Of a stretch of 64,000 nucleotides of DNA, positions 1 through 64,000 are shown one piece after another. Position numbers and translations under genes: made by a program. Under the pieces are notes generated by a model. It ran no database searches. It saw only the letters and a list, made by a program, of their open reading frames with translations, and had not been told where the DNA came from. Every line of letters begins with the position of its first letter. Within the stretch, counting starts at the first letter, position 1. The stretch comes from Planctomycetales bacterium (GTDB lineage: Bacteria; Planctomycetota; Planctomycetia; Planctomycetales; Planctomycetaceae), in NCBI GenBank assembly GCA_026400835.1, contig JAPLOA010000077.1, positions 1-64,000 on the forward strand. Reading direction: 5' to 3'.

Positions 1-152
1 AGGTTGTTCTTGCATTGAGTTCGGCGAGCCGCCTCGCGGGCCTGTTGAACAGCCGGAAGCAGCAGCGCGATAAGAATGGCGATAATGGCAATGACAACGA
101 GTAACTCAATCAGCGTAAATCCGCGAGATTGAATGCGGGAACGAGAGATCAT
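1..152 (-). CDS. DUF1559 pseudopilin-like protein, N-terminal part (cut by window edge)
   Basis: Only the first ~50 codons are in the window; the rest lies beyond base 1. The start ATG is at 150-152 on the minus strand. The visible part has a short basic leader, then the type IV pilin-like methylation motif GFTLIELL, a long hydrophobic helix ([17 protein letters not shown]) and the charged [15 protein letters not shown] segment. That combination is the signature of planctomycete DUF1559 proteins, which occur in dozens of copies per genome and are thought to be exported by a type II secretion or pilus-like machine. The role of the individual protein cannot be told. It resembles the complete DUF1559 protein at 15921-17039 almost residue for residue over this stretch. 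Family call is firm; function is unknown. Confidence 0.93.
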
Positions 153-454
153 GATGGAAACACTCCAAAGCGAATTTGATTAGATCTGAGGATGAGTCTG
201 AGAATCGTCGTGTGCTATCAAGTCCCCCCACCGCCCGGCAGCCCCGGTTCGCACGCTCAACACAAACCGAACGGAACACGCTTGTGGAGAGCGAACCGAA
301 AGTTTGGTTGAGCGCGCGAACGCGAGCTGAACAGAACGTGGGAACTGAAGCGAAACGTGCGCGTACGGTGCGGCACATGCAGGGACGAGGATCTTCAACA
401 GCGACTCGAATCAAAACTCGAGCAAAGTGAAGACCAAAGAGGCGGCAAGAGTGC
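153..454. other. Intergenic region upstream of the DUF1559 gene
   Basis: About 300 bases between two minus-strand genes. It should carry the promoter and leader of the DUF1559 gene ending at 152. The stretch around 255-345 is rich in GAAC/GAACG-like words, but they are not regularly spaced and form no clear palindrome. I see no RNA gene, terminator or credible small ORF. Confidence 0.5.
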
Positions 455-1102
455 TCAGACGATCTTCGGAGGAGGGAGCGGCGGCCGAAGAGTTGTTGGG
501 CTCAACCGTTCTGAAATTTCGCGCACGATTTCTGTGATCTCGACAGAGTTCGTGACAGGAACAACTCGAGCAGGAACAATCGTGGTCGGAAAGCACATGG
601 AGAAAGAAGGCTGTCCCTGACACTCTGAAGCGTAAACTGTCAAAACCCACTTCGAAGTTTTGGTGCGGGCAGTCACTTTCGGAATTTGAGGCGTTGCTGT
701 CTGTTGCTCATTGCGGGCCGCTGTGATTGACTCATCACACTTTACCCCGGAGCCATTTTTTTTCGTCTTTGAGCACAGAGCACACGGCTTCTTTACGGTT
801 GCTGTTTCCTTTTCTGCAGCAGCCATCACATGGTCCGGCAGGCTGACTCCGTTAGCCTTCGCCCAGGCAACTTTTTGGGAGTTCGTAAAGCAGCAGCATT
901 TCTTCCAGCATTGCTCCGCAGAGCGACAGCCGCAGGGACGATTCTGACATGGGAACGGTTGAGACAGGTCCTTCTCAACCCCGTCTGATGGCCACAGGCT
1001 GACAGGCATTGGCAGGAGCACCGCACAGAACACGAACGCGACCGACAGGCAGCTCAGCCAGCGGTACATCGGGTTCGATAACTTGCGGTACGGAGTTCTC
1101 AT
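455..1102 (-). CDS. Cys-rich secreted or membrane-anchored planctomycete protein
   Basis: A 215-residue protein of unknown function. A hydrophobic segment at residues ~15-34 looks like a signal peptide or N-terminal anchor, so the rest should lie outside the cytoplasm. Residues ~50-92 hold a dense Cys cluster (C52, C57, C59, C65, C69, C70, C71) followed by the conserved-looking stretch KVAWAKANGVSLPDHV. From memory this block (CGC..AEQCW..CCC..., then WA...GV..P) recurs in many planctomycete secreted proteins; it may bind metal or form disulfides, but that is inference. The C-terminal third has two more Cys, is proline-rich and ends abruptly. ATG at 1102 is chosen over an upstream TTG at 1105. 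The ATG at 1069, closer to the hydrophobic core, is also possible. No strong ribosome site precedes either. Confidence 0.75.
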   Translation of the reverse strand: MRTPYRKLSNPMYRWLSCLSVAFVFCAVLLPMPVSLWPSDGVEKDLSQPFPCQNRPCGCRSAEQCWKKCCCFTNSQKVAWAKANGVSLPDHVMAAAEKETATVKKPCALCSKTKKNGSGVKCDESITAARNEQQTATPQIPKVTARTKTSKWVLTVYASECQGQPSFSMCFPTTIVPARVVPVTNSVEITEIVREISERLSPTTLRPPLPPPKIV

Positions 1103-1351
1103 CAAAGCTTTATGGGGTTAAACCCATGGTCTGATAGTCACAGCCGGCTCGCTCTCCACGACGCATATACTAGCTCTCCCGGGATCCCGGATTGGATCCG
1201 GATTGACGTTCAAACGTTAATTCTCAGTCCCGGGAGCGGTCGTTGAGGAAATGGTTCTCTATAAGCTGTTGAAATTGCGTGCTGTTGTGACTACGAACCC
1301 TTACAACTCTCGCACCCGGAACACAGCGAGCAGGGTTTTCGAGAGGTCTTT

Positions 1352-2305
1352 ATGCAGGTTATTGAGACACGGCAGTTGTGCCGCAGCTATGGTTCGCGTC
1401 GAGGCATTACGGACATCAATCTGACGATCTCAGCTGGAGAGATCTTCGGTTTTCTTGGGCCGAATGGTGCCGGGAAGTCGACGACGATTCGTGTTCTGAT
1501 GGGACTCCTGCGGGCTGGTTCCGGAGTTGCAAACATCTTTGGTCGCGATTGCTGGAGTGAAGGCACGGAGATTCGCCGTGAAGTCGGTTACGTCGCGGGT
1601 GATGTTCGATTGTATCCCTGGCTGACGACTCGCCGAGCCCTCGCGATGCTTTCCAGAATTCATGGTCGCAGCCTGACCCGGAAAGGCTTCGAGTTGGCAG
1701 AGAGGTTTCGACTGGAGCCTGACCTGCCCGTGCGAAAAATGTCGCGTGGCAATCGACAAAAAGTGGCTCTTGTTCTGGCGCTGGTGCATGAGCCGAAACT
1801 GGTGATTCTGGATGAGCCAACATCCGGGCTTGATCCGTTGATGCAGGATACGCTGATGAGTTGCCTTCGCGAAATGGCGGTGAGCGGGCGCACTGTGATG
1901 TTTTCCAGTCACACCTTAAGTGAAGTCGAGACTCTTTGTGATCGGATCGCGATCGTTCGTGATGGGCAGATTGTGGAAGACTCTACGGTGAGTCGCCTGA
2001 AGGCTCAGGCTCCTCGACAGATTGTGGTGACACTTCACGACGGGCAGGATCATCGAAACCTGAAATGGCCCGAGAGCGTTGTCGTGAAGAGCGTTCCAGA
2101 CTCATCGTCTCAGCAAATCATTGCCGAGAGCACTGCGGAACTCGGAGTGAATCGTGAGCAGATCTGCATGTTGGAACTTATCGGTTCGTCTGTTTCCTTT
2201 ATGTCATGGGCGGCTGCTCAGGGATTTGCTGACATTATGATTGGACCACCCTCACTGGAAGTCCTGTTTCGCAAGTACTACGAAACATCAACGGAGGCCG
2301 TATAA
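1352..2305 (+). CDS. ABC transporter ATP-binding protein (NatA/CcmA-like)
   Basis: A 317-residue ABC ATPase that would energise the membrane protein encoded next. It has Walker A (GPNGAGKS, residues ~36-43), the signature MSRGNRQK (in place of the usual LSGGQ), Walker B with catalytic Glu (LVILDEPTSGLD) and the H-loop His (SSHTLSEVE). The C-terminal ~90 residues form the extension common in ABC-2 exporters of the Nat/Ccm/Nod group. The stop TAA shares its last base with the ATG of the permease, so the two are translationally coupled. There is no periplasmic binding protein, so an exporter is likely. The substrate cannot be told. Start ATG at 1352 gives the normal length before the first beta strand. 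Confidence 0.93.
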   Translation: MQVIETRQLCRSYGSRRGITDINLTISAGEIFGFLGPNGAGKSTTIRVLMGLLRAGSGVANIFGRDCWSEGTEIRREVGYVAGDVRLYPWLTTRRALAMLSRIHGRSLTRKGFELAERFRLEPDLPVRKMSRGNRQKVALVLALVHEPKLVILDEPTSGLDPLMQDTLMSCLREMAVSGRTVMFSSHTLSEVETLCDRIAIVRDGQIVEDSTVSRLKAQAPRQIVVTLHDGQDHRNLKWPESVVVKSVPDSSSQQIIAESTAELGVNREQICMLELIGSSVSFMSWAAAQGFADIMIGPPSLEVLFRKYYETSTEAV

Positions 2306-3120
2306 TGTTGGGGCTCCTGCAAAAAATCTGGATGGAAGTTCGCTGGCCGGTTCTGTGGCTGAGTCTTGGGCTCTGTGCCATCATGGGCCTGCTGACCGCG
2401 TTGCTTCCCAAGGTTCTGGGCAATATTCATCAGATGTTCGACAAGATGCCGATGGTCAAACCTCTGCTGACGGCATTACTGGGAGTTGATCCGGGCGATC
2501 AGGTTTCGGCTCAACTCTCTCAGGCGTTCCTGTGGGTGCATCCGACGGTGTTGACGCTGTTGTGGGCTCATGAAGTCATGTACTGTTCGCGCATGCCGGC
2601 CGGTGAAATTGATCGAGGTACTGCCGACTTTCTGTTGTGTCTGCCAGTTTCGCGATGGAGTGTTTTCATCTCCGAAACAATCGGCTGGCTGATCAGCGGC
2701 GTGGCAATCCTGTCGCTGGGTTATCTTGGCCATATGGTGGCATCACAGTTTGTTCAGCCGGGCATGCGACTATCGATGTTGCACACTTTGATGGTGATGG
2801 CGAATCTGGCCGCCGTCTATCTGGCGGTCGGGAGTTTTGCGTTTCTGATTTCTGCGTTCAGCGATCGGCGAGGGCGAGCGATTGGAGTGGTCTTTACTGT
2901 GTTGTTGGCTTCGTTTCTGCTGAACTTCCTCGCGCAGTTTCAGGACTGGGCAAAGTCCATTTCGCCGTGGTTGTCCGTGATGGAATACTATCGCCCGGCG
3001 ATCATCATTCAGACTGGCGTGTTTCCGTGGAGTGATGTCAGCGTACTCCTGGTTTCATCGACAGTACTTTGGCTGGCGTCCGGTATGGTGTTCCGGACAC
3101 GAAGTATCTGCACGGTATAA
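2305..3120 (+). CDS. ABC-2 type transporter permease
   Basis: A 271-residue integral membrane protein with about six hydrophobic helices: an N-terminal one (residues ~12-32), then ~80-95, ~110-145 as a pair, ~160-185, ~195-215 and ~240-262. The order and the large loop after the first helix fit the ABC-2 permease fold. It overlaps the upstream ATPase gene by one base, so the two should form a (2+2) exporter in the inner membrane. A few family-typical residues around 'GEIDRGTADFLLCLPVSR' mark the cytoplasmic coupling helix region seen in ABC-2 permeases, where similar 'G.E..LL..P.SR' text is common. The exported substrate is unknown. Confidence 0.88.
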   Translation: MLGLLQKIWMEVRWPVLWLSLGLCAIMGLLTALLPKVLGNIHQMFDKMPMVKPLLTALLGVDPGDQVSAQLSQAFLWVHPTVLTLLWAHEVMYCSRMPAGEIDRGTADFLLCLPVSRWSVFISETIGWLISGVAILSLGYLGHMVASQFVQPGMRLSMLHTLMVMANLAAVYLAVGSFAFLISAFSDRRGRAIGVVFTVLLASFLLNFLAQFQDWAKSISPWLSVMEYYRPAIIIQTGVFPWSDVSVLLVSSTVLWLASGMVFRTRSICTV

Positions 3121-3137
3121 GTTGCCTCGGAAAACCG

Positions 3138-3161
3138 GGACTGGCTGGTCGGAGCCAGTCC
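3138..3161 (+). terminator. Hairpin after the ABC transporter operon
   Basis: A perfect 9-bp stem (GGACTGGCT / AGCCAGTCC) with a 6-base loop starts 18 bases after the permease stop codon. There is no T-run after it, so it is not a classic intrinsic terminator. It may still end or protect the transcript, and it lies between convergent genes. Confidence 0.45.
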
Positions 3162-3289
3162 GATGTGCTTTCCTCAGTGATCTCTACGGCGAGCGGAATA
3201 TGTGGGAGTAGCCGAATTCTCACGAATCCGGCTACAAAGAAACTTCACTCCGATCCGACTGCGGTCACGTCCACAGCAACACTCCGCGA

Positions 3290-4585
3290 CTACTTCGCAG
3301 GGAAGCGCCAGCCGTCAGGAATCCTGGCTCCTTTGCGGACCACAACGATCCCGTCGCGCACCACGACCTCGCCACAGTCACATTCCGGTCCCGGCGCTTC
3401 ACTGGCGACGATTCTGGCATTGCGGCCGATGCAGACGTTCTTGTCCAGCATCGCGCCGTCAATGAAGGCTCCATCACCGATGCCCCAAACCGGTGTTGCA
3501 TCACCAACCGCAAAGAGCTGATCGTCGGTCGTTGGGTAAAAGTCGGCTCCCATGACCACGGTGTTCTTCAGAGTGACATTCTTGCCGATGTGAGTTCTCA
3601 TCCCGACCACGCACTTTTCGATGATTGTCGACGTTCCGATGAAGCAGCCGTCCGCGATCAGGCTGTCGCGAACAGTGCAGGAACCCATGCGTGTTGAAGG
3701 TAGAAACCGCGGGCGCGTAAAGATCGGTGCGCGTCGATCGGCGAACTGGAATGGAGGATTTGTATCGGTCAGAGCGAGGTTTGCATCGTAGAAGGCTTTG
3801 ATTGTTCCGATGTCCTCCCAGTACCCATCGAACAGGTGCGTTTGCACGTGATGATTTTTGATCGCCAGCGGAAAGATATCTTTTCCGAAGTCTTCGTGGT
3901 TTGTTGATTCCAGGAGGTCAACAAGCAGATCGCGATTCCACAGATAGATACCCATGCTGGCCAGATATTCTCGACCGTTGGCTTCGATGCCCATCTTGTC
4001 GATCCACTCAGCCGGAGTTCGGACCCTGGCGAGCGAAGCATCATCTTTAGGTTTTTCGACGAAGCCAGTCACTTTGCCAGTGCCGTCGAGCTGCATGATT
4101 CCAAAACCGCGAGCAGCGTCCGCATGAACTGGAACCGTCGAGATCGTCACATCCGCGTTTGCATTTACGTGAGTCGCCAGCATCTCCCTGAAGTTCATGC
4201 GATAGAGCTGGTCGCCGGAAAGAATCAGAACATACTTGATCCCGTATTCTTTCAGGAAGCGAACCTGCTGGCGGACCGCATCGGCAGTTCCCTGATACCA
4301 GTTTGAACCGTCAAGAGTCTGCTGAGCCGCCAGGATTTCGACAAAGCCGTTGTGGAAGAGGTCAAAGTTGTAAGTCTGGCGAATATGTCGGTGAAGACTG
4401 ACGGAATTGAACTGCGTCAGAACATACATCCGATTGATGTCGCTGTTGATGCAGTTAGAAATTGGGACGTCGATCAGTCGGTACTTACCCCCGAGCGGCA
4501 CGGCGGGCTTCGAACGATACTCCGTTAGCGGCAGCAATCGAGTTCCCTTGCCTCCCCCGAGAATCAGGCAGACGACATGACGCAT
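3290..4585 (-). CDS. glgC: Glucose-1-phosphate adenylyltransferase (ADP-glucose pyrophosphorylase)
   Basis: Makes ADP-glucose from ATP and glucose-1-phosphate, the committed step of bacterial glycogen synthesis, in the cytoplasm. The 431-residue length is normal for GlgC. The N-terminus has the nucleotidyltransferase signature LGGGKGTRLLPLT (residues 9-21), the KPAVPLGGKYRLIDVPISN block (26-44) that carries the effector and substrate lysine, and FVEILAAQQT. Further on are YWEDIGTIKAFYDANLAL and the left-handed beta-helix C-terminal half rich in hexapeptide-like repeats (IEKCVVGMRTHIGKNVTLKN). No glycogen synthase or branching enzyme gene is next to it; the GH15-like gene at 11074-12396 is the only other glucan-related gene here. 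It is a single-gene unit with 200 bases to the next upstream gene. Confidence 0.95.
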   Translation of the reverse strand: MRHVVCLILGGGKGTRLLPLTEYRSKPAVPLGGKYRLIDVPISNCINSDINRMYVLTQFNSVSLHRHIRQTYNFDLFHNGFVEILAAQQTLDGSNWYQGTADAVRQQVRFLKEYGIKYVLILSGDQLYRMNFREMLATHVNANADVTISTVPVHADAARGFGIMQLDGTGKVTGFVEKPKDDASLARVRTPAEWIDKMGIEANGREYLASMGIYLWNRDLLVDLLESTNHEDFGKDIFPLAIKNHHVQTHLFDGYWEDIGTIKAFYDANLALTDTNPPFQFADRRAPIFTRPRFLPSTRMGSCTVRDSLIADGCFIGTSTIIEKCVVGMRTHIGKNVTLKNTVVMGADFYPTTDDQLFAVGDATPVWGIGDGAFIDGAMLDKNVCIGRNARIVASEAPGPECDCGEVVVRDGIVVVRKGARIPDGWRFPAK

Positions 4586-4786
4586 AAACTCATCCCTGTT
4601 GGCAATTAGCGACTTGCAGCGGCAACTTCACACTGAGCCGCAGCTTACCGAATTCCCTCAATTCAGGAAGCGCCGGCGGCTCAGCATCTCGCCCCTGAGA
4701 GCCATTTTCGCAACACGGCAGCTGAACACTCGCAAACTGTGCTGACCCGCGCAAAGATTGTTCCATTCAGCACAGTTTTAAAGCAA

Positions 4787-7700
4787 TCATCGCTTCACGA
4801 CGCACTCATCATGATTCAATAAGGCTTGTGCAAGGACAGTGGCTGCTGCGATTTTGGCGGCACTGATGGATGCCTCTGGCGGCTTCTGACCGATCCTGAT
4901 CAATTGGTCGGCCTCTGTTGGATTCGCTGCAAAATGCTTAAGCTGTTCCTCATAAAGTCGAACCAGAATCTCCTGCTCTTTTGCGTCAGGATGACGACTC
5001 AGGCAGCGCAGGCAGCCCTGATCGACCATCCGGGCCGGGTCGCCATCGGTGTCGCGGTGCAGCGATTCACCAAGGACGCGAGCCGCTTCGACATACTGAA
5101 TTCCGTTCAACAGAATCAGAGCCTGCAGCGGAGAATCCGTGCGTTCTCGTTTCGCCGTACAGACCGCTCGCCGAGGCGCATCAAAGGCCACCATAGCCGG
5201 TGGCGGCCCGGTACGACGCCAATTTGTGTAGAGGCTCCGGCGATAAACGCCATCTCCGCCACTGGCCGCAGCGGGCTTGAAGGATTCCGTCATCTCATAA
5301 GGATTTACCGGCGCACCGCCGATCGCGGGATTGAGAAGTCCGGCGGCCGCCAGTGCATTGTCGCGAATCATCTCTGCTGACAATCGAAAACGAGGCCCCC
5401 GCGCCAGCCACTCATTGTCAGGATCGTCGGTCATCGTCTGCTGATCGGCCATGCTGTTCTGCTGATAGACGTTAGTGAGCACGATGGTGCGAACCAGTTG
5501 TTTCATATCCCAGCCACTGCTGATCAACTGGGCGGCAAGAGCATCCAGTACTTCCGGGTAAAGAGGTCGAGCGCCCTGACTGCCGAAGTCTTCGGATGTT
5601 CGAACCAGTCCTCGCCCAAAAATGCTCTGCCAGACACGATTGACGGTGACTCGAGCAGTCAACGGATGACGCGTATCAGTCAACCAGCGAGCCAATCCCA
5701 GTCGATTCTCAGGAGCGTCCTCAGGAAATGGTGACAGAGCCGCGGGAGTGCCAGCTGTCACTTCATCTCGACGCTGAGCATACTCGCCGCGAAACAGCAC
5801 GTAGGCTTTTTTCGGCTCCGGTAACTCTCGCATCACCATGATTTCTTTCAGCCCGTCATTGAACTTTGCAAGCTCACTGCGAGCTGTCTGCAAAGCCGTC
5901 TGATGCGCGGTCCATTCCGGATCCTGTGCCAGCAGGAAATGCTCAAATAGCTGATTGCGAAGTGACTCGTTAAGTGTATCCGCTGAAGCCTGCAAGTTGA
6001 GTTTCGCATTAGCGACGTCAAAAGTACTCAAAGCCTCCAGTTGACTGAGGTTACGACTGAAGACTCGAAAATCGTCAATCATCCCGCCTTTGAAACCCCG
6101 GTCACGGAATCGTTCGCCCAGAGCGATGTTGTCGCCGCCACCGCCTGTGATTTCACGTGACAACTGGTCTTTGATGATGACTGTGGTGGCTGGTTGTCCG
6201 TTTACAAATATCGCAAGCCCCGTCGCTCGGCTGCTGCCATCGGACGAAACAACAACGTGTGTCCATTCGCCAGGAGTCAGAGGAGTCTCAGCGGCGATCG
6301 ATACTGCATTGCCTGGCCAGAAGTGGATCAGCGACCATTTCAGCCGGCCATCTTCGATCAGCAATTCGTAGCCTCGACTGGCCGCATCGGTCCACGCTCT
6401 TGATCGATGAAACACGACGGCTCGTTCTTTGACATCCGGAGTCTTCAACCACAGCGAAATAGAAAACGGCTCTTCGCGCCGAAAGTTGCCGAGGGGCAGA
6501 TCAACCGGATCATCACCCGTGAATTCAATCGCGTTTCCCTGATGGCCCGGCGTCAGCTTATTCTCGCCGCGAATGTTGGCCGGACTTCCGCCGGTGATCG
6601 CACTTGCGAGCTTGTCACCATCCTGAGTTTCGAATTCATAGCGTGCGAGTTCCGGGAGATTTAACTCCGTTGTCGAACGCTCTGGCTTCATAAGCCACGC
6701 CTCAAATGCGGCTCGTCGAGATTCGCGAAACTCCGCAGACTTCGTTTCGATCTCAGCAACCGCAGTCTGCAGCTCATTCAAACGCTGCTTGCCGGCCGCA
6801 TCGGTCATCGTTAACGCCGGTGTTGGAGGGGAGTTGGTGAAATAGGAGTAAAGTCCCGCTTCGTCCACGTTCTGAAAGATCGAAAAGAACTGGTAGTACT
6901 CCTTCTGAGTGATCGGGTCATACTTGTGATCATGGCAACGAGCACATTCAAAAGTCAGCCCAAGGAATGTTGTGGCAAACGTTTGGACTCGGTCACACAC
7001 GTATTCGACTCGGTACTCTTCCTCGACGCTGCCGCCCTCAGACTCCTGCTGATGCAGACGATTGAAAGCGGTCGCAAGAATCTGTTCATCGCTGGCATTC
7101 GGCAGCAAGTCACCTGCAATCTGCCAGGTGATAAACTGATCGAACGGCATATTGTCATTAAACGATTTGGCAACCCAGTCCCGCCATGGCCACATCTCAC
7201 GTTCTCGATCCACCTGAAAACCATAGCTGTCTGCGTACCGAGCGGTGTCGAGCCAATCGACGGTCATGCGTTCGCCATATTGAGGCGCCGAGAGCAATCG
7301 GTCGATGAGTTTTTCAGTGGCATCTGCAGATTGATCAGCGACAAAAGCCTCAACGTCTTCGACTCGTGGCGGCAGCCCGGTCAAATCAAAGCTGAGTCGT
7401 CGAATCAGAGTTCGGCGATCTGCTGAAGGCTGCAGCTTCAATCCTCGAGCGACCAGGCTATCGCTAACAAGCTCATCAATCTTCCGAGCCGTTTCCTGTG
7501 GCGACGTTTTGATCTTCACGGCCTGCTGATCAAGAGAAATAAACGACCAGTGCGACTCGTACATCGCGCCCTGCTCGATCCATTTCTTCAGAGTTGCCGC
7601 TTCCTGCTCCGTGAGCTTTCCGAGTTTGGCGGCTGGTGGTGGCATTTGCAGGTCCGGGTCGTCCGTCGTGATTCTTTTCAGCACTTCGCTTTCGGAAACA

Positions 7701-7909
7701 TTTTCGAGATTAATGGCTCCTTTGCTGATTGCCGCCTCACGAACATCGAGACGCATATCGGCTTCCCGTTTGGCGTTATCGGGACCGTGACAAAAGAAAC
7801 ATTTGTCGGATAGAATTGGTCGAATGTCGCGATTGAAGGTGACCTTCTCGTCAGCAACAACATTTGCGGCGAACCCGCAAAGAACTAGCAGGAACACGAT
7901 TCGTGACAT
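4787..7909 (-). CDS. PSCyt1 / PSCyt2 (DUF1549) / LamG / PSD1 (DUF1553) protein
   Basis: A 1040-residue exported protein with the full planctomycete set of domains. After a signal peptide (residues 1-19) comes the cytochrome c-like PSCyt1 domain with the haem motif CFFCH (C37, C40, H41). DUF1549 follows at ~155-360 (LIRRLSFDLTGLPP; WLDTARYADSYGF; CARCHDHKYDPI, a second CxxCH). A LamG/concanavalin-like lectin domain lies at ~415-620 (PFSISLWLKTPDV...; DDFRVFSRNLS). DUF1553 spans ~735-1000 (RVTVNRVWQSIFGRGLV; RAVCTAKRERTDSPLQAL). Such proteins are widespread in planctomycetes and are often paired with a DUF1501 gene; none is next to this one. They are suspected to act in periplasmic breakdown of complex polysaccharides, but the activity is unproven. 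Confidence 0.95.
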   Translation of the reverse strand: MSRIVFLLVLCGFAANVVADEKVTFNRDIRPILSDKCFFCHGPDNAKREADMRLDVREAAISKGAINLENVSESEVLKRITTDDPDLQMPPPAAKLGKLTEQEAATLKKWIEQGAMYESHWSFISLDQQAVKIKTSPQETARKIDELVSDSLVARGLKLQPSADRRTLIRRLSFDLTGLPPRVEDVEAFVADQSADATEKLIDRLLSAPQYGERMTVDWLDTARYADSYGFQVDREREMWPWRDWVAKSFNDNMPFDQFITWQIAGDLLPNASDEQILATAFNRLHQQESEGGSVEEEYRVEYVCDRVQTFATTFLGLTFECARCHDHKYDPITQKEYYQFFSIFQNVDEAGLYSYFTNSPPTPALTMTDAAGKQRLNELQTAVAEIETKSAEFRESRRAAFEAWLMKPERSTTELNLPELARYEFETQDGDKLASAITGGSPANIRGENKLTPGHQGNAIEFTGDDPVDLPLGNFRREEPFSISLWLKTPDVKERAVVFHRSRAWTDAASRGYELLIEDGRLKWSLIHFWPGNAVSIAAETPLTPGEWTHVVVSSDGSSRATGLAIFVNGQPATTVIIKDQLSREITGGGGDNIALGERFRDRGFKGGMIDDFRVFSRNLSQLEALSTFDVANAKLNLQASADTLNESLRNQLFEHFLLAQDPEWTAHQTALQTARSELAKFNDGLKEIMVMRELPEPKKAYVLFRGEYAQRRDEVTAGTPAALSPFPEDAPENRLGLARWLTDTRHPLTARVTVNRVWQSIFGRGLVRTSEDFGSQGARPLYPEVLDALAAQLISSGWDMKQLVRTIVLTNVYQQNSMADQQTMTDDPDNEWLARGPRFRLSAEMIRDNALAAAGLLNPAIGGAPVNPYEMTESFKPAAASGGDGVYRRSLYTNWRRTGPPPAMVAFDAPRRAVCTAKRERTDSPLQALILLNGIQYVEAARVLGESLHRDTDGDPARMVDQGCLRCLSRHPDAKEQEILVRLYEEQLKHFAANPTEADQLIRIGQKPPEASISAAKIAAATVLAQALLNHDECVVKR

Positions 7910-8259
7910 TGGGATGCCTCGACGGCGAGAATTGAAGATCTGGTGAGGATCAGACGCACGATGCCATGCGTCTTCGTAGAGCCCGTTCGGACCTTCGCCA
8001 ATTTAGCCCACGGTCAGCCTCAAAGCGAGTGCCGAGTTGCGGAGTCTCATGAGCGATTTTTTCTGAGCCGAAGCGTGCGTGTGACGTTAATCCTGTGATT
8101 TTCGTGGCAGCCTCCTGAACTTGTTGGTTTCGTAGGCAGCAAGCGAGCAGCAATCTTTCCTGAGCACCTTTGCACTTTCGGTGGGTTCGCTCCACAATGG
8201 CGTGCCTGCTTTCATTATCCCTGCAATCGCTCTGCAGTACTTTGTCGCTGAGAAATGCT
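7910..8259. other. Divergent intergenic region
   Basis: About 350 bases between the divergently read PSD1-protein gene and the secreted-protein gene at 8260. It should hold both promoters. The open frame running from 8170 into the gene continues in frame but encodes no leader of its own and is treated as untranslated. No palindrome, RNA gene or terminator stands out. Confidence 0.5.
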
Positions 8260-10023
8260 ATGACGCGGTCTGCTCTTGTTTCGCTTTTTACAGCCTTTGG
8301 TGTTGTCACAGCACTGTGTCCGTCTTTGATTCTTCTGGCCGACGAACCGCATGCCAGTCAGCTTCTGCCGAACACGACGGTGGCCTATCTGGAGATTGCT
8401 CAGCCTGTCACGATCCTGAACACAGTGCTGGATCATCCACTGAGTCAGCGAGTGCAGGCGATGGATGTTTACAAGAAGGCTCAGATGTCTGAGGGCTTTC
8501 GCGGATTTCTGACTGGACGAAAGTTTTTTGAGCTTCAGATCGGTGCCGACTGGCGTCCTGCAATTGACGCTCTGACAGCGCGAGGGATCTATGCGGGGTA
8601 CGATGCTGCGACTCAGGGAGCGGTGTTGCTGGTTCGTGGCAAGGACGAAGCCACGATGGAGAATTTCCGAGCGAAGATTCTTGAGATGACTCGATTGAGC
8701 GGCGGCGAAAAAGGCGAGCCGATGGAATACCGTGAGTTGCCGATTTATCGTCTTGAGAAAGGTGGAGCAGCCGTCGTGCGCGACTGGCTGGTTGTCACAA
8801 ATAAATCAGAGCTTGGGAAGAGTGTTGTCGATCGACTGCTGGATTACAGCGAAGGCAATGCTTCACAGGATGACGCCGCAACGCTGGCCGGCAACACGGA
8901 TTTTCTGGCCGCTCAAAAGATGCGTGGAAAGGAAGCTGATGCCTGGGGATTCGTCAACCTGAATGCTGTTCGTGAGGCTGGCGGCGCGAAAAAGTTGTTT
9001 GAAGGCAAGGCCGAGAATCCATTGGCGGAGCTTCTGATCGGAGGCCTGCAGAGTACTCTCAAACATTCGCCATACATCACGGCGGACCTCACGCTTGCAT
9101 CCAGTGGTGTCGAACTGCAGTTTTCTACGCCGTGGCAAGCCGACTGGATTCCGGAAGAACGAGCGTATTACTTTGGACCCGACAATAAAGGTTCCGCTCC
9201 GTCGTTGCCTGAGGTGCCAGGCACTCTGATAACACTCTCGACGTATCGAGATATCTCACAGATGTGGTTGCGGGCAGGTGATCTATTCGATGAACAGACA
9301 AATGACAATCTGGCCGAAGCCGACAGCAATCTGTCGACAGTGTTTGCAGGGCGAGATTTTGGCGAAGAGATTCTGGGATCTCTGGAACCACAGATTGGGC
9401 TGATGGTCGTACGTCAGTCATTTGAAAACAAGACACCAGTCCCTGCGATCAAGTTGCCGGCCTTTGCTCTGGTGATGAAGCTTCGAGATCCGGAAACCAT
9501 GCGGTCAGAGTTGCGGCGTACGTTTCAAAGTGCGATTGGCTTCTTTAACATCGTGGGAGCTCAACAGGGAAATCCTCAACTGGAAATGGATATGCAGAAG
9601 AACGGAGACGTCGACATGATTACGTCTCGCTATTTGCCGGAGAAGAAGGACAAGGATTCGACGTCGGCTCCTGTTATCTTCAACTTCTCCCCATCAGTGG
9701 GCTTTGTAGGCGATCGATTTATACTTTCCAGCACAGCAGAGTTGGCCCAGCAGTTGGCTGAGGCACCGAGTACCGAGACTCGCCAGGCTGGTGTGAACAC
9801 AAGCCTGAAATTGCTTGTTCCTGCAATCAGTGAATCGCTTGCAGACAATCGCGAACAACTGATCTCACAAAACATGCTGGAAGAAGGTCATTCACGTGAG
9901 GAAGCGGAAGCCGCCATCGGCCTGCTGTTTGAAATCGTACGGTGTTTCAAAGGCGCCTGGATGAATCTGGAACGCGTCGACCAGCAGTTATCACTGGGGC
10001 TGTCGCTCGAAGTGAACGAGTAA
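8260..10023 (+). CDS. Secreted protein of unknown function, possibly DUF3352-like
   Basis: A 587-residue protein starting at the ATG at 8260, which puts a clear signal peptide at the N-terminus (MTRSALVSLFTAFGVVTALC..., cleavage near LLADEP). The frame opens 30 codons earlier, but those codons lack signal-peptide character. The mature N-terminus 'LLPNTTVAYLEIAQP' and the repeated alternation of short strands with 'L..NTDFLAAQK', 'GFVNLNAV' and 'PGTLITLSTYRDI' recall planctomycete and myxobacterial DUF3352-type exported proteins. I cannot confirm that without a profile search. There are no Cys in the mature part, no membrane helices after the leader and no visible catalytic motif. It stands alone, convergent with the isochorismatase-fold gene 20 bases away. 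Confidence 0.75.
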   Translation: MTRSALVSLFTAFGVVTALCPSLILLADEPHASQLLPNTTVAYLEIAQPVTILNTVLDHPLSQRVQAMDVYKKAQMSEGFRGFLTGRKFFELQIGADWRPAIDALTARGIYAGYDAATQGAVLLVRGKDEATMENFRAKILEMTRLSGGEKGEPMEYRELPIYRLEKGGAAVVRDWLVVTNKSELGKSVVDRLLDYSEGNASQDDAATLAGNTDFLAAQKMRGKEADAWGFVNLNAVREAGGAKKLFEGKAENPLAELLIGGLQSTLKHSPYITADLTLASSGVELQFSTPWQADWIPEERAYYFGPDNKGSAPSLPEVPGTLITLSTYRDISQMWLRAGDLFDEQTNDNLAEADSNLSTVFAGRDFGEEILGSLEPQIGLMVVRQSFENKTPVPAIKLPAFALVMKLRDPETMRSELRRTFQSAIGFFNIVGAQQGNPQLEMDMQKNGDVDMITSRYLPEKKDKDSTSAPVIFNFSPSVGFVGDRFILSSTAELAQQLAEAPSTETRQAGVNTSLKLLVPAISESLADNREQLISQNMLEEGHSREEAEAAIGLLFEIVRCFKGAWMNLERVDQQLSLGLSLEVNE

Positions 10024-10043
10024 GTTCATTCACGCAACGAGGG

Positions 10044-10595
10044 CTAGTTGACGATTCGGGCCATCCATTTTTCCGCGTCAAGTACTTCGCTCAGAAACAT
10101 CTGTTGAGCAACCAGAATCGATCGTTGAAGTTCTTCGCCTGTTGCCACACCGGCGGAGTTCTCAACTGTTAAGGTCCCTGTCGCGTCGCTCAGGAACTCA
10201 ACCTTGTAGCCCAGATGGCAGGCCTGACGAGCTGTCGTGTCGCAGCACATATGAGTCATGTATCCCGCGATCGTGACCGTGTCTGCTTCGATCGACTTCA
10301 GCCAGGATTCAAGGTTCGTTCCGGTAAATGAACCGGGCAACTGTTTTTCAATCAGGATACTACGAGGTCGCTTTTCAACCTCTGGGTGAAGTTGCCAGGC
10401 ATCGGAGTTGAGACGAAAAATGGGAGAATCCGGATCCGGCTGATGATGTCGAATCACTGCGATTGGAACTCCCGCTTTGGCCGCTGCATCCATCACGTCC
10501 AGAATCTGGCCCAGATGTCCGGCCGGATATGAAATCGGCAGTGCGCCACTGAAGTATTCCTGCTGAACATCAATTACCAACAGTGCACGAACCAT
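10044..10595 (-). CDS. Isochorismatase-family cysteine hydrolase
   Basis: A 183-residue cytoplasmic hydrolase of the isochorismatase/nicotinamidase fold. The catalytic triad is readable: D9 in LLVIDVQQ, K84 in ILIEKQLPGSF, and C117 in GYMTHMCCDT, with the M113-T114 cis-peptide neighbourhood before the nucleophile. These enzymes hydrolyse amide or ether bonds in small molecules such as nicotinamide, isochorismate, carbamoyl compounds or ureas. The substrate of this one cannot be read from the sequence, because the metal-binding residues of nicotinamidases are not evident. The YcaC or SttH/'hydrolase' subgroups are possible. It is a single-gene unit. The start ATG at 10593-10595 gives the standard N-terminus one strand before the catalytic Asp. 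Confidence 0.93.
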   Translation of the reverse strand: MVRALLVIDVQQEYFSGALPISYPAGHLGQILDVMDAAAKAGVPIAVIRHHQPDPDSPIFRLNSDAWQLHPEVEKRPRSILIEKQLPGSFTGTNLESWLKSIEADTVTIAGYMTHMCCDTTARQACHLGYKVEFLSDATGTLTVENSAGVATGEELQRSILVAQQMFLSEVLDAEKWMARIVN

Positions 10596-11073
10596 ATTCT
10601 ATTCCTTGCCACGACGACCGCATGGATTGGATTTCAACAAAGACATCCGGAGACGCGGAGTTTGAGTCAAATCGTCGGCTGTCGCAAATTTACGAGTCAG
10701 ATTTGTGGCGATCCATCTCTCTCAGCAACTTCGCCCGAACATTCTCTGACAGTTTTGCTCAGTGTTCTTCTCGAAGAGCACCCTCCAGAGCCCACAGAAG
10801 ATTCATCGTTGGTCTTTGATCAACCTCTCGAACCGCCAGAAACGCACTGATGGAACCAAGCCGACAGAGATCAACAGCGGTATTGACTCCAGCGGCTGGC
10901 AGCATTCTGATAGATGCCGGGCCAGGGTTTCGAAGTTGTTGCAGAGAATCTGATGACATGAGAACTGACACGAGTGGCGAAAACCGTCACGAAACCTGCT
11001 TTGCAGGACGCCGTCTTGTTGCAGTCGACCGCGAAGAATTGTTTTGAAAACGTTTTTCTCTGACGTATTACAC
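10596..11073. other. Intergenic region with no recognisable gene
   Basis: About 480 bases between two minus-strand genes: downstream of the GH15-like gene and upstream of the isochorismatase-family gene. Several short overlapping frames exist on both strands, but none has a ribosome site, domain or sensible composition. No terminator with a GC-rich stem, tRNA or repeat was found. Confidence 0.5.
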
Positions 11074-12396
11074 TCACACCATCGAAAGACTTCGCTCCAT
11101 CATCGTCAGTGCCTGCCAAAGGTTGGCCTGAGTCCACAACAGTGGCGTAATGTCGTTAGGAATCCAGACGCCCTTCTCGCAGAAGTATGATTCCGGACAG
11201 CGGTACTGCGGGAATCGAGCATTCGCCGGAGTCAGTTGCGACAGTGAACGTCGAAGCGATTCACGCTGCAACTCCAGAGACTCGGGATTTCGATCGGACT
11301 GGTAACGTTGCCCGTGGATACATGACACGATCGGATCAAAAATGCACCACTGAGCTTCCATGCCTGGCTTCAGCAGTGAATCGCGAGCATCCAGGTTGTC
11401 ACTGAAATCCGCCGTGCGCTGTTCGGCCCCCAGCAGATCTCGATAATCCGCGCACCAGTAGGAATCGCCCGGATATCTGCGAATCCCATACGGTCCCTGA
11501 AGATGTGTTTTCACGTCCGACAGGATCTGGTCTTCCAGTGTTCGATCATTGATCACATTCAGTGGATACATCAGGAACAAAAGTGCGGCGTCGTATTGTC
11601 GATTTTTTGTGGGGTCATCCTGAATGCATTCGCACGGCAAAATCGTCTGAATGGCGTTGCGACACTTCGAGATCAGGCCGTCAACATCCTGAACAGAGAT
11701 CGGATGCGAAGCTGTCGCCAACGGTGAGTTCACTGCCTGCTGGTTCATCAGTTCGCGCAACGATTCCAATCCCGCCAGAGCACAGCCGATACTGGACGCT
11801 GCGACTTTGCGGACTTCTTCCCAGTGACCGCTGTCTTCATCCTTCCAGACTTCAACCACCATCCAATACCGCACTAACTGAGCGATCAGGGGCCAGTCGG
11901 CTTCAGCAATGCTCAGATGCTGCCGCTTAACCAGTTCGCAGATGAGCCACAACAGATAGCCCAAAGCGTCGTTCTGAGCATGCGACCATTTTTCCGACAG
12001 TTCGCTCAGGTCTGAGCCATTGAAACGGATGTGAGGCCGATTCATTGGCTCCGTAAAGTCAGTTCGTCCTTCAATAATGTCGACAAATCGATGGCGATGT
12101 TTGGCATAGAACTGAGTAATCGAGTTCACGCATTGCAGTGGGATGTCAGGATCATTCTGCACGGCCAGATGAGCCCATGCGATCTGAATATTGTCGCGGA
12201 GCCAGATGTTGCGATAGCCGGTCAGTTCAAAGTCACCGCCCTCGCCGGCGGCAGCTGAGAACAATCCGTTTTCCAGCGTGGGAAAGCAGAATGTCCCCTT
12301 TTCCGTCAGGAACGACTTGATACGACCTATGTCATCAAGTGTGGGAGAATCTGAAACCCATTTCGATGAAGGGACGACTTCTAAATCCATGACCAC
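11074..12396 (-). CDS. GH15 / phosphorylase-kinase-alpha-like glycoside hydrolase
   Basis: A 440-residue protein resembling the (alpha/alpha)6-barrel GH15-like region shared by glucoamylases and phosphorylase kinase alpha/beta subunits. Family-like text includes ELTGYRNIWLRDNIQIAWA (residues ~58-76), HIRFNGSDLSELSEKWSHAQND (~125-146), where the invariant 'W.h.QnDalGy' is recognisable, and the DEDSGHWEEVRKVAASS block (~183-199). In glucoamylases the last of these holds a catalytic-region Glu. It is shorter than classic GH15 enzymes, has no signal peptide and should be cytoplasmic, so a role in glycogen or maltodextrin turnover is plausible. The glgC gene lies 6.5 kb away and is not in an operon with it. 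A GTG start at 12396 is preferred because AAGGG sits 6 bases upstream; the ATG at 12390 is the alternative. Confidence 0.75.
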   Translation of the reverse strand: MVMDLEVVPSSKWVSDSPTLDDIGRIKSFLTEKGTFCFPTLENGLFSAAAGEGGDFELTGYRNIWLRDNIQIAWAHLAVQNDPDIPLQCVNSITQFYAKHRHRFVDIIEGRTDFTEPMNRPHIRFNGSDLSELSEKWSHAQNDALGYLLWLICELVKRQHLSIAEADWPLIAQLVRYWMVVEVWKDEDSGHWEEVRKVAASSIGCALAGLESLRELMNQQAVNSPLATASHPISVQDVDGLISKCRNAIQTILPCECIQDDPTKNRQYDAALLFLMYPLNVINDRTLEDQILSDVKTHLQGPYGIRRYPGDSYWCADYRDLLGAEQRTADFSDNLDARDSLLKPGMEAQWCIFDPIVSCIHGQRYQSDRNPESLELQRESLRRSLSQLTPANARFPQYRCPESYFCEKGVWIPNDITPLLWTQANLWQALTMMERSLSMV

Positions 12397-12423
12397 AGCA
12401 AACCCTTCACACCTGAGACGGCT

Positions 12424-12474
12424 CCCGTCGACGGAGCGACGGGTGTACTGTACGCCCGTCGCTCCGCCGACGGG
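12424..12474. repeat. Near-perfect 51-nt palindrome (REP- or MITE-like)
   Basis: Two 20-base arms (12424-12443 and 12455-12474) pair with a single mismatch. The 11-base centre between them is itself largely self-complementary, so the whole element folds as one long hairpin. Arms are GC-rich (CCCGTCG..GGAGCGACGGG and its mirror). It lies in the 200-base gap upstream of the GH15-like gene and downstream of it has no T-run. No second copy was noticed in the window. It looks like a dispersed repetitive extragenic palindrome rather than a terminator. Confidence 0.75.
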
Positions 12475-12593
12475 ATCATATTACGACATGAATCAACCAC
12501 GTCGCTCTGCACCAGAACAGCCGTGTTGTATCCGACACGTTCTCTCTGAGAAGACCAACTCAGGGTAACGAGCGTTACCAGGAATCCACCGAT

Positions 12594-14261
12594 TTACGGC
12601 AGAACAAGTGACACTGGTTCAAAGTCCACTTTCGTGACCTTTCCGGCCTCGACGCGAATCAGAAGCTTCCTGTGGATGTAACCTTTTCGCTCATGCCACA
12701 CTCTCAACTCATGTTCGCCTGGCGGCAGATTCGGGATGACAAAGTCCCCTTCGGAGTTTGTCTTTGTTGCGTAAGGATGATCCACAATAAGCCAATAGGC
12801 TGACCTCCAGGGTTGGAAATCACAGGCGACTTTGAATGGCAATGATTCAGCGGTGGTGAGTTTGATTTTTTGAGCTTGAGGCCCCATTACACCCGGTGCA
12901 ATATGAAGATTGATTGGATTGTTTTTGAGGGGATAGGTGTGAACATTGCTGACAACAGCGTCAGCATTTGCGATCGAGATCGTTTGACCAGTTCTAGCGA
13001 CAAGGGTGTGGGGGACAAACTGGAGTCCCTTTTGGCCGAAGCCGACAGGGTCGGTCGGAGGTTCAATCAGATCTGGATGAATACTGGCGGGACGTTTCGA
13101 CATCCAGACGAAAATGTTTTCAACACCGCCAGTCATTGCGTTTACTTTGAGATCTTCGGCAGGAACACCCTGCGGGATTCCCTTCCCCGGATTCGCCTTG
13201 GCTACAAGCTCGGGACGATACTGTGAAGTTGCGTCGTCGGCAGTGATCCTGCCATAGATTGTTCCCCAGTTTCCTTCGGGGGCATCAATGTCATCTCTTG
13301 TGAACAGTGGGGCTTCAACGACTTCATCGAAGCGGGGACTTGTCGCGGCGATCATGCGTGGTGCCATGTCCCGCTTCTCGAGGCTTACAGATGGAACATC
13401 TCCGTTGAGCTTGAATGGAATCACGACCGGATCGTGTTCAGGAATCATGTCAACGCAATGCAACTCATATTCGCCCGCCGGTAAAAAACAATTCAACGTG
13501 GCTAACGTTGCGTACTTACCAGCTTCTACAACAGCTTTGGTCTCAGCCAGTGTTCGCTGTTCCTTGTCAACAACGATCCAGCGAAATGATCGCGGAGGAT
13601 TCTCGCTGTTGAAGGTGTACGATGTCTTCAAATGAACAAGCGGCTGCAGGTCTAACTCCAGCGGTGCTCCGAGTTTCGACAGAGGCACAAATGAAAAATA
13701 CCCATATTGATACTTTCGCTCAAAGGCAAACAGTGTCAAAGTCGGCTCAGGATTCTTTTGAAGGAGTGTGCTCGATGTATGAGGCGACTTCAGCTGGAAC
13801 TCACCTCGATTGTTACTCCAGTCCTGCCCTGCATCCGTTTCGGTGCGAACCGGAAACTCCGGAAGTCCGCTTTTGCTGAAAACCAGGGGCTCTGACGACA
13901 GCCATGTGTCGCTCACGGTTTTGTGGCCGCGAATCAAGGTTCGCCCTGACGTCACGGGGAGCATGACGATTGTCTGGGGAGTGTTCGGCATCCCTTTCCA
14001 AAGCGTCGTACGAAATCCTTCCGCGCTGACTTCAAGAGAGCATTTTGGTGCTGTCAGTGAAGGCAGTTTTGCGATGCCATTGATATCGGTCTTAAAGACT
14101 TTCAGTTCGTCCTTTGTGTTCGTTGAAGACAGGACAATGGCCTTGACGATGGTCTTCTGAAGATGATCCACGACCGTGACGGGAAAGTCGTCGTTGCGTT
14201 GTGGTTCATCCGCGACTGCACCCAGTCCCACTATCGCCATTAACGCCAGCAGCTGATGCAT
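12594..14261 (-). CDS. Secreted cupredoxin-like protein with carboxypeptidase-regulatory-type domains
   Basis: A 555-residue exported protein. The signal peptide is MHQLLALMAIVGLGAVADEP. Residues ~25-110 and the C-terminal ~45 residues (DFVIPNLPPGEHELRVWHER) look like carboxypeptidase-regulatory or transthyretin-like beta-sandwich domains. Residues ~390-500 resemble the cupredoxin-like module found in planctomycete proteins and in methylamine-utilisation-type proteins: FVPHTLVARTGQTISIANAD, then SNVHTYPLKNNP, then PFKVACDFQPWRSAYWLIVDHPY. A His (VHTYP), a Cys (KVACDFQPW) and a later His (DHPYA) could form a type 1 copper site, though this is inference. The protein probably acts in the periplasm or on the cell surface. 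An ATG at 14261 is preceded by GGAG 7 bases away. Its nearest neighbour, 84 bases upstream on the same strand, is an exported hydrolase. Confidence 0.7.
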   Translation of the reverse strand: MHQLLALMAIVGLGAVADEPQRNDDFPVTVVDHLQKTIVKAIVLSSTNTKDELKVFKTDINGIAKLPSLTAPKCSLEVSAEGFRTTLWKGMPNTPQTIVMLPVTSGRTLIRGHKTVSDTWLSSEPLVFSKSGLPEFPVRTETDAGQDWSNNRGEFQLKSPHTSSTLLQKNPEPTLTLFAFERKYQYGYFSFVPLSKLGAPLELDLQPLVHLKTSYTFNSENPPRSFRWIVVDKEQRTLAETKAVVEAGKYATLATLNCFLPAGEYELHCVDMIPEHDPVVIPFKLNGDVPSVSLEKRDMAPRMIAATSPRFDEVVEAPLFTRDDIDAPEGNWGTIYGRITADDATSQYRPELVAKANPGKGIPQGVPAEDLKVNAMTGGVENIFVWMSKRPASIHPDLIEPPTDPVGFGQKGLQFVPHTLVARTGQTISIANADAVVSNVHTYPLKNNPINLHIAPGVMGPQAQKIKLTTAESLPFKVACDFQPWRSAYWLIVDHPYATKTNSEGDFVIPNLPPGEHELRVWHERKGYIHRKLLIRVEAGKVTKVDFEPVSLVLP

Positions 14262-14345
14262 GAAGAATCTCCGGAACGCGGTGGCGAAAAATCCGTCTTT
14301 TTTAACCGGCAGTGGAGGTGCTCTCCAATAGGATCCGGGATACCT

Positions 14346-15485
14346 TTATTGGCCGAGATACACCGTCAGCCACTCCGCCATGCGTGCAAACGACTGTTCC
14401 GAAACGCTGTGACCTTCATGATGATTCAGAAGCCCAAGTCGAGTCGGTTCGCCATACAAGTTCCAGACGGGAAGCGCCGCATTAATCAAAGGCCAGCTGC
14501 GATCTCCGTCGGCTGCTCCGGGCCCCGTTTCGCCTCCCAGAATCAGAAAGGGGCGCGGAGCAATCAGACCCAGTAACTGATGATGGTTCAGCGGAAACTC
14601 CGGATCTCGAATGGCTTCGCCGAGATACCAGGAGGCATCCCAGTTTGTTGATCGAAATCCAATTCCACCCTCGCTGGCTGCCGCCGCTTTAATTCGTTCA
14701 TCGAAGGCCGCAAGATACAGAGCTTCCTTTGCACCAAGCGAATGACCAATCGCTCCAATTCGTGCGCGATCGACCTCTGGCAGAGATTCCAGAATATCGA
14801 CACCACGCATGGCATCGTACAGCATCTTGGCCATGCCGGTTGTTTTCGGATGTCGCTCTCGGTGTCTTGCAACGGCTTCATTCAGGCTGCTGACATCCTG
14901 CCAAAGAAAGCAGCGAGGACAGAAAACGATGAAGCCTCGTTGGGCAAGTGCCAGTCCGAACTGTTTTGTATCCTGCCCACTAATGCCCGCGATGTCGTCG
15001 ATGGTTGCGTTCGTCGTGGGGTGCATCGCCAGTACGGCTGGATACTTCGACTTACTCTCGGTCGCCGCTTTGGGCATCAACAAGTAGCCTTCGACAAAGA
15101 TTCCAGGTTCGCCCTCATAGCGGACCAGTTGCCGAACGATTGTGGGAAGCGACTCCGTCCTGAGAATCTCAAGGGCAACGGCGGGACGAGGCTCCGGCAT
15201 GGGGCCCAGGAAGTTAATCCATCGATCGCGAATTGTTCGGCGGTGCTTTTCCCACTCCGGAGTCGTCGTGACAGGTTTTCCATCCGCGTCCTGCAACAGC
15301 GTCTCAAGCTTGCCGAGATTCTCTACCGCTGGGATCACCGGAGCTGATGTCACTTCTTTGAGCCATGGAACATCATCCGCATTTCCGCTCGCTGAGGAGA
15401 ATATCGCACCGGCGACAAACGCAGCCGAATATCTGACCATGGATCGAATTACGTTCCATGATCCGCGATCACTGAAATTGCTCAT
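14346..15485 (-). CDS. Exported alpha/beta hydrolase (dienelactone-hydrolase-like, acetyl xylan esterase superfamily)
   Basis: A 379-residue alpha/beta hydrolase. The start ATG at 15485 is chosen because GAGGAG lies 5 bases upstream; the open frame extends 13 codons further but without a ribosome site. A signal peptide follows (MVRYSAAFVAGAIFSSASGNADD, residues 16-38), so the enzyme should be periplasmic. The nucleophile elbow is GAIGHSLGAKEALYLAAF. The C-terminal RLGLLNHHEGHSV supplies the catalytic His, and PRPFLILGGETGPGAADGDRSW is the strand and loop that normally carry the acid. Planctomycete relatives are annotated as acetyl xylan esterase or dienelactone-hydrolase family proteins and act on carbohydrate esters or related small esters. 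The specific substrate is not visible. The same-strand neighbour is the secreted cupredoxin-like protein. Confidence 0.85.
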   Translation of the reverse strand: MSNFSDRGSWNVIRSMVRYSAAFVAGAIFSSASGNADDVPWLKEVTSAPVIPAVENLGKLETLLQDADGKPVTTTPEWEKHRRTIRDRWINFLGPMPEPRPAVALEILRTESLPTIVRQLVRYEGEPGIFVEGYLLMPKAATESKSKYPAVLAMHPTTNATIDDIAGISGQDTKQFGLALAQRGFIVFCPRCFLWQDVSSLNEAVARHRERHPKTTGMAKMLYDAMRGVDILESLPEVDRARIGAIGHSLGAKEALYLAAFDERIKAAAASEGGIGFRSTNWDASWYLGEAIRDPEFPLNHHQLLGLIAPRPFLILGGETGPGAADGDRSWPLINAALPVWNLYGEPTRLGLLNHHEGHSVSEQSFARMAEWLTVYLGQ

Positions 15486-15920
15486 ACGTACTCCTCGACA
15501 GACGCAACGAAAACCGCCGGGCATGAGTGTCAGGTATCTCGGCTTAAGGAGTCAAGGCACGAGTGGCGAGGAATCTTCCGGCAAGTTGCAGAACCGTACA
15601 CGTTGTTGAAAATCTGTTTTGTAATTGAACGTGAAGTTCTTTCTGCTCAGCAGAGGACTAGAAAGAAGACCGCAGTTTCCCCGGAAAATCATCAATAACT
15701 GCGTGCTTTTGTAAAAATGACCCTCGGGAACCAAAGTTGCGGATTGAAAGTCCAGCAATTCTGTGGCAATACTCAGTGAGGTGTTCTTGCGTATAGATTC
15801 TGGGACGATTGTGGTCGGCTGAGCGCACCATGTTGGTTTCTTCGGATTCATCATTCTTAATGCTTATTGCCAGTTCAAACAGTGTTTTTCGAGTGGAAAA
15901 CACACTGAAGGAAACTCGAA
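15486..15920. other. Divergent intergenic region upstream of the DUF1559 gene
   Basis: About 435 bases, more AT-rich than the surrounding genes, between divergent genes. It should contain both promoters and, at its right end, a 5'-leader hairpin (separate entry). A 100-codon frame on the minus strand (15552-15854) has no ribosome site or recognisable domain and is not called. Confidence 0.5.
15882..15903 (+). promoter_or_regulatory. 5'-leader hairpin in front of the DUF1559 gene
   Basis: GTGTTTT (15882-15888) pairs with AAAACAC (15897-15903) around an 8-base loop. The hairpin ends 17 bases before the ATG and just upstream of the GAAGGAAA ribosome site. It could tune translation or stability, or be a chance pairing. 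Confidence 0.3.
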
Positions 15921-17039
15921 ATGAAGCGACGTTCGCCTGTCTTGCGTCGATCCCCGTCATCCGGGTTCACATTGATTGAATTATTGGTTGTCGTTGCAAT
16001 CATTGCCATTCTCATCGCCTTGCTTCTGCCAGCTGTTCAGCAGGCCCGTGAGGCCGCTCGTCGAACGCAGTGCAAAAACAATCTGAAGCAGATTGCTCTC
16101 GCCGCTCACAACTTTCACGACGTGTATCAGAGATTTCCTGCCGCAAATATCATGGAATGGCATACCGAAACTGGTCGAGATGGTGTTTTTGAGCCGGTAA
16201 CCGCGGGGTATCCTGATCCAGACAAATCACCCGGAATCGGAGTTTTGCCACAGTTGCTGCCCCAGCTTGAACAGTCGAATCTCTATGCAAAGATGGGGAC
16301 GACTAAAGGGTTTGACGACCACTATCTCGCCGGGAGTGTTGTTGGGAACTACAGGACTCCGGGGGCGGCCTGGTACAACGACGCGGCTTCATTTGCCCTT
16401 GGGCAGACCAGAATGCCGATGTTCGAATGTCCCTCTGATCCGCAGGCGGGCAGGGATTTCGTGTTGTGGCATGGGTCCGGGTATTTTCCGGCGTCAGAGA
16501 TCTACTGCACCAATGGATTCGTTGTTTTTGGCATCGACGATCCGAGTGATGATAATCTGAAAGCAACCAACTATGTCGGTGTTGGAGGATTGATCGGTGG
16601 TGGACGATGCAACGTGCAATGGGACCTGAATGGTGATGGTTCCGTCGACGTTCCTGATCTCCATGACTGGAAAGGCGTCTTCAGTGTCTCCAGATTGAAG
16701 GTCAGCTTTCAGGATTTGACCAGAGGCACCAGCAACGTGCTGATGTTTGGCGAAGCCACCGGTGGAAAAAGTCTGGGGTTTTCCTGGATGGGGGCGAATT
16801 TCATCCCTTCTGTCTGGAACAAGTATGTTGACAGCGCGGGGGTTCCGGATCCTGCGAATCCGAATCCAGCCAATCTTACCTCGACTGATGCAGCTTATGG
16901 TTTCAGCAGCTTTCATACGGGCGGCTATCAATTTGCACTGGGTGATGGTTCCGTTCGATTCATCTCTGAAAACATGGACAAGAACACCTATTGGGCAATT
17001 TCCGCGATGTCCAATAGCTGGGTGAATGGCGAGTTCTGA
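15921..17039 (+). CDS. DUF1559 pseudopilin-like protein with an EF-hand-type loop
   Basis: A complete 372-residue DUF1559 protein. A basic leader is followed by the pilin-like methylation motif (GFTLIELL, residues ~15-22), a hydrophobic helix to ~40 and the [19 protein letters not shown] block. The C-terminus carries the usual [22 protein letters not shown] motif. Between them, residues ~235-247 read [13 protein letters not shown], with acidic or polar residues at positions 1, 3, 5, 7, 9 and 12 of a calcium-binding EF-hand/dockerin loop. That insert is not something I remember as standard for the family. The protein is expected to be exported and N-methylated by a type II secretion/pilus-type prepilin peptidase; its job is unknown. 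A small lipoprotein gene and a terminator follow. Confidence 0.95.
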
Positions 17040-17061
17040 TTCAGAAAAGTGTGGTCTCTTT

Positions 17062-17217
17062 ATGTCTCGAATCCTTCTGGCGATCTGCCTGATCAGCAGC
17101 ATCTGTGGTTGTGGAGGAAGTGGCCAGCCGGAAGAGCCGACCAATCCGGACCCACCGCCGGGAGCCAGGTTCAGCGGATCCTCAGCCAACAGCAAGACAA
17201 GAATTGGTGAGAAATAG
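17062..17217 (+). CDS. Small putative lipoprotein downstream of DUF1559
   Basis: A 51-residue protein starting MSRILLAICLISSICGCGGSG: a hydrophobic signal peptide followed by a Cys-containing lipobox-like site, then a short Pro/Ser/Gly-rich tail. Mini-lipoproteins of this kind very often follow DUF1559 genes in planctomycetes. The frame opens earlier (17026), overlapping the DUF1559 stop, but the ATG at 17062 gives the clean signal peptide. It lies 22 bases after the DUF1559 stop and before an intrinsic terminator, so the two genes form a transcription unit. Function is unknown; a partner or anchor role is only a guess. Confidence 0.75.
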   Translation: MSRILLAICLISSICGCGGSGQPEEPTNPDPPPGARFSGSSANSKTRIGEK

Positions 17218-17251
17218 GACCGCCCGGGATTTCAGCGCTTGAAGACCAGTC

Positions 17252-17284
17252 AGAGACTGCTCCTCACGGAGGCAGTCTCTTTTT
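17252..17284 (+). terminator. Intrinsic terminator of the DUF1559-lipoprotein unit
   Basis: A 9-bp stem (AGAGACTGC 17252-17260 with GCAGTCTCT 17272-17280) is followed directly by a TTTTT run (17280-17284). It is 35 bases after the lipoprotein stop. The loop can extend the stem with TCC/GGA pairing. A textbook rho-independent terminator on the plus strand. Confidence 0.9.
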
Positions 17285-17552
17285 GTCTATGCCGAAAAAG
17301 ACCTGTTGAGGCCGTTATGCACAGGGAAGTGTGCGGAAAATCACAGCAAATATGTCACCACTTCCGGGATTAGCGTCAGGTTCGATCTTGACCGAAAATC
17401 GCAAAACACGCAGAGTCCAGAACGCTGGGCGCCAGAGATCGGCAAGGAGTGCCTGTCCAGTCTGGTTGTTGATTGAGCCCCGCCCTGCCTGTTTCGCTGG
17501 AAACTGATGGGATGCTGACCCCGATTCACCTGCCATGGAAGGATGGTGAAAA
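17285..17552. other. Intergenic region upstream of the HTTM pair
   Basis: About 270 bases between the terminator and the start at 17553. It should contain the promoter of the small secreted protein plus HTTM pair. No conserved box, RNA gene or small ORF with a ribosome site was recognised. Confidence 0.45.
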
Positions 17553-18206
17553 ATGCAGATTCGACGTATGGCCTCCGGCCTGTTTATTCTCGCGTATCTG
17601 ATGTGCCTTGCCTGGGGCGTCGGCGCCCACGCTCTGAAAGTTGGTTTGGCCGGCAATACATCCAGCTATTTCTGTGTCTGGGATATGTTCTGTGGCTGGC
17701 AGGCCTATGACAATCGGACTCGCATCATCGGAGAAGACTCCAACGGAAACTACTACGCCGTTGAAGAGCCGTGGGGGGCCTTCACTCCTTTTGGCAACGT
17801 CGCGCGAGTTCACTATGACGTCAGCAATAACCTGATCTCGCGACACATCAGGAATGTGCTTGACCATTCGCAACATGCCGGGATTGATCGTGTCTATGTG
17901 GTCCAGGAAATCTGGCCCAAGCAGTTCAATGTTCCGGACCAGCTGTGGTCCAATTATTTTCATGAACCCAAAGACAAAACGTCCTATTACAACCTGCGTT
18001 CAATTTGTGATGCCAGCGGGATGCCGGTCGAAAGTTATCCGGATTGGTTTAATGCTCAGACCCTAAACTGCATCGCCGACAATCCGCGACTGCAGCGGGC
18101 CGCTGAACGGGCAACACCATATTACAACACGTTTTTCAATCCGAGTGAGTTGAAGGTACAGCGATCGACGTTTCGGAGTTCTGCCGACGGGCTGAACACA
18201 AACTGA
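17553..18206 (+). CDS. Secreted or membrane-anchored protein of unknown function, paired with HTTM
   Basis: A 217-residue protein with an N-terminal hydrophobic segment (residues ~7-25, LFILAYLMCLAWGVGAHAL) that is either a signal peptide or an anchor. The remainder is rich in aromatic residues (W, Y, F) and has FCVWDMFCGWQAYDNRTRIIGED at ~39-61, DRVYVVQEIWPKQFN and several Asn-rich turns. No catalytic motif is recognised. GGAAGG lies ~11 bases before the ATG. It ends 67 bases before the HTTM gene, same strand. In other genomes HTTM genes often have a small exported companion of this kind, so a joint function is likely, but which one is not known. Confidence 0.75.
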   Translation: MQIRRMASGLFILAYLMCLAWGVGAHALKVGLAGNTSSYFCVWDMFCGWQAYDNRTRIIGEDSNGNYYAVEEPWGAFTPFGNVARVHYDVSNNLISRHIRNVLDHSQHAGIDRVYVVQEIWPKQFNVPDQLWSNYFHEPKDKTSYYNLRSICDASGMPVESYPDWFNAQTLNCIADNPRLQRAAERATPYYNTFFNPSELKVQRSTFRSSADGLNTN

Positions 18207-18273
18207 ATTGATTTTCAGAGATTAGTTCAGACACGGCGACCAGGTTTTGTTCTGTCAGCAGGAGGCTTAGGGC

Positions 18274-19794
18274 ATGAAAACAACAACATCAGGGACCTCA
18301 AGGTTCGGCGGTCTGAAGGCATTCTTCTTCGCAGAGCAGTCACCGTATGGTCTTGCCCTCGTTCGTATGTTTCTGACATCAGTCGCGCTCGTACCGATGA
18401 TTCGCAGGTTTCCGCGCGTGCGTGAACTGTTCTCCTCCGACGGCGCGCCGCAGCAGTTGGCGGAGCTATTCGGACAGGGACGACCACTTCCTGAGCTTCC
18501 TCCGGCATTTGCGGCGGCTCTCTATGGTGTCATGATCTTCGCGCTGATTTGCGGGGTCTTTGGATTCAGAACTCGCATGGCATTCCTGATCGGAGCGCCT
18601 TTGTACCTCTATTTTAACCTGCTGGATGCTGTCAGCACGATGACGAAGTACTCGGTCATGGCTTCGCACATGTTTCTGATGCTGACTCTTTCCAACTGCG
18701 GGTCTGTCTGGTCCATTGATGCCATTCTGCGGCGTTGGAAGGAAGGCCCGGCAGCGACTGCGATCCCTCCGCGATTCCCCGTCTGGCCAGCTCGTCTGAT
18801 TCAGATGTTGTTCTGCTTTGTTTACTTCGGCGCCGCCATTACCAAGATTCAGACTCAGGCATTTTTCAGCGGTGAGCAGATGCGTTACTGGATGCTCAGC
18901 AACTGGAACTATTCCAATCCGTTTGGTGAAGTGCTTGCCATGTGGAGACCGGTGCTTTTGGCCTGTGGATACTTTACCGTTGTCTGGGAGATCACCTTCC
19001 CGTTTCTCGCCTGGCGTCCGGCAGGACGCTACTTTGCACTGGGGGTCGGTATCCTGTTTCATATAATGACATGGCTCACTTTAGGCCTCTACATTTTTCC
19101 GCTGATCTGTATCAGTGGCTATTTGTCGTTTCTGATGGAAGATGACATCGTAGCCATTCGACGTTTTGCACACCGGCTTCGTATTCCCACATCACTGCTT
19201 GGATTCCCTCGATTCGCGATCGCTCGAATGATTGAATTGCGTCCGCAATCTGTGCCCTCATCAATTCTGTGGATTGGCCTCGCTGTTGTAGTGGCGGTTG
19301 CATCAGCAGAAGCGGATTATCGCATTGATATCTACGGAATTCGCAGAAACAATGGGCCGCTGGCTCTGCAAAAGATCGACAGCCGTGAAGCTCTGGCAAT
19401 GATCAATAATCCGAAGCCACTTCGCGAGAAGGATAAGTTCTTCTCGTTCGATATTGGAAACATGATGGTCGGTGGGCAACTTGGTAATCGACGAGACACG
19501 TTTAAATTTGGCGATACGATCATCGCTCATTGCAACATTAATCCACCTCACGAAGACATGTGGGTTGATTGCGTTGTCGAAGATTCGGATGGTCGAATCG
19601 TTGACAGTTCAGGACAGTATGTGACTCGCGAACAGCTCTTCGCTAACTTCAATTACGATGCCGGCAACAAGCTTGTCGCTGGCGAATACTGGATGGTGCT
19701 GAAAAGCTCCGGCAATGAGGTTGCCCGCCGACCTTTCACGCTGTCCGGAGAGTCCCGGGCACTTCCTGAGATGAGAGACTTTATGACGAATTAG
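18274..19794 (+). CDS. HTTM (horizontally transferred transmembrane) domain protein
   Basis: A 506-residue membrane protein of the HTTM family, which is distantly related to vitamin K-dependent gamma-carboxylase. Several hydrophobic helices are seen: ~20-40 (YGLALVRMFLTSVALVPM), ~75-95, ~100-115, ~125-140, ~170-190 (LIQMLFCFVYFGAAITKIQ), ~230-250, ~255-275 and ~335-350. The segments FFFAEQSPYGLALVRM, MASHMFLMLTLSNCGSVWSIDA, QMLFCFVYFGAAITKIQ and WEITFPFLAW are family-typical. A soluble C-terminal ~150 residues follows the last helix and is probably periplasmic. Whether the family has carboxylase activity is not settled. GGAGG lies 8 bases before the ATG. It forms a likely operon with the secreted protein at 17553-18206. 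Confidence 0.9.
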   Translation: MKTTTSGTSRFGGLKAFFFAEQSPYGLALVRMFLTSVALVPMIRRFPRVRELFSSDGAPQQLAELFGQGRPLPELPPAFAAALYGVMIFALICGVFGFRTRMAFLIGAPLYLYFNLLDAVSTMTKYSVMASHMFLMLTLSNCGSVWSIDAILRRWKEGPAATAIPPRFPVWPARLIQMLFCFVYFGAAITKIQTQAFFSGEQMRYWMLSNWNYSNPFGEVLAMWRPVLLACGYFTVVWEITFPFLAWRPAGRYFALGVGILFHIMTWLTLGLYIFPLICISGYLSFLMEDDIVAIRRFAHRLRIPTSLLGFPRFAIARMIELRPQSVPSSILWIGLAVVVAVASAEADYRIDIYGIRRNNGPLALQKIDSREALAMINNPKPLREKDKFFSFDIGNMMVGGQLGNRRDTFKFGDTIIAHCNINPPHEDMWVDCVVEDSDGRIVDSSGQYVTREQLFANFNYDAGNKLVAGEYWMVLKSSGNEVARRPFTLSGESRALPEMRDFMTN

Positions 19795-20042
19795 GCGGTC
19801 CTGATTCCGCAAGGGCCCCCTGAAAAGCCATCTCCTGCAGATTCAACGCAAAGACCTTTGTGCGTTACTGAATTTGGTGCTGGTTTTCTCACCCAACATG
19901 CCGAATGATCAGCACGTTGGCGGACGCAAATATTTTCAGGCGAACGCCAGCCGAACAATCTGGCAATTCATTGGGGGCATCGATGCAGGCTACGGGAATT
20001 AGAACGCTTCGGGCAATCGATGCCTCGTTATCCTGAACCGTT

Positions 20043-20059
20043 CCATTCGCTGCGAATGG
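20043..20059. repeat. 17-nt perfect palindrome between convergent genes
   Basis: CCATTCGC-T-GCGAATGG, a perfect inverted repeat with a one-base centre. It lies 30 bases from the end of the FadL-type gene and 249 bases after the HTTM gene stop. No T-run is present on either side, so its role as a shared transcription end is only possible. Confidence 0.4.
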
Positions 20060-20088
20060 TGGTCGTCTCCAGGATGAGGGTTAGCTTC

Positions 20089-21408
20089 TCAAAACGTCAC
20101 GGTTGCACCCAGTAGAAGTGAGTCTGCCGATGCACTGGAGGTCACGTTGGTGCCGGGAATCGGGCCGGCTGGCGACTGAATCGGCCCACTGATCGTGTTT
20201 TCGAAGTAGTGCGAATAGGCAAACGAGATTGTCAGTCGGGATGTTACATCGTAAGAAGCCCCAAGGTACGCACCATGTTGAATGATCAATGGTGACCCGA
20301 CATTGTAGAAAGTATTCTCTTCATCGATGGGATTGGTGTTGAAGGAATAGCCAAGTCGCATCGAAGCGGCGTCAGTGACCTGGTACTGAGATCCCAACGA
20401 AATGGCATAAATGTCATTCCAGCCAAGACCGGAGATTGCACCCGCCGGTGTAAACCCTGTACTGGAGTAGCCCCGCGTATTCGAATAGTTCAGATAGCGA
20501 CCATCGACTGCCAGAAGCCATTTTTCAAACCCTGTAAAAGCTGTTCCGACAGAGATGATCATCGGAGCATCCAGCCCATACTGTATTTGACGCGGTGCTC
20601 CGATCTGGTCGCGCGAGTTGTACTCAAAGTCCTTAAACCATTGTGTACTCTTAAATGAGGCTCCATATTGCCAGTCCGAATCGGTCACGTAAAAAGCACC
20701 AATTTGAAAGCCAGCCCCCCACTGAAATTCGCCATGGTTCATTGGAGGGTATGTTGGGAATGGACCTCCACCGGCATTATCCGGTGCAGCGAGAATACCA
20801 GGATCGGCCGTCAAAGCTGCCAGGTTAACAATCGGAGAAAAGCCAATCGAAAGATTATCCGAAGCCTGATAAGCAACAGTGGGTATGACCTGCATCATCT
20901 GATACTGAGTGAAAATGGGACCGACTCCCAAACCATTTGGAAGCGGAGGAGTCAACATCGGATTGTCAGCACTGCCAGCGTAGTTTACTCCGAAGCCTCC
21001 GACGGCCAGCATTCCCAGACCGTACGAGAAATCCGAGCCCTCTGGGTTCAGAACCACACCAAACTCTGGCAATGGAAACACACCTGTATCACTGTCCGTG
21101 GAGCCGGAGACCGTTGCTGCAGGAAATCCGGGCGCAAAACTGCCTGCATTGACAGTCGATGCAAGAGTTGAATGAGGAAACAACAATTCCAGTCCGAAAT
21201 CCATTGACGATGGCAAGGCAGAAATCGTTGCTGGATTCCATTGGAATGCGCCCAGCGTATCGACCGGGGCCGCCGTTGTCGTGCCAGCCATTGAACGGCT
21301 TACAGGACCGACACCATTCAGTGTTGCCCCAAACTGGGCGTGGACTGCGTTTTGGCTCAGCAGCAGAAGCACCAGCGAGGCCACGACATGAAGGCAGTGT
21401 TTGCTCAT
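20089..21408 (-). CDS. FadL/TodX (OMPP1)-family outer-membrane protein
   Basis: A 439-residue outer-membrane beta-barrel likely to move hydrophobic compounds, such as fatty acids or hydrocarbons, across the outer membrane. The signal peptide is MSKHCLHVVASLVLLLLSQNAVHAQ. The mature N-terminus has the FadL-style plug region ending in GAFQWNPATIS (~55-65), where the NPA turn is the family hallmark. The rest alternates short amphipathic strands typical of a 14-strand barrel (SFAYSHYFENTI, SLSIGFSPIVNL-type segments), and the last residue is Phe (VTF), the usual C-terminal insertion signal for outer-membrane proteins. It stands alone. The presence of a true barrel protein supports a diderm envelope with a functional BAM pathway. 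The substrate cannot be told. Confidence 0.88.
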   Translation of the reverse strand: MSKHCLHVVASLVLLLLSQNAVHAQFGATLNGVGPVSRSMAGTTTAAPVDTLGAFQWNPATISALPSSMDFGLELLFPHSTLASTVNAGSFAPGFPAATVSGSTDSDTGVFPLPEFGVVLNPEGSDFSYGLGMLAVGGFGVNYAGSADNPMLTPPLPNGLGVGPIFTQYQMMQVIPTVAYQASDNLSIGFSPIVNLAALTADPGILAAPDNAGGGPFPTYPPMNHGEFQWGAGFQIGAFYVTDSDWQYGASFKSTQWFKDFEYNSRDQIGAPRQIQYGLDAPMIISVGTAFTGFEKWLLAVDGRYLNYSNTRGYSSTGFTPAGAISGLGWNDIYAISLGSQYQVTDAASMRLGYSFNTNPIDEENTFYNVGSPLIIQHGAYLGASYDVTSRLTISFAYSHYFENTISGPIQSPAGPIPGTNVTSSASADSLLLGATVTF

Positions 21409-21629
21409 TTTGCGTCCCTGTGCAGACTGTCGATGAAGGCATCCAGAGATCTACGAACCTGTTGAACGGAGAACATGTATCTGGCGAGGTCTGCATGCAT
21501 TCGGTCATATCGACAAATCCGCTGGATACGTGCTTGCCAATCAGTTAGCCAACACCCAAAATTAGCCAAGTTCGGGAAAACGATCCCGCTCAATGTGAGT
21601 GTTTACATGCGCTTATTGCGCAATCTGCG

Positions 21630-23003
21630 TCACGGACGGGCGATCGAGAATGAATACGTCTCCAGAACCGGATCAGGATCATCAAGGTAAGAACCTGCGG
21701 AAATCGTTTCCACAATGCCGAATCCCGCAGATTCAAGCAGTTCTGCGGGATTGTCTGTACCAAAAATGAAAGACTCGCCTAAAGAATCCATTCCCTCAAG
21801 AAAGCTAAGGATTCGTTGATCGTTTGTTCGGCGAGTGACGACTTTGGGCTCGACGAAGTCTGTCCACAAGCAGCTGAGCGGGTGCTGCATGAGTTCTCGA
21901 AAAGACTTGTAGAGTCGCAGATTCTCGACCTCCGAAAAATACATCGAGCAGCCTTCGAAGATAATGGCCGTTGGGACTGTGGGGTCGAATCGTTCATGTT
22001 CACCAATAATTTTTGTCAGATCTTGCGTCTTGAAGTCCGCCGTCAACATCACTCTTTGATGCCTGTAATCCTCCTGCAGCAACTTAGTGACACGCTCCCG
22101 CTCGGCGATCATTTCGGGCAAATCGATTTCAAAAAAGGTCACGTGCGGATGGCTGGATGCATGCTTAATAGATCGCATATCTAATCCAGCCCCGGCCAGC
22201 ACCACCTGGCGGAGACCTGGCACCTGCTGAATCATTTCATCAATATGCTGGGAACGCGTCAGAACCATATCGTTCAGCTGCGGCAGAATCGAATTCAGAT
22301 GGTCTGCCAAAAGGTGCCCGTGCGGTCCAGCTGCAAATCCGGCGTGGGGACAATGTGACCGGAGTTTTGCGCGTGCTGACGATTTTCCTCGAACGCCTGC
22401 GATCATTCGAGCTGATGCCTTGAGTTTGTGGTTGAACAGCGTTGAGCGAGATGGTTGCGGAGCGGCAGGCGTTAACTGGATCGTAGGCTGTGCGAAGTAT
22501 TTCATCTCAGCTTCAGCGGCCAATTCACCGTTGGAATAGCACCGTACCTGCAACGTCACCAGCACGCGATTGCCCCGGAAGTACCGCTGTTTCACTTCCT
22601 CTGCCTGAACAGGATCGATTTCACAGATGCCAGTGAGATGACCAGTGCTCGGGCATTTGTAGCGGACATTCATTCCCGCCAGCCAGAGTGAAGCTGAAAC
22701 ATCGTTGCGGCAGGCGTGAATGCCGGCAAGTGGCACTCCGCGCAGCAAAGTTGCCAATGCCATGCCGCCGGTATAGTCGGCCGAAAGTGAGATTAACGCC
22801 GCCTGATGTGTGCCGTGCTGATTAGTTGTTTCTTTATTGAGGGGCAGCAAAGTCTCACAGAATCCTTCTCTGACACTTTTAATCTGCCAGTCACATCGAT
22901 CCAGTACCGGGATGGATGTCCGCAGAAGGCTGGTCATCAGTTCGGGATTCATTCGATCGCGGTAATCTTGTTCCCATGAAACTTCAAGCTGCTGCATAGC
23001 CAT
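21630..23003 (-). CDS. Hotdog (DUF4442-like) domain fused to an LCM-type methyltransferase
   Basis: A 457-residue cytoplasmic protein with two parts. Residues ~20-170 resemble a DUF4442/YiiD-C hotdog thioesterase-like domain: NQHGTHQAALISLSADYTGGMAL is the usual central helix region, followed by strands RYFRGNRVLVTLQVRCYSNGELAAEAEMKYF. Residues ~195-457 look like a leucine carboxyl methyltransferase (PPM1/LCM) domain: QVVLAGAGLDMRS for the SAM-binding GxGxDxR, FFEIDLPEMIAERERV for motif II, and IFEGCSMYFSEVENL for the 'ytEGllmYl' motif. LCM-family bacterial proteins often methylate carboxyl groups in natural-product synthesis; thioesterase-like hotdogs handle acyl-CoA or acyl-ACP. Joined, they might release an acyl group and O-methylate it, but this is inference. 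I know of no named family with this order. Confidence 0.75.
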   Translation of the reverse strand: MAMQQLEVSWEQDYRDRMNPELMTSLLRTSIPVLDRCDWQIKSVREGFCETLLPLNKETTNQHGTHQAALISLSADYTGGMALATLLRGVPLAGIHACRNDVSASLWLAGMNVRYKCPSTGHLTGICEIDPVQAEEVKQRYFRGNRVLVTLQVRCYSNGELAAEAEMKYFAQPTIQLTPAAPQPSRSTLFNHKLKASARMIAGVRGKSSARAKLRSHCPHAGFAAGPHGHLLADHLNSILPQLNDMVLTRSQHIDEMIQQVPGLRQVVLAGAGLDMRSIKHASSHPHVTFFEIDLPEMIAERERVTKLLQEDYRHQRVMLTADFKTQDLTKIIGEHERFDPTVPTAIIFEGCSMYFSEVENLRLYKSFRELMQHPLSCLWTDFVEPKVVTRRTNDQRILSFLEGMDSLGESFIFGTDNPAELLESAGFGIVETISAGSYLDDPDPVLETYSFSIARP

Positions 23004-23256
23004 TGCTGTATCCTGCGATGACGGTTGAACGAAATGGACCGTCTCGCACGATAGTGCTGCATTTCCAGAATCTCAATGGGGAGGTCGGACGCCTTTTCAT
23101 ACGGCCTTGGCAGCAGCTTGCGATGTATGCTCGGTTTCCTCCACCTACGTGCGAGCAGTCGCGAAGGGCAGGCAAAATGTGCGGTAGAGTGTGGGTTGGC
23201 GCGGTAGTATTTTCTGGTTTTCACGTCTTCGGCAGATTCTTTAAAGTTAGCCTGAA

Positions 23257-26200
23257 TCAATTACCGGGCGGGACTGCTGAAGTAGCCCCGCGGCGCAGTA
23301 CCCTGGTGATTGCTGTGAGCTCGGTCGCAACAAGTCTGGCTCCAACAGAATCCTTTTCTTTGGCAAAGTCCTGAATGGCAATACCCATATTGGTGTAGTT
23401 CATCAGGCCGACCGTTCCTCCCGTCCCCTTAATCCAGTGTCCGATCTGAGACAATCGCTGCCAGTCCAAAGCGGAGATGGCCGAATGAATCTCCGGGAGA
23501 GTGCTTTCGACCTTGGACAAAAATCGCAAAGCAAAATCGCGAAACACGGGATCTGTTGGCAATTGGGGCTCGGGGCGCGGAGTTATCTCCTCCACGATCG
23601 CAGCACAGACGGGGGCCGGGGCCGGGTGGCGGTAAGCGGCGACTTTATTTTCAGTCATCGTCTTCACTGAAGGAACGATCTTATCGACAGGTCGCCCGAG
23701 TTGCATGGCGACGCTTTCCAGCAGGCTGGCCATCGAGATTGGCTTAGTCAGATAGCCTGAGCATCCAGCCTGATGACACTTTCGCTGATCTTCCTCCATC
23801 CCGTTGGCGGTAATAGCGACGATGGGCAATGTTATCCCGGATGATCTCAATTCCCGAGTCGCGGTGTAGCCATCCATCACTGGCATCTGCATATCCATCA
23901 GCACCAGATCAAATTTCTCACGTTGAAGGAGATCGACGGCTTCCTGTCCATCACACGCAAAGCTGCACTCAGCATGAGCTCTGCGCAGGACCATCGCGAA
24001 TAATTCTCGGTTTGCCTCAACGTCATCGACAATGAGAATTCGGCAGCCTCTCAGATTCGCGACGGTGCGACCCGTTGAAATCGGAGACGTCAGTGAAGCT
24101 TCCGCCTCTGCAGCATTGAGCATGCGAACGTCGCTCAGAGATCCTGTAGTAATTGTCACGGTAAAGGTGCTTCCGCCCCCCAGTTCACTGGTCAATTCAA
24201 TTCCACCGCCAAGGGCCTCTGCCAGCTGGCGACTAATAGGCAATCCCAGGCCTGTGCCTCCGAATCTCCTGACAACAGTAGCGTCCGCCTGCTTGAACGG
24301 TTCAAACACATCCTTCATTGCGGAGGGAGCAATTCCCGGCCCGGTATCCTGAATTTTGATTATTAACTGTCTGTTCATCTCATCGATTTCAACAAACAGA
24401 TCGACACTTCCTGTCGTCGTAAACTTGATGGCATTTCCAATAAGGTTGGTCAGGATCTGCCGCAGCCGGGTGGGATCTGTGAGAATCGTTGCGGGAATCT
24501 GGTTGAGGACTCTCAGCGTCAACTTGAGATTCTTGTCGATCGCTCGTGACTGAAGTGAGGAGAGGACGTCATGCAACAGTGCATAGGGAGCGACCTGAAT
24601 TGATTCAGTCGTCAGTTGTCCGGCTTCAATTTTTGACAGATCGAGCAGATCATTCAGCAGGCGATGCAGGTGATTACCATTGCTAAGTACGCGATTCAAA
24701 TAAGCATTTTGCTCTGGCAGGAGCGGCATATCTCCGTTCAGCAATAGCTCTGTGAATCCGAGGACCGCTCCGATAGGTGTGCGAATCTCGTGACTCATAT
24801 GTGCCAAAAAGTCACTCTTTGCTCGACTCGCCTGTTCGGCGGCATCGCGGGCGGCAGCCAGCTGGGTCTGAGCTTTTCGCAGATTGTCGGCCGTTTCCAG
24901 CAGCTCGGCAGAACGAGCCTCGACAATGGCCGTGCGTTCTTCAACAATGTTTTCAAGGTTGGCGTTAAGTTCCTGAAGATTTTGAAATCCCGCTGCGTTT
25001 TCAAGAGCCGCGCCGGCAATCGCAGTAAGGTACCTTGCAATGCGCAACTCGTTAGCGCCGAACAAGTCACGCACTTCTGAGTTCCCTATCACGAGGCACG
25101 AGGTCACTCTCGAACGCACGATGATAGGGCACACAAGCAAAGAGCGAAATTCCATCCCTGAGTTAGCCGTCACGGCATCCAAAGACTTGATTGCCGTCAA
25201 CGCAGTGGACTTTATAGACTCGCTGTTAGTGACTGGCTGACCGAGATCGTCCAGTCGCACGACCTCACAGTGAATACTCCGCAGCAGCCTCCTGGCAGCT
25301 TCCACGGCTGTCGCTGCGATTGTTGCGGGATCATTGGCCACCGCAATCTGACGGCCGGATTCCAGCAAGGAGTCGAAGCGATCCACAAGCGATACTGAGG
25401 AAAACATTCGTTGCGGAAGTTGTTCACTACGAAATGCCGCGTGTTGTCGTTCCGCATTCTCCAGTGCTGATTCTGCCTGGCGATATCCCAGTTCGACTCG
25501 AATTTTCTGAAGGAGCAATTCGCTCTGAATGACTTCGTATTCCGCCTTTTGTCGTTGTGCAATTCGAATACTCTTTTTCAAAAGCAGAACTGCCAGACGA
25601 TTTCGGTTCCGAAAAATCTGAGACCACGCATACTCCCTAAGAGCGTGAGGGAGTTCATTGCGGAATCGAAGAGCAATCAGCACAGATCGCAATGCTGCCC
25701 GGCGATGCTCACGGATAATCCCGCGACGCGGGCGGCGCGTCAATGGTGAGTTGCCTTCCAGATAAGACCGTAGCGCGGTTGCTTTCCACGCGTATAGCGG
25801 CGACGTGTATGTATTGGAAATCCCTGCGCCTGCGGCTGCCAGAATGCCCTGCTCAAGTATCTCAGAGGCGTCTTCGAACCGTCCTTCTGAGATCAGACAG
25901 ATGCCTTTCGCCAGCAGGACATGGGCCTGTCCCTGCACATCAGCCCGCGGACGGTCCAGTTCACATTGCAGGATTGCGGGAGGTACGTCACCATTGCTCG
26001 CGCGAGCCCAGACCTCAATAATGTTTCCACATACCTGGTAATCGCCCACTGCGAGTCCTGAGTCATAGGCTTCCCGCGAAAGCTGCACAGCCTCTGTAAA
26101 CCGTCCCAGACGATACAAAGATGCCGCGACCTGATACTGAGCAATATGCTTTTCCCAGAAGTCGCCAGCCCGTTCAAGAATTCGGACGCTCCGACGGCCA

Positions 26201-29058
26201 ACTTCTACGCATTCTTCAAACTGGGTGGCCGAATAGAGCGCAATCGCAAGGCAATGCAGCGATTGGCCCTGCCCCCAGATATCATTCTGTTCCGTTCGAA
26301 TCTGCAACGATCGTCTTCCATAAGCAATCCCGCGCTGGCTCAGAGGAATCAGGCTCATCGCAGGGGCATGTTCCGAATAGGCCTGCGCCAGTTCGGCCGT
26401 TGGTATATGCCGTTCCGCCAGATTCATGCCTCGCAGGTGCGAGTGAAGAACTTCCAGTTTGCTGCGCACGAACCAATAGGCATAGGCAAGACGACTATGA
26501 AGCCTCCAGATAAGTCGATTCTCGGCCGACGGCTCAGCCTTGAATCGTGCCAAAAAGAACTTAGGCAGCAATGAATGGAACACCTGAACGGCAACTTCAC
26601 GAACGGTCGAAAATGGCAGACGCCATGCCGTTGGAAGTTTGCCTCCGAGGCTGATCAGTGCCGATTCCCAGAGTTCGATTGCACGATCTTTTTTGTCTTC
26701 CTTAAACGCCAGCTCACCCAGCTTCAGCGTGACTTGTGCGCGAGTTGCGGAGGAGTCGGCGCACTGGATGGCTTTTTCAAAAAAGGGTTCTGCTTCCTGA
26801 TAGCGGCCGCAAAGCATCAGAACATCGCCAAGTCCATAAAGCACTCGAAAATCGGGTTGTTCGCGACGAGCGATGCAACTTCTTAATGCAATGCGGTACT
26901 GCTGCTCAGCCGTTTCCAGAGCGTGGCTGACCCTGGCCTGTTCGGCCGCTTCAATTGCAAAATCTTTCGCCAGATCAGAGCGGCCGGATGCGTCATGATG
27001 CAGAGCAATGTCAAAAATGCGGTGCGGCGAGTTCTGACTCAAATAGACAGCCGCCCGACGGTGAATGTCGACCGTTCGATCGGGAGACAGTGTTTTCAGA
27101 ATTGCGTCGCGGATCTGATCGTGCATGAACACACAAATGCTGCCGGAAGAACGTTCCCAGATGAGGTAGTTCCGTCTGGGTTCCGTCAATAATTCGAGGA
27201 CGCGATCACCGGGAATCTCAGCGAGTTCCGCGGCCATCTCGATCGCGAATTCCTTGCCAAGCACGGCCCCTACGGCCAGCAATTGCTGAGACTCCTCAGG
27301 TAAGCGAAAAAGTCGCTGTTTCAGAACCTCGGCCGCCTCGCCACAGAGCTGAAGATTTCGGAGTCGCCCGTCATCGACTTTCCAGCCGGTGCACGAGGCG
27401 GCAAGAATCTCGGCTTCCACAAGTCCACGCAGAACCGCAGAAGCCACAAACGGATTTCCCCTGGACATCTCCCAGACTGTGTCCAGAATCTGCTGCGGAA
27501 GTCCGCCAGCCATAGAATTCAGCAATTGATCATGGTTTGCTCGGTTCAGCACGTCCAATGCAATCCGCGCAGAACAAACGAGTGAATCTCGCAGTCGCTC
27601 CGATGTTGCATCCAGTGGACGGGTACCGACCACTAACATCGCCCGGCGAGGATTTGTAAGATGCCAGCATTCCAGCATTGTCAGCGTTAGATCGTCGGCC
27701 CACTGCATATCGTCCAGCAGCAGCAGCAATGGTCGCTCTTCAGTGCCCATGGCCCCAAGCAGGGTTGCCAGTGCCACGGAGATTCGTCGGTCTGAAAGTT
27801 CGTCAGTTCGCTCCGGTGGAATCTGCAGATTCAATTCTGCAACAATCTCCGGAGTGATTGTCTGAAGTTCTCTTCCGAGTTCACTGAGCTCTGCAGCAAG
27901 GCGCCGCCTTAGCGAATCATCCTGACGAATGATATCAAGGCATTGACTCAATGTTCCCTGCAGTGATGCAATTGGTGCCAGTCCAATCTGATTCTGTCCA
28001 TTCGCGCGGAGGATTCGAAATCCCTGAGCAACAGCCGTGCGAGAGATTTCCAGAAACAGCCGTGATTTCCCCAGACCGGAGGCCCCTGTCACCAATACCG
28101 TACAACTGCCCCCTTCGCGGACCGAATCCAGTTCCGATTGCAACAGCCCCAAATCAGCACTCCGACCCACAAATGCCGGTTCGATCAAGGTCTCGCGACG
28201 ATCCATCGTGCCGAGAACTAAACACTGCGGAAATTCGGCAGAAAGAGACATCTTCACCTGACGAAGGTCGAACAGTACTCCACCAGCAGATTGGTAGCGA
28301 TCGCGTGGATGCTTCTGAAGCAGCCGCAGGATGATGTCATTAACGTCGGCCGGAATTCGAGAATTCAGCAATTCAAGGTCCGGCACCGGGGAAGTCATGT
28401 GATGAAACATCATGTCGCCGGAAGTTGTTGCCGTAAACGGCGTCCGTCCGGACAAACACTCGAAGAGCACGATACCTGCCGAGTAAAGATCTGACGAAGA
28501 CCTGACGTCTTCCTCTAATGCACCCAGTGCTTCGGGCGAGGAATACGTTGCAATCTCCAGGGCGGCCTTATCGCTGAGCATTCCCTGCATGATCAGCAGA
28601 GGCCCATACCCTCCGACAAAAGCACGCAATCGGCCGTCGGATTCCTGCAGATAAATCTCTTCGGGGCGCAGGCAACGACGCACAATCCCTTTGCTGTGCA
28701 GAACAACCAATGCTTCAAGCAGGTCCTCTGCAATCGAAAAGATTTCCTCGAGTGTCAGACCTGTGGTCCGAATCTTTTCCGCGAGGGTAGACCCCTCAAC
28801 GTACGAACAGACGATTGTGGCCGACTCGTTGTTGAACTCAAAGTCCAGAGGAACGGTCATTCGTTCGATTGGCAGTAACGCCAGCTGCGCTGTTTCGTAT
28901 TCCAGCCGCATCCGAACGGCTGCCGGAGTGTCTGCGTCAAATCTCACATGATGCATCAGCACACGATTGCCGGATTCACTTGCAGCGAGAGTCGTACGGC
29001 ACGCGGCGTTGATAGTCAGAGTTGATTGATCTCGATAGTTCGACCAGTTCTTGCGCAT
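23257..29058 (-). CDS. Hybrid signalling protein: pseudokinase - AAA ATPase - TPR - GAF - histidine kinase - receiver - HPt
   Basis: A ~1933-residue protein. Residues ~25-275 are a PknB-type kinase fold; the catalytic-loop HRDLKPEN is replaced by RRCLRPEE (C129 for the catalytic Asp), DFG by GYG (150-152) and the VAIK Lys by His, so it should be inactive. Residues ~297-600 are a STAND/AAA-like NTPase (Walker A GASGLGKS 325-332; Walker B LLLLLDDMQW). TPR-like helices run ~690-1210, and a GAF-like domain ~1235-1370. A histidine kinase follows: H-box FLAHMSHEIRTP (phospho-His ~1423), N-box LIGNAIKFT, G boxes DTGPGIAP and GGTGLGLPIS. A receiver domain has LMDMQMPVMDG with the phospho-Asp near residue 1720; an HPt domain has HWIKGTGG, His ~1874. 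ATG 29058 is taken; a TTG lies 4 codons upstream. It is 49 bases after an HD-GYP regulator and probably shares its promoter. Confidence 0.9.
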   Translation of the reverse strand: MRKNWSNYRDQSTLTINAACRTTLAASESGNRVLMHHVRFDADTPAAVRMRLEYETAQLALLPIERMTVPLDFEFNNESATIVCSYVEGSTLAEKIRTTGLTLEEIFSIAEDLLEALVVLHSKGIVRRCLRPEEIYLQESDGRLRAFVGGYGPLLIMQGMLSDKAALEIATYSSPEALGALEEDVRSSSDLYSAGIVLFECLSGRTPFTATTSGDMMFHHMTSPVPDLELLNSRIPADVNDIILRLLQKHPRDRYQSAGGVLFDLRQVKMSLSAEFPQCLVLGTMDRRETLIEPAFVGRSADLGLLQSELDSVREGGSCTVLVTGASGLGKSRLFLEISRTAVAQGFRILRANGQNQIGLAPIASLQGTLSQCLDIIRQDDSLRRRLAAELSELGRELQTITPEIVAELNLQIPPERTDELSDRRISVALATLLGAMGTEERPLLLLLDDMQWADDLTLTMLECWHLTNPRRAMLVVGTRPLDATSERLRDSLVCSARIALDVLNRANHDQLLNSMAGGLPQQILDTVWEMSRGNPFVASAVLRGLVEAEILAASCTGWKVDDGRLRNLQLCGEAAEVLKQRLFRLPEESQQLLAVGAVLGKEFAIEMAAELAEIPGDRVLELLTEPRRNYLIWERSSGSICVFMHDQIRDAILKTLSPDRTVDIHRRAAVYLSQNSPHRIFDIALHHDASGRSDLAKDFAIEAAEQARVSHALETAEQQYRIALRSCIARREQPDFRVLYGLGDVLMLCGRYQEAEPFFEKAIQCADSSATRAQVTLKLGELAFKEDKKDRAIELWESALISLGGKLPTAWRLPFSTVREVAVQVFHSLLPKFFLARFKAEPSAENRLIWRLHSRLAYAYWFVRSKLEVLHSHLRGMNLAERHIPTAELAQAYSEHAPAMSLIPLSQRGIAYGRRSLQIRTEQNDIWGQGQSLHCLAIALYSATQFEECVEVGRRSVRILERAGDFWEKHIAQYQVAASLYRLGRFTEAVQLSREAYDSGLAVGDYQVCGNIIEVWARASNGDVPPAILQCELDRPRADVQGQAHVLLAKGICLISEGRFEDASEILEQGILAAAGAGISNTYTSPLYAWKATALRSYLEGNSPLTRRPRRGIIREHRRAALRSVLIALRFRNELPHALREYAWSQIFRNRNRLAVLLLKKSIRIAQRQKAEYEVIQSELLLQKIRVELGYRQAESALENAERQHAAFRSEQLPQRMFSSVSLVDRFDSLLESGRQIAVANDPATIAATAVEAARRLLRSIHCEVVRLDDLGQPVTNSESIKSTALTAIKSLDAVTANSGMEFRSLLVCPIIVRSRVTSCLVIGNSEVRDLFGANELRIARYLTAIAGAALENAAGFQNLQELNANLENIVEERTAIVEARSAELLETADNLRKAQTQLAAARDAAEQASRAKSDFLAHMSHEIRTPIGAVLGFTELLLNGDMPLLPEQNAYLNRVLSNGNHLHRLLNDLLDLSKIEAGQLTTESIQVAPYALLHDVLSSLQSRAIDKNLKLTLRVLNQIPATILTDPTRLRQILTNLIGNAIKFTTTGSVDLFVEIDEMNRQLIIKIQDTGPGIAPSAMKDVFEPFKQADATVVRRFGGTGLGLPISRQLAEALGGGIELTSELGGGSTFTVTITTGSLSDVRMLNAAEAEASLTSPISTGRTVANLRGCRILIVDDVEANRELFAMVLRRAHAECSFACDGQEAVDLLQREKFDLVLMDMQMPVMDGYTATRELRSSGITLPIVAITANGMEEDQRKCHQAGCSGYLTKPISMASLLESVAMQLGRPVDKIVPSVKTMTENKVAAYRHPAPAPVCAAIVEEITPRPEPQLPTDPVFRDFALRFLSKVESTLPEIHSAISALDWQRLSQIGHWIKGTGGTVGLMNYTNMGIAIQDFAKEKDSVGARLVATELTAITRVLRRGATSAVPPGN

Positions 29059-29107
29059 CGGGCTTGCCAATTAAAGTACTTTTGTTGAGGCACCTGTCCG
29101 GGAGAAC

Positions 29108-30313
29108 TTAATCGGTATCTGCTTCCGAGATCTGGACGGCGATAATGTCCGACCGCTTGGCAAAGAATGCGTCCAGGACCTGAGGATCAAAATGTGTGCC
29201 TCGTCCCTCCTCCAGGATTGCGAAACATTTTTTCAGTGAAAATGCAGGCTTGTAAGGTCGTCTGCTGCTTAATGCGTCGAATACGTCAGCAACAGCTGTG
29301 ATACGACCACAGAGAGGAATGTCCTCGCCTGCCAGACCAAGCGGATAACCGCTGCCATCCCATCGTTCGTGATGAGTCAGTGCAATCAGCTTCGCCAGTT
29401 CCAGAATCGGCGAGCGTGATGAGTCGATAATCTTTGCGCCGATCTCAGCGTGCTGTCGCAGGATCTTCGCATCGGCTTCAGAGATCGGATCCGTAATACG
29501 CTTTCCAAATCCACAGTGCCTCTGCATCTGTTCAAATTCTTCCTGACTGAGCTTACCTGGCTTCAGAAGTATTGAATCCGCGATGCCAATCTTGCCAACG
29601 TCGTGCAGCTGAGCCGCTGGCTCCAGGATATCAAGTTCCTGGGGTGAGAATCCCATTTGTTCGCCAATGATACGCGTGTATCGACCGACGCGAAGCACAT
29701 GCTGCCCCGTGTCGTCGTCACGAAACTCGGCCGCGCGGGCAAGGCAGTGAATGACCTCCAGCCGTGACGCTTCCAGCTCCGCTGTCCTGTGGCGGACGGC
29801 ATCCTCAAGCCGTTCCGAATGAAGGCTTAACTGATCCTGAAAGGCTTTGACCTTCAGAACATTGCTGATGCGGGCGAGCAATTCTTCGCTGTGAACTGGC
29901 TTGGAAAGAAGATCCGTCGCTCCGGCCCTCAGTGCTACCAGTTTTGTCTCGGGGTCGGAGCACCCTGTCAGAATGATCACTGGTGTTTGAGATAGATCAG
30001 GGTCAGACCGGACCGCGGACAGAATCTGGAGCCCGCCGATCTCAGGCATCTGAATATCCAACAATACCAGATCCGGACGATGATATCCGATCAGGGGCAA
30101 TGCCTGTCCGGCATGATCTGTCGAAAAAATGTTTGTGAATCCACCGATGTCAAGATAACGCTGAACAACCTCGATGTTCAGCATTTCATCATCGACAATC
30201 AGGATCTTCGCATCCTGAATATCCCGGCGCAGATCATTGGTGGGTTCATGCCCGGCATGACTCGTAAAGCTAAGCCTTTGACGCCCAGTGGAACAAGGAG
30301 TTGCCGTTATCAT
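29108..30313 (-). CDS. Response regulator with HD-GYP output domain (cyclic-di-GMP phosphodiesterase type)
   Basis: A 401-residue cytoplasmic two-domain regulator. The receiver domain (~35-155) has the acidic pair DD (41-42), the phospho-acceptor D86 in LVLLDIQMP, T116 in ILTG and K138 in LLSKPV. A short linker leads into an HD-GYP domain (~185-385) with H237-D238 of HDVGK and the HHERWDGSGYP motif (314-324), both complete. Such domains hydrolyse cyclic-di-GMP to pGpG or GMP. The architecture is that of RpfG-type regulators. Its gene is upstream of and co-directional with the large hybrid kinase, only 49 bases apart, so the hybrid's HPt domain is the natural phosphodonor candidate. The ATG at 30313 is used; 30 residues precede the receiver. 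Confidence 0.95.
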   Translation of the reverse strand: MITATPCSTGRQRLSFTSHAGHEPTNDLRRDIQDAKILIVDDEMLNIEVVQRYLDIGGFTNIFSTDHAGQALPLIGYHRPDLVLLDIQMPEIGGLQILSAVRSDPDLSQTPVIILTGCSDPETKLVALRAGATDLLSKPVHSEELLARISNVLKVKAFQDQLSLHSERLEDAVRHRTAELEASRLEVIHCLARAAEFRDDDTGQHVLRVGRYTRIIGEQMGFSPQELDILEPAAQLHDVGKIGIADSILLKPGKLSQEEFEQMQRHCGFGKRITDPISEADAKILRQHAEIGAKIIDSSRSPILELAKLIALTHHERWDGSGYPLGLAGEDIPLCGRITAVADVFDALSSRRPYKPAFSLKKCFAILEEGRGTHFDPQVLDAFFAKRSDIIAVQISEADTD

Positions 30314-30846
30314 GCGAATGACTCTCGAGACGATTTTTGGGACACCCTAGGATTTCATGCGATCCAACCTTCGTGTTGAAAAAATCCTACGTCGGAAAAG
30401 TCAGGAAGGGTCAATTTGTTCACTTTTCGATACACGATCTATCTGACCGGCGCAAAGTATGCAGAATGTGCAATCAATACCGTCGTCGGCATGCGGGAAT
30501 TCCGATTTCAGGGTGGGGTTTTGAGGTTGGCGGAAACCCGCAAAGCTCTGCAACACAGCCTCAACAGAATGTTCAGCGGAGTCGCTCAACTCACGACGTC
30601 GACTTCTGCTTGTCATCGGTTTGAACCGAAGGCGGCTCTTCTCGAGAGACGCAAGGTTGAAACAAACCACGCGGTCCATTTCGGCGCCAGCGTGGACGCC
30701 TGAAGATTCAGTTCACACACATACTGGCCTTACAGTGCATCCAGGATTGCGGTAATTCGATGCATTTTTCCCGGACATGAACGATCAATGCCTCCCATGA
30801 TCGCCACTCACTCATTTCGGGTTTGGCTTCCCAACTGGCCTCGGCT
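30314..30846. other. Intergenic region upstream of the HD-GYP/hybrid-kinase operon
   Basis: About 530 bases between two minus-strand genes, the longest gene-free stretch in the window. It should contain the promoter of the HD-GYP gene. A minus-strand TTGACC (30409-30414) with TAGGAT (30384-30389) is a weak candidate; the 19-base spacer is too long for a good sigma-70 promoter. Overlapping frames of ~90 codons on both strands have no ribosome site or domain and are not called. No RNA gene was recognised. Confidence 0.45.
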
Positions 30847-31647
30847 TTAAGATGCAAACAGGCAGTTTTCGTGCCGATCAAGTGTCGGTGTTGTCGTGTA
30901 CTGATCTATTTGGCTGCAGAGAGTAATGTCTGATTCGTAACCCAATCCCACCAGATTTCTTCCTCCCTGAGTGTTCAGCATGGCAAGTGCCAAACATTGA
31001 TTGAGGCTGCTCTCTTCTCTCGCGTGACAGGCGGCCTCTCCGACCTGCGTTTTCCAAAAGGACCACGCCATGTCAGCGCTGTCATTGAGGCACCATTGCG
31101 GAGATTGAAACTCGCCGTTGTCCAAAGCGTTGACGCCCATCAATCCATCGACAACGGCGCCTGCAAACAGGACATCTTCCCCAGTCACGATTCCGTCGGT
31201 GCCAGCGCAGATCAGGTGACAGTCTCGTTGTTCCTGTTGCAGATGTTGTACAATTGACTGTCGGTTCAGGAAGGCTCCGATCAATACCTTCGAAGCAGCG
31301 GAAGCCTTCAGGATTGCCTTTGTACCGTTCGTTGTTGTGAAAACGACGGTACGTCCCTTGACAGTTTCCGAACGATACTCCGCAGGTGAATTTCCAAGGT
31401 CGAATCCGGGGATGCGCACGCCGCCGCGCTCTCCGCCCAGAATTGTCGCTTCTGAGGGTGCCTGACCTCGAAGTCGAAATGCCTCCTCGGTCGTACTGCA
31501 CGGGATCACTCGGGCTGCACCGTTCTGCAGAGCGGTGATCATTGTTGAAGACGCTCGGAGGATATCAATGATAACTGCTGTCCCACCATTCAATGCTTCG
31601 GCTTCAACAAGCGACGGCAGCAAATGAGCGTGGAGTCGACAGATCAT
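30847..31647 (-). CDS. comB: 2-phosphosulfolactate phosphatase (ComB family)
   Basis: A 266-residue member of the ComB family, which hydrolyses 2-phospho-3-sulfolactate to 3-sulfolactate in the coenzyme M route of methanogens. In bacteria, which generally lack coenzyme M, the family probably serves sulfolactate metabolism or another phosphate ester; here that is unresolved. Recognisable family blocks are AVIIDILRASSTMITALQNGA (~24-44), LGGERGGVRIPGFDLGNSP (~70-88), VVFTTTNGTKAI (~100-111) and CAGTDGIVTGEDVLFAGAVVD (~147-167), which hold the conserved acidic and Gly residues. Length fits (family ~230-270). It is the last gene of a probable four-gene unit with FmdB-type, ExbD and an unknown protein upstream (69-base gap). 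No other sulfolactate genes are nearby. Confidence 0.85.
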   Translation of the reverse strand: MICRLHAHLLPSLVEAEALNGGTAVIIDILRASSTMITALQNGAARVIPCSTTEEAFRLRGQAPSEATILGGERGGVRIPGFDLGNSPAEYRSETVKGRTVVFTTTNGTKAILKASAASKVLIGAFLNRQSIVQHLQQEQRDCHLICAGTDGIVTGEDVLFAGAVVDGLMGVNALDNGEFQSPQWCLNDSADMAWSFWKTQVGEAACHAREESSLNQCLALAMLNTQGGRNLVGLGYESDITLCSQIDQYTTTPTLDRHENCLFAS

Positions 31648-31716
31648 CAGGGGCTCACTTTCGTGGATTAATGCTCGCGTATTGTGTTCCAGTCTTCGTT
31701 GACGGAATCATAAAGT

Positions 31717-31941
31717 CTATTGTGGCAATCGACAGCAGTGAGGACTACAGGGGCCAGCCTCGGGCGGAGGACATGAGGACGCCATGGAGAGACTGCCTGA
31801 TGCGACTCGCCCCGCCGCAGCACTCATCAGCTTATCCATCTTCTTTGAGCCACATTTTGGGCACGCCGGTTTTTCAGTGCGTCCAACAAGAAGTTCAGCG
31901 TGGTGTGAGCATTCCTCACAGAAGAATTCAAACAAAGGCAT
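31717..31941 (-). CDS. FmdB-type zinc ribbon protein
   Basis: A 74-residue protein opening MPLFEFFCEECSHHAELLV, the standard start of the FmdB/CxxC_CXXC_SSSS putative regulatory family. The four zinc ligands are C8, C11 (CEEC), C28 and C31 (CPKC). The tail is Ser/Cys/Pro-rich (SSCPPPEAGPCSPHCC) with four further Cys, also usual for the family. Its function is unknown; a small zinc-binding adaptor or regulator is commonly supposed. It sits 23 bases after exbD and 69 bases before comB on the same strand, so it is probably co-transcribed. Length fits the family. Confidence 0.9.
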   Translation of the reverse strand: MPLFEFFCEECSHHAELLVGRTEKPACPKCGSKKMDKLMSAAAGRVASGSLSMASSCPPPEAGPCSPHCCRLPQ

Positions 31942-31964
31942 TTTCGAGATCCTGTCGACAGGCT

Positions 31965-32429
31965 TTACTGGTTCGTGGCTGGCTTACCGACCGCGAACGA
32001 AATGTTCTTAAATTGCAGCGACTGACACAAATCATACACATCGATAAAAGGTTGTACTCGCACATCATCGTGGATGTTTAAAATGATCCTGGATTCCGGA
32101 TCGACTGCCGCCAGTCGCTGAAGTCGATCCTGAAGCATATCCGGGCCAGCGAGTCTTTGTTCATCCAGAAAGACAGCGACAGACTCCTGTTCCGGTTCAA
32201 TCCGAATCTGGATCGCCGGATGCTGCCATTCGTCGGGATCTTCTGCAGGTTCCTGCGGATCCGCCGCCTCGGCCGTTCCCTTGAGTTCCGCAGGCAATAA
32301 TCGATCCGCAGTGCCTCCTGCGGATGCACAAATAAAGAACACGAGCAGCAGGAAAACAACATCAATCATGGGAGTCATTGTATCCCCATCCTGCGACCCC
32401 GGATGCTTTGGCCGACGTGGTATCTTCAT
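31965..32429 (-). CDS. ExbD/TolR-type biopolymer transport protein
   Basis: A 154-residue protein with one N-terminal membrane helix and a periplasmic domain. The motif MTPMIDVVFLLLVFFICAS (residues ~18-36) holds the proton-coupling Asp of ExbD/TolR/MotB-type stators (D23). The linker (DPQEPAEDPDEW) is acidic, and the C-terminal domain ends in DDVRVQPFIDVYDLCQSLQFKNISFAV, the usual ExbD fold end. Normal partners are ExbB/TolQ; none is beside it. The upstream gene, 20 bases away, encodes a different unknown protein, and the downstream one is a zinc ribbon protein. So it may work with an ExbB encoded elsewhere, energising an outer-membrane transporter. The CAT at 32427-32429 gives the ATG start. 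Confidence 0.88.
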   Translation of the reverse strand: MKIPRRPKHPGSQDGDTMTPMIDVVFLLLVFFICASAGGTADRLLPAELKGTAEAADPQEPAEDPDEWQHPAIQIRIEPEQESVAVFLDEQRLAGPDMLQDRLQRLAAVDPESRIILNIHDDVRVQPFIDVYDLCQSLQFKNISFAVGKPATNQ

Positions 32430-32449
32430 GCGACGTCTCCTGTCGGTCT

Positions 32450-32914
32450 TCAGACAGATGTTTCACTCGGAGGCGAATGAAACTCATTCCAGCGTCGCCA
32501 CGCATAGCTCCATTCAATCCACATTCGCATGACCGACCAGAGTAATCTCATGCGTTCCAGTTGATCGGCAGGCAATCGCGTCTGCAGGGCCTGGGCCTCT
32601 CGCGCCGCCATGTCCAATCCCCAACGGCGTGCAAGAAGTCGGCACAGGCTGTCTGCGGAGAGATCCATTTCATTGGAATCTTCATCCAGATCTTCGAAGG
32701 CCGCCACGTCTCGATCGTCTTTGATCAGTCCAGCACCGTCGGCGGTCACGAAAAACTCAAACATGCGTGATCGATAAGGATCGACTTCCAGTGGCCGAGT
32801 GTTCGCCTGAGCTTCCTGAATGAGTGTTTCCAGCCCGTTCAGAATTTCACGAGCGATAAATCGAGCAGGGTTGTTCTTCTTGTCGTCGCTTGTGGAAATG
32901 TCCTCGGAATTCAT
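32450..32914 (-). CDS. Hypothetical protein heading the ExbD gene set
   Basis: A 154-residue protein I do not recognise. It has no signal peptide or membrane helix. The N-terminal 20 residues are polar and probably disordered (MNSEDISTSDDKKNNP); the middle is acidic (KDDRDVAAFEDLDEDSNEMD, ~67-86). The C-terminal part is helical and Trp/Arg-rich (RMRLLWSVMRMWIEWSYAWRR). The predicted fold is therefore all-alpha. It lies 20 bases upstream of exbD with no terminator between, so it is probably the first gene of a unit with exbD, the FmdB-type gene and comB. Function unknown; a cytoplasmic partner of the ExbD complex is one possibility. Confidence 0.7.
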   Translation of the reverse strand: MNSEDISTSDDKKNNPARFIAREILNGLETLIQEAQANTRPLEVDPYRSRMFEFFVTADGAGLIKDDRDVAAFEDLDEDSNEMDLSADSLCRLLARRWGLDMAAREAQALQTRLPADQLERMRLLWSVMRMWIEWSYAWRRWNEFHSPPSETSV

Positions 32915-33170
32915 ACGGAGCCCGGCAGAAAAGGTGAATAGACATCAGGTGCGTTGCAGTAATTAGTATCGGTCAACTTTCGAAAGTCAGCGTGCCTTTG
33001 AAAGTGGCTTCGGGTGTTCGAATAGGGCTCTGCTGCGAAGGTGACTAAAACATTTTCGTGGATCAACACGAAGTCATGCATTCGATCGCCATTCTAACTG
33101 CCTGGCGCGAGCATCGCAACGAGCGGAATTTTCAGAGGGGAATCAGGAGATTCCACGCATAGGCCACAGG

Positions 33171-33986
33171 CTATGGCTCGCCTGCAGGTTTTTCAGGTTT
33201 CGCGGGCCGAAAAAATCTCTTCGATTCGTTCACGGCCGTGCGACGAGTCGTCATGCGGACGAGCAATGTCATGAGATAGTTCTTCCAGCCCGGCACGACG
33301 TACTGTCGACGTTTCTCCAGAGTTTTCAACGCGGTCTTCACGACCTTTCCCGGAGGATGCGATATGTGTTTCTCCAGCCAGCCGGGGACGCCAGCAAGAT
33401 CAAAGAATTCCGTTCGGGTGACTCCCGGGCACAACGCCATGACCGTGACTCCTCGACTGCGAGCTTCCGCCCACAACGCTTCACTGAAATGAAGGATGTA
33501 GGATTTACTGGCGGCATAGGCGGCCATGAAAGCCACGGGTTGAAACGCCGCCTGAGACGACATATTAATGATCGCCCCATGCCCCTGAGACAGCATTCCG
33601 GGGAGCACTCGATACGTCAGATCGGTCAGCGTCATCAGATTCAGATTGAGCATCTTCCGGACTTCTTCCGGAGTTGTCGTTTCGATCTGTCCGATGAGCC
33701 CCACTCCTGCGTTGTTGACAAGCAGCTCGATTTGTACGCCGAGACGTTTCACTTCTTCCAGGAGTCGTCGACCGGATTCAGGATCTGCGAGGTCGACTGC
33801 GACGATATGGCATCGAGTACCATGTCGAGTATTCAGATCGGTCGCGAGTTCCGTCATCTTGTCTTTACGACGAGCTGCCAGGATCAGATGCATTCCGCGG
33901 CCGGCCAGCTGCACAGCGAACTCCGCGCCAATTCCGGATGAGGCTCCGGTAATCAATGCCCAGCGATCGTTGTAGGAATCCAGCAC
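33171..33986 (-). CDS. Short-chain dehydrogenase/reductase (SDR)
   Basis: A classical SDR oxidoreductase using NAD(P)H. The cofactor motif TGASSGIG sits in ALITGASSGIGAEFAVQLAGRG. VNNAGVG is the NNAG element, the catalytic Ser precedes the YAASK motif (AAYAASKSYILHFSEAL), and LCPGVTRTEFF is the PG motif. The preceding LILAARRKDKM, with Arg-Arg after the second strand, favours NADP(H). The length from the GTG at 33986 is 271 residues, normal for the family, and puts the first strand 8-10 residues from the start. An earlier TTG (34115) would add 43 unlikely residues and has no ribosome site. Substrate unknown. It lies downstream of a GT2 glycosyltransferase on the same strand, and its C-terminus is proline/lysine-rich (FRPAKPEKPAGEP). 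Confidence 0.88.
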   Translation of the reverse strand: MLDSYNDRWALITGASSGIGAEFAVQLAGRGMHLILAARRKDKMTELATDLNTRHGTRCHIVAVDLADPESGRRLLEEVKRLGVQIELLVNNAGVGLIGQIETTTPEEVRKMLNLNLMTLTDLTYRVLPGMLSQGHGAIINMSSQAAFQPVAFMAAYAASKSYILHFSEALWAEARSRGVTVMALCPGVTRTEFFDLAGVPGWLEKHISHPPGKVVKTALKTLEKRRQYVVPGWKNYLMTLLVRMTTRRTAVNESKRFFRPAKPEKPAGEP

Positions 33987-34118
33987 GCGGCGAATCTCAG
34001 AGGGGTGAGTAGACCGCGTTTCCCGGAGAATACGGCCTGTTCGTGAATTACTATGCCGTAGTCTAATGCTTTTCGCAGATCCCGAAAAGTGGTCCGGAAT
34101 CCTTGCTGAACGCAATCG

Positions 34119-35009
34119 TCAGGATCGGCCGACACACCCTTTGACCACACCCTTCCAACAGTTGACGTCAAACGGCCAGTAGATCAAAGATCGCGCGTAC
34201 CAACTGATGGCCTGTCGCGGTGACGAGGAAGCCAGAAACCATGCCGAGCATCGTTCAACATTTGCGAGAGCTTTGCGACGGACAGACCATGACACCTGCT
34301 GACCACGGTCAGAGTCAAGTGCTCGCTGCAGAGCCAACAGCCTCAGACTGCGCATCCGGACATGGTTCTTTGAAAACGAACCTGGCCGCCAACGATACAT
34401 TGTGACGGGTTCTGAGACCGCGGCAAATCGCCCCCCGGCTGAAGCGGCCTTGAGCCACAGATCCCAGTCCTCAGCCAGCACAGGTGATTCCGTAAATCCC
34501 TGAATCCTGTCGAACAAAGCACGTTTCATCATCGTGCTGGACATCACAATAAAGTTGTCCATCAGCAAAGCTTCGAACAGATCGCCTTCGAGCATTGCGG
34601 TCGGATCACTCCGAAAGTCACTGACGCGCGAGACATCTCCAAAGTTGCGTGCATTCGTATAGACAATGTCTGCCGACGTCCTTTGTGCTGCCTTCAGCTG
34701 GGAAGCCAGCTTATCTGGTTCCCACAGATCATCGTGATCAAGAAACGCGATCCACTCACCAGATGATGCAGCAACTCCGTTGTTTCGAGTTCTCGAAAGA
34801 CCGGCAGCCCCAAGGTTCTCCTGGTGAATGGCGATGATTCTGTTGCCATACCGATCGATCAAGTCCCTGGTTCCATCTGTAGAACCATCGTTGACCACAA
34901 TCACCTCGGTTTCACAGTCCCGCTGATTCAACGCGCTTTCAATCGCGCCGGAAAGATCCTCGGCGCCGTTGAAGACAGGAATGACGACTGACACTCTGGG
35001 ATTCGACAT
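34119..35009 (-). CDS. Glycosyltransferase family 2
   Basis: A 296-residue GT-A fold glycosyltransferase that would add a sugar from a nucleotide sugar in cell-surface polysaccharide or glycolipid synthesis. RVSVVIPVFNGAEDLSGAIES is the N-terminal signature, EVIVVNDGSTDGTRDLI supplies the DGSTD of the nucleotide site, and WIAFLDHDDLWEPDKL contains the DHDD metal-binding element in place of DxD. VLAEDWDLWLKAASAG is the ED.DLW acceptor loop. No membrane helices are seen, so it acts at the cytoplasmic face. It is a single gene with the SDR just after it (over 130 bases to the SDR start). The ATG at 35009 gives the standard start two residues before the first strand. Donor and acceptor are unknown. 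Confidence 0.92.
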   Translation of the reverse strand: MSNPRVSVVIPVFNGAEDLSGAIESALNQRDCETEVIVVNDGSTDGTRDLIDRYGNRIIAIHQENLGAAGLSRTRNNGVAASSGEWIAFLDHDDLWEPDKLASQLKAAQRTSADIVYTNARNFGDVSRVSDFRSDPTAMLEGDLFEALLMDNFIVMSSTMMKRALFDRIQGFTESPVLAEDWDLWLKAASAGGRFAAVSEPVTMYRWRPGSFSKNHVRMRSLRLLALQRALDSDRGQQVSWSVRRKALANVERCSAWFLASSSPRQAISWYARSLIYWPFDVNCWKGVVKGCVGRS

Positions 35010-35343
35010 AAAGCTGTTGTTGATTGCTGGAACGGAACTGATTGTGGTTTGGAAGCCGCTTGTGATTACACAAGAATCAGTTCGGAACCCGCAAAATGCA
35101 TGATTGTCTGGTGCAAAATCATTTTTTGCGATTTCCGGACTATTTCTCGAACACCGCAGAAGAAACAGGATCCTGTCCGGCTACGTCGAGGTGTTCTAGA
35201 CTATTGATTCTTCCGCGGATTTCGGCCGGAAGTTTCTGACAAATGTGCAGGTAAAGCTGACAAAGCGAAGTCAGTTATAGTGCTGGTTCGGATCAGTTTT
35301 GACTGTTGATTTTTGGCAACATGTGTGGGATCGACTCTGCTAT
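35010..35343. other. Divergent intergenic region upstream of recQ
   Basis: About 330 bases between the GT2 gene (minus) and recQ (plus). Both promoters should be here. An in-frame TTG at 35299 extends the recQ frame but has no ribosome site. No palindrome, RNA gene or terminator was recognised. Confidence 0.45.
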
Positions 35344-36780
35344 ATGAAATCTGCAAATGAACTTCTCCAGCACTACTTCGGGTATTCGGAGTTCCGGGTC
35401 GCACAGGCGGAAATCATCGAACACGTGAGTGCTGGTCGACACAGTCTTGTGATTATGCCAACGGGAAGCGGCAAGTCGCTGTGCTTTCAGATTCCGGCTC
35501 TGATGCTGCACCACAGTCATAACGGTGGACGACCGCCAATCACACTCGTTCTTTCGCCGCTCATTGCCTTGATGAAGGATCAGGTGGATGCGCTTCAGGC
35601 GAAAGGGATTTCTGCCACGTTTGTGAATTCATCGCTGAGCCGTAAAGATCGGGAAAAACGTTATGCTGCGGTGGCGCGAGGCGATTACTGTTTGCTGTAT
35701 GTGACTCCGGAACGTTTTCGCAAAGCTGAGTTTCTGGAAATCATTGCTCAGCGAGAAGTGAAGCTGCTGGCCGTCGATGAAGCTCACTGCATCAGCGAAT
35801 GGGGCCATGATTTTCGGCCCGACTATACTCGCGTGGCAGAGTTCAGGGCCATGTTGGGCAATCCGGTGACGATGGCTCTGACCGCGACAGCCACGCTTGA
35901 TGTGCAGCAGGACATTGTTCGTCAACTGGGACTCGATGTTGCCGAAGTCCGCACATTTCATGAAGGGATTGATCGCCCTAATCTGGACCTGCGGGTGGAA
36001 GAGGTTTGGGAGGCTGACGAAAAAGAAGAATCCATGGAGGCCGTTTTCGATCGCTGGCTGACCCCGGAGTCAAAAGGAAGCGGTATCGTCTATTTCACTC
36101 TGATTCGAACTCTGCTGGAGTTCAGTGAAAGGCTCCAGGCTGCGGGCATCGATCACGTCTGCTACCACGGCGATCTGGATCGGCATGTTCGTCGCAATAT
36201 TCAGGACGATTTTATGAAGGGACGATCTCGCCTTGTCCTTGCGACCAATGCTTTTGGGATGGGGGTCGACAAGGAAGATATCCGCTTTGTGGTTCATGCG
36301 GACATCCCTGGTTCGATGGAGTCATACTACCAGGAAATCGGCCGGGCGGGGCGAGATGGCAAGCCGTCCGAGTGTACTCTGCTGTACGACCAGCGCGATC
36401 TGAATACTCAGATCGAGTTTATTCGGTGGACGAATCCGGATGCCGAATTCTGCGAACGTGTCTATCACCATCTTACGCACAGCACAGAACAGATTCGTGC
36501 GTTTGGGATCGAATGGCTGCGAGAGCGTTTGTGTGATCGCCAGCGTCATGATCGACGAGTGGAGACCGTCCTGTCTTTATTGCAACGACATGGCGTGATT
36601 CAGGACGAAGTTGATCTTTCCAGCCTGATTGTGGAGGGAGACCTGCCCGAATCACTGGCCGACGAGGAAGGTCGTGCAGCCAAACTTCTGCGAGATCAGA
36701 AAAAGCTGTACGCGCTCGTGCAGTATGTGCAGAGCGCGGACCGCCGTCAGTTCATTCGTGAATACTTTGGAGTTGCCTGA
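35344..36780 (+). CDS. recQ: RecQ-family ATP-dependent DNA helicase, shortened
   Basis: A 478-residue 3'-5' DNA helicase of the RecQ family. Motifs are complete: Q-motif region FGYSEFRVAQAEII, Walker A MPTGSGKS (38-45), SPLIALMKDQV, DEAH box VDEAHCISEWGHDFRPDY (the aromatic-rich loop follows it), TATAT, YHGDLDR, VLATNAFGMGVDK and QEIGRAGRDG. The start ATG at 35344 is chosen because the 15 residues before it depend on a TTG. The C-terminus LVQYVQSADRRQFIREYFG corresponds to the RQC zinc-binding segment (usually YC....CRR....YFGE), but both Cys positions have been replaced and the protein ends right after it. The winged-helix and HRDC domains are missing. So it is a helicase core only; E. coli RecQ is ~609 residues. 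Confidence 0.9.
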   Translation: MKSANELLQHYFGYSEFRVAQAEIIEHVSAGRHSLVIMPTGSGKSLCFQIPALMLHHSHNGGRPPITLVLSPLIALMKDQVDALQAKGISATFVNSSLSRKDREKRYAAVARGDYCLLYVTPERFRKAEFLEIIAQREVKLLAVDEAHCISEWGHDFRPDYTRVAEFRAMLGNPVTMALTATATLDVQQDIVRQLGLDVAEVRTFHEGIDRPNLDLRVEEVWEADEKEESMEAVFDRWLTPESKGSGIVYFTLIRTLLEFSERLQAAGIDHVCYHGDLDRHVRRNIQDDFMKGRSRLVLATNAFGMGVDKEDIRFVVHADIPGSMESYYQEIGRAGRDGKPSECTLLYDQRDLNTQIEFIRWTNPDAEFCERVYHHLTHSTEQIRAFGIEWLRERLCDRQRHDRRVETVLSLLQRHGVIQDEVDLSSLIVEGDLPESLADEEGRAAKLLRDQKKLYALVQYVQSADRRQFIREYFGVA

Positions 36781-36798
36781 TTCTGAGGTGACTCGAAA

Positions 36799-39117
36799 TC
36801 AGCGTTCTACGACCGTGGCTGATTCTTCACCAATCAGCGGTTCAGAGATCGACTCGCTGGCCACTCGCAGACGCAGACGATGGTTGCCTTCTCGCAGGCA
36901 CGTTGCTCGAATCGAGTAGACAATCTCCTGATCCGGAGCGATCGTTGGCAGAGAGCGGAAAACCATAACTCCGTTTTCAGCAATGTGCTCGGATGGACCT
37001 TCTGCATCAACGAGCTGGATTCCTGACGGCAATTCGCAGGACATACCCACATTCGATGCTGCACGGCTTCCGGTGTTGCGGATATGCACTTCCCAGGTGA
37101 CATCGTCACCCTTGGCGAGATCCTTGCTGCTGGACACAATCTTCAGGTCCAGCGCGGCCATGCCTTCGACAACGGTGTTGTAGTCACACATCGTGACCTG
37201 ACCGTGCTCTGAAATGACTCCGGCCTGATGTAGCAGTTCACCCGGCTCGGTGGCCCGCAGAGTCAGACTGAAATCACTCGATCCATCCGGCTGCAGTGTT
37301 CCCACGAACCACTCGATCGAATGATCCGTCTTGCTGTATTTACCGCCTCGATTGGCAGAGACGAAATCGAATCCCTGAGGAATGCGATACTTGGCTCGTA
37401 CGTTCTCAGATGGGACTCCACCAGCATTGGAAACTGTCATAGTGTAGTCGCTTGTTCGTCCGGCCAGTTGTTCTTCTGGTCCGTTGATTGCGATCTTGAG
37501 CTTAGGTTCAGCGACGGTGACTGTCGCCGTGGTTTCGTCCGTCAGATCGCCTGATGCGATGGCTCTCACGGCGACATCCTGAACTCCGCCTTTGACTGCG
37601 GTCAGGCTAAGCTTCGCCTGACGAGACTCTCCCGCGTTCAGTGTACCGATATCAATCGACAAAATGCTGCCGCTGCGATGTTCCAGCCCCTCGGGAATTG
37701 CGGCCTGAATAACGACGTTGTTGGCGAGCCCTGTTCCGGGGTTTGTCACTTTCACAACGTAACCGGCCTGCTGTCCCACCTCCACAGTCTCAGGTCCGCT
37801 CACTTCTACGCTGATCAGCGGTTCCTGTACTGAAAACTCTGAAGAGGAAAAGCCGGTCATTCGCACGAAGGCATCGAGGCGAACGTCGCCACGTTGACGT
37901 GGAATGACCTTCAAAGCGACAGTGCGCGTTTCCCCGGGCTTAAGTTCGCCGAAAGTCCATGTGGGAGCTTCCGAGCCTTCCATGGCCGGTGGCTTTGCTT
38001 CAACAAGTTCAAGCCCTGCCGGAATGCTGGCTTCTGTCATCACGCTTCGGACAGCCGATTTACTCGTGTTCTGCACGACAAGATCGATGTCGCATTCCTG
38101 GCCCACATTGAACTCGCCACGGCGAACCCATTGTACGGTCACCCCCGGCGACTGTGGACCTGAATCCGCAGCCGTAGTGGCTGACCCCGTTGCTGAAAAC
38201 GCTTCGGCAGATCGAGTTGCGGAAACGGCTCTCACCGGGACAGACTTAGCCGGAACAGGCTTTGTTGCGACAGGCTTTTCTGCGGGAGCGTTTAGAACGG
38301 GAGCTTTTGATGAATTGAGTTGTGCGGCGGGCTTGGCGATCGCCGCAGCTTTTCGAGAAGCAGGAGCGGATTTCAGCAGAGCTTCAGCCTTCTCCCCCTC
38401 GTCTCCCGATGCGACCTGCTCACTGAACTCCGGAGGCATCTCGACAGATTTTTTCGAGTTGGAAGATTTTTCAAGATAGCTCGCAAATGGATTCTCTTCT
38501 TCTGCTGGCTCTGGCGATTCGGAGTCCGCCTCGAGATCAGAATCAGACTGACTCACCTGAACAATCTTCCTGCCGGAGTTTCGAGCAGTTTCCCCGAAAG
38601 CTGCTGGCTGAACCTTTCCCGAAGATATCTGCCTCGACGACTGGTCCGAGGAGGTTTTGGCTGTCCCATTGCTCTTCAGCTTCCCTGTTGCCGTGGAAAC
38701 ATCCCACTCGGCGACGGGAAGATGGGCTTCTGCTGCAGGTTTCTCTTTGCGGGCCGAAGTAGAGGATGATTTTGTCCCGGGCTTGGCTGCATTCGCCGTG
38801 GCGACGGGTTTCTGCAAGGCCCCGGACTTGTTTGCTGACCCCGTCTCGATGCGTTCACGCATTCGCTGACGAGAAGCCTCAAATGCTTTGTTATCTGGTG
38901 TGTCCGCCGGTGCGTTCTCGGAAGAGACCTCTGCCGCAGAGTTTGGAGAGAAATATTTCACACCAGCAACCGGCGCTTTCGATGCCGCCTTCTTTGCGGT
39001 TGGGCGCGGATTCTGTCGGTCCCATTCCGAAAATGGGTCATTCTGCTGACCGTAGAGTACAGCGGTTCCAAAAATCAGAAGTCCAAAAGCACTCAGGACG
39101 GACGGTCGAATCGGCAT
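36799..39117 (-). CDS. DUF11-repeat (conserved repeat domain) exported protein
   Basis: A ~772-residue exported protein. The start ATG at 39117 is favoured because GGAG lies 7 bases upstream and a signal peptide follows (PIRPSVLSAFGLLIFGTAVLYGQQ); an in-frame GTG at 39186 would add 23 residues. Residues ~30-310 are low complexity, rich in Ala, Lys, Ser, Pro and Glu, and probably extended. Residues ~325-770 hold four immunoglobulin-like DUF11/CARDB-type repeats; typical text is VQWVRRGEFNVGQECDIDLV, PETVEVGQQAGYVVKVTNPG, LAGRTSDYTMTVSNAGG and LAKGDDVTWEVHIRNTGS. Such repeats occur in planctomycete surface proteins and are thought to be structural or adhesive. There is no anchor or sorting motif. 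It converges on recQ, 18 bases away. Confidence 0.85.
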   Translation of the reverse strand: MPIRPSVLSAFGLLIFGTAVLYGQQNDPFSEWDRQNPRPTAKKAASKAPVAGVKYFSPNSAAEVSSENAPADTPDNKAFEASRQRMRERIETGSANKSGALQKPVATANAAKPGTKSSSTSARKEKPAAEAHLPVAEWDVSTATGKLKSNGTAKTSSDQSSRQISSGKVQPAAFGETARNSGRKIVQVSQSDSDLEADSESPEPAEEENPFASYLEKSSNSKKSVEMPPEFSEQVASGDEGEKAEALLKSAPASRKAAAIAKPAAQLNSSKAPVLNAPAEKPVATKPVPAKSVPVRAVSATRSAEAFSATGSATTAADSGPQSPGVTVQWVRRGEFNVGQECDIDLVVQNTSKSAVRSVMTEASIPAGLELVEAKPPAMEGSEAPTWTFGELKPGETRTVALKVIPRQRGDVRLDAFVRMTGFSSSEFSVQEPLISVEVSGPETVEVGQQAGYVVKVTNPGTGLANNVVIQAAIPEGLEHRSGSILSIDIGTLNAGESRQAKLSLTAVKGGVQDVAVRAIASGDLTDETTATVTVAEPKLKIAINGPEEQLAGRTSDYTMTVSNAGGVPSENVRAKYRIPQGFDFVSANRGGKYSKTDHSIEWFVGTLQPDGSSDFSLTLRATEPGELLHQAGVISEHGQVTMCDYNTVVEGMAALDLKIVSSSKDLAKGDDVTWEVHIRNTGSRAASNVGMSCELPSGIQLVDAEGPSEHIAENGVMVFRSLPTIAPDQEIVYSIRATCLREGNHRLRLRVASESISEPLIGEESATVVER

Positions 39118-39300
39118 TTGCATTCTCCAGCGACAAAGCTCGCTCATACTCCAAACTTGCGATCCGATGGTCGCACGACACATCACTCGCTCTTCGGTTA
39201 ATCGAGAGATCTGGCCTTTCCGCTTGAGTAGATTTGGTGGTTTGCAAGGACTTTACGGGTTGTTCTGATCGCGAAGACGAAAATACTGCCGAAAAAACAA

Positions 39301-39328
39301 TTGAACTGAACGGTTCAGTGTCTATGAT
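39301..39328 (+). promoter_or_regulatory. Promoter of the DevBCA-tetR operon
   Basis: TTGAAC (39301-39306) and TATGAT (39323-39328) match -35 and -10 consensus closely, with a 16-base spacer. The expected start of transcription is near 39335, giving a leader of ~30 bases before the adaptor ATG at 39366. The two palindromes listed separately lie in the spacer and just after the -10. Confidence 0.7.
39305..39319. promoter_or_regulatory. Operator-like palindrome 1
   Basis: ACTGAACGGTTCAGT: perfect apart from the central base. It overlaps the end of the -35 and the spacer of the operon promoter. The TetR-family repressor encoded at the end of the operon is the natural candidate ligand (inference). 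Confidence 0.7.
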
Positions 39329-39339
39329 AATAGATCTAA

Positions 39340-39353
39340 ACTGAACCGTTCAT
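39340..39353. promoter_or_regulatory. Operator-like palindrome 2
   Basis: The 11-base core TGAACCGTTCA (39342-39352) is the exact reverse complement of the core of palindrome 1 (TGAACGGTTCA, 39307-39317); the centres are 35 bases apart. It lies at the expected transcription start, so a bound repressor here would block initiation. Confidence 0.7.
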
Positions 39354-39365
39354 TTCTGGTGGCCT

Positions 39366-40472
39366 ATGCGTAAAACATTGATTTTTGTGTTCTGCTCAGC
39401 CGTCGTCATGGCAGGAGCCTTCGCGGCGAATCGTTCCCTGCCCATTGTGGAACAGAACACCCCGGCCCCCGTGGCATCCCTATCAGAATTCGGTGTGGGA
39501 GCACTGGGACGAATTGAACCGCAAAGCGAAGTGATCCACGTCAACGCACCGTCAGTGATGGAGCCACCTGTTGTTGAGAAGATAATGGTTCGCGTTGGCG
39601 ACCAGGTTTATGCCGGACAAGTGCTGGCAATTCTTGATTCCAATCGTCGAGAGCAGGCCGACGTCGATTTGGCCAAAGCGTCCGTGTTGCTTGCGGAGAA
39701 ATCTCTGGCTCAGATCAAGGCCGGCGCAAAGGCCGGTGATCTTCGCGCTCAGGAGGAGCTGATTGCACGGACTCTCGAACGTTTGAAGCTTGCCGAGAAG
39801 CAGCTGGAGCGTGCTAAGGAACTGCGAAAGAACAGGGCCGTTTCTGAGGATGATCTGGACACGCGAATTGCAGATGTTGATGTGCTTCGACGCGAACTGG
39901 CTCAGCATGAATCTGCGCTGGTGGCGTTGGCAGAAGTCCGAGTCGTCGATCTTGAAAAAGCAGAGGCCGAAGTCGCGCGGGCTCGGGCGACAGTACAGCG
40001 TGCTGAGGCGGATCTTGAGATCTCAATCATTCGAAGTCCGATCGACGGAGAGATCCTGAAGATTCATACGCGTGTCGGAGAACGCATCGGATCAGAAGGA
40101 GTGTTGGATCTGGGTGATACACGACAGATGGACGTAGTCGCTGAGGTTCACGAGTCAGACATTCTGAAAGTTGCACCAGGTCAGCCCGCGACGATTTCGA
40201 TGAGGAATCTCAACACGTCATTACAGGGTCGTGTGATTGAAGTCGGGCGTCTGATTGGCCGCAAAGATGTGCTTTCGAGTGATCCGGTTGATGATACAGA
40301 TGCTCGTATTGTGGAGGTTCGAGTTCGGCTGAACGACAAAGACGGTCAGCGAGTTTCCGGACTGTCGTGGGCTAAAGTTGAGGTCGTGATTGAAACTTCG
40401 AACACGCATTCCTCCTCGACGGACATGAGTGATGCGAGGACTCCGGCTGGAGCGGAGGGGCTGCCACAATGA
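39366..40472 (+). CDS. DevB/HlyD-type membrane fusion (periplasmic adaptor) protein
   Basis: A 368-residue inner-membrane-anchored adaptor of a tripartite ABC exporter. The N-terminus MRKTLIFVFCSAVVMAGAFAAN is a membrane anchor or signal peptide. Residues ~35-75 and ~225-265 form the lipoyl/barrel-sandwich halves (PPVVEKIMVRVGDQVYAGQVLAIL and IRSPIDGEILKIHTRVGERI). In between is a long coiled coil (~85-210) rich in Ala, Glu, Leu and Arg (DVDVLRRELAQHESALVALAEV). The C-terminal ~100 residues are a beta-barrel domain. This is the DevB pattern known from cyanobacterial heterocyst glycolipid export and related systems. The next gene starts within its stop codon (ATGA), showing translational coupling. 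The palindromic operators lie just upstream. Confidence 0.9.
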   Translation: MRKTLIFVFCSAVVMAGAFAANRSLPIVEQNTPAPVASLSEFGVGALGRIEPQSEVIHVNAPSVMEPPVVEKIMVRVGDQVYAGQVLAILDSNRREQADVDLAKASVLLAEKSLAQIKAGAKAGDLRAQEELIARTLERLKLAEKQLERAKELRKNRAVSEDDLDTRIADVDVLRRELAQHESALVALAEVRVVDLEKAEAEVARARATVQRAEADLEISIIRSPIDGEILKIHTRVGERIGSEGVLDLGDTRQMDVVAEVHESDILKVAPGQPATISMRNLNTSLQGRVIEVGRLIGRKDVLSSDPVDDTDARIVEVRVRLNDKDGQRVSGLSWAKVEVVIETSNTHSSSTDMSDARTPAGAEGLPQ

Positions 40473-41623
40473 GTCAGCGAATCCCTTTGTCGTGGCTGCA
40501 GCTGAAACACGAGAAGATGAAGCTGTTTGCAGCCGTTGCCGGAGTTATGGTTTCGGTTGTATTAATGTGGATGCAACTGGGATTGATGAAAGCCCTGTTT
40601 GCCAGTGCCGTGGTTTTTCATGGTTCCATGAACGGCGAGCTGGTGATCGTCCATAGCCAATACGAACATTTGCTGCACAGCAAGGTCTTTTCCAGTCGGT
40701 TGCTGTATCGGCTCCGTGGGAGTCCTGATGTCAAGGACGTCTATTCGGTTTATCTTGCTCCCGGGGAATGGAAGAATCCGTGGAACGGCGAGATGCGTTC
40801 GATTCAATGTTACGGAATTGAAACCGACAGCGTGTCACTCAAACTGCCCGGCATCGAACAGCATTTGAAACAACTTCGAAATACAGATGTGTTCCTTTAT
40901 GATCGCATGGCGCGACCCCGCTTTGGTGACGTCGTGGGGGCCGTCGAAAGGCGCGAACCCGTGGAATTGGAGCTGAATCGACGTCGCATGTCACTGACCG
41001 GAGTTGTTGATCTGGGAGCTTCATTCGGCGTTGACGGCAATGTTCTCGTCAGTCATGCCAACTTCCTGCGACTCTTCCCGGAACGGAAATCCGGGGAGAT
41101 CGATGTTGGTGTCGTAAAGCTGAGGCCCGGAATTTCAGTTGTCTCTGCGCAGAAGCAGTTTCAAAGGGTGTTGGGGAAAGAAGTTCAGGTTTTGACTGTG
41201 GAACAGTTCAAAGAGCTGGAACTGATTTACTGGCGATCCGCAACACCGATCGGAATCATCTTTACTGCGGGCACTGTCGTTGGATTTTTTATTGGCTTCA
41301 TCGTCGTGTATCAGATCCTTTATACGGATGTCACGAATCACCTGCCGCAGTATGCCACCATGAAGGCGATGGGATTCTCTGACGGCTATCTTTACCAATT
41401 GGTTCTTGGACAGTCCGTGCAACTGGCCACCATGGGATTTATTCCGGGATCACTGATTGCAGCCGCCATGTATGCCGGATTGCGCAAAGTCACTCAGTTG
41501 CCGTTATACATGGAGCCGATGCGAGGCGTCTTTCTGATCTTCGCAACGATCCTGATGTGTACTTTTTCCGGAATGCTGGCTGTTCGCAAACTGCGATCTG
41601 CGGACCCCGCAGACGTATTCTGA
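40469..41623 (+). CDS. DevC-type ABC exporter permease
   Basis: A 384-residue inner-membrane permease of the FtsX/MacB-like DevC group. There is one helix near the N-terminus (LFAAVAGVMVSVVLMWMQLGLM, ~20-41), a large periplasmic domain (~45-255), then three helices (~265-290 with GFFIGFIVVYQILYTDV, ~315-340, ~355-375) ahead of the C-terminus KLRSADPADVF. The segment ATMKAMGFSDGYL is the family's coupling motif before the second helix. It overlaps the adaptor gene by 4 bases and is followed 20 bases later by the ATPase gene. The three should form a trimeric-type exporter working with an outer-membrane TolC-like channel, which is not in this window. Confidence 0.9.
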   Translation: MSQRIPLSWLQLKHEKMKLFAAVAGVMVSVVLMWMQLGLMKALFASAVVFHGSMNGELVIVHSQYEHLLHSKVFSSRLLYRLRGSPDVKDVYSVYLAPGEWKNPWNGEMRSIQCYGIETDSVSLKLPGIEQHLKQLRNTDVFLYDRMARPRFGDVVGAVERREPVELELNRRRMSLTGVVDLGASFGVDGNVLVSHANFLRLFPERKSGEIDVGVVKLRPGISVVSAQKQFQRVLGKEVQVLTVEQFKELELIYWRSATPIGIIFTAGTVVGFFIGFIVVYQILYTDVTNHLPQYATMKAMGFSDGYLYQLVLGQSVQLATMGFIPGSLIAAAMYAGLRKVTQLPLYMEPMRGVFLIFATILMCTFSGMLAVRKLRSADPADVF

Positions 41624-41643
41624 TCCGGAAAGTCGAGTGGTGT

Positions 41644-42414
41644 ATGAAGACTGATGATGCAAATGCCGTTATCAATGGTGCAGGAATCAATTTTTCCTTT
41701 GGTCAGGGCGAGTTACGCAAGCAGATTCTGTTTGATGTGGAACTTGCCATTCAGCCGGGTGAAATCGTGCTCTTGACCGGACCATCCGGATCCGGCAAAA
41801 CGACGCTGTTGACGCTGATCGCGGGGTTGCGGAAACTGCAGGAGGGGCGACTGGATGTGCTGGGCCATTCGTTGCACAACGCGTCTCAAACTGATCTGCT
41901 GCAACTGCGACGTAAGATTGGCTTCATTTTTCAGGCACACAATCTTCTACCGTACCTGACTGCCCTGCAGAATGTGCAGGTGATGTTTGACCTGCAGCCT
42001 GGCGTCACCATCGAAGAGGGGCGTGAACGGGCCACTCGTATTCTGCAGCAGGTGGGCCTGGGAGAACGGATGAATTATCATGTGTCGCGGCTGTCCGGCG
42101 GTCAAAAGCAACGTGTTGCGATCGCAAGAGCTTTGGTCGGGCGGCCGGAACTGGTTCTTGCCGACGAACCCACCGCAGCGCTGGATGGGACTTCGGGACG
42201 CGAAATCGTCAATTTGCTGCAAGGCCTTGCGCGAGAACAGAAGCGTCCCATTCTGATGGTAACGCATGACGTACGAGTTCTGGATATTGCGGATCGGATT
42301 ATCGAGATGCAGGATGGCCACCTGACGGCCAGTTCTCGAGGTTCTTCATCTGCGGAAAACCACCCTGCGAAAGGAGTTCAAAATGAACCTGACATCGCCG
42401 CCGTTACCTTCTGA
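41644..42414 (+). CDS. DevA-type ABC exporter ATP-binding protein
   Basis: A 256-residue ABC ATPase starting at the ATG at 41644; the frame is open 29 codons further upstream, but that part overlaps the permease stop and has no ribosome site. Walker A is TGPSGSGKTT, the signature SRLSGGQKQRVAIARALVG is complete, Walker B is LVLADEPTAALD and the H-loop His is in MVTHDVRVLD. That is the MacB/LolD/DevA subfamily, which powers export of lipid-like molecules or drugs through DevB/DevC-type partners. Its 3' end overlaps the start of the tetR gene by 32 bases. The C-terminal ~30 residues (SSSAENHPAKGVQNE...) are low complexity and may owe something to this overlap. Confidence 0.93.
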   Translation: MKTDDANAVINGAGINFSFGQGELRKQILFDVELAIQPGEIVLLTGPSGSGKTTLLTLIAGLRKLQEGRLDVLGHSLHNASQTDLLQLRRKIGFIFQAHNLLPYLTALQNVQVMFDLQPGVTIEEGRERATRILQQVGLGERMNYHVSRLSGGQKQRVAIARALVGRPELVLADEPTAALDGTSGREIVNLLQGLAREQKRPILMVTHDVRVLDIADRIIEMQDGHLTASSRGSSSAENHPAKGVQNEPDIAAVTF

Positions 42415-43018
42415 AGAACCTTTGAGTCGATCAGAACAGAAACGGCGACAAATCCTGGACGCAGGGCGTGAGCTGTTTATGGCTCAGGGCTTTGCAGACA
42501 CCAGCATGGATCAGGTCACTGCCAGATCCGGAGTCTCCAAGGCAACGGTTTACAATCACTTCCCCTCCAAAGAGAAGCTCTTTGAAGAGGCGGTGAAAAC
42601 ACGGGCCGAAGAAGTTTTTGCAGCATTGCCGGAGCTGGATGCAGATCACATTCATCCCGAGGAAATGTTGACACAGTATTTCCACGCGCTGTTGCAGATC
42701 CTGTTGTCAGAAGACGGCGCGTGTATGTGCTTTCTGCTGATGTCGGAGGGACGAAGATTCCCGGACAACGCGAGGTTAATCTACGAAACAGGCTTTGGTC
42801 GGGGGCTTCGAGAGATGGCGGGCTATCTCTCGCAACTGGATCAGAGAGGCATCCTTCGCATTCCGGATCCGCACTGGGCAGCCGCACGGCTTCTTGGCCT
42901 TGTCATGCCGCCGTTGCCCATGATGTGCGCTGGATTCCAGCCGCTTGAGATTCCGCCCGCTGAAGAAGTTCGAAAGTCCGTTCGTTTATTCCTGAGAGGA
43001 ATGGACGCAGCAGCCTAA
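42383..43018 (+). CDS. TetR/AcrR-family transcriptional repressor, operon-encoded
   Basis: A 211-residue regulator. The helix-turn-helix spans residues ~18-64: SEQKRRQILDAGRELFMAQG, then TSMDQVTARSGVSKATVYNHF, the standard TetR DNA-binding block. The C-terminal ligand domain (~75-205) shows the AefR/TetR_C_7-like start (FHALLQILLS...). AAGGAG sits 6 bases before the ATG at 42383, which fixes the start inside the ATPase gene. Being the last gene of the exporter operon, it most likely represses the operon promoter through the two palindromes at 39305-39353 and is relieved by a compound that the exporter removes. The ligand is unknown. Confidence 0.92.
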   Translation: MNLTSPPLPSEEPLSRSEQKRRQILDAGRELFMAQGFADTSMDQVTARSGVSKATVYNHFPSKEKLFEEAVKTRAEEVFAALPELDADHIHPEEMLTQYFHALLQILLSEDGACMCFLLMSEGRRFPDNARLIYETGFGRGLREMAGYLSQLDQRGILRIPDPHWAAARLLGLVMPPLPMMCAGFQPLEIPPAEEVRKSVRLFLRGMDAAA

Positions 43019-43069
43019 GCTCCTCTGAGGCGGCGTGTGGACGCGATCCCGGGGATCTTGCAGCCGTGA

Positions 43070-43714
43070 TCAGAGTCGAACACCGGCAAGGTGATAGCCC
43101 GTTTTTTTGACCAGTTCACAACCGGTAAGAAATCCCTCATCCTGACCGATCACCCAGCGAACGACACCGTCGATCCGATGTTCTTCTTCTTCCGTCCACC
43201 ACACAAACTGCGCATCACACTCAACGGGAGCAGCAGCGGCAACCTGCATGCACATTCCGTCTCGTGAGTAATTGATCACGACTGCTGGCTGAGACTTTGG
43301 GCCTCCGTCAATCCAGAGCATCTTGCCATAGATTCGGCAGGCATACCGGATACTTTGGCGTTCGCAACCGGGCAGCTTCAACGCAATTTCGTTCGGAATT
43401 GGTTCCTGTAGCGCGATGCCGGCTTCTGTGCCTGTTCCTGTTCCTTCGGGATTCGCCCAATGAACAATTCCCGGGATTGCGATTTCCGGCCCGCGCGAAG
43501 AAGAGCTGACGATAAAGGTCAGATGCTGTCCCACGGCCAGAGGTGACTGAGACAGGACATGGACATCAATTCCAACGGCACCAAGAATGGTCACCGTCTG
43601 CTGCCTGAGTCCGATGCTGACAATGCCGACCGGTTTCGGGGCAACATGGCGGAGAACACTGGAACCACCCAGTCGAAAGCGGCGATCAGTTCGCGTGCGC
43701 GGAGCGTCGATCAT
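43070..43714 (-). CDS. Protein with two PilZ-like domains
   Basis: A 214-residue cytoplasmic protein, probably with tandem PilZ-like beta-barrels. In the second half ERQSIRYACRIYGKM resembles the N-terminal RxxxR-type c-di-GMP motif and INYSRDGMCMQV the (D/N)xSxxG motif of PilZ domains. The first half has RRFRLGGSSVLRHVAP and HWANPEGTGTGTEAGIALQ, the latter like the end strand 'G..F' of PilZ. If real, it would be a c-di-GMP effector, which fits with the HD-GYP protein elsewhere in the window. No membrane helix or signal peptide is seen. It is convergent with the tetR gene (51 bases between stops). Confidence 0.6.
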   Translation of the reverse strand: MIDAPRTRTDRRFRLGGSSVLRHVAPKPVGIVSIGLRQQTVTILGAVGIDVHVLSQSPLAVGQHLTFIVSSSSRGPEIAIPGIVHWANPEGTGTGTEAGIALQEPIPNEIALKLPGCERQSIRYACRIYGKMLWIDGGPKSQPAVVINYSRDGMCMQVAAAAPVECDAQFVWWTEEEEHRIDGVVRWVIGQDEGFLTGCELVKKTGYHLAGVRL

Positions 43715-43873
43715 ACCTCAGGCCCTTCAGGAGGCTGTTGTCAAAATGCAACATCCTGAGTCTCGAACCGACGCGGAGACTTCTTGCTTTCAATTGTGGC
43801 TGGTCGGCCTGAATTCATGAGAATCGCCGCACGGCAGTTCCGACCGTGCAGCGCTACTGATTTTCCAGCAGTT

Positions 43874-45607
43874 CTAGTAATTCCAGTTGACACCGACGCT
43901 GAGAGTATTCTGGAACAGGTTGCCACGCTCTGTCTGAATCTCCGGAAAGACGTTCAGGAGCGGACTGGATTGATAGAGAATAGACTCGTTCGGATCAGCA
44001 ATCTGTCCGACCCACAACCAGTTCCAGCCCAGATTCAGATTCGCCTCTTCCAGCAACTGAATATCTTTCAGCACCGGCACGGCCCCGAAGATTGGCAACT
44101 GAACATTCAATCCCTGCTCAAACAATGGGGACAAGTGCACCGTTGTGTCCTGATCGGCAAAAGCATTCTGCGATGGGCCCTGCGTTGTGTTCGTGTCAAA
44201 CATCTGGGTTTCAAGATCGTTTCCGGTAACGGGGTCTGGTGTGACCTGAACCCCCATAAAGTTGCCGATATTGTCGCCGCTCAGATGTATCTTTTCTTCG
44301 TTGAACATAGCGGCAAGTCGGGTCGAACCCGTGAACCTGACGCCTTTGTTATCACCCAGTTCGTACTGGAAACCAAATTCAGGGCCGGCCAGATTGCTGG
44401 TCACATGACTATTAATGAAGGACTTCACGATCAGGTGGGTTGAATTCGTTCCTGTCAGAGCGTTGAAGTCCGTGGTTCCTCCTTCACCTGGCGTATCCGG
44501 GATGATGGTCGAGTTGGTTCCCCCGCCCGTGCCTGAGATTATACCATCACCGACCGGGAAGATCTTGGCATTGTCAGGCGACGTGCCATTTCCAGTCCCG
44601 TAGGCGAGCAGCGTTGATTCGCCATGGAAGGCGAATGTTTCGTCAACACGATAGTAGCGACCGCCGAAGATTGGTCTCACAACAAGATTGCCGCGATCAA
44701 TCGTTGGTGCGAAGGCCCAGTCGATTGATCCACCGTAAGTGTTCAGCTGATGTTGCAGGATGAATTGCAGATCGTAAGGAACGGTTGAGCCGTTCAGACC
44801 ATTGGTCGGTGGGGATGGGTCACCCGAAAGAATCGGGATGCCATAAAGATTCAGCACAGTGCGATCAAGAACGTCGAACGTGGTTCCGTAGATTCCGTAG
44901 TCGTCCACGTCAGTGGAATCGAACACGACGCCTGGGGGAAGAATTTGGTTCTGAGTGATGTCATAATCATTAGTTCCTCCAGCGTTGAAGGCCACGCCAC
45001 TGGTGTGACCACCGGAGGCCTGCATGTTCAAAGCCGTCAACGTGTCCATACGGTGAGAAAGGGCGATCGCTCGGGCATCGAACGTTGCCGTCGCTGCGCC
45101 ACTGAACTGAGCATTGATCAACATGCCTGAACCGTCTGCGTTTGTGAATCCGCTGGTCAGGCGCATCCCATCATTGTCAAGCTGTGGGATTGTTGATCCC
45201 GAGGCCGCATTGAAATAGTTGTAGTAATCCATGCCAGTGACAACCGAAGGGCCGCCACTGCTGTTTTGCTGCAGATAGGTTTGCACTCCCTCAGCACCGA
45301 CGAGGCCGCCCAGTTTCCGGGTGCGGGTGTGGGTGTAGTCGACTCCAAAGGTCCACTTGCGAGGACTATTGAATGGTCCGAAGCCATTGTTGGAGTTGTT
45401 GAACCACAGTCCATCAGAGTTGTACGTCTGATCGAAGAGATTCTGATACGGCGACTGCGACGGATACGGATTGTATCCATCCGGGTAAGCCCCCTGCGGC
45501 ATTGGCTGCTGTGGACCTGGAGGGCCATACTGTGCCTGGACGCTGCGCCCGGCTGCCAGCATGAGTATGAAGGGCACGAACGCCTTGAGTGAGTGCCGAA
45601 TCCGCAT
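43874..45607 (-). CDS. Outer-membrane beta-barrel protein of planctomycete type
   Basis: A 577-residue exported protein. The start at 45607 follows AAGGATGG; a frame opening 11 codons upstream has no ribosome site. The signal peptide is MRIRHSLKAFVPFILMLAAGRSVQAQ, followed by a Pro/Gly/Tyr/Gln-rich stretch (YGPPGPQQPMPQGAYPDG). The rest has alternating amphipathic strands with many aromatic residues, Gly/Asn/Thr-rich loops and a C-terminal aromatic strand (NTLSVGVNWNY), ending in Tyr. That pattern is a beta-barrel of the kind found in many planctomycete outer-membrane proteins, such as the BBP7-like families. Whether it is a porin or purely structural is unknown. It stands alone. Confidence 0.7.
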   Translation of the reverse strand: MRIRHSLKAFVPFILMLAAGRSVQAQYGPPGPQQPMPQGAYPDGYNPYPSQSPYQNLFDQTYNSDGLWFNNSNNGFGPFNSPRKWTFGVDYTHTRTRKLGGLVGAEGVQTYLQQNSSGGPSVVTGMDYYNYFNAASGSTIPQLDNDGMRLTSGFTNADGSGMLINAQFSGAATATFDARAIALSHRMDTLTALNMQASGGHTSGVAFNAGGTNDYDITQNQILPPGVVFDSTDVDDYGIYGTTFDVLDRTVLNLYGIPILSGDPSPPTNGLNGSTVPYDLQFILQHQLNTYGGSIDWAFAPTIDRGNLVVRPIFGGRYYRVDETFAFHGESTLLAYGTGNGTSPDNAKIFPVGDGIISGTGGGTNSTIIPDTPGEGGTTDFNALTGTNSTHLIVKSFINSHVTSNLAGPEFGFQYELGDNKGVRFTGSTRLAAMFNEEKIHLSGDNIGNFMGVQVTPDPVTGNDLETQMFDTNTTQGPSQNAFADQDTTVHLSPLFEQGLNVQLPIFGAVPVLKDIQLLEEANLNLGWNWLWVGQIADPNESILYQSSPLLNVFPEIQTERGNLFQNTLSVGVNWNY

Positions 45608-45879
45608 TGATCCATCCTTGGAGAAGCTGCAGTAAATCACTGCCTTCGCTGATGTTCTCCCGATTCCTGATGTTCAGCTTCTGCGCGGTGGCACCGACAG
45701 AATCTGCGCATCAGGACGGTCATAGCGGAAGTATCGGTCAGGCAATTTGTGAAACTGTAGGGTTTGTTCCGGATGTGCCGGGTTTTCGCTTTATGCCTGC
45801 CATAACGCTGCCCGTGAGTGTCTCAGATCGCCATTCTTCCGGACTTCCAGACCCGCAGAATCTGCCGCAAGCGGGCGGT

Positions 45880-46932
45880 TCACAACCCGTAAACCTCATA
45901 AGGTGCTTCACACGGATTGCCTCGTGCAATATGCATCTCTCCGGCTTCAACGGACATAATCACCGAAAATACAGTCTTCCAATAGCCGTGGCCCGGATCG
46001 TCATTTGCGTGACGACACACGGATCGCGGGAACTCCGTATGGTCCTTTAACGCGGACTTCAGACTTTCCATGTTCGCGCAGGAAACGCCGGTCTTCAATA
46101 ACTGGCTCATCCGCTCCAGTCGAGGCCGGGACTGAATCAACTCCGGAAACTGACTATTCATGGAAGCGAGATCCGGATGCAGACAATGATTCGTGTGGAG
46201 CAATACGTCCTCTGCCTCCGGTCTGAGCACTTTCACGTCATCAATCGTGACTTCCAGGTTCGCGGGGCCATCGGGAGTGCTGAGCATTATGTTGGCAGGG
46301 ATGGCTCTTGTTGCGTCCGAGATAACGCTGACGGCATGCTTCAGTGATTGCCCTTCAAAAACTCGCCGCAGCGTAAAGTAGTGCGGAACGCCCACAGCGC
46401 GCGCCGGGGCTGGCAGAGAATTCAGGCAGGCGGCCATCCCGGCTTCACTCATTCCGATGTACGCGATCAGTCCGGCCTGTGTTACAGTCATAAAGGCCGG
46501 TTTGTTGCTGGGTCTTCTGGTCAGCACGACTGTAAACGGATCGAGCGCGGGATCGTTGTCCCAGTTTTGGCCGATCAGCGAAATCTGCTGCTGTTCTTTT
46601 CGAAGAGAGAATGATGTGCAGCCGCTGTCCATGTCCGCTGTGAGCTGATTTCTGATCTGGAGAAACATCAGATCATCAACGGATAAGCCCGAACTTTGAG
46701 CAGTTCCTGAAAGTTCATCGAGCAGGTCAGGAGCCCAGTTCCGTACAAATTGAGTACTTTGGTGAATGACAGATAAGACGGTTTCGCGGCGCAGCTTCAG
46801 AGTCTGAGCGATGCGATCCCATGAGGTTTCCACAAAACCTTTCAGCTCTTCCTTCAGGGATTCCCCGATCTGCCGACCAATCTCGAAGTGACTGCCGGAA
46901 ACTTCAATGTGTCGATAGCGATTGGCAATCAT
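45880..46932 (-). CDS. C45-family autoproteolytic acyltransferase/hydrolase
   Basis: A 350-residue Ntn-type hydrolase of peptidase family C45 (relatives of acyl-CoA:6-aminopenicillanate acyltransferase). The start RHIEVSGSHFEIGRQIGESLKEEL matches the family N-terminus 'G.p.e.G...G'. The predicted self-cleavage site is G104-C105 in MDSGCTSFSL, C105 becoming the N-terminal nucleophile. GQNWDNDP and TQAGLIAYIGMSEAGMAACLNSL follow in the usual order. Such enzymes remove or transfer acyl groups on amides in secondary metabolism, or act as amidases. No signal peptide is present. The substrate cannot be told. It is a single gene on the minus strand, 220 bases past the ADP-ribosylglycohydrolase gene stop. 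Confidence 0.88.
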   Translation of the reverse strand: MIANRYRHIEVSGSHFEIGRQIGESLKEELKGFVETSWDRIAQTLKLRRETVLSVIHQSTQFVRNWAPDLLDELSGTAQSSGLSVDDLMFLQIRNQLTADMDSGCTSFSLRKEQQQISLIGQNWDNDPALDPFTVVLTRRPSNKPAFMTVTQAGLIAYIGMSEAGMAACLNSLPAPARAVGVPHYFTLRRVFEGQSLKHAVSVISDATRAIPANIMLSTPDGPANLEVTIDDVKVLRPEAEDVLLHTNHCLHPDLASMNSQFPELIQSRPRLERMSQLLKTGVSCANMESLKSALKDHTEFPRSVCRHANDDPGHGYWKTVFSVIMSVEAGEMHIARGNPCEAPYEVYGL

Positions 46933-47153
46933 CGGGATTGTTCCTCGTCGTTCCGGGATCCTCGAACGGCGTTGATTGAGTCACCTGCAAAGCGTCTTCG
47001 TTTGTCGCCACGCCGCGGGCGACGGCTTTGGATCAGGCCGCCTGCAAGGATTCTGAGTGATTTCGGCCATCACGGAAGTCTGCCAGATGAATGCGATACA
47101 AGATCTGCCGGAATTCCGGACGACTGGCTGATCGCTTGATGTGGGCTCATGGC

Positions 47154-48230
47154 TTAATACGGCGGCAGAAGTCGTCGGAAACCGTGCCACAGGACGGTGG
47201 GGACAAACACCATGTTTCGCAGCAGTAATTTGAAATATCCTGCCCGCATAACATGTTGCCGGGATTGTTCTTGCGGAATGGTCAGAGCATATCCCAGTTG
47301 TTCAATCCATTCTAAAGATCGGGGCCAGTCGACGAACTTTTGACGAAAGGGCATTGGAATCCCGTCAATGCCAACGCGACATCCCACGATGCCTCCTGTG
47401 ATGGCTGCGGTTGTGTCGGCATCGCCGCCGCATTCAATGACCGCCCGAACAGCCTGCTCCCAGTCTTCTGGATGACTGAGCCACGCATGGATTGCAACCG
47501 GAACAGTTTGATTGACGAATCCACTCACGAATCCTGCGACTCCCCGCGAAGCTGCAAACGCTGCGGTACTCTCGCGTCGAGTGACCGAATCCGCTGCGGC
47601 GTTAAGCAGCTTCAATAATTCCCCGGCACTGCCAGTGAAATCAAAATCAAGGTCTCTGAGATACTGGAGCAGTGCCTCGGCTGTTGGAAGTTCTGTGCGA
47701 GTCGAAATTCGGGCGGCTGCTGCGACCACCAGAGCACCAGCTTCCGCGCGAGGATCTGTGTGGGTGATTCGAGTTGAGCGATGCACAAGTTGCACGAGCT
47801 TCCTGGTATCGTCTACCGCAGCACCCAGAATCGCAGCACGCATTGCAGGGCCGTTTCCCGCGGAGAACACGCCGCTGCGCGAAGAGGGTATTCCGCAAAG
47901 CAATCGCATGCAGGCGCGAAGAGTTGCGAGACCCGTACCGGCCGGAATTCCCAACAGCCACCAACGCAGGCGTTTGGCAAATGACGCTTCAAACCGCTCT
48001 GGATCAAAGCCTGACTCCACCAGTGACTCCGCAACCATGCAGGAATGTTCTGTGTCATCAGACATCATGCCTCGACCAGGCAGGAAGCGAAATCGGTCTG
48101 GGGCTCCCAGCATGCGCCCAGCTCGTTCGGCGGTCAGCCCTTCATAGGGCAAACCGAGCGCATCTCCGAGTGCGGTTCCGATCAGGCACCCCGTCGTATG
48201 CTTTTCGTTGATCGAACTATTTGTTTCCAT
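47154..48230 (-). CDS. ADP-ribosylglycohydrolase family protein (DraG-like)
   Basis: A 358-residue hydrolase that removes ADP-ribose from modified proteins or nucleic acids in the cytoplasm. GCLIGTALGDALGLPYEG opens the all-alpha DraG/ARH fold. The metal-site motifs are present: MMSDDTEHSCM (first pair of acids), HTDPRAEAGAL, and ECGGDADTTAAITGGIVGC (the C-terminal DADTT di-acid). The start ATG at 48230 is used; 38 further in-frame codons upstream have no ribosome site or domain. It has no neighbour from an ADP-ribosyltransferase, DarT or macrodomain family here, so its target is unknown. The C-terminal ~35 residues (LLLRNMVFVPTVLWHGFRRLLPPY) are hydrophobic and aromatic. Confidence 0.93.
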   Translation of the reverse strand: METNSSINEKHTTGCLIGTALGDALGLPYEGLTAERAGRMLGAPDRFRFLPGRGMMSDDTEHSCMVAESLVESGFDPERFEASFAKRLRWWLLGIPAGTGLATLRACMRLLCGIPSSRSGVFSAGNGPAMRAAILGAAVDDTRKLVQLVHRSTRITHTDPRAEAGALVVAAAARISTRTELPTAEALLQYLRDLDFDFTGSAGELLKLLNAAADSVTRRESTAAFAASRGVAGFVSGFVNQTVPVAIHAWLSHPEDWEQAVRAVIECGGDADTTAAITGGIVGCRVGIDGIPMPFRQKFVDWPRSLEWIEQLGYALTIPQEQSRQHVMRAGYFKLLLRNMVFVPTVLWHGFRRLLPPY

Positions 48231-48405
48231 AAGCTGTATTCGATGCCTGCTGTTTTGCGACTGACGGACCGGTCGTTCGTGTGGTTTCAGGTTTTCAGGC
48301 CTGATTCTGGAGCAAACGTGGCGTTCTGTGTAGACTGTGGGCACCAGTTACTTCGGGTGACAAGCGTGGGACTACAATTCTCAAGCCATTCAGCGAGTAA
48401 AAGCG

Positions 48406-48804
48406 ATGGAAAATAGTGATGCAGACCTGACGGCAGCCGAAGATCTGGCCCAACAGTTTGCTTTGACAGAAGACGGCTTGCTGAAAGTCTACAGTGCCGG
48501 AGAAGTCACGGTCCTTGGTTTTGGTGGCAGTGACGTTCCCTCTGAATTTAATGCGGCTCATTATCGAGCGGCGATTTCAGACCTCGTGAAGGCCCATCAC
48601 TCAACGATTGTCGCCTTTGATCTGACGGGGGTTCGATTGGTTCCCAGCGGCATGCTGGGACTGCTGGTCTCCTTGACCCGCATCCCGGGTCTGCCCCTGA
48701 AGATCCAGGTCTTTAACCCCAGTCGTGATGTGCGCGAAGTTCTTTCCATCACGAAGCTGAATCGCATGATTGAAGTTCATGAGATTGATGTGACGGAGAA
48801 GTAA
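48406..48804 (+). CDS. STAS-domain protein (anti-sigma-factor-antagonist-like)
   Basis: A 132-residue single STAS domain. The central FDLTGVRLVPSGMLGLLVSL is the typical strand-helix with the phosphorylatable Ser (S in VPSG) of SpoIIAA/RsbV-like anti-anti-sigma factors. VREVLSITKLNRMIEVHEI matches the C-terminal helix. The N-terminal ~30 residues are an acidic lead-in. STAS proteins bind an anti-sigma or stressosome partner, usually a serine kinase; none is encoded next to it. It starts a co-directional group with the alpha/beta hydrolase (10-base gap), the RNase HII-like gene and the HEPN gene. Confidence 0.85.
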   Translation: MENSDADLTAAEDLAQQFALTEDGLLKVYSAGEVTVLGFGGSDVPSEFNAAHYRAAISDLVKAHHSTIVAFDLTGVRLVPSGMLGLLVSLTRIPGLPLKIQVFNPSRDVREVLSITKLNRMIEVHEIDVTEK

Positions 48805-48814
48805 GGAGACATCT

Positions 48815-49681
48815 GTGAGCGGGAATTCAGAGCATGTGGAGACAGTGGACGGCGTCAGAGTTCACATGTTCGATCTTAGGCCCGGTGGCAGTGAAACACT
48901 GCTGATGCTTCACGGTGTCGGCCGTGCTGGCCGGACCTTTTCATCCTATGCGACGCTGTTTCCGAATCGCTTTAGTATCCGCGCCATCGATTTTCGTGGA
49001 CACGGACAATCGGGGCGAGCAGGCAATCGCTATCGAGTGGTCGACTACGTTGAAGATGCGATTGCCGCGGCTGAAGCCATCGGCAAACCATTTGTGGTCT
49101 ATGGGCACTCTCTGGGAGCGTTAGTCAGCATCGCTCTGGCTGCGAGTCGACCGAAGTTAGTTTCAGCCGTCATTCTGGAAGATCCTCCTTCTCCGGGATA
49201 CTGGCACCAGTTGCAGACGACGAATTATTTTCCCACATTTCAGGCGATGCATCGTTGGGCCGGCCGCAAAGATTTGTCTGTGGCTGATATTTCGGCTGAG
49301 TTCGGTAATGAACCGCTGAAGACATTTTCTGACGGTCGAATTTTGAAAATCTCCGACGTCCGTGATGGTGTCTCCCTGAGGTTTACGGCTCGCTGTCTGC
49401 ACGATCTGGATCCTGCGGTGATGGAAGCCATCCTCGAAGGGCAATGGCCGAAGAACTACGATATTGAAGCTTGCTTGCGGGATATTCAGTGTCCCCTGCT
49501 GATTCTTCGTGGCGATGTTGCGAAAGGCGGAATGTTGTCGGATACTGATGCGGCGGGTCTCCTGAAGCAGGTCAAGGAAGGCATCTGCATCGATTTCCCC
49601 ACAGCCGGACATTTATTGCACTGGCAGGTGCAGGCAGAGGCATCAATGCAGGTCAGCGCATTTCTTGAGTCATTGTCCTGA
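48815..49681 (+). CDS. Alpha/beta hydrolase
   Basis: A 288-residue alpha/beta hydrolase. LLMLHGVGRAGRTFSSYA supplies the oxyanion HG, FVVYGHSLGALVSIALAAS the nucleophile elbow (GHSLG), LLILRGDVAKGG the acid region, and DFPTAGHLLHWQV the catalytic His. No signal peptide, so cytoplasmic. It starts with GTG at 48815, preceded by the strong site AAGGAGA with 5 bases' spacing. It resembles 2-hydroxymuconic semialdehyde hydrolase/peroxidase-like members, but the substrate is unknown. It is 10 bases after the STAS gene and 36 bases before the RNase HII-like gene. Confidence 0.9.
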   Translation: MSGNSEHVETVDGVRVHMFDLRPGGSETLLMLHGVGRAGRTFSSYATLFPNRFSIRAIDFRGHGQSGRAGNRYRVVDYVEDAIAAAEAIGKPFVVYGHSLGALVSIALAASRPKLVSAVILEDPPSPGYWHQLQTTNYFPTFQAMHRWAGRKDLSVADISAEFGNEPLKTFSDGRILKISDVRDGVSLRFTARCLHDLDPAVMEAILEGQWPKNYDIEACLRDIQCPLLILRGDVAKGGMLSDTDAAGLLKQVKEGICIDFPTAGHLLHWQVQAEASMQVSAFLESLS

Positions 49682-49717
49682 GTCGCATCGACGATTCCCT
49701 TTGGAAACCTTGCCGGA

Positions 49718-50680
49718 ATGTCTCGTCGTCTGCTGATAGGAACTGATGAAGCTGGCTACGGTCCCAATCTTGGACCACTCACCGTAACAGCGACCGCATG
49801 GGAGATCCCCGAAAGTGTCGAACCAGCCTCACTGTGGGAAGAGTTCGGCAAAGTTGTAACGAACGCCCCTACTCGAGGTGATCAGAGACTGTTCGTTGCC
49901 GATTCGAAACAGGTCTATTCTTCCGGTGACGGGCTTGAAGATCTGGAGGTTGCGGTCCTCGCATTTCTTCGCACTCTGGATTGTCCTGTGTCGACAATTG
50001 ACGAGTTATGTCAGGGGATCTCCGGAGCCGATTTCACGACTCTCTATCAGGGAGAAGCGTGGAATTCGATACCGGGAAAGTCTCTGCCGTGTGATGCCAG
50101 TGAAGATCATATTCTTGAATGGGAGCAGACACTGGCTGACGTGATGCTTCAGAAGCAGATTCGTCTGCTGGGAATTCGCAGTCGAATCATGTTTCCCAAA
50201 GAGTTCAATCAGCGGGTTGCCGAATCGGATTCCAAAGGCGTGGTTCTTTCAAATGCGACCATGGAACTTGTGCGTGAGCTTGTCGATCAGTTTACTGACG
50301 ATGACGCTTCAGTTTTCGTGGTTTGTGATAAGCATGGTGGTCGGAACCGATACGATGAATTAATTGCCTCTCACTTCGATGATCAGTTTGTTTTCCGGAT
50401 GGAAGAGGGGCGTGAACGATCGCGTTATCGGATGGGGCGGATTGAGTTTTGCTTCAGGACTCGGGCCGAAGAATTGCTGCCGGTGGCTCTGTCGTCGATG
50501 GTCTCGAAGTACCTTCGAGAAGTGCTGATGCATCAATTCAATGAATTCTGGGCGACGCATGTCCCGGGCCTGAAACCGACTCAGGGGTACCCCGTCGATG
50601 CGAAGCGATTTCGTGATGACATCGCAGAGGCGATTCGAGTGCTCGAGGTGGATGATTCCCATCTATGGCGAAACCGCTGA
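49718..50680 (+). CDS. Divergent RNase HII-like protein
   Basis: A 320-residue protein with the order of elements of type 2 RNase H, though much longer than RNase HII (~200). GTDEAGYGPNLGPLTV (residues 8-23) matches the RNase HII GxDEAGRGPLxGPVV start; the two catalytic acids are D10 and E11. The usual GRG that reads the RNA-DNA junction is GYG here. VADSKQVY (60-67) matches the DSK element. FVVCDKHGG (200-208) carries the third acid D204. SSMVSKYLREV (259-269) is the SxxxKxxR segment, but the expected final Asp is E268. GYPVDAKRF (290-298) matches the GYP block. An inserted ~110-residue region separates the DSK element from D204. It may be an RNase H fold nuclease with altered specificity or an inactive relative. 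In line with STAS, hydrolase and HEPN genes. Confidence 0.7.
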   Translation: MSRRLLIGTDEAGYGPNLGPLTVTATAWEIPESVEPASLWEEFGKVVTNAPTRGDQRLFVADSKQVYSSGDGLEDLEVAVLAFLRTLDCPVSTIDELCQGISGADFTTLYQGEAWNSIPGKSLPCDASEDHILEWEQTLADVMLQKQIRLLGIRSRIMFPKEFNQRVAESDSKGVVLSNATMELVRELVDQFTDDDASVFVVCDKHGGRNRYDELIASHFDDQFVFRMEEGRERSRYRMGRIEFCFRTRAEELLPVALSSMVSKYLREVLMHQFNEFWATHVPGLKPTQGYPVDAKRFRDDIAEAIRVLEVDDSHLWRNR

Positions 50681-50846
50681 GATTCTCGGACTGGAATGGT
50701 TGCCGTCTACGATACAACCGGTATCACCGGCCGATTTTTCGAGGGACTCACTGTATCGCAGCGTTTGAAGGGAAAAATTCGGGATTCATGTCTTCTTGCT
50801 CCGGAGGATGCTGGGATTCAACATCCCCGTCCCCAGGGAGGTACCG

Positions 50847-51671
50847 ATGAGAGATCCCGTGTCCGAAGGACTTTTTTCGCTCGCTGTTGGCCTGCGTCCC
50901 TACGTAGAGTCACGGGTGACTTGCGTCTATCGTGACGCAGATTTGGCTTCTGAGATTCTGAACTGGGATGCTCAGGCCCTGATGGTTTTCATGTGGGATC
51001 GATGGAATGATTTGTTCCGCAACGAGCTGTCATTTATTGAACGCAGCCTGATCAGCGAGCTGCGAGATTTTCGCAATCGCTGGGCGCACCAGGACTATTT
51101 GGAAGAATCAGATGTCTATCGAGTCCTTGACGATATCGAGCGACTCCTGAAAGCCGTTAACAGTGCGGAAAGTCTGGTTGTACGCTCCATGAGAATCGAG
51201 AGCCTGAATCGTTTGTGGATAAAAGAACTGGGCGATGACGCTCGGCATCGAAGATTCCGCCTGCTCTGGCCCTACCTGCTTTGCGGGGCCAGTTCTTTTG
51301 CGATCACGTGGGCTCTTGCCTACCTCATGAGTGCTCCGTGGTCATGGATTCTGAGTACGCTTGTTACTTTGGGTCTGATTCGTATTGCCTTCCTCCAGGC
51401 GATGCGAGAATCCCGGCGTGGTCCCGGTCCGCATGAATGTTCCCGTTGTGGTCGAATTGTTTACACGGTCGAATGCCCTTATTGCCGCCCACAGCATCTG
51501 GAGCGCACTGTCAGCGATTCAGACGGATCGGGATTCCGACTCAGCGGAACTTCAAGCGGCTTTCGTATCGCCAAAGAGTCACAGTCCGCTCGCAAAAGCG
51601 GAACGGCGAACAGTGCAAATCTGGTCCCTGTGATCATTGAGAACGGAACTGCTGACGTCAATCAGAACTGA
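50847..51671 (+). CDS. Swt1-type HEPN domain protein with two membrane helices and a zinc ribbon
   Basis: A 274-residue protein. GGAGG lies 5 bases before the ATG at 50847, which fixes the start against the earlier frame at 50796. Residues ~5-105 form a Swt1-like HEPN domain: ALMVFMWDRWNDLF, then LISELRDFRNRWAHQDYLEE and DVYRVLDDIERLLKAV. RNRWAH (76-81) is the Rx4H active-site motif found in HEPN ribonucleases. Two hydrophobic helices follow (~139-162 and ~164-186), then a four-Cys zinc ribbon (C198, C201, C210, C213; CSRCG..CPYC) and a Ser/Gly-rich disordered tail. HEPN RNases act in toxin-antitoxin and defence systems. Membrane tethering with a zinc ribbon is unusual to my knowledge. It follows the RNase HII-like gene by 166 bases. 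Confidence 0.75.
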   Translation: MRDPVSEGLFSLAVGLRPYVESRVTCVYRDADLASEILNWDAQALMVFMWDRWNDLFRNELSFIERSLISELRDFRNRWAHQDYLEESDVYRVLDDIERLLKAVNSAESLVVRSMRIESLNRLWIKELGDDARHRRFRLLWPYLLCGASSFAITWALAYLMSAPWSWILSTLVTLGLIRIAFLQAMRESRRGPGPHECSRCGRIVYTVECPYCRPQHLERTVSDSDGSGFRLSGTSSGFRIAKESQSARKSGTANSANLVPVIIENGTADVNQN

Positions 51672-51803
51672 CTGCTCAGACGAATCGCGTTGTTCGGAGT
51701 AACGAAGACTCCAGAGGACATCAATGCTGACCATGGCTGTCAGAAAACGTCAGTCTGAGTGATGGTGGGCGACTTTTCGGATTTCAACCGCTGAGATTTT
51801 TCT

Positions 51804-52067
51804 TCAGGCGGTCTCCGCGCGCCGAACCCTGGACAGATTGTTGTCGGTTTCTCCGGAATGTTCATCGGGAAAGGTGGCCAGATCCGCAGCAGCTTCAAGG
51901 GCAATCCACTTGCGAAGGCAACTGCGGCATTGGCAGAGATGATCCAGCAGAGCCGAAGGCAATTCTTCATTCGACTCCACTGGCCAGTGCAGAAACAAGG
52001 CGTTGAGCACCTGATGACAATCATCAGGTGCTTTGGATGAGATGAGAATGTCTGGGATTTTGTTCAT
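51804..52067 (-). CDS. Putative anti-sigma factor (zinc-finger type), partner of the sigma gene
   Basis: An 87-residue protein encoded 2 bases after the sigma-factor stop, so the two are translationally linked. The middle HLCQCRSCLRKW is a HxxxCxxC-like zinc site of the anti-sigma ZAS type (H43, C47, C50), with an additional C45. It has no membrane helix and is shorter than classic membrane anti-sigmas, so it may be a soluble zinc-finger regulator. The function is inferred from position and motif only; no profile match was made. Confidence 0.6.
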   Translation of the reverse strand: MNKIPDILISSKAPDDCHQVLNALFLHWPVESNEELPSALLDHLCQCRSCLRKWIALEAAADLATFPDEHSGETDNNLSRVRRAETA

Positions 52068-52069
52068 AG

Positions 52070-52561
52070 TTATTCACCCAGAATCTGTCGCAGTCGTTCC
52101 AGGGCTCTCTGTTTCCGTCGCGTCACAGCCTGAGGCGAAAGCTTCAGTTGTGTCGCGATTTCTGATCCGTCGTAACCTGACCTGAGCATTTCAATCACCA
52201 ACCGTTCATCGGAAGGAAGTGATTCAATTTGCTGTTTCAGATCCAGAACCAACCCGTGATCCGGAACACACTCCGCCGGTTCGTATTCCATCTGCACTTC
52301 TGCAGCAGAACCTCTCTGGCTTCGTTTTCGCAGTTTCCCAAAAGCTCGCTCGGCCGCTCGGCCAACCGCCTGTCGAAGAACCTGTTCCTGTGTTAACGGA
52401 GTCACTTCCGGACAATCACACTCCGGCTGCGAACCATTTAAATCTATCCACGCGTCCTGAAACAGATCCTCAACATCATGAGTGTTGGTGAGATGTCTGT
52501 TTCGCTGATAATGATAACGAATAAGACTCCGCATTCGTGCGTCGTCAAAATGGTGAGACAT
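52070..52561 (-). CDS. Sigma-70 family factor (ECF-like)
   Basis: A 163-residue sigma factor. Region 2 is recognisable in DVEDLFQDAWIDLNG (~26-40), the equivalent of the 'D.eDl.QevF' helix that binds core polymerase. Region 4 is IEMLRSGYDGSEIATQLKLSPQAVTRRKQRALERLRQIL (read here in parts), with the helix-turn-helix for the -35. The linker between is longer than usual. It would direct RNA polymerase to a small regulon. The next gene, an anti-sigma-like protein, is 2 bases downstream. The surface protein gene ends 71 bases from the sigma start on the same strand, and may be a target. The ATG at 52561 is used. Confidence 0.88.
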   Translation of the reverse strand: MSHHFDDARMRSLIRYHYQRNRHLTNTHDVEDLFQDAWIDLNGSQPECDCPEVTPLTQEQVLRQAVGRAAERAFGKLRKRSQRGSAAEVQMEYEPAECVPDHGLVLDLKQQIESLPSDERLVIEMLRSGYDGSEIATQLKLSPQAVTRRKQRALERLRQILGE

Positions 52562-52632
52562 GCATCGGCTCCATGGTGAAAAATGGGAGCCGGGACTTGC
52601 CCTGGTCGGATGTGACAGAATAGCCTGAGAAA

Positions 52633-54537
52633 TCAGATGGCCAGTTCAGTCGACACTTTTTCAGGGCTCATACTCGGCCCCGAAGAGAACGTAAAATCGG
52701 GTGACTGTGTCTCCACAGTCGCCAGCGATGGTCCTCTCGGGGCAATGCTGTATCTCAATCTCTCCAGCAGATCTGCCGGAGCATCCACTTCCAACAACGG
52801 AACATCAGCGTCTCGGCCATAGACTGGCGGACCACGTGGATTTGCAACGTATCTCAGTTCTCCGGGGATACTCGTCGATCGTGGAACTCTCGACGAATCA
52901 TGTTCATACAATGCAATGCAAATCGCGCCGTTCAACCCGCCAGCATGGCGATGCTGTTCACGGTATTTTCTGATCTGAGCCTGGGGACTATAGGCCCCTC
53001 GCACGTCTCGCGAAGAACCAAACGAATCGGAAAATACAGGCACCTGACCGGGTGTTAGCTTACCGGGGGTAATGCTGTTGTCGGTGCCGGTACCAATCTG
53101 TCGGTTCGCTTCTGACGAATGTCTGAGTAACCACGATAGCCACTCAACTCCCTCACCCGGAGAATCAGGCGAGACGTGCGTTGTTTCCGGGCGAGCCGCC
53201 AGTTCTGCCACGACCCCAACAATAAACTCCGAAGCCACTGAGCCGCTTACCAGACTCGCCGCTGGAAGCCGTCCTGGTCGCAACCAACTGAGTCCTCGGC
53301 GAGCGAGGCGGACTAACCCACCTTGCGCGCTGGAGGCAACGGTTCCTGACGGAACCGATTCCTGTTCACACCGAAGCTCTACAGACCGAACAGAGATCTC
53401 TTCATGTTGACGGAGAATCGTCGGTGATGAATCTGCCTGCGGCCATGCCAGATTTTGCTGTAGTCCGGAGATGCCGGACTTAACAAGGATGGAGGTTTCC
53501 AGCGCCAAATCAGATACGGAAAAGAACACATCGATCAGCGATGAGTCGATTGACGTTTCGTCTGAAGAAACCTTTGCACCAGAGTCCTGTCCCAGCGAAT
53601 TCGAAAGTGGTCCCTGAGCATCGGCCCCGGCCCCGGATTCTAAAACCGCCGGTGACGGCCCTGTTGAGGGAACAGGACGAAGTCCGTCATCGATCGACGT
53701 TCCCGGAAAAGTCGGGATACGATCTGGGCCGCCGAGCATACTGGAAGGAAACAGAATCTGTACCGGGCGAGTTGGTTGGACTCGCTGCAGGACTTCCATC
53801 GCATTCTGATAAAGAACCTGAGCCGTGTATTCAGCCCCAGAGGCTTCATAAATGGTGCCAGCCAGCCCGGAGACTTTGATCTGCAAGCTCGTGCTGGAGA
53901 TATTCTCAACAGTGACTTCCTGAGGTCCGTCGCTGTACTCGATGACAATGCTGAGATTGAGCTGATCACTGGCTGTCGAAAAGAACGGATCCGACATGCC
54001 GCTACTGATCATCTCCGGAGTGGAGACTTCAATACCGTTGATGAGAGCATTGTCGCTCGGGACTGCGTCACCAGGTTGTCCACGATTGGTGCTCGACTTG
54101 TCAGAAATCTGCACGATCCCCTCAGGAATCGACATTCCCGGGTTCAGGTTCGACTGAGACAGGCTCTTCGAAAGCTGTTCACGAACCATCTGAACGACAT
54201 GACCGTCGGGCAGAAGACTGGAAGGAACATCATTTATCGGGAGCAGGCCGTCTGCCTGATCGGCGGCAACCAGCCCCTGGTTCTCCGAGCAGTCAACGAT
54301 GAAGGATTCTTCGACAGCAATGAGTGGGGCGGAGTCATCAACGGGCGATAACGCGCTCAGGACCTGACGAACTTCGAGGGACTCCGGGCGATCCAGAGCC
54401 TGCACACCGCTGTTTCGACGCGTCCGTGACCCCTGGCTAATCATCTGCTTCAGCGCGCGAAGCAGGGACACCGGACGAAGACCAGATTGGCCTCCCCGTT
54501 CCTCCTGCAACATCTGAAGTAGACGACTCAGATTCAC
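52633..54537 (-). CDS. Planctomycete surface protein with N-terminal LExRxxLS-type motif
   Basis: A 634-residue protein whose first ~60 residues (FGLRPVSLLRALKQM-like helix, then RRNSGVQALDRPESLEVRQVLSA) carry a variant of the 'LExRxLLS' motif. In planctomycetes that motif opens many huge surface and extracellular proteins and is thought to serve as an export signal. The remainder is Ser/Pro/Gly-rich, with low similarity to any family I know. A stretch GHVVQMVREQLSKSLSQSN and a late part rich in Pro and Arg (YVANPRGPPVYGRDADVPLLEV) suggest disorder interrupted by short structured parts. The start is GTG at 54537, with GGGAG 7 bases upstream. It is 71 bases upstream of the sigma/anti-sigma pair on the same strand. 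Confidence 0.7.
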   Translation of the reverse strand: MNLSRLLQMLQEERGGQSGLRPVSLLRALKQMISQGSRTRRNSGVQALDRPESLEVRQVLSALSPVDDSAPLIAVEESFIVDCSENQGLVAADQADGLLPINDVPSSLLPDGHVVQMVREQLSKSLSQSNLNPGMSIPEGIVQISDKSSTNRGQPGDAVPSDNALINGIEVSTPEMISSGMSDPFFSTASDQLNLSIVIEYSDGPQEVTVENISSTSLQIKVSGLAGTIYEASGAEYTAQVLYQNAMEVLQRVQPTRPVQILFPSSMLGGPDRIPTFPGTSIDDGLRPVPSTGPSPAVLESGAGADAQGPLSNSLGQDSGAKVSSDETSIDSSLIDVFFSVSDLALETSILVKSGISGLQQNLAWPQADSSPTILRQHEEISVRSVELRCEQESVPSGTVASSAQGGLVRLARRGLSWLRPGRLPAASLVSGSVASEFIVGVVAELAARPETTHVSPDSPGEGVEWLSWLLRHSSEANRQIGTGTDNSITPGKLTPGQVPVFSDSFGSSRDVRGAYSPQAQIRKYREQHRHAGGLNGAICIALYEHDSSRVPRSTSIPGELRYVANPRGPPVYGRDADVPLLEVDAPADLLERLRYSIAPRGPSLATVETQSPDFTFSSGPSMSPEKVSTELAI

Positions 54538-54937
54538 ACGCCAGCTCCCTGCGACCCACAGACGCAGTCCAGAACAGGCTCAGAAGCGATCAGGCCAGGT
54601 GTTCGCCTTTTGGTGCTGGATGCTTCCAAATAAACGAAGACGATGGTCTAAATGAAAACCAGCCGAAAAACAGGCTGTTTTTGAGGCTTCTGCAGCACTC
54701 CAATTCTGACGGGGACAATCCCGACACAGGATTCCGCCAGCTTCTGAGAAAATCGACGATACAACCAGATCATTTTGCCCCAAAGTCGCGCCAACACTCA
54801 AAATCCTTCTCAAATGTCACCCAACCGTACAACATTGCGGTGCTTCCGGATGGTCCTCGTTATGCTATCGCGGCGTTCGCCTCCCTGAACGAATTGCCAC
54901 ATTTCGGTAGAACCCGCACAGCTGGAAGCAAAACATC
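54538..54937. other. Divergent intergenic region
   Basis: 400 bases between the surface-protein gene (minus) and the CobW-like gene (plus). It should hold both promoters. A weak 5-bp hairpin followed by TTTTT (54660-54682) is present in the plus direction, but no plus-strand gene ends there. No zinc-uptake regulator site was recognised in front of the CobW-like gene. Confidence 0.45.
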
Positions 54938-55990
54938 GTGTGGTATTCCGGTCAACCGATCCCCACCAACATCATTACCGGCTTCCTGGGGACCGGGAAG
55001 ACTACGGCTATTCTGGAGCTACTGAAACGCCGCCCTGCCGGAGAGCGATGGTCTGTTTTCGTCAATGAATACGGAATGGTGTCGATTGATGATGTTCTCA
55101 TGGAGAGTAAATCTCAGGACGTTCAGATTCAGGAACTGGCTGGCGGATGTTTTTGCTGCACAACATCGGCGATGATGGACACGGTCCTGATGCAGTTCAT
55201 TCGCAGGACCAAACCGGACCGACTATTGATCGAACCCAGCGGAGCCGGCCATCCTGCCCGAGTGATCGATGCGTTACGCGGCGAACGATTCCGACAGGCT
55301 CTGGATCTGCGAGCAACGATCTGCCTCGTCGATCCGAAAGACTACGAGAATCCACGTGTGACCAACAGCGAAGGATTTCACGATCAGATTCAAATGTCTG
55401 ATGTTGTGGCCATCAACTGGACGGACAAGCGTGAGCGATCTCAGATTGATCGGTGTCTTAAATGGATAGAACAGTTTGATCCACCGAAGTTATTGATCGC
55501 GGAAACGCAGCACGGACATTTGAATCCGGAATGGCTGGATCTCGCGGGCACGGTTGTTCGACCTCCATTGTTTCCACATGCTCATGCCGCAGATCATGAT
55601 CACGACAAAGCGCACACCGCAGCTCTGGCGTCGCTCTACCCGCCGACTTCGGAAGATCTGGTTGTTCTCAAATCTCCGATTGAGCCCGGACGTCCAATGC
55701 GTCTGGAGAATGAAGGCGGAGGCCAGCGCGCATGCGGATGGATTTTTTCATCCAGTGAATGTTTTGATCGAGAGCAGCTCTTCGACTATCTCGCCGCGCT
55801 CAATCCGGTTCAGCGTGTCAAAGGGATTTTTCACTGTGATGATGACTGGTGGATGATCAATCGCAGTGGATCGACGATCACTGTCAGAGAATCGGCCTAC
55901 CGTCGGGATAGTCGCGTTGAGATCATTACGAATGAGGCAACACCGATCTGGACTGATGTCGAGAAAGCTATGTTGCAGTTCCGGTCATAG
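54938..55990 (+). CDS. CobW/COG0523-family GTP-binding protein
   Basis: A 350-residue G3E GTPase of the COG0523 family, which acts as a metallochaperone (zinc, cobalt or others). Walker A is GFLGTGKTT in the first strand; EYGMVSIDDVLM is the switch-I-like region. The metal-binding CxCC motif is GGCFCC, and LLIEPSGAGHP supplies the Walker B-like block. AINWTDKRERSQ stands where the NKxD guanine-recognition motif is expected, with Trp-Thr in place of Asn-Lys. His-rich HAHAADHDHDKAH lies between the two domains, and the CobW C-terminal domain runs from ~235. The start GTG at 54938 is 9 bases after GGAAG. No zinc-related genes are next to it, so the metal is not settled. Confidence 0.92.
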   Translation: MWYSGQPIPTNIITGFLGTGKTTAILELLKRRPAGERWSVFVNEYGMVSIDDVLMESKSQDVQIQELAGGCFCCTTSAMMDTVLMQFIRRTKPDRLLIEPSGAGHPARVIDALRGERFRQALDLRATICLVDPKDYENPRVTNSEGFHDQIQMSDVVAINWTDKRERSQIDRCLKWIEQFDPPKLLIAETQHGHLNPEWLDLAGTVVRPPLFPHAHAADHDHDKAHTAALASLYPPTSEDLVVLKSPIEPGRPMRLENEGGGQRACGWIFSSSECFDREQLFDYLAALNPVQRVKGIFHCDDDWWMINRSGSTITVRESAYRRDSRVEIITNEATPIWTDVEKAMLQFRS

Positions 55991-56090
55991 GGCTGGCTCC
56001 GTCAGCATTCTTTTGAAATCTGAGATCTCAAATTGCGACCGCAGTCGGCGCTACCGGCTGTTCGGCCTTTAATTATTCGGAACACATCTG

Positions 56091-56720
56091 ATGGCCAACT
56101 TTCCCCTTCCCGCGGATCTGTCTGCTGGCACGGCTCTGACAGAAATTCACACGTCCATTTGGGACCTTCTGGAATCGTCCTCAGCCGGGAATGCCCCCGG
56201 TTGGCGTTTACCGGTACTGGCCACGTTGACTGATGACGGTTGCGAGCAACGTACGGTGGTTCTGCGAGTCGTGGATCGTGATCATGGCGCACTGTTTTTT
56301 CACACGGATATCCGATCGAGCAAAGTTGAGCAGATTCGAAAGGATGGCCGAGTCTCACTGTTGTTCTATGACCATGATCGATCCGTGCAGTTGAAGATTC
56401 GAGGCGTGGCTTCGATTCATCAGACAGACGAGTTTGCTCATTTACTTTGGGACGCCGGCACACCTGCAAGCCTGAAGATGTACAGCGCTCCTTTGTCCCC
56501 GGGCACGCAATGTAATTCTTTCAATCACAACATGACAGAATCGTTATTGGGACGGCTTCCGGAGCGACACGAGATTGAGGCTGGTCGAGTGAACTTCTGC
56601 GCAACGCGGGTTCTCGTGCAATCCGCCGAGTGGCTTCGCTTATCCCAGTCCGGCCATCTTCGGGCAAGTTTCGAGCTTATCGAGGGACGGCTGGATTCTG
56701 CGGACTGGATTGCTCCGTAG
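56091..56720 (+). CDS. PNPOx-fold pyridoxamine 5'-phosphate oxidase-like protein (Alr4036 type)
   Basis: A 209-residue FMN-binding split-barrel protein. WRLPVLATLTDDGCEQRTVVLRVVDR, FFHTDIRSSKVEQIRKDGRVSLLFYD and VQLKIRGVASIHQTDE are the three typical blocks of the Alr4036-type PNPOx-like family, which use FMN. The C-terminal part ends with FCATRVLVQSAEWLRLSQSGH, the 'W...W/L' dimer element. Whether it is a true pyridoxine-phosphate oxidase or another flavoenzyme is not clear; the classical PdxH C-terminal RL...R.W motif is only partial. It starts 100 bases after the CobW-like gene. Confidence 0.85.
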   Translation: MANFPLPADLSAGTALTEIHTSIWDLLESSSAGNAPGWRLPVLATLTDDGCEQRTVVLRVVDRDHGALFFHTDIRSSKVEQIRKDGRVSLLFYDHDRSVQLKIRGVASIHQTDEFAHLLWDAGTPASLKMYSAPLSPGTQCNSFNHNMTESLLGRLPERHEIEAGRVNFCATRVLVQSAEWLRLSQSGHLRASFELIEGRLDSADWIAP

Positions 56721-57090
56721 TTCTGCAGCTGAAATGAAAACGAAGGCCTTGACGTTGATCGAGGCCGCGATTTGTGTCCGCATGTCCTGTTCAGACGATC
56801 GAATTTCGCCCCTCACAACGGTTTCGGTGGCAGATTTTGCCGCTCGATTAACGGACGCTCTGACGTCTGCGGCAGTTGTTGCCGGGAAAACGTGGGACGA
56901 TCCCTCTTCGGAACGGTACCGTATTGGAAATCCCGGGAATTGGCTTATGCCACGAATCCTGCTCATGGCATACTCGTCGTCGTGGGCGACTCGCATGTTG
57001 CTCTGTGCAAAAGCTGGAATGGTCAGAACGCGATCAACCTCGAACGTGTGTTCTGGCAGAGAAGTTATGCATCTTGAAAAGGATCTCAGG
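56721..57090. other. Intergenic region, no recognised gene
   Basis: About 370 bases between the PNPOx gene and the signal peptide of the next gene. The downstream reading frame stays open through it in plus direction, but that portion lacks a signal peptide and a ribosome site. A minus-strand frame spans it too and is not believed. The promoter of the next gene should be here. Confidence 0.5.
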
Positions 57091-58152
57091 ATGAAAATGC
57101 TGCGAACATTGACGATTTGCCTGTTGGCATTGGCCTGCTTCACAGGAAGTCTCAGCGCTGAAATCGAAAAGCCGGTCAAAGGCAAGCGATACAAACTGGC
57201 GAAGAATCATGGTCCCTGGATGATCATGGTGGCTGCGATTCGCGATGTTGACGATGAAACTCGGCGTGTCGAAGGCGGCATGTCAGCGTGGGAAGCGGCT
57301 GACGCAATCGTGTTTGAGCTGCGTAAGGAGGGTATCCCGGCTTATACCTTCTCTCAGGACGAGCAGGTTGCGGAGATCAGTTCTCCGAGCACCAGTGAGA
57401 ACAATGGTCGCCGCTACGTCGCGCAGCATGGCTATATCTCTGTGATGGCCGGGAATTTTGCATCCAGCGACGATCCGAAAGCTAAGGATGCGATGACTTA
57501 CATCAAGAAACAGTTTAACCCGGGCTTTCTGACGGATCCGAAGAGTGGCGGGATTCTTCCGCAGACTCCCGGGCGGCCTTCTGCCTTCAGTCGAGCATTC
57601 ATGACAGTGAATCCTCTTTATGCGGGCACTGTTCGCGATGCTGAAGAAGATGACATGATTGTGGAACTGAACTCCGGGCAAAAGTACTCCCTGTTGCAGA
57701 ACAAGGGTAAATACTCTCTGGTTGTAGCCACCTTCAAGGGCAGCAGCGTGATGCAGGTCGGCAACGACAAGTCATCCAAAGCCCTCGGTTTCTTTGAGAA
57801 GAACTTTGGCAAGAGTCTGGATGAGTGTGCGGAGAATGCGATGCTCCTCACAGAAAAAATGCGGAATGCCAGGAAGCATGGTTACGACACAAATTTTGAC
57901 GCATGGGTCTACCACGACAAGTACCAGTCCTTAGTTCTGGTCGGCTCGTTCGACAGCAAAGATGACCCGCAGATCCGCACGCTTGCGACCAAATTTGGTG
58001 GCAAAATGATTCGCCATCCAAAAACTGGTGAAGATGTCCTGACTGGTGAGACCTTTACCGTGCCAAAAATTCCGAAGGCCAACCAGTTGCCGGATTACTC
58101 CTGGCTGTTCGATGTGAAGCCACAGCTTATGGAAGTTCCAAGACTCCGCTGA
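57091..58152 (+). CDS. Secreted protein with possible SPOR-like repeats
   Basis: A 353-residue exported protein. The ATG at 57091 is chosen since it gives a clean signal peptide (MKMLRTLTICLLALACFTGSLSAE) and has AAGGA about 8 bases upstream; the frame is open far earlier (56710), but the extra region has no protein-like character. After the leader, segments such as HGPWMIMVAAI...AADAIVFELRKEGIPAY and KYSLVVATFKGSSVM...ALGFFEKNF and QSLVLVGSFDSKDDPQIRTLA look like repeats of a short beta-alpha-beta unit similar to SPOR (peptidoglycan-binding) domains. This is a resemblance only. A terminator follows. Confidence 0.7.
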   Translation: MKMLRTLTICLLALACFTGSLSAEIEKPVKGKRYKLAKNHGPWMIMVAAIRDVDDETRRVEGGMSAWEAADAIVFELRKEGIPAYTFSQDEQVAEISSPSTSENNGRRYVAQHGYISVMAGNFASSDDPKAKDAMTYIKKQFNPGFLTDPKSGGILPQTPGRPSAFSRAFMTVNPLYAGTVRDAEEDDMIVELNSGQKYSLLQNKGKYSLVVATFKGSSVMQVGNDKSSKALGFFEKNFGKSLDECAENAMLLTEKMRNARKHGYDTNFDAWVYHDKYQSLVLVGSFDSKDDPQIRTLATKFGGKMIRHPKTGEDVLTGETFTVPKIPKANQLPDYSWLFDVKPQLMEVPRLR

Positions 58153-58205
58153 GCCGGGCCCCTCTCTCGCGAATACCCGGCCTCCGTTGGTGCCGCTCGA
58201 AGAAT

Positions 58206-58252
58206 AAACGCTCGACGCAGAATCGAAATCATTTCTGTGTGGAGCGTTTTCT
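58206..58252 (+). terminator. Intrinsic terminator after the secreted-protein gene
   Basis: AAACGCTC (58206-58213) pairs with GAGCGTTT (58242-58249), with further inner pairing ACGCAGAA / TTCTGTGT. It ends in TTTTC and lies ~53 bases after the stop of the preceding gene. The stem is A/T-rich at the base, and the T-tract is short. Confidence 0.6.
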
Positions 58253-58330
58253 GTTGAGTGACGTCTGCCGGTCTGATTATTGATGATTGCTATGCGGCCT
58301 TGATTGTTCGGTTTGTGACAGGATGCTTTT

Positions 58331-59305
58331 GTGTCTCACTTTGATCGCCAGGGACTGTATGACGAATTGACTTCATTGGGGCGCGGCGAGTGGGCTCGTG
58401 AACTGCAACGGAAGACCGAGGGTGCGCTGTCGTCTGAGCGACATGGAAAACTGGCCGACTGGATCCTTGCACTGGAATCCCTGCCTTCGGTGGAGAATGC
58501 CTCCCTGAATGCTGCGAATGACGCGGTGACCATTGAGGGGACACTTCCGGAAACATCGAAGACCACATTGGAGACATCTCTGCGTGCTTTGCACCCATGG
58601 CGAAAAGGGCCGTTTGATTTTTTCGGCCTGGCAATCGATACCGAGTGGCGATCATGTCTGAAATGGGATCGTCTGGCACCGCATCTGGAACTACGAAATC
58701 GGATGGTTCTTGATGTGGGCTGCGGCAACGGATACTACGGCTGGCGAATGCTTCACAGCGGAGCCCGTCTGGTGCTGGGGCTGGATCCGTTCCTCCTGTT
58801 CCTGATGCAGTTTGAAGCCGTTCGAAAGTATGCCGGGGCGAATTGCCCTCATTATGTCCTGCCGCTCACGGACGCGGATCTCCCGGAACGTCTTAACTTA
58901 TTCGATGTGACGTTATCCATGGGAGTTCTGTATCACAGAACCAGCCCGATCGATCATCTCCGTTCATTGTGGGAATCACTGGCCCCCGGCGGCCAACTGG
59001 TTTTGGAAACGATTGTGATCGAGAGTTCTCAACAGGAAGTTCTGGTGCCGGAAGATCGTTACGCCAAAATGCGAAACGTCTGGTTTATTCCCTCGGTGCC
59101 CATGCTTCAGCTTTGGCTGCGCCGATGCGGTTTCAAAGACATTCGAGTGATCGATGTGGCGAGAACAACATTCGAGGAACAGCGTCGCACAGACTGGATG
59201 ACGTTTGAATCCCTGGCCGATTTTCTGGATCCCGCCGATCCCATGCACACGATCGAGGGCCATCCGGCTCCTGTGCGAGCGATGATACTCGCGAGAAAAG
59301 CGTAA
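58331..59305 (+). CDS. cmoB: tRNA U34 carboxymethyltransferase
   Basis: A 324-residue enzyme that transfers the carboxymethyl group of carboxy-SAM to 5-hydroxyuridine at tRNA position 34, giving cmo5U. The sequence follows E. coli CmoB closely in order and length: RKGPFDFFGLAIDTEWRS, LDVGCGNGYYGWRM for the SAM site, QFEAVRKYAG, MGVLYHRTSPIDHL, VLVPEDRYAKMRNVWFIPS, and EEQRRTDWMTFESLADFLD near the C-terminus. It starts with GTG at 58331; the frame continues in phase from there. It is convergent with cmoA: the stop codons are adjacent with no base between. Cytoplasmic. Presence outside Gammaproteobacteria is less common. Confidence 0.96.
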   Translation: MSHFDRQGLYDELTSLGRGEWARELQRKTEGALSSERHGKLADWILALESLPSVENASLNAANDAVTIEGTLPETSKTTLETSLRALHPWRKGPFDFFGLAIDTEWRSCLKWDRLAPHLELRNRMVLDVGCGNGYYGWRMLHSGARLVLGLDPFLLFLMQFEAVRKYAGANCPHYVLPLTDADLPERLNLFDVTLSMGVLYHRTSPIDHLRSLWESLAPGGQLVLETIVIESSQQEVLVPEDRYAKMRNVWFIPSVPMLQLWLRRCGFKDIRVIDVARTTFEEQRRTDWMTFESLADFLDPADPMHTIEGHPAPVRAMILARKA

Positions 59306-60031
59306 CTACTTGACGGCCAGAATTGACGCGAAGTTAAAGCACTGAAACCACGGTGCGACCGTGCGAAATCCTGCGTCGCGAAGTCGCTGAACATGAGTCT
59401 CCAGCGTCTCTGGTATCAGCAAGTTTTCGATCGCACTGCGCTTTTGAGAGATCTCCAGATCGCTGTATCCGTGTGCTCTCTTGAAGTCGTGATGGAGATT
59501 GGTCAGCAGGTCTTGTTGCTGTGGGTCTGTGAAACAGATTTTCTCTGAAAGCAGCAAAGCTCCGCCAGGCTCCATTCCGCCGGCGATCTTCTGGATCACC
59601 TGACTTCGTTGGTCTGGATGCAGAAACTGCAACGTGAGATTGAGCACAACGAATGAGGCATTTCGGATTTCTACAGATCGCAGATCGGCCTCGTGCAGCT
59701 CGACGGGGCAGCCGGTTTCGGTGGACTCCTGCAGCAGCACTCGCAGTCGCTCGATCATCGCCGACGAATTGTCCACAGCATGAATCACACAATCTGTCGG
59801 AGCCTGACGGCGAATCAACCGAGTCGCGGCTCCCAATGAACAGCCAAGATCCCAAACGGTCGTTCCCGGGCGCACAAAACGGCCGGCAAGCTGTTCGATC
59901 ATGGACAGAATCGAGGCATACCCCGGCACCGATCGAGCGATCATGTCCGGGAAGACCTGAACGACCTGGTCGTCAAACTGAAACTCACCCACTCGATTCA
60001 TCGGGAGCGAATAAATATCGTCACGCGTCAC
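59306..60031 (-). CDS. cmoA: Carboxy-S-adenosyl-L-methionine synthase
   Basis: A 241-residue SAM-dependent enzyme that makes carboxy-SAM from SAM and prephenate, supplying CmoB. Motifs match CmoA throughout: VFPDMIARSVPGYASIL, VWDLGCSLGAATRLIRR for the SAM site, DNSSAMIERL, FVVLNLTLQFL, GGALLLSEK, LHHDFKRAHGYSDLEISQKR, and PWFQCFNFASILAVK at the C-terminus. The start is GTG at 60031. It reads away from the exported methyltransferase upstream (9-base gap), and runs tail to tail into cmoB. So the two enzymes of one pathway meet stop to stop rather than lying in one operon. Confidence 0.96.
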   Translation of the reverse strand: MTRDDIYSLPMNRVGEFQFDDQVVQVFPDMIARSVPGYASILSMIEQLAGRFVRPGTTVWDLGCSLGAATRLIRRQAPTDCVIHAVDNSSAMIERLRVLLQESTETGCPVELHEADLRSVEIRNASFVVLNLTLQFLHPDQRSQVIQKIAGGMEPGGALLLSEKICFTDPQQQDLLTNLHHDFKRAHGYSDLEISQKRSAIENLLIPETLETHVQRLRDAGFRTVAPWFQCFNFASILAVK

Positions 60032-60040
60032 CGGTGGTAC

Positions 60041-60811
60041 TCAATCGATAGATTTTTTCTGGAAGACCAGAATGTGTTGGCGCGGCAGAACATGAATAGT
60101 TTCCGTCCACTTCAGACCGAACTCTTCCTGCTCGGCTTCGCGGCGAACCTGCACCTGCGACATTTTGTGAACTTCCTTGATCGGAACTGTCGGGTCTTCT
60201 TTTCGATATTCCACAAAGACAACGCGACCACCCGGCTTCATGCTGCGGGAAATGTCGGCCAGCATTTCGTAGGGATACTCGAACTCGTGATAGACGTCGA
60301 CCATGATGGCCAGATCAACACTGTTGTCCTTCAGTCCGGTGGTTTTCTGAGTCCCCTTGACGGGTTCAACGTTGGAGATACCGAACTTTTCGCAGTTCTG
60401 CTTGAGACGTTCCAGCATTTCTTTCTGGACATCAACAGCCATGACTTTTCCGTCGGGAAGAAGCAGTTCAGCCATCCGCAGGGAAATCACGCCGCTGCCT
60501 GCGCCGATGTCGGCAACGACATCACCCGGCTTCAAATGCAAGGATCGGACGAGAAGCGTGAGTCGTTCTTCTTCTTCCCGACTGGATCGTTCCAGCCAGT
60601 CGGCACCGGCAAATCCCATCACATGAGCAATCTCTCGCCCCATGTAGAACTTGCCGATGCCGTTCGGGTCATGATCCGGTCGACGTTCGTATCGCTTCGA
60701 AGGCTTCTCGCCGGACTTCTCAGCCTTCTCTGCGGTCTCGTCGGAAAAGGCTGGCGCGATGCAGATGACCAAAGTCAGCATCGACAAAAAACATCGAACA
60801 AACATGCTCAT
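60041..60811 (-). CDS. Exported SAM-dependent methyltransferase
   Basis: A 256-residue Rossmann-fold methyltransferase with an N-terminal signal peptide (MSMFVRCFLSMLTLVICIAPAFSDE). The start ATG at 60811 is chosen because GGGGA lies 8 bases upstream; the earlier ATG at 60829 lacks a site. The mature part has the family-typical FYMGREIAHVMGFAGADWLERSSREEEE, then SAM motif I VVADIGAGSGVISLRM, motif II VMAVDVQKEML and VDLAIMVDVYHEFEYPYEML, all intact. Methyltransferases outside the cytoplasm are puzzling, as SAM is not known there. It is 9 bases upstream of cmoA and probably co-transcribed with it. The substrate is unknown. Confidence 0.85.
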   Translation of the reverse strand: MSMFVRCFLSMLTLVICIAPAFSDETAEKAEKSGEKPSKRYERRPDHDPNGIGKFYMGREIAHVMGFAGADWLERSSREEEERLTLLVRSLHLKPGDVVADIGAGSGVISLRMAELLLPDGKVMAVDVQKEMLERLKQNCEKFGISNVEPVKGTQKTTGLKDNSVDLAIMVDVYHEFEYPYEMLADISRSMKPGGRVVFVEYRKEDPTVPIKEVHKMSQVQVRREAEQEEFGLKWTETIHVLPRQHILVFQKKSID

Positions 60812-61046
60812 TTCGGAATTCCCCGACATGTAGACTAGCGAACTCAGATACCTTGATCATGGAAGAGTAAAGGCTGTACCCATCCAGTGATCTGCAGGAC
60901 CAGGCGGCAACTGACAGATGTTGGGTTAATCCCAGCCCGAGGCATCAGCGAGGGATGTCCCGTACAGATCACAGGAAAGTTGATCCCTTGCTGACATTTT
61001 CGGTTTTGATAGACCATGACATCAACAAACCGCCAGCGTCGTGCCG

Positions 61047-61673
61047 TTACTTCGACTCGGATTTCTCGGCTGCAGGCTCGTCCTCAACAATGCTGGCCTT
61101 CTTAATGTAATCCAGCTTCGGAAACGACTTCTTCAGATACTCATTGCCACGGTTCTGAATGGAACCCTGGTCCGGATCTTCGCCATACTCGGAGTTGATC
61201 TTGTCAACAACATCCATTCCCTCAACAACTTTGCCGAACGGCGCAAAGCCCATGCTGTCGAGAAATCGGTTGTCCTTAAAATTAATGAAGACCTGCGAGG
61301 TTCTTGAGTTCGGGCCGGAAGTGGCGAACGTGATGTATCCGCGGCGATTGGATTGAGTCACTTTGTCGTCCTTGATTTTTGCTTCTCTCCAGTCCTTTTG
61401 CACAGCTGGGTCGCCATTGATGCCGAACTGAACCATGAAATCCGGGACGACTCGAAAGAAGCGGCATTCGTCATAGAAGCCTTTATTGATCAATGTATAA
61501 AACTGATCAGCGCCCCGAGGAGCCCATTCGCGAGTCACTTCGATCACGAAATCACCGCAACTGGTTTCAAATTTCACCTTATAGCTTGCCGGAGCCTCGT
61601 CAGCGGCGACGCTGGCGTTGCTTGAGCCAGCCAGCAGGGAAAGTACAGCACATGCACTCAGGAACCATTTCAT
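61047..61673 (-). CDS. Exported cyclophilin-type peptidyl-prolyl isomerase
   Basis: A 208-residue cyclophilin. The ATG at 61673 is preceded by GGAGA (7 bases) and gives the signal peptide MKWFLSACAVLSLLAGSSNASVAADE; the earlier in-frame start at 61760 is rejected. The mature domain has FETSCGDFVIEVTREWAP, FRVVPDFMVQFG (the R-F active-site region), and GYITFATSGPNSRTSQVFINF and FAPFGKVVEGMDVVDKI. So the enzyme should help protein folding in the periplasm. The acidic tail (EDEPAAEKSESK) is disordered. It lies 83 bases after the secreted-protein gene on the same strand. Confidence 0.93.
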   Translation of the reverse strand: MKWFLSACAVLSLLAGSSNASVAADEAPASYKVKFETSCGDFVIEVTREWAPRGADQFYTLINKGFYDECRFFRVVPDFMVQFGINGDPAVQKDWREAKIKDDKVTQSNRRGYITFATSGPNSRTSQVFINFKDNRFLDSMGFAPFGKVVEGMDVVDKINSEYGEDPDQGSIQNRGNEYLKKSFPKLDYIKKASIVEDEPAAEKSESK

Positions 61674-61756
61674 CGAAAACTCTCCATTGTCATTCGGATA
61701 AATCATGCGGGACAATATGAGGACGTTGCTGCGAATCAGACTGTGACCGCAACGGC

Positions 61757-63334
61757 TCATTTTTGATTCTGACGACCGCTGGCTATGGCGCCGGAGTTCA
61801 GGGCCTTCAGGCCAACTCGCAATATTCCGTTGGCGGAATCGATTTTCGCAAGTCGAAACCTCGGTGCTCCGGGAACAATCACCGCTCCGTCAAATTCAAG
61901 GGGAAGTTTGACAGGCGGGATTTTTTCGGCAAGCGACTGCGTCGCATTGCGAATGATCGGGATCCAGACTGTACCGGCCTGCACTGTCGTCACATCGGCG
62001 TTATCAACGGACGGCTCTCCTTCCGCCTCGCCTGCAGTAGGGATTATCAGTTGTTCGGATGGCTCATTTGAAGATTCCGAAGCCAGATTGCCGCCAGATT
62101 CTCCGACATCCACATTTCGGATGGCGATTGTCCACTCGTCATCCGACAGTCGTTTTCCACGGAGATTGAATGTGGTCGTCATCCAGCCGCTGGCCGCGCC
62201 GCCCTTTGGGTGAATCTGAAACGTGGTGATCAGCCGGATGTCACCATCGACAAATTTCACCTGAAAGGGGTTGGTTCGAGCCAATTCCAGAGTAAACAGG
62301 GTGGCCTCCTCAGAGGCTGCAGACCGCAGTGCGGCAACGATGGACATCAGCCGATCGGAAGAAAAAGCCGGACCAGCGTCGGGGCCGTCCTGAGGCAGCT
62401 CGATTTTCTGCAGTTGCTTGTCCGTTAGTTTCAACCCCGCCGGAAAATACTGAGTCAGCAAGGACTCAATCGAATCCTCCGAGACAAAGGCAACGACGGA
62501 CTCATCACTGCGAAATGCACCCGCTTCCGCCGGGATCGCAGCTACTGCACCGTCGCGGAGACGTGATTGATCAACCGTCCAGACAGAAACGACATCTTTG
62601 GTTGATCGCGAACACCAGCGAAGACGAGTACTCCCGAAGATCGTATCAATCTTCCGTTGTGCCATCGTGACATCTTTCTGACGTTGCGAAAAATCTTCGT
62701 CGATCAGTCGATTGATTTTGGGCAGGACATCACGAGACACATCTTCTGCCACAGCCTGATTAATCTGCGGAGTACGACGAAGGACTTCATTCCAGGCAAC
62801 GCGATCACTCAACGGTCCCAGCAACGGCATGGTCGCGCCGGCAGTACTTAAAACTCGCTGCGGAGTTTGCGAGGCCTGAATTGTTCCGTGGGCCGGAAGC
62901 GTCAAAAACGTTTTGCCGTCGAACCAAAGAGGTTTCGTGATTTCAAAATGATGCTGGCCGACACTGTCGACAGTGGCCTGAGAATTAAATCCCGTCGTCT
63001 GACTAGTGACGTCGCCGGAATTCAACAGTTCAAAACGGAGGGTTTTCTCATCGGGCACAATGCGCAGGCGAGTTTCCGTAACGGTCGACTGACTCCCTGT
63101 CACATTCGTATTCATCAGCAGCTTCGAAACGGCTTCCTGCTCATTTCGCGTGCGATGAAATCGTTCTTCCATCAGAGCATTGCGAATAGCGAAGCCAAAC
63201 AGCGGCGTGGCGGTTGGCGTTGATGGGGGCTCCTGAGCAAATGCGAGGCGTGTGATGAAGACATGACAAACCGCCAGCAGCACGACGCATATCGTGGCTT
63301 GAAGGAGATTTAGTCGTAAAGAACGTCCTTGCAT
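61757..63334 (-). CDS. Large secreted protein of unknown function
   Basis: A 525-residue exported protein. A signal peptide (SLRLNLLQATICVVLLAVCHVFITRLAFAQ, residues ~5-34) is followed by a Pro/Thr-rich stretch. The remainder mixes beta-strands and helices (KINRLIDEDFSQRQKDVTMAQRKIDTIF; RVAWNEVLRRTPQINQAVAEDV), with a Glu/Pro/Ser-rich part at ~420-445. No motif is recognised. It heads the minus-strand run (secreted protein, cyclophilin, gap, exported methyltransferase, cmoA). GGAGA lies upstream of the ATG at 63334 only weakly. Length and composition are typical of planctomycete-specific exported proteins. Confidence 0.75.
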   Translation of the reverse strand: MQGRSLRLNLLQATICVVLLAVCHVFITRLAFAQEPPSTPTATPLFGFAIRNALMEERFHRTRNEQEAVSKLLMNTNVTGSQSTVTETRLRIVPDEKTLRFELLNSGDVTSQTTGFNSQATVDSVGQHHFEITKPLWFDGKTFLTLPAHGTIQASQTPQRVLSTAGATMPLLGPLSDRVAWNEVLRRTPQINQAVAEDVSRDVLPKINRLIDEDFSQRQKDVTMAQRKIDTIFGSTRLRWCSRSTKDVVSVWTVDQSRLRDGAVAAIPAEAGAFRSDESVVAFVSEDSIESLLTQYFPAGLKLTDKQLQKIELPQDGPDAGPAFSSDRLMSIVAALRSAASEEATLFTLELARTNPFQVKFVDGDIRLITTFQIHPKGGAASGWMTTTFNLRGKRLSDDEWTIAIRNVDVGESGGNLASESSNEPSEQLIIPTAGEAEGEPSVDNADVTTVQAGTVWIPIIRNATQSLAEKIPPVKLPLEFDGAVIVPGAPRFRLAKIDSANGILRVGLKALNSGAIASGRQNQK

Positions 63335-63625
63335 TGCGATGGGGAGCCCTGAGCCGCTTGTTTAACGGATGGTTCCGACCTATTTTGACGTCGTCCGGCA
63401 CAATTTCTACCACCGTTTCCGGAACTTCACCGGCTTCGGCGGGAAAATGACCATGAACGACCTCAGCAAACCCCAATTTGACTGCGGGGACTCTGGAGAT
63501 TGCGCTTCCGCTCCGTTCGCTCTGCTCCCTCCTCGAGCCCCTGTCGGGCTCCGTGCTGAATGTTTCCGGGAAAACCTGCCGCTGAACTGGCTGTCCGACC
63601 TTGTTTTGAATTCGAGGACTCTTCC
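63335..63625. other. Divergent intergenic region
   Basis: About 290 bases between the secreted-protein gene (minus) and the NHL-type gene (plus). Both promoters should lie here. Frames on the minus strand into this region are shadows. Nothing else was recognised. Confidence 0.45.
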
Positions 63626-64000
63626 GTGCAAAAACTTGTTTCAACACGTGTCCTTTCAGCGGCTCTGGTCTTTACGTTCTTTGTCTCATCATCATCAGCG
63701 ACGACGAGCGCAGAGGAGGTTGAGTTTGTTATTGGCGACTTTATGGAATCCGAAGGCGGCCAGTGGGACTCTGCAAAAAGCCTGCTGACATCTCCTTTTG
63801 GCGTGGCCTTTAATTCGGCCGGCGACATGTGGATTGTCGAACTCGAAGGCGGAAGAGTTCACAAACTGGACAGCACCGGCAAACTGCACCATTCAGGCGG
63901 TGACGGTTCAAAGAGCTACAAAGGTGATGGCGGACAACTTGCCGATGCAACTTTCAACGGGATGCACAACTGCGACACTTTGCCAAATGGAGATCTTTTG
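63626..64000 (+). CDS. NHL-repeat-type secreted protein, N-terminal part (cut by window edge)
   Basis: The first 125 codons of a gene that runs off the right edge. The start is GTG at 63626, with GAGGA 7 bases upstream. A signal peptide follows (VQKLVSTRVLSAALVFTFFVSSSSATTSAEE). The visible mature part has one NHL-like beta-propeller blade, SPFGVAFNSAGDMWIVELEGG, with HKLDSTG after it and GKYKGDGG-like text; the next blade starts at FNGMHNCDTLPNGDLL. Such proteins are beta-propellers, often periplasmic, involved in binding sugars or other ligands. The full length and domain count are not visible. Confidence 0.85.
   Translation, partial: MQKLVSTRVLSAALVFTFFVSSSSATTSAEEVEFVIGDFMESEGGQWDSAKSLLTSPFGVAFNSAGDMWIVELEGGRVHKLDSTGKLHHSGGDGSKSYKGDGGQLADATFNGMHNCDTLPNGDLL

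What the first reader, a model, noticed from the sequence alone, without database searches (positions are those of the whole stretch)
23257..29058. Serine/threonine pseudokinase fused to ATPase-TPR-GAF-histidine kinase-receiver-HPt
Such fusions exist with active kinases in other bacteria. Here the Asp of HRD is Cys (129), DFG is GYG (150-152) and the VAIK Lys is absent, while APE-like SPE (174-176) and other structural residues remain. So the Ser/Thr kinase part should be a regulator or sensor scaffold only, with signalling output by the histidine kinase phosphorelay.
Basis: partly seen in the sequence, partly recalled or inferred. Interest (0 to 1): 0.6.

Follow-up and report, generated by a model that had tools for sequence, protein, structure and literature searches.

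The report
Dead-kinase sensor beside lipid-signal genes
A large planctomycete sensor protein carries a protein-kinase domain that has lost its catalytic residues but is still under selection; its intact histidine-kinase relay sits next to a cyclic-di-GMP enzyme, a fatty-acid pore and a lipid-type methyltransferase, which suggests, without proving it, that these dead kinases help read a fatty-acid-derived signal.

Summary
ORF 23257-29070(-) encodes pseudokinase-AAA_16(COG3899-like)-TPR-GAF-HisKA-HATPase-REC-HPt. The Hanks-type domain lacks the beta3 Lys (His41), HRD Asp (Cys133) and DFG Asp (Gly154). It is still predicted as a full PknB-like fold (pLDDT 92.5) and is under purifying selection (dN/dS about 0.1). 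All histidine-kinase, receiver, HPt and Walker residues are intact.

Close planctomycete orthologs share the loss. In an 85-member family, 48 lack the HRD or DFG Asp, while Myxococcus, actinobacterial and polyketide-synthase-linked relatives keep them. The loss is recurrent: 6 changes at minimum, 13 if irreversible. This kind of protein is already described: bacterial 'CP1' kinases are COG3899-linked and about 40% are pseudokinases.

New here is the genomic context. Degenerate kinases sit beside a REC-HD-GYP (31/48 against 2/37 intact), a SAM methyltransferase (PhcB-like, or thioesterase-LCM as here) and often FadL. Where the kinase lacks HPt, a separate HPt gene usually accompanies the REC-HD-GYP; here HPt is fused.

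Best reading: the dead kinase is a non-catalytic input/scaffold module, the output is a His-Asp-His-Asp relay onto the adjacent HD-GYP, and the input is probably a fatty-acid-derived ligand. The last step is the weakest.

The parts
23257..29070 (-). Hybrid histidine kinase with N-terminal pseudokinase, 1937 aa (TTG start 29070, alternative ATG 29058)
28192..29058 (-). Pseudokinase domain; beta3 Lys replaced by His41 (28948-28950), HRD Asp by Cys133 (28672-28674), DFG Asp by Gly154 (28609-28611)
27661..28173 (-). AAA_16 / COG3899-like NTPase, Walker A GASGLGKS and Walker B LLLLDD present
25411..26880 (-). TPR region (residues about 731-1220)
   Evidence: among the most conserved parts in close orthologs
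24901..25410 (-). GAF-like region (residues about 1221-1390), seen by profile only in orthologs
24151..24822 (-). HisKA + HATPase_c, phospho-accepting His1427, N, G1 and G2 boxes intact
23710..24039 (-). Receiver domain, phospho-accepting Asp1726
23347..23526 (-). HPt domain, His1878 (HWIKG)
29108..30313 (-). REC-HD-GYP response regulator (RpfG-like), 37 bp upstream on the same strand; REC Asp, HD and GYP motifs intact
21630..23003 (-). Hotdog thioesterase-like (YiiD_C/DUF4442) fused to an LCM-type SAM methyltransferase (TIGR00027-like), 457 aa
20089..21408 (-). FadL/OMPP1/TodX-family outer-membrane transporter
   Evidence: conserved neighbour

Best explanation
The protein is a cytosolic hybrid histidine kinase whose N-terminal Hanks-type domain is a pseudokinase. 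That domain does not transfer phosphate. It works with the AAA-TPR part as a regulatory input/scaffold that controls the C-terminal histidine kinase. Phosphate then passes His1427 -> Asp1726 -> His1878 -> the receiver of the neighbouring REC-HD-GYP protein, changing c-di-GMP turnover. The conserved neighbours (FadL pore, thioesterase-methyltransferase) suggest the input is a fatty-acid-derived, possibly methylated, molecule, so the locus would work like the Rpf/DSF or Phc systems. Shown by sequence: the losses, intact relay residues, purifying selection, conserved neighbourhood, and the swap between fused and separate HPt. Inferred: no kinase activity, the relay partner, the direction of the c-di-GMP effect, and the ligand (weakest step). 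My probabilities: catalytically dead 0.9; relay to the HD-GYP 0.8; lipid-type ligand about 0.4.
For: Residue losses shared by orthologs. AF2 fold pLDDT 92.5 with PknA/PknB as best matches, Z 27-30. dN/dS about 0.1 in the N- and C-lobe, like the rest of the protein. Relay residues intact. REC-HD-GYP within five genes of 31/48 degenerate and 2/37 intact kinases, with only 7 HD_5 matches in the 7.58 Mb genome. 22 of 28 loci with a REC-HD-GYP and an HPt-less kinase have a separate HPt gene; 0 of 5 with a fused HPt do (counted). A SAM methyltransferase neighbours 30/48 degenerate kinases. One methyltransferase family matches a 468-aa MTase (hhalign 99.4%, 1e-21) that lies in a MTase-HK-REC-REC operon on a Paraburkholderia plasmid; PhcB is 464-468 aa in a phcB-S-R-Q operon (PMC8578825). 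RpfC relays via REC and HPt to the HD-GYP protein RpfG (PMC4504480).
Against: The ligand is unknown. The window's own methyltransferase is not of the PhcB-like family, and LCM-type enzymes can also methylate proteins or polyketides. Some degenerate members show none of these neighbours (L125, L129, L147). The enrichment is partly shared ancestry: the phylogenetically independent pair test had too few pairs to decide. A kinase lacking Lys and both Asp could still bind nucleotide or catalyse another reaction (SelO and SidJ are precedents, PMC12599244). A 253-bp gap separates the methyltransferase gene from the kinase gene, so a single operon is not shown.
Confidence: 0.5

Rival explanations
1. 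The kinase domain is a passive evolutionary remnant, or has a structural role only, while AAA-TPR and GAF do all the sensing; the loss has no regulatory meaning.
For: Once the HRD Asp is lost the position varies freely among relatives (C, N, G, S, A, R, Q, Y), and the N-lobe is among the least conserved parts.
Against: The domain is kept in every full-length family member read, has dN/dS about 0.1, and keeps a confident full fold. The search itself used the kinase-AAA half, so members that lost the domain would be under-sampled.
Confidence: 0.25
2. The kinase fold retains an unconventional activity (nucleotide binding, AMPylation or another transfer).
For: Precedents SelO and SidJ (PMC12599244); the alphaC Glu region is nearly invariant; some relatives lose only one of the three residues.
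Against: In the window clade beta3 Lys, HRD Asp, the catalytic-loop Asn and DFG Asp are all gone, so the usual phosphate and metal ligands are missing.
Confidence: 0.1
3. The neighbouring genes are a small biosynthetic cluster (methylated lipid or polyketide) and the kinase only regulates its expression; no signalling molecule is involved.
For: Intact-kinase relatives often sit directly downstream of large polyketide synthases with a thioesterase (9/37).
Against: None of the degenerate-kinase loci has a polyketide synthase (0/48), and their common output gene is an HD-GYP protein, not a DNA-binding regulator.
Confidence: 0.2
4. The methyltransferase modifies a signalling protein (adaptation, CheR- or LCMT1-like) rather than making a lipid ligand.
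For: LCM domain similarity to PPM1/LCMT1; a weak CheR match in the PhcB-like operon MTase.
Against: It is fused to a hotdog acyl-thioesterase-like domain and neighbours FadL; the closest solved relatives are ML2640 and Rv0731c rather than LCMT1.
Confidence: 0.15

Closest known systems
CP1 bacterial Ser/Thr kinases and pseudokinases (PMC12599244)
   Same: Kinase domain linked to a COG3899 ATPase and often GAF/FhlA or PAS, no transmembrane region, about 40% with degraded catalytic motifs in mixed combinations.
   Different: CP1 is described mainly from cyanobacteria and proteobacteria and without known function; this one is planctomycete, carries HK-REC-HPt and lies in a conserved signalling neighbourhood.
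HstK-type dual kinases of Nostoc (PMC1262709) and NCBI-named trifunctional Ser/Thr kinase/ATP-binding/sensor histidine kinases
   Same: Ser/Thr kinase-like domain, GAF and histidine kinase in one protein; plasmid relatives found.
   Different: Dual kinases are described as carrying catalytic domains of both kinases; here the Ser/Thr domain is degenerate and REC and HPt are added.
Fungal Mak2/Mak3 and CaChk1 histidine kinases (PMC5383687, PMC9069115)
   Same: CaChk1 has an S_TKc-like domain, AAA_16, GAF, HisK and REC in the same order; removing S_TKc and AAA_16 together gave a phenotype like the full deletion.
   Different: Eukaryotic and wired to other pathways; catalytic competence of their kinase domain was not tested here.
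RpfC-RpfG / DSF system (PMC4504480)
   Same: HK-REC-HPt protein, REC-HD-GYP partner, thioesterase activity in signal synthesis, suggested FadL uptake.
   Different: No RpfF-like enzyme among the genes scanned; the sensor is a cytosolic pseudokinase-AAA-TPR-GAF protein, not a five-helix membrane domain.
PhcBSRQ (PMC8578825)
   Same: SAM methyltransferase next to a histidine kinase and receiver proteins; the methyltransferase family beside many relatives of this kinase matches a phc-like MTase.
   Different: The window's own methyltransferase belongs to another family (LCM with thioesterase); a PhcA homologue was not looked for.

Membership tests
Bacterial Ser/Thr pseudokinase | Hanks-type fold | tested here: met
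   Pfam Pkinase, AF2 plus Foldseek/VIA-align to PknA/PknB, Z 27-30
Bacterial Ser/Thr pseudokinase | Loss of catalytic-triad residues | tested here: met
Bacterial Ser/Thr pseudokinase | No phosphotransfer activity | not testable with these tools
   needs biochemistry
CP1 kinases/pseudokinases | Linked COG3899-type ATPase | tested here: met
   AAA_16 with Walker A/B directly after the kinase domain; that this AAA_16-TPR block is what COG3899 describes is from general knowledge
CP1 kinases/pseudokinases | GAF/FhlA or PAS domain (frequent, not obligatory) | tested here: met
   GAF in orthologs at the same position; below threshold in the window protein itself
CP1 kinases/pseudokinases | No transmembrane region | tested here: met
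   maximum 19-residue hydropathy 1.76, inside the GAF-like region
CP1 kinases/pseudokinases | Family-specific constraint residues | not tested
   the CP1 profile is not available here
Hybrid histidine kinase with HPt | H, N, G1, G2 boxes; REC Asp/Lys; HPt HxxKG | tested here: met
Rpf/DSF system | HK-REC-HPt plus REC-HD-GYP partner | tested here: met
Rpf/DSF system | Membrane sensor domain of RpfC type | tested here: not met
   N-terminus is pseudokinase-AAA-TPR-GAF without transmembrane helices
Rpf/DSF system | RpfF crotonase-family DSF synthase | tested here: inconclusive
   none among the window genes scanned; the rest of the genome was not searched for it
Phc system | PhcB-family methyltransferase | tested here: not met
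   window MTase does not match the phcB-like MTase and the family profile finds nothing in the genome; met in many relatives

The most novel reading that the evidence does not exclude
A planctomycete fatty-acid-derived signalling system in which a pseudokinase-AAA-TPR-GAF histidine kinase is the cytosolic receptor, a methyltransferase slot filled by either of two unrelated enzyme families makes the signal, FadL moves it, and the relay ends on an HD-GYP c-di-GMP enzyme; loss of Ser/Thr kinase activity accompanied the adoption of this role.
Probability: 0.3. Interest if true: 0.75.

Novelty: new variant of a known kind. Interest (0 to 1): 0.5.

Why it matters
A 2025 review states that bacterial pseudokinase families, CP1 included, are catalogued but without known function, and that the context it examined in Leptospira was uninformative (PMC12599244). 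Here a large set of such proteins has a recurring gene neighbourhood that names a candidate output (HPt to HD-GYP) and a candidate input (acyl/methyl chemistry). It also offers a natural experiment: related intact and degenerate versions of the same sensor, lying mostly beside polyketide-synthase or other genes and beside the methyltransferase/HD-GYP block respectively.

Tried and rejected
Sequencing error or local pseudogene: rejected, since six other species share the loss in open frames of 1937-2010 aa. Alignment shift hiding a catalytic Asp: rejected. Window methyltransferase as a PhcB homologue: rejected. Phylogenetically corrected test of degeneration against REC-HD-GYP: run, too few informative pairs to decide. 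Mutual exclusion of the two methyltransferase families: p = 0.018 uncorrected, suggestive only. NCBIfam gave only general histidine-kinase models below cut-off for the kinase. No solved structure found by sequence for the PhcB-like family. No Rfam family in the window. A PhcB reference from Ralstonia itself was not fetched; the comparison used a Paraburkholderia plasmid operon of matching layout, whose identity as phc-like rests on protein sizes and gene order. No paper found joining planctomycetes to such a system.

Full report
What is there. The minus-strand ORF 29070-23257 (1937 aa) was confirmed with domains Pkinase, AAA_16, TPR, HisKA, HATPase_c, REC and HPt; a GAF domain is recognised at the equivalent place in orthologs. 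PknB alignment and alignments with relatives show His41 at the beta3 lysine, Cys133 at the HRD aspartate and Gly154 at the DFG aspartate; the catalytic-loop Asn is also Glu. AlphaFold2 with 42 family sequences gives a complete two-lobed kinase (pLDDT 92.5), closest to PknA, PknB and Stk1. The histidine, receiver, HPt and Walker residues are intact.

Is the loss shared. Searching relatives and one named-genome scan gave a family with the same N-terminal half across Planctomycetota, Myxococcus-type bacteria, Frankia/Nocardioides-type actinobacteria and Solirubrobacteraceae. Window-clade members (L117, L118, L119, L121, and more distantly L120 and G358/L098) all lack the residues; most read R-R-C in place of HRD and have Gly in place of the DFG Asp. 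In 85 members, 48 lack the HRD or DFG Asp. On a tree built from the AAA/TPR columns only, the intact/lost trait needs at least 6 changes, or 13 losses if they cannot be undone (the 6 were counted with beta3 Lys or Arg also required for 'intact'). The tree is a quick one with several open forks, so these numbers are approximate. Intact kinases are found in the Myxococcus, actinobacterial and PKS-adjacent groups and in scattered members beside the methyltransferase block (L127, L183), so the block itself does not require the loss. Between two close orthologs (L117, L119) dN/dS of the pseudokinase lobes is about 0.1, like the rest of the protein; synonymous sites are near saturation in comparisons with the window protein itself.

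Neighbourhood. In the window, minus strand in order of transcription: REC-HD-GYP (29108-30313), 37 bp, the hybrid kinase, 253 bp, thioesterase-methyltransferase, 221 bp, FadL. In the relatives the same kinds of gene recur: REC-HD-GYP beside 31/48 degenerate and 2/37 intact kinases; FadL 16/48 and 2/37 (an undercount, since FadL-like genes in L130 and L144 were missed by the cut-off, as judged by eye); either of the two methyltransferase families 30/48 and 8/37; polyketide synthase 0/48 and 9/37. The Fisher p-values do not correct for ancestry, and the corrected test was uninformative. Some contigs end near the kinase, which lowers all counts. Where the kinase has no HPt of its own and a REC-HD-GYP is near, 22 of 28 loci have a separate HPt gene; where the HPt is fused, as in the window clade, 0 of 5 do (counted). 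This swap is the strongest argument that HPt and REC-HD-GYP belong to one relay with this kinase.

The methyltransferases. Many planctomycete loci carry a 370-390 aa family (A1) that matches a Paraburkholderia plasmid methyltransferase of 468 aa (hhalign 99.4%, E 1e-21). That gene lies in a methyltransferase, histidine kinase, receiver, receiver operon, the layout and sizes reported for phcB-phcS-phcR-phcQ (PhcB 464-468 aa, PhcQ 336-337 aa; PMC8578825). PhcB makes methyl 3-hydroxymyristate (same paper). The window clade and L130, L142, L144 instead carry a hotdog thioesterase-like domain fused to an LCM-type methyltransferase, modelled at pLDDT 83.9 but pTM only 0.60, with ML2640/Rv0731c as nearest solved methyltransferases and a probable thioesterase (1sh8) among the matches. 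The two families show no relation by profile comparison, and none of the loci read has both (p 0.018 uncorrected).

Mechanism. The parallel with RpfC-RpfG (HK-REC-HPt to a REC-HD-GYP phosphodiesterase, thioesterase activity in signal synthesis, possible FadL uptake; PMC4504480) and with Phc leads to the proposed reading: a cytosolic pseudokinase-headed receptor controlling an HD-GYP enzyme in response to a fatty-acid-derived ligand. The relay part is well supported by anatomy; the ligand part is a lead, not a test.

Novelty. The pseudokinase itself is ordinary in kind: CP1 kinases, of which the pseudokinases are all COG3899-linked, often with GAF/FhlA, about 40% degenerate, are described in PMC12599244, and dual kinases with GAF and histidine kinase have been known since HstK (PMC1262709). 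Fungal CaChk1 shares the order of domains, and Mak2/Mak3 the same kinds of domain. What I did not find described is the recurrent context and the HPt swap.

Noticed in passing
L065 1-14408; also L124, L132, L133, L152, L155, L156, L157, L185: Intact-kinase relatives lie close downstream of a large type I polyketide synthase (terminal thioesterase in L065); several are followed by a REC-HATPase_c_2 protein, and L065/L124 also by a male-sterility-type reductase: a separate conserved cluster.
   Followed up: partly
L197 8398-12773 (Paraburkholderia graminis plasmid pPHS1_P): A methyltransferase-histidine kinase-receiver-receiver operon resembling phcBSRQ on a plasmid typed as conjugative.
   Followed up: partly
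G000 contig C28 68451-71483 (L003): Another HD_5 match within about 1.5 kb of a hybrid histidine kinase match, on the same strand, in the same genome.
   Followed up: no
L156 5644-16165: Two large kinase-AAA ORFs in tandem next to a polyketide synthase; the 1324-aa one is very divergent.
   Followed up: no
L063 6400-12342, L064, L099: Another state: HRD and beta3 Lys kept, only the DFG Asp lost (GGFG), a possible intermediate in loss of activity.
   Followed up: no
L166, L182, L188 (Hyalangium, Pyxidicoccus, Myxococcus): Methyltransferase homologues of the PhcB-like family (E about 1e-20 to 1e-23), on the opposite strand, beside intact-kinase relatives, so the methyltransferase-kinase link may be older than the planctomycete block.
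   Followed up: partly
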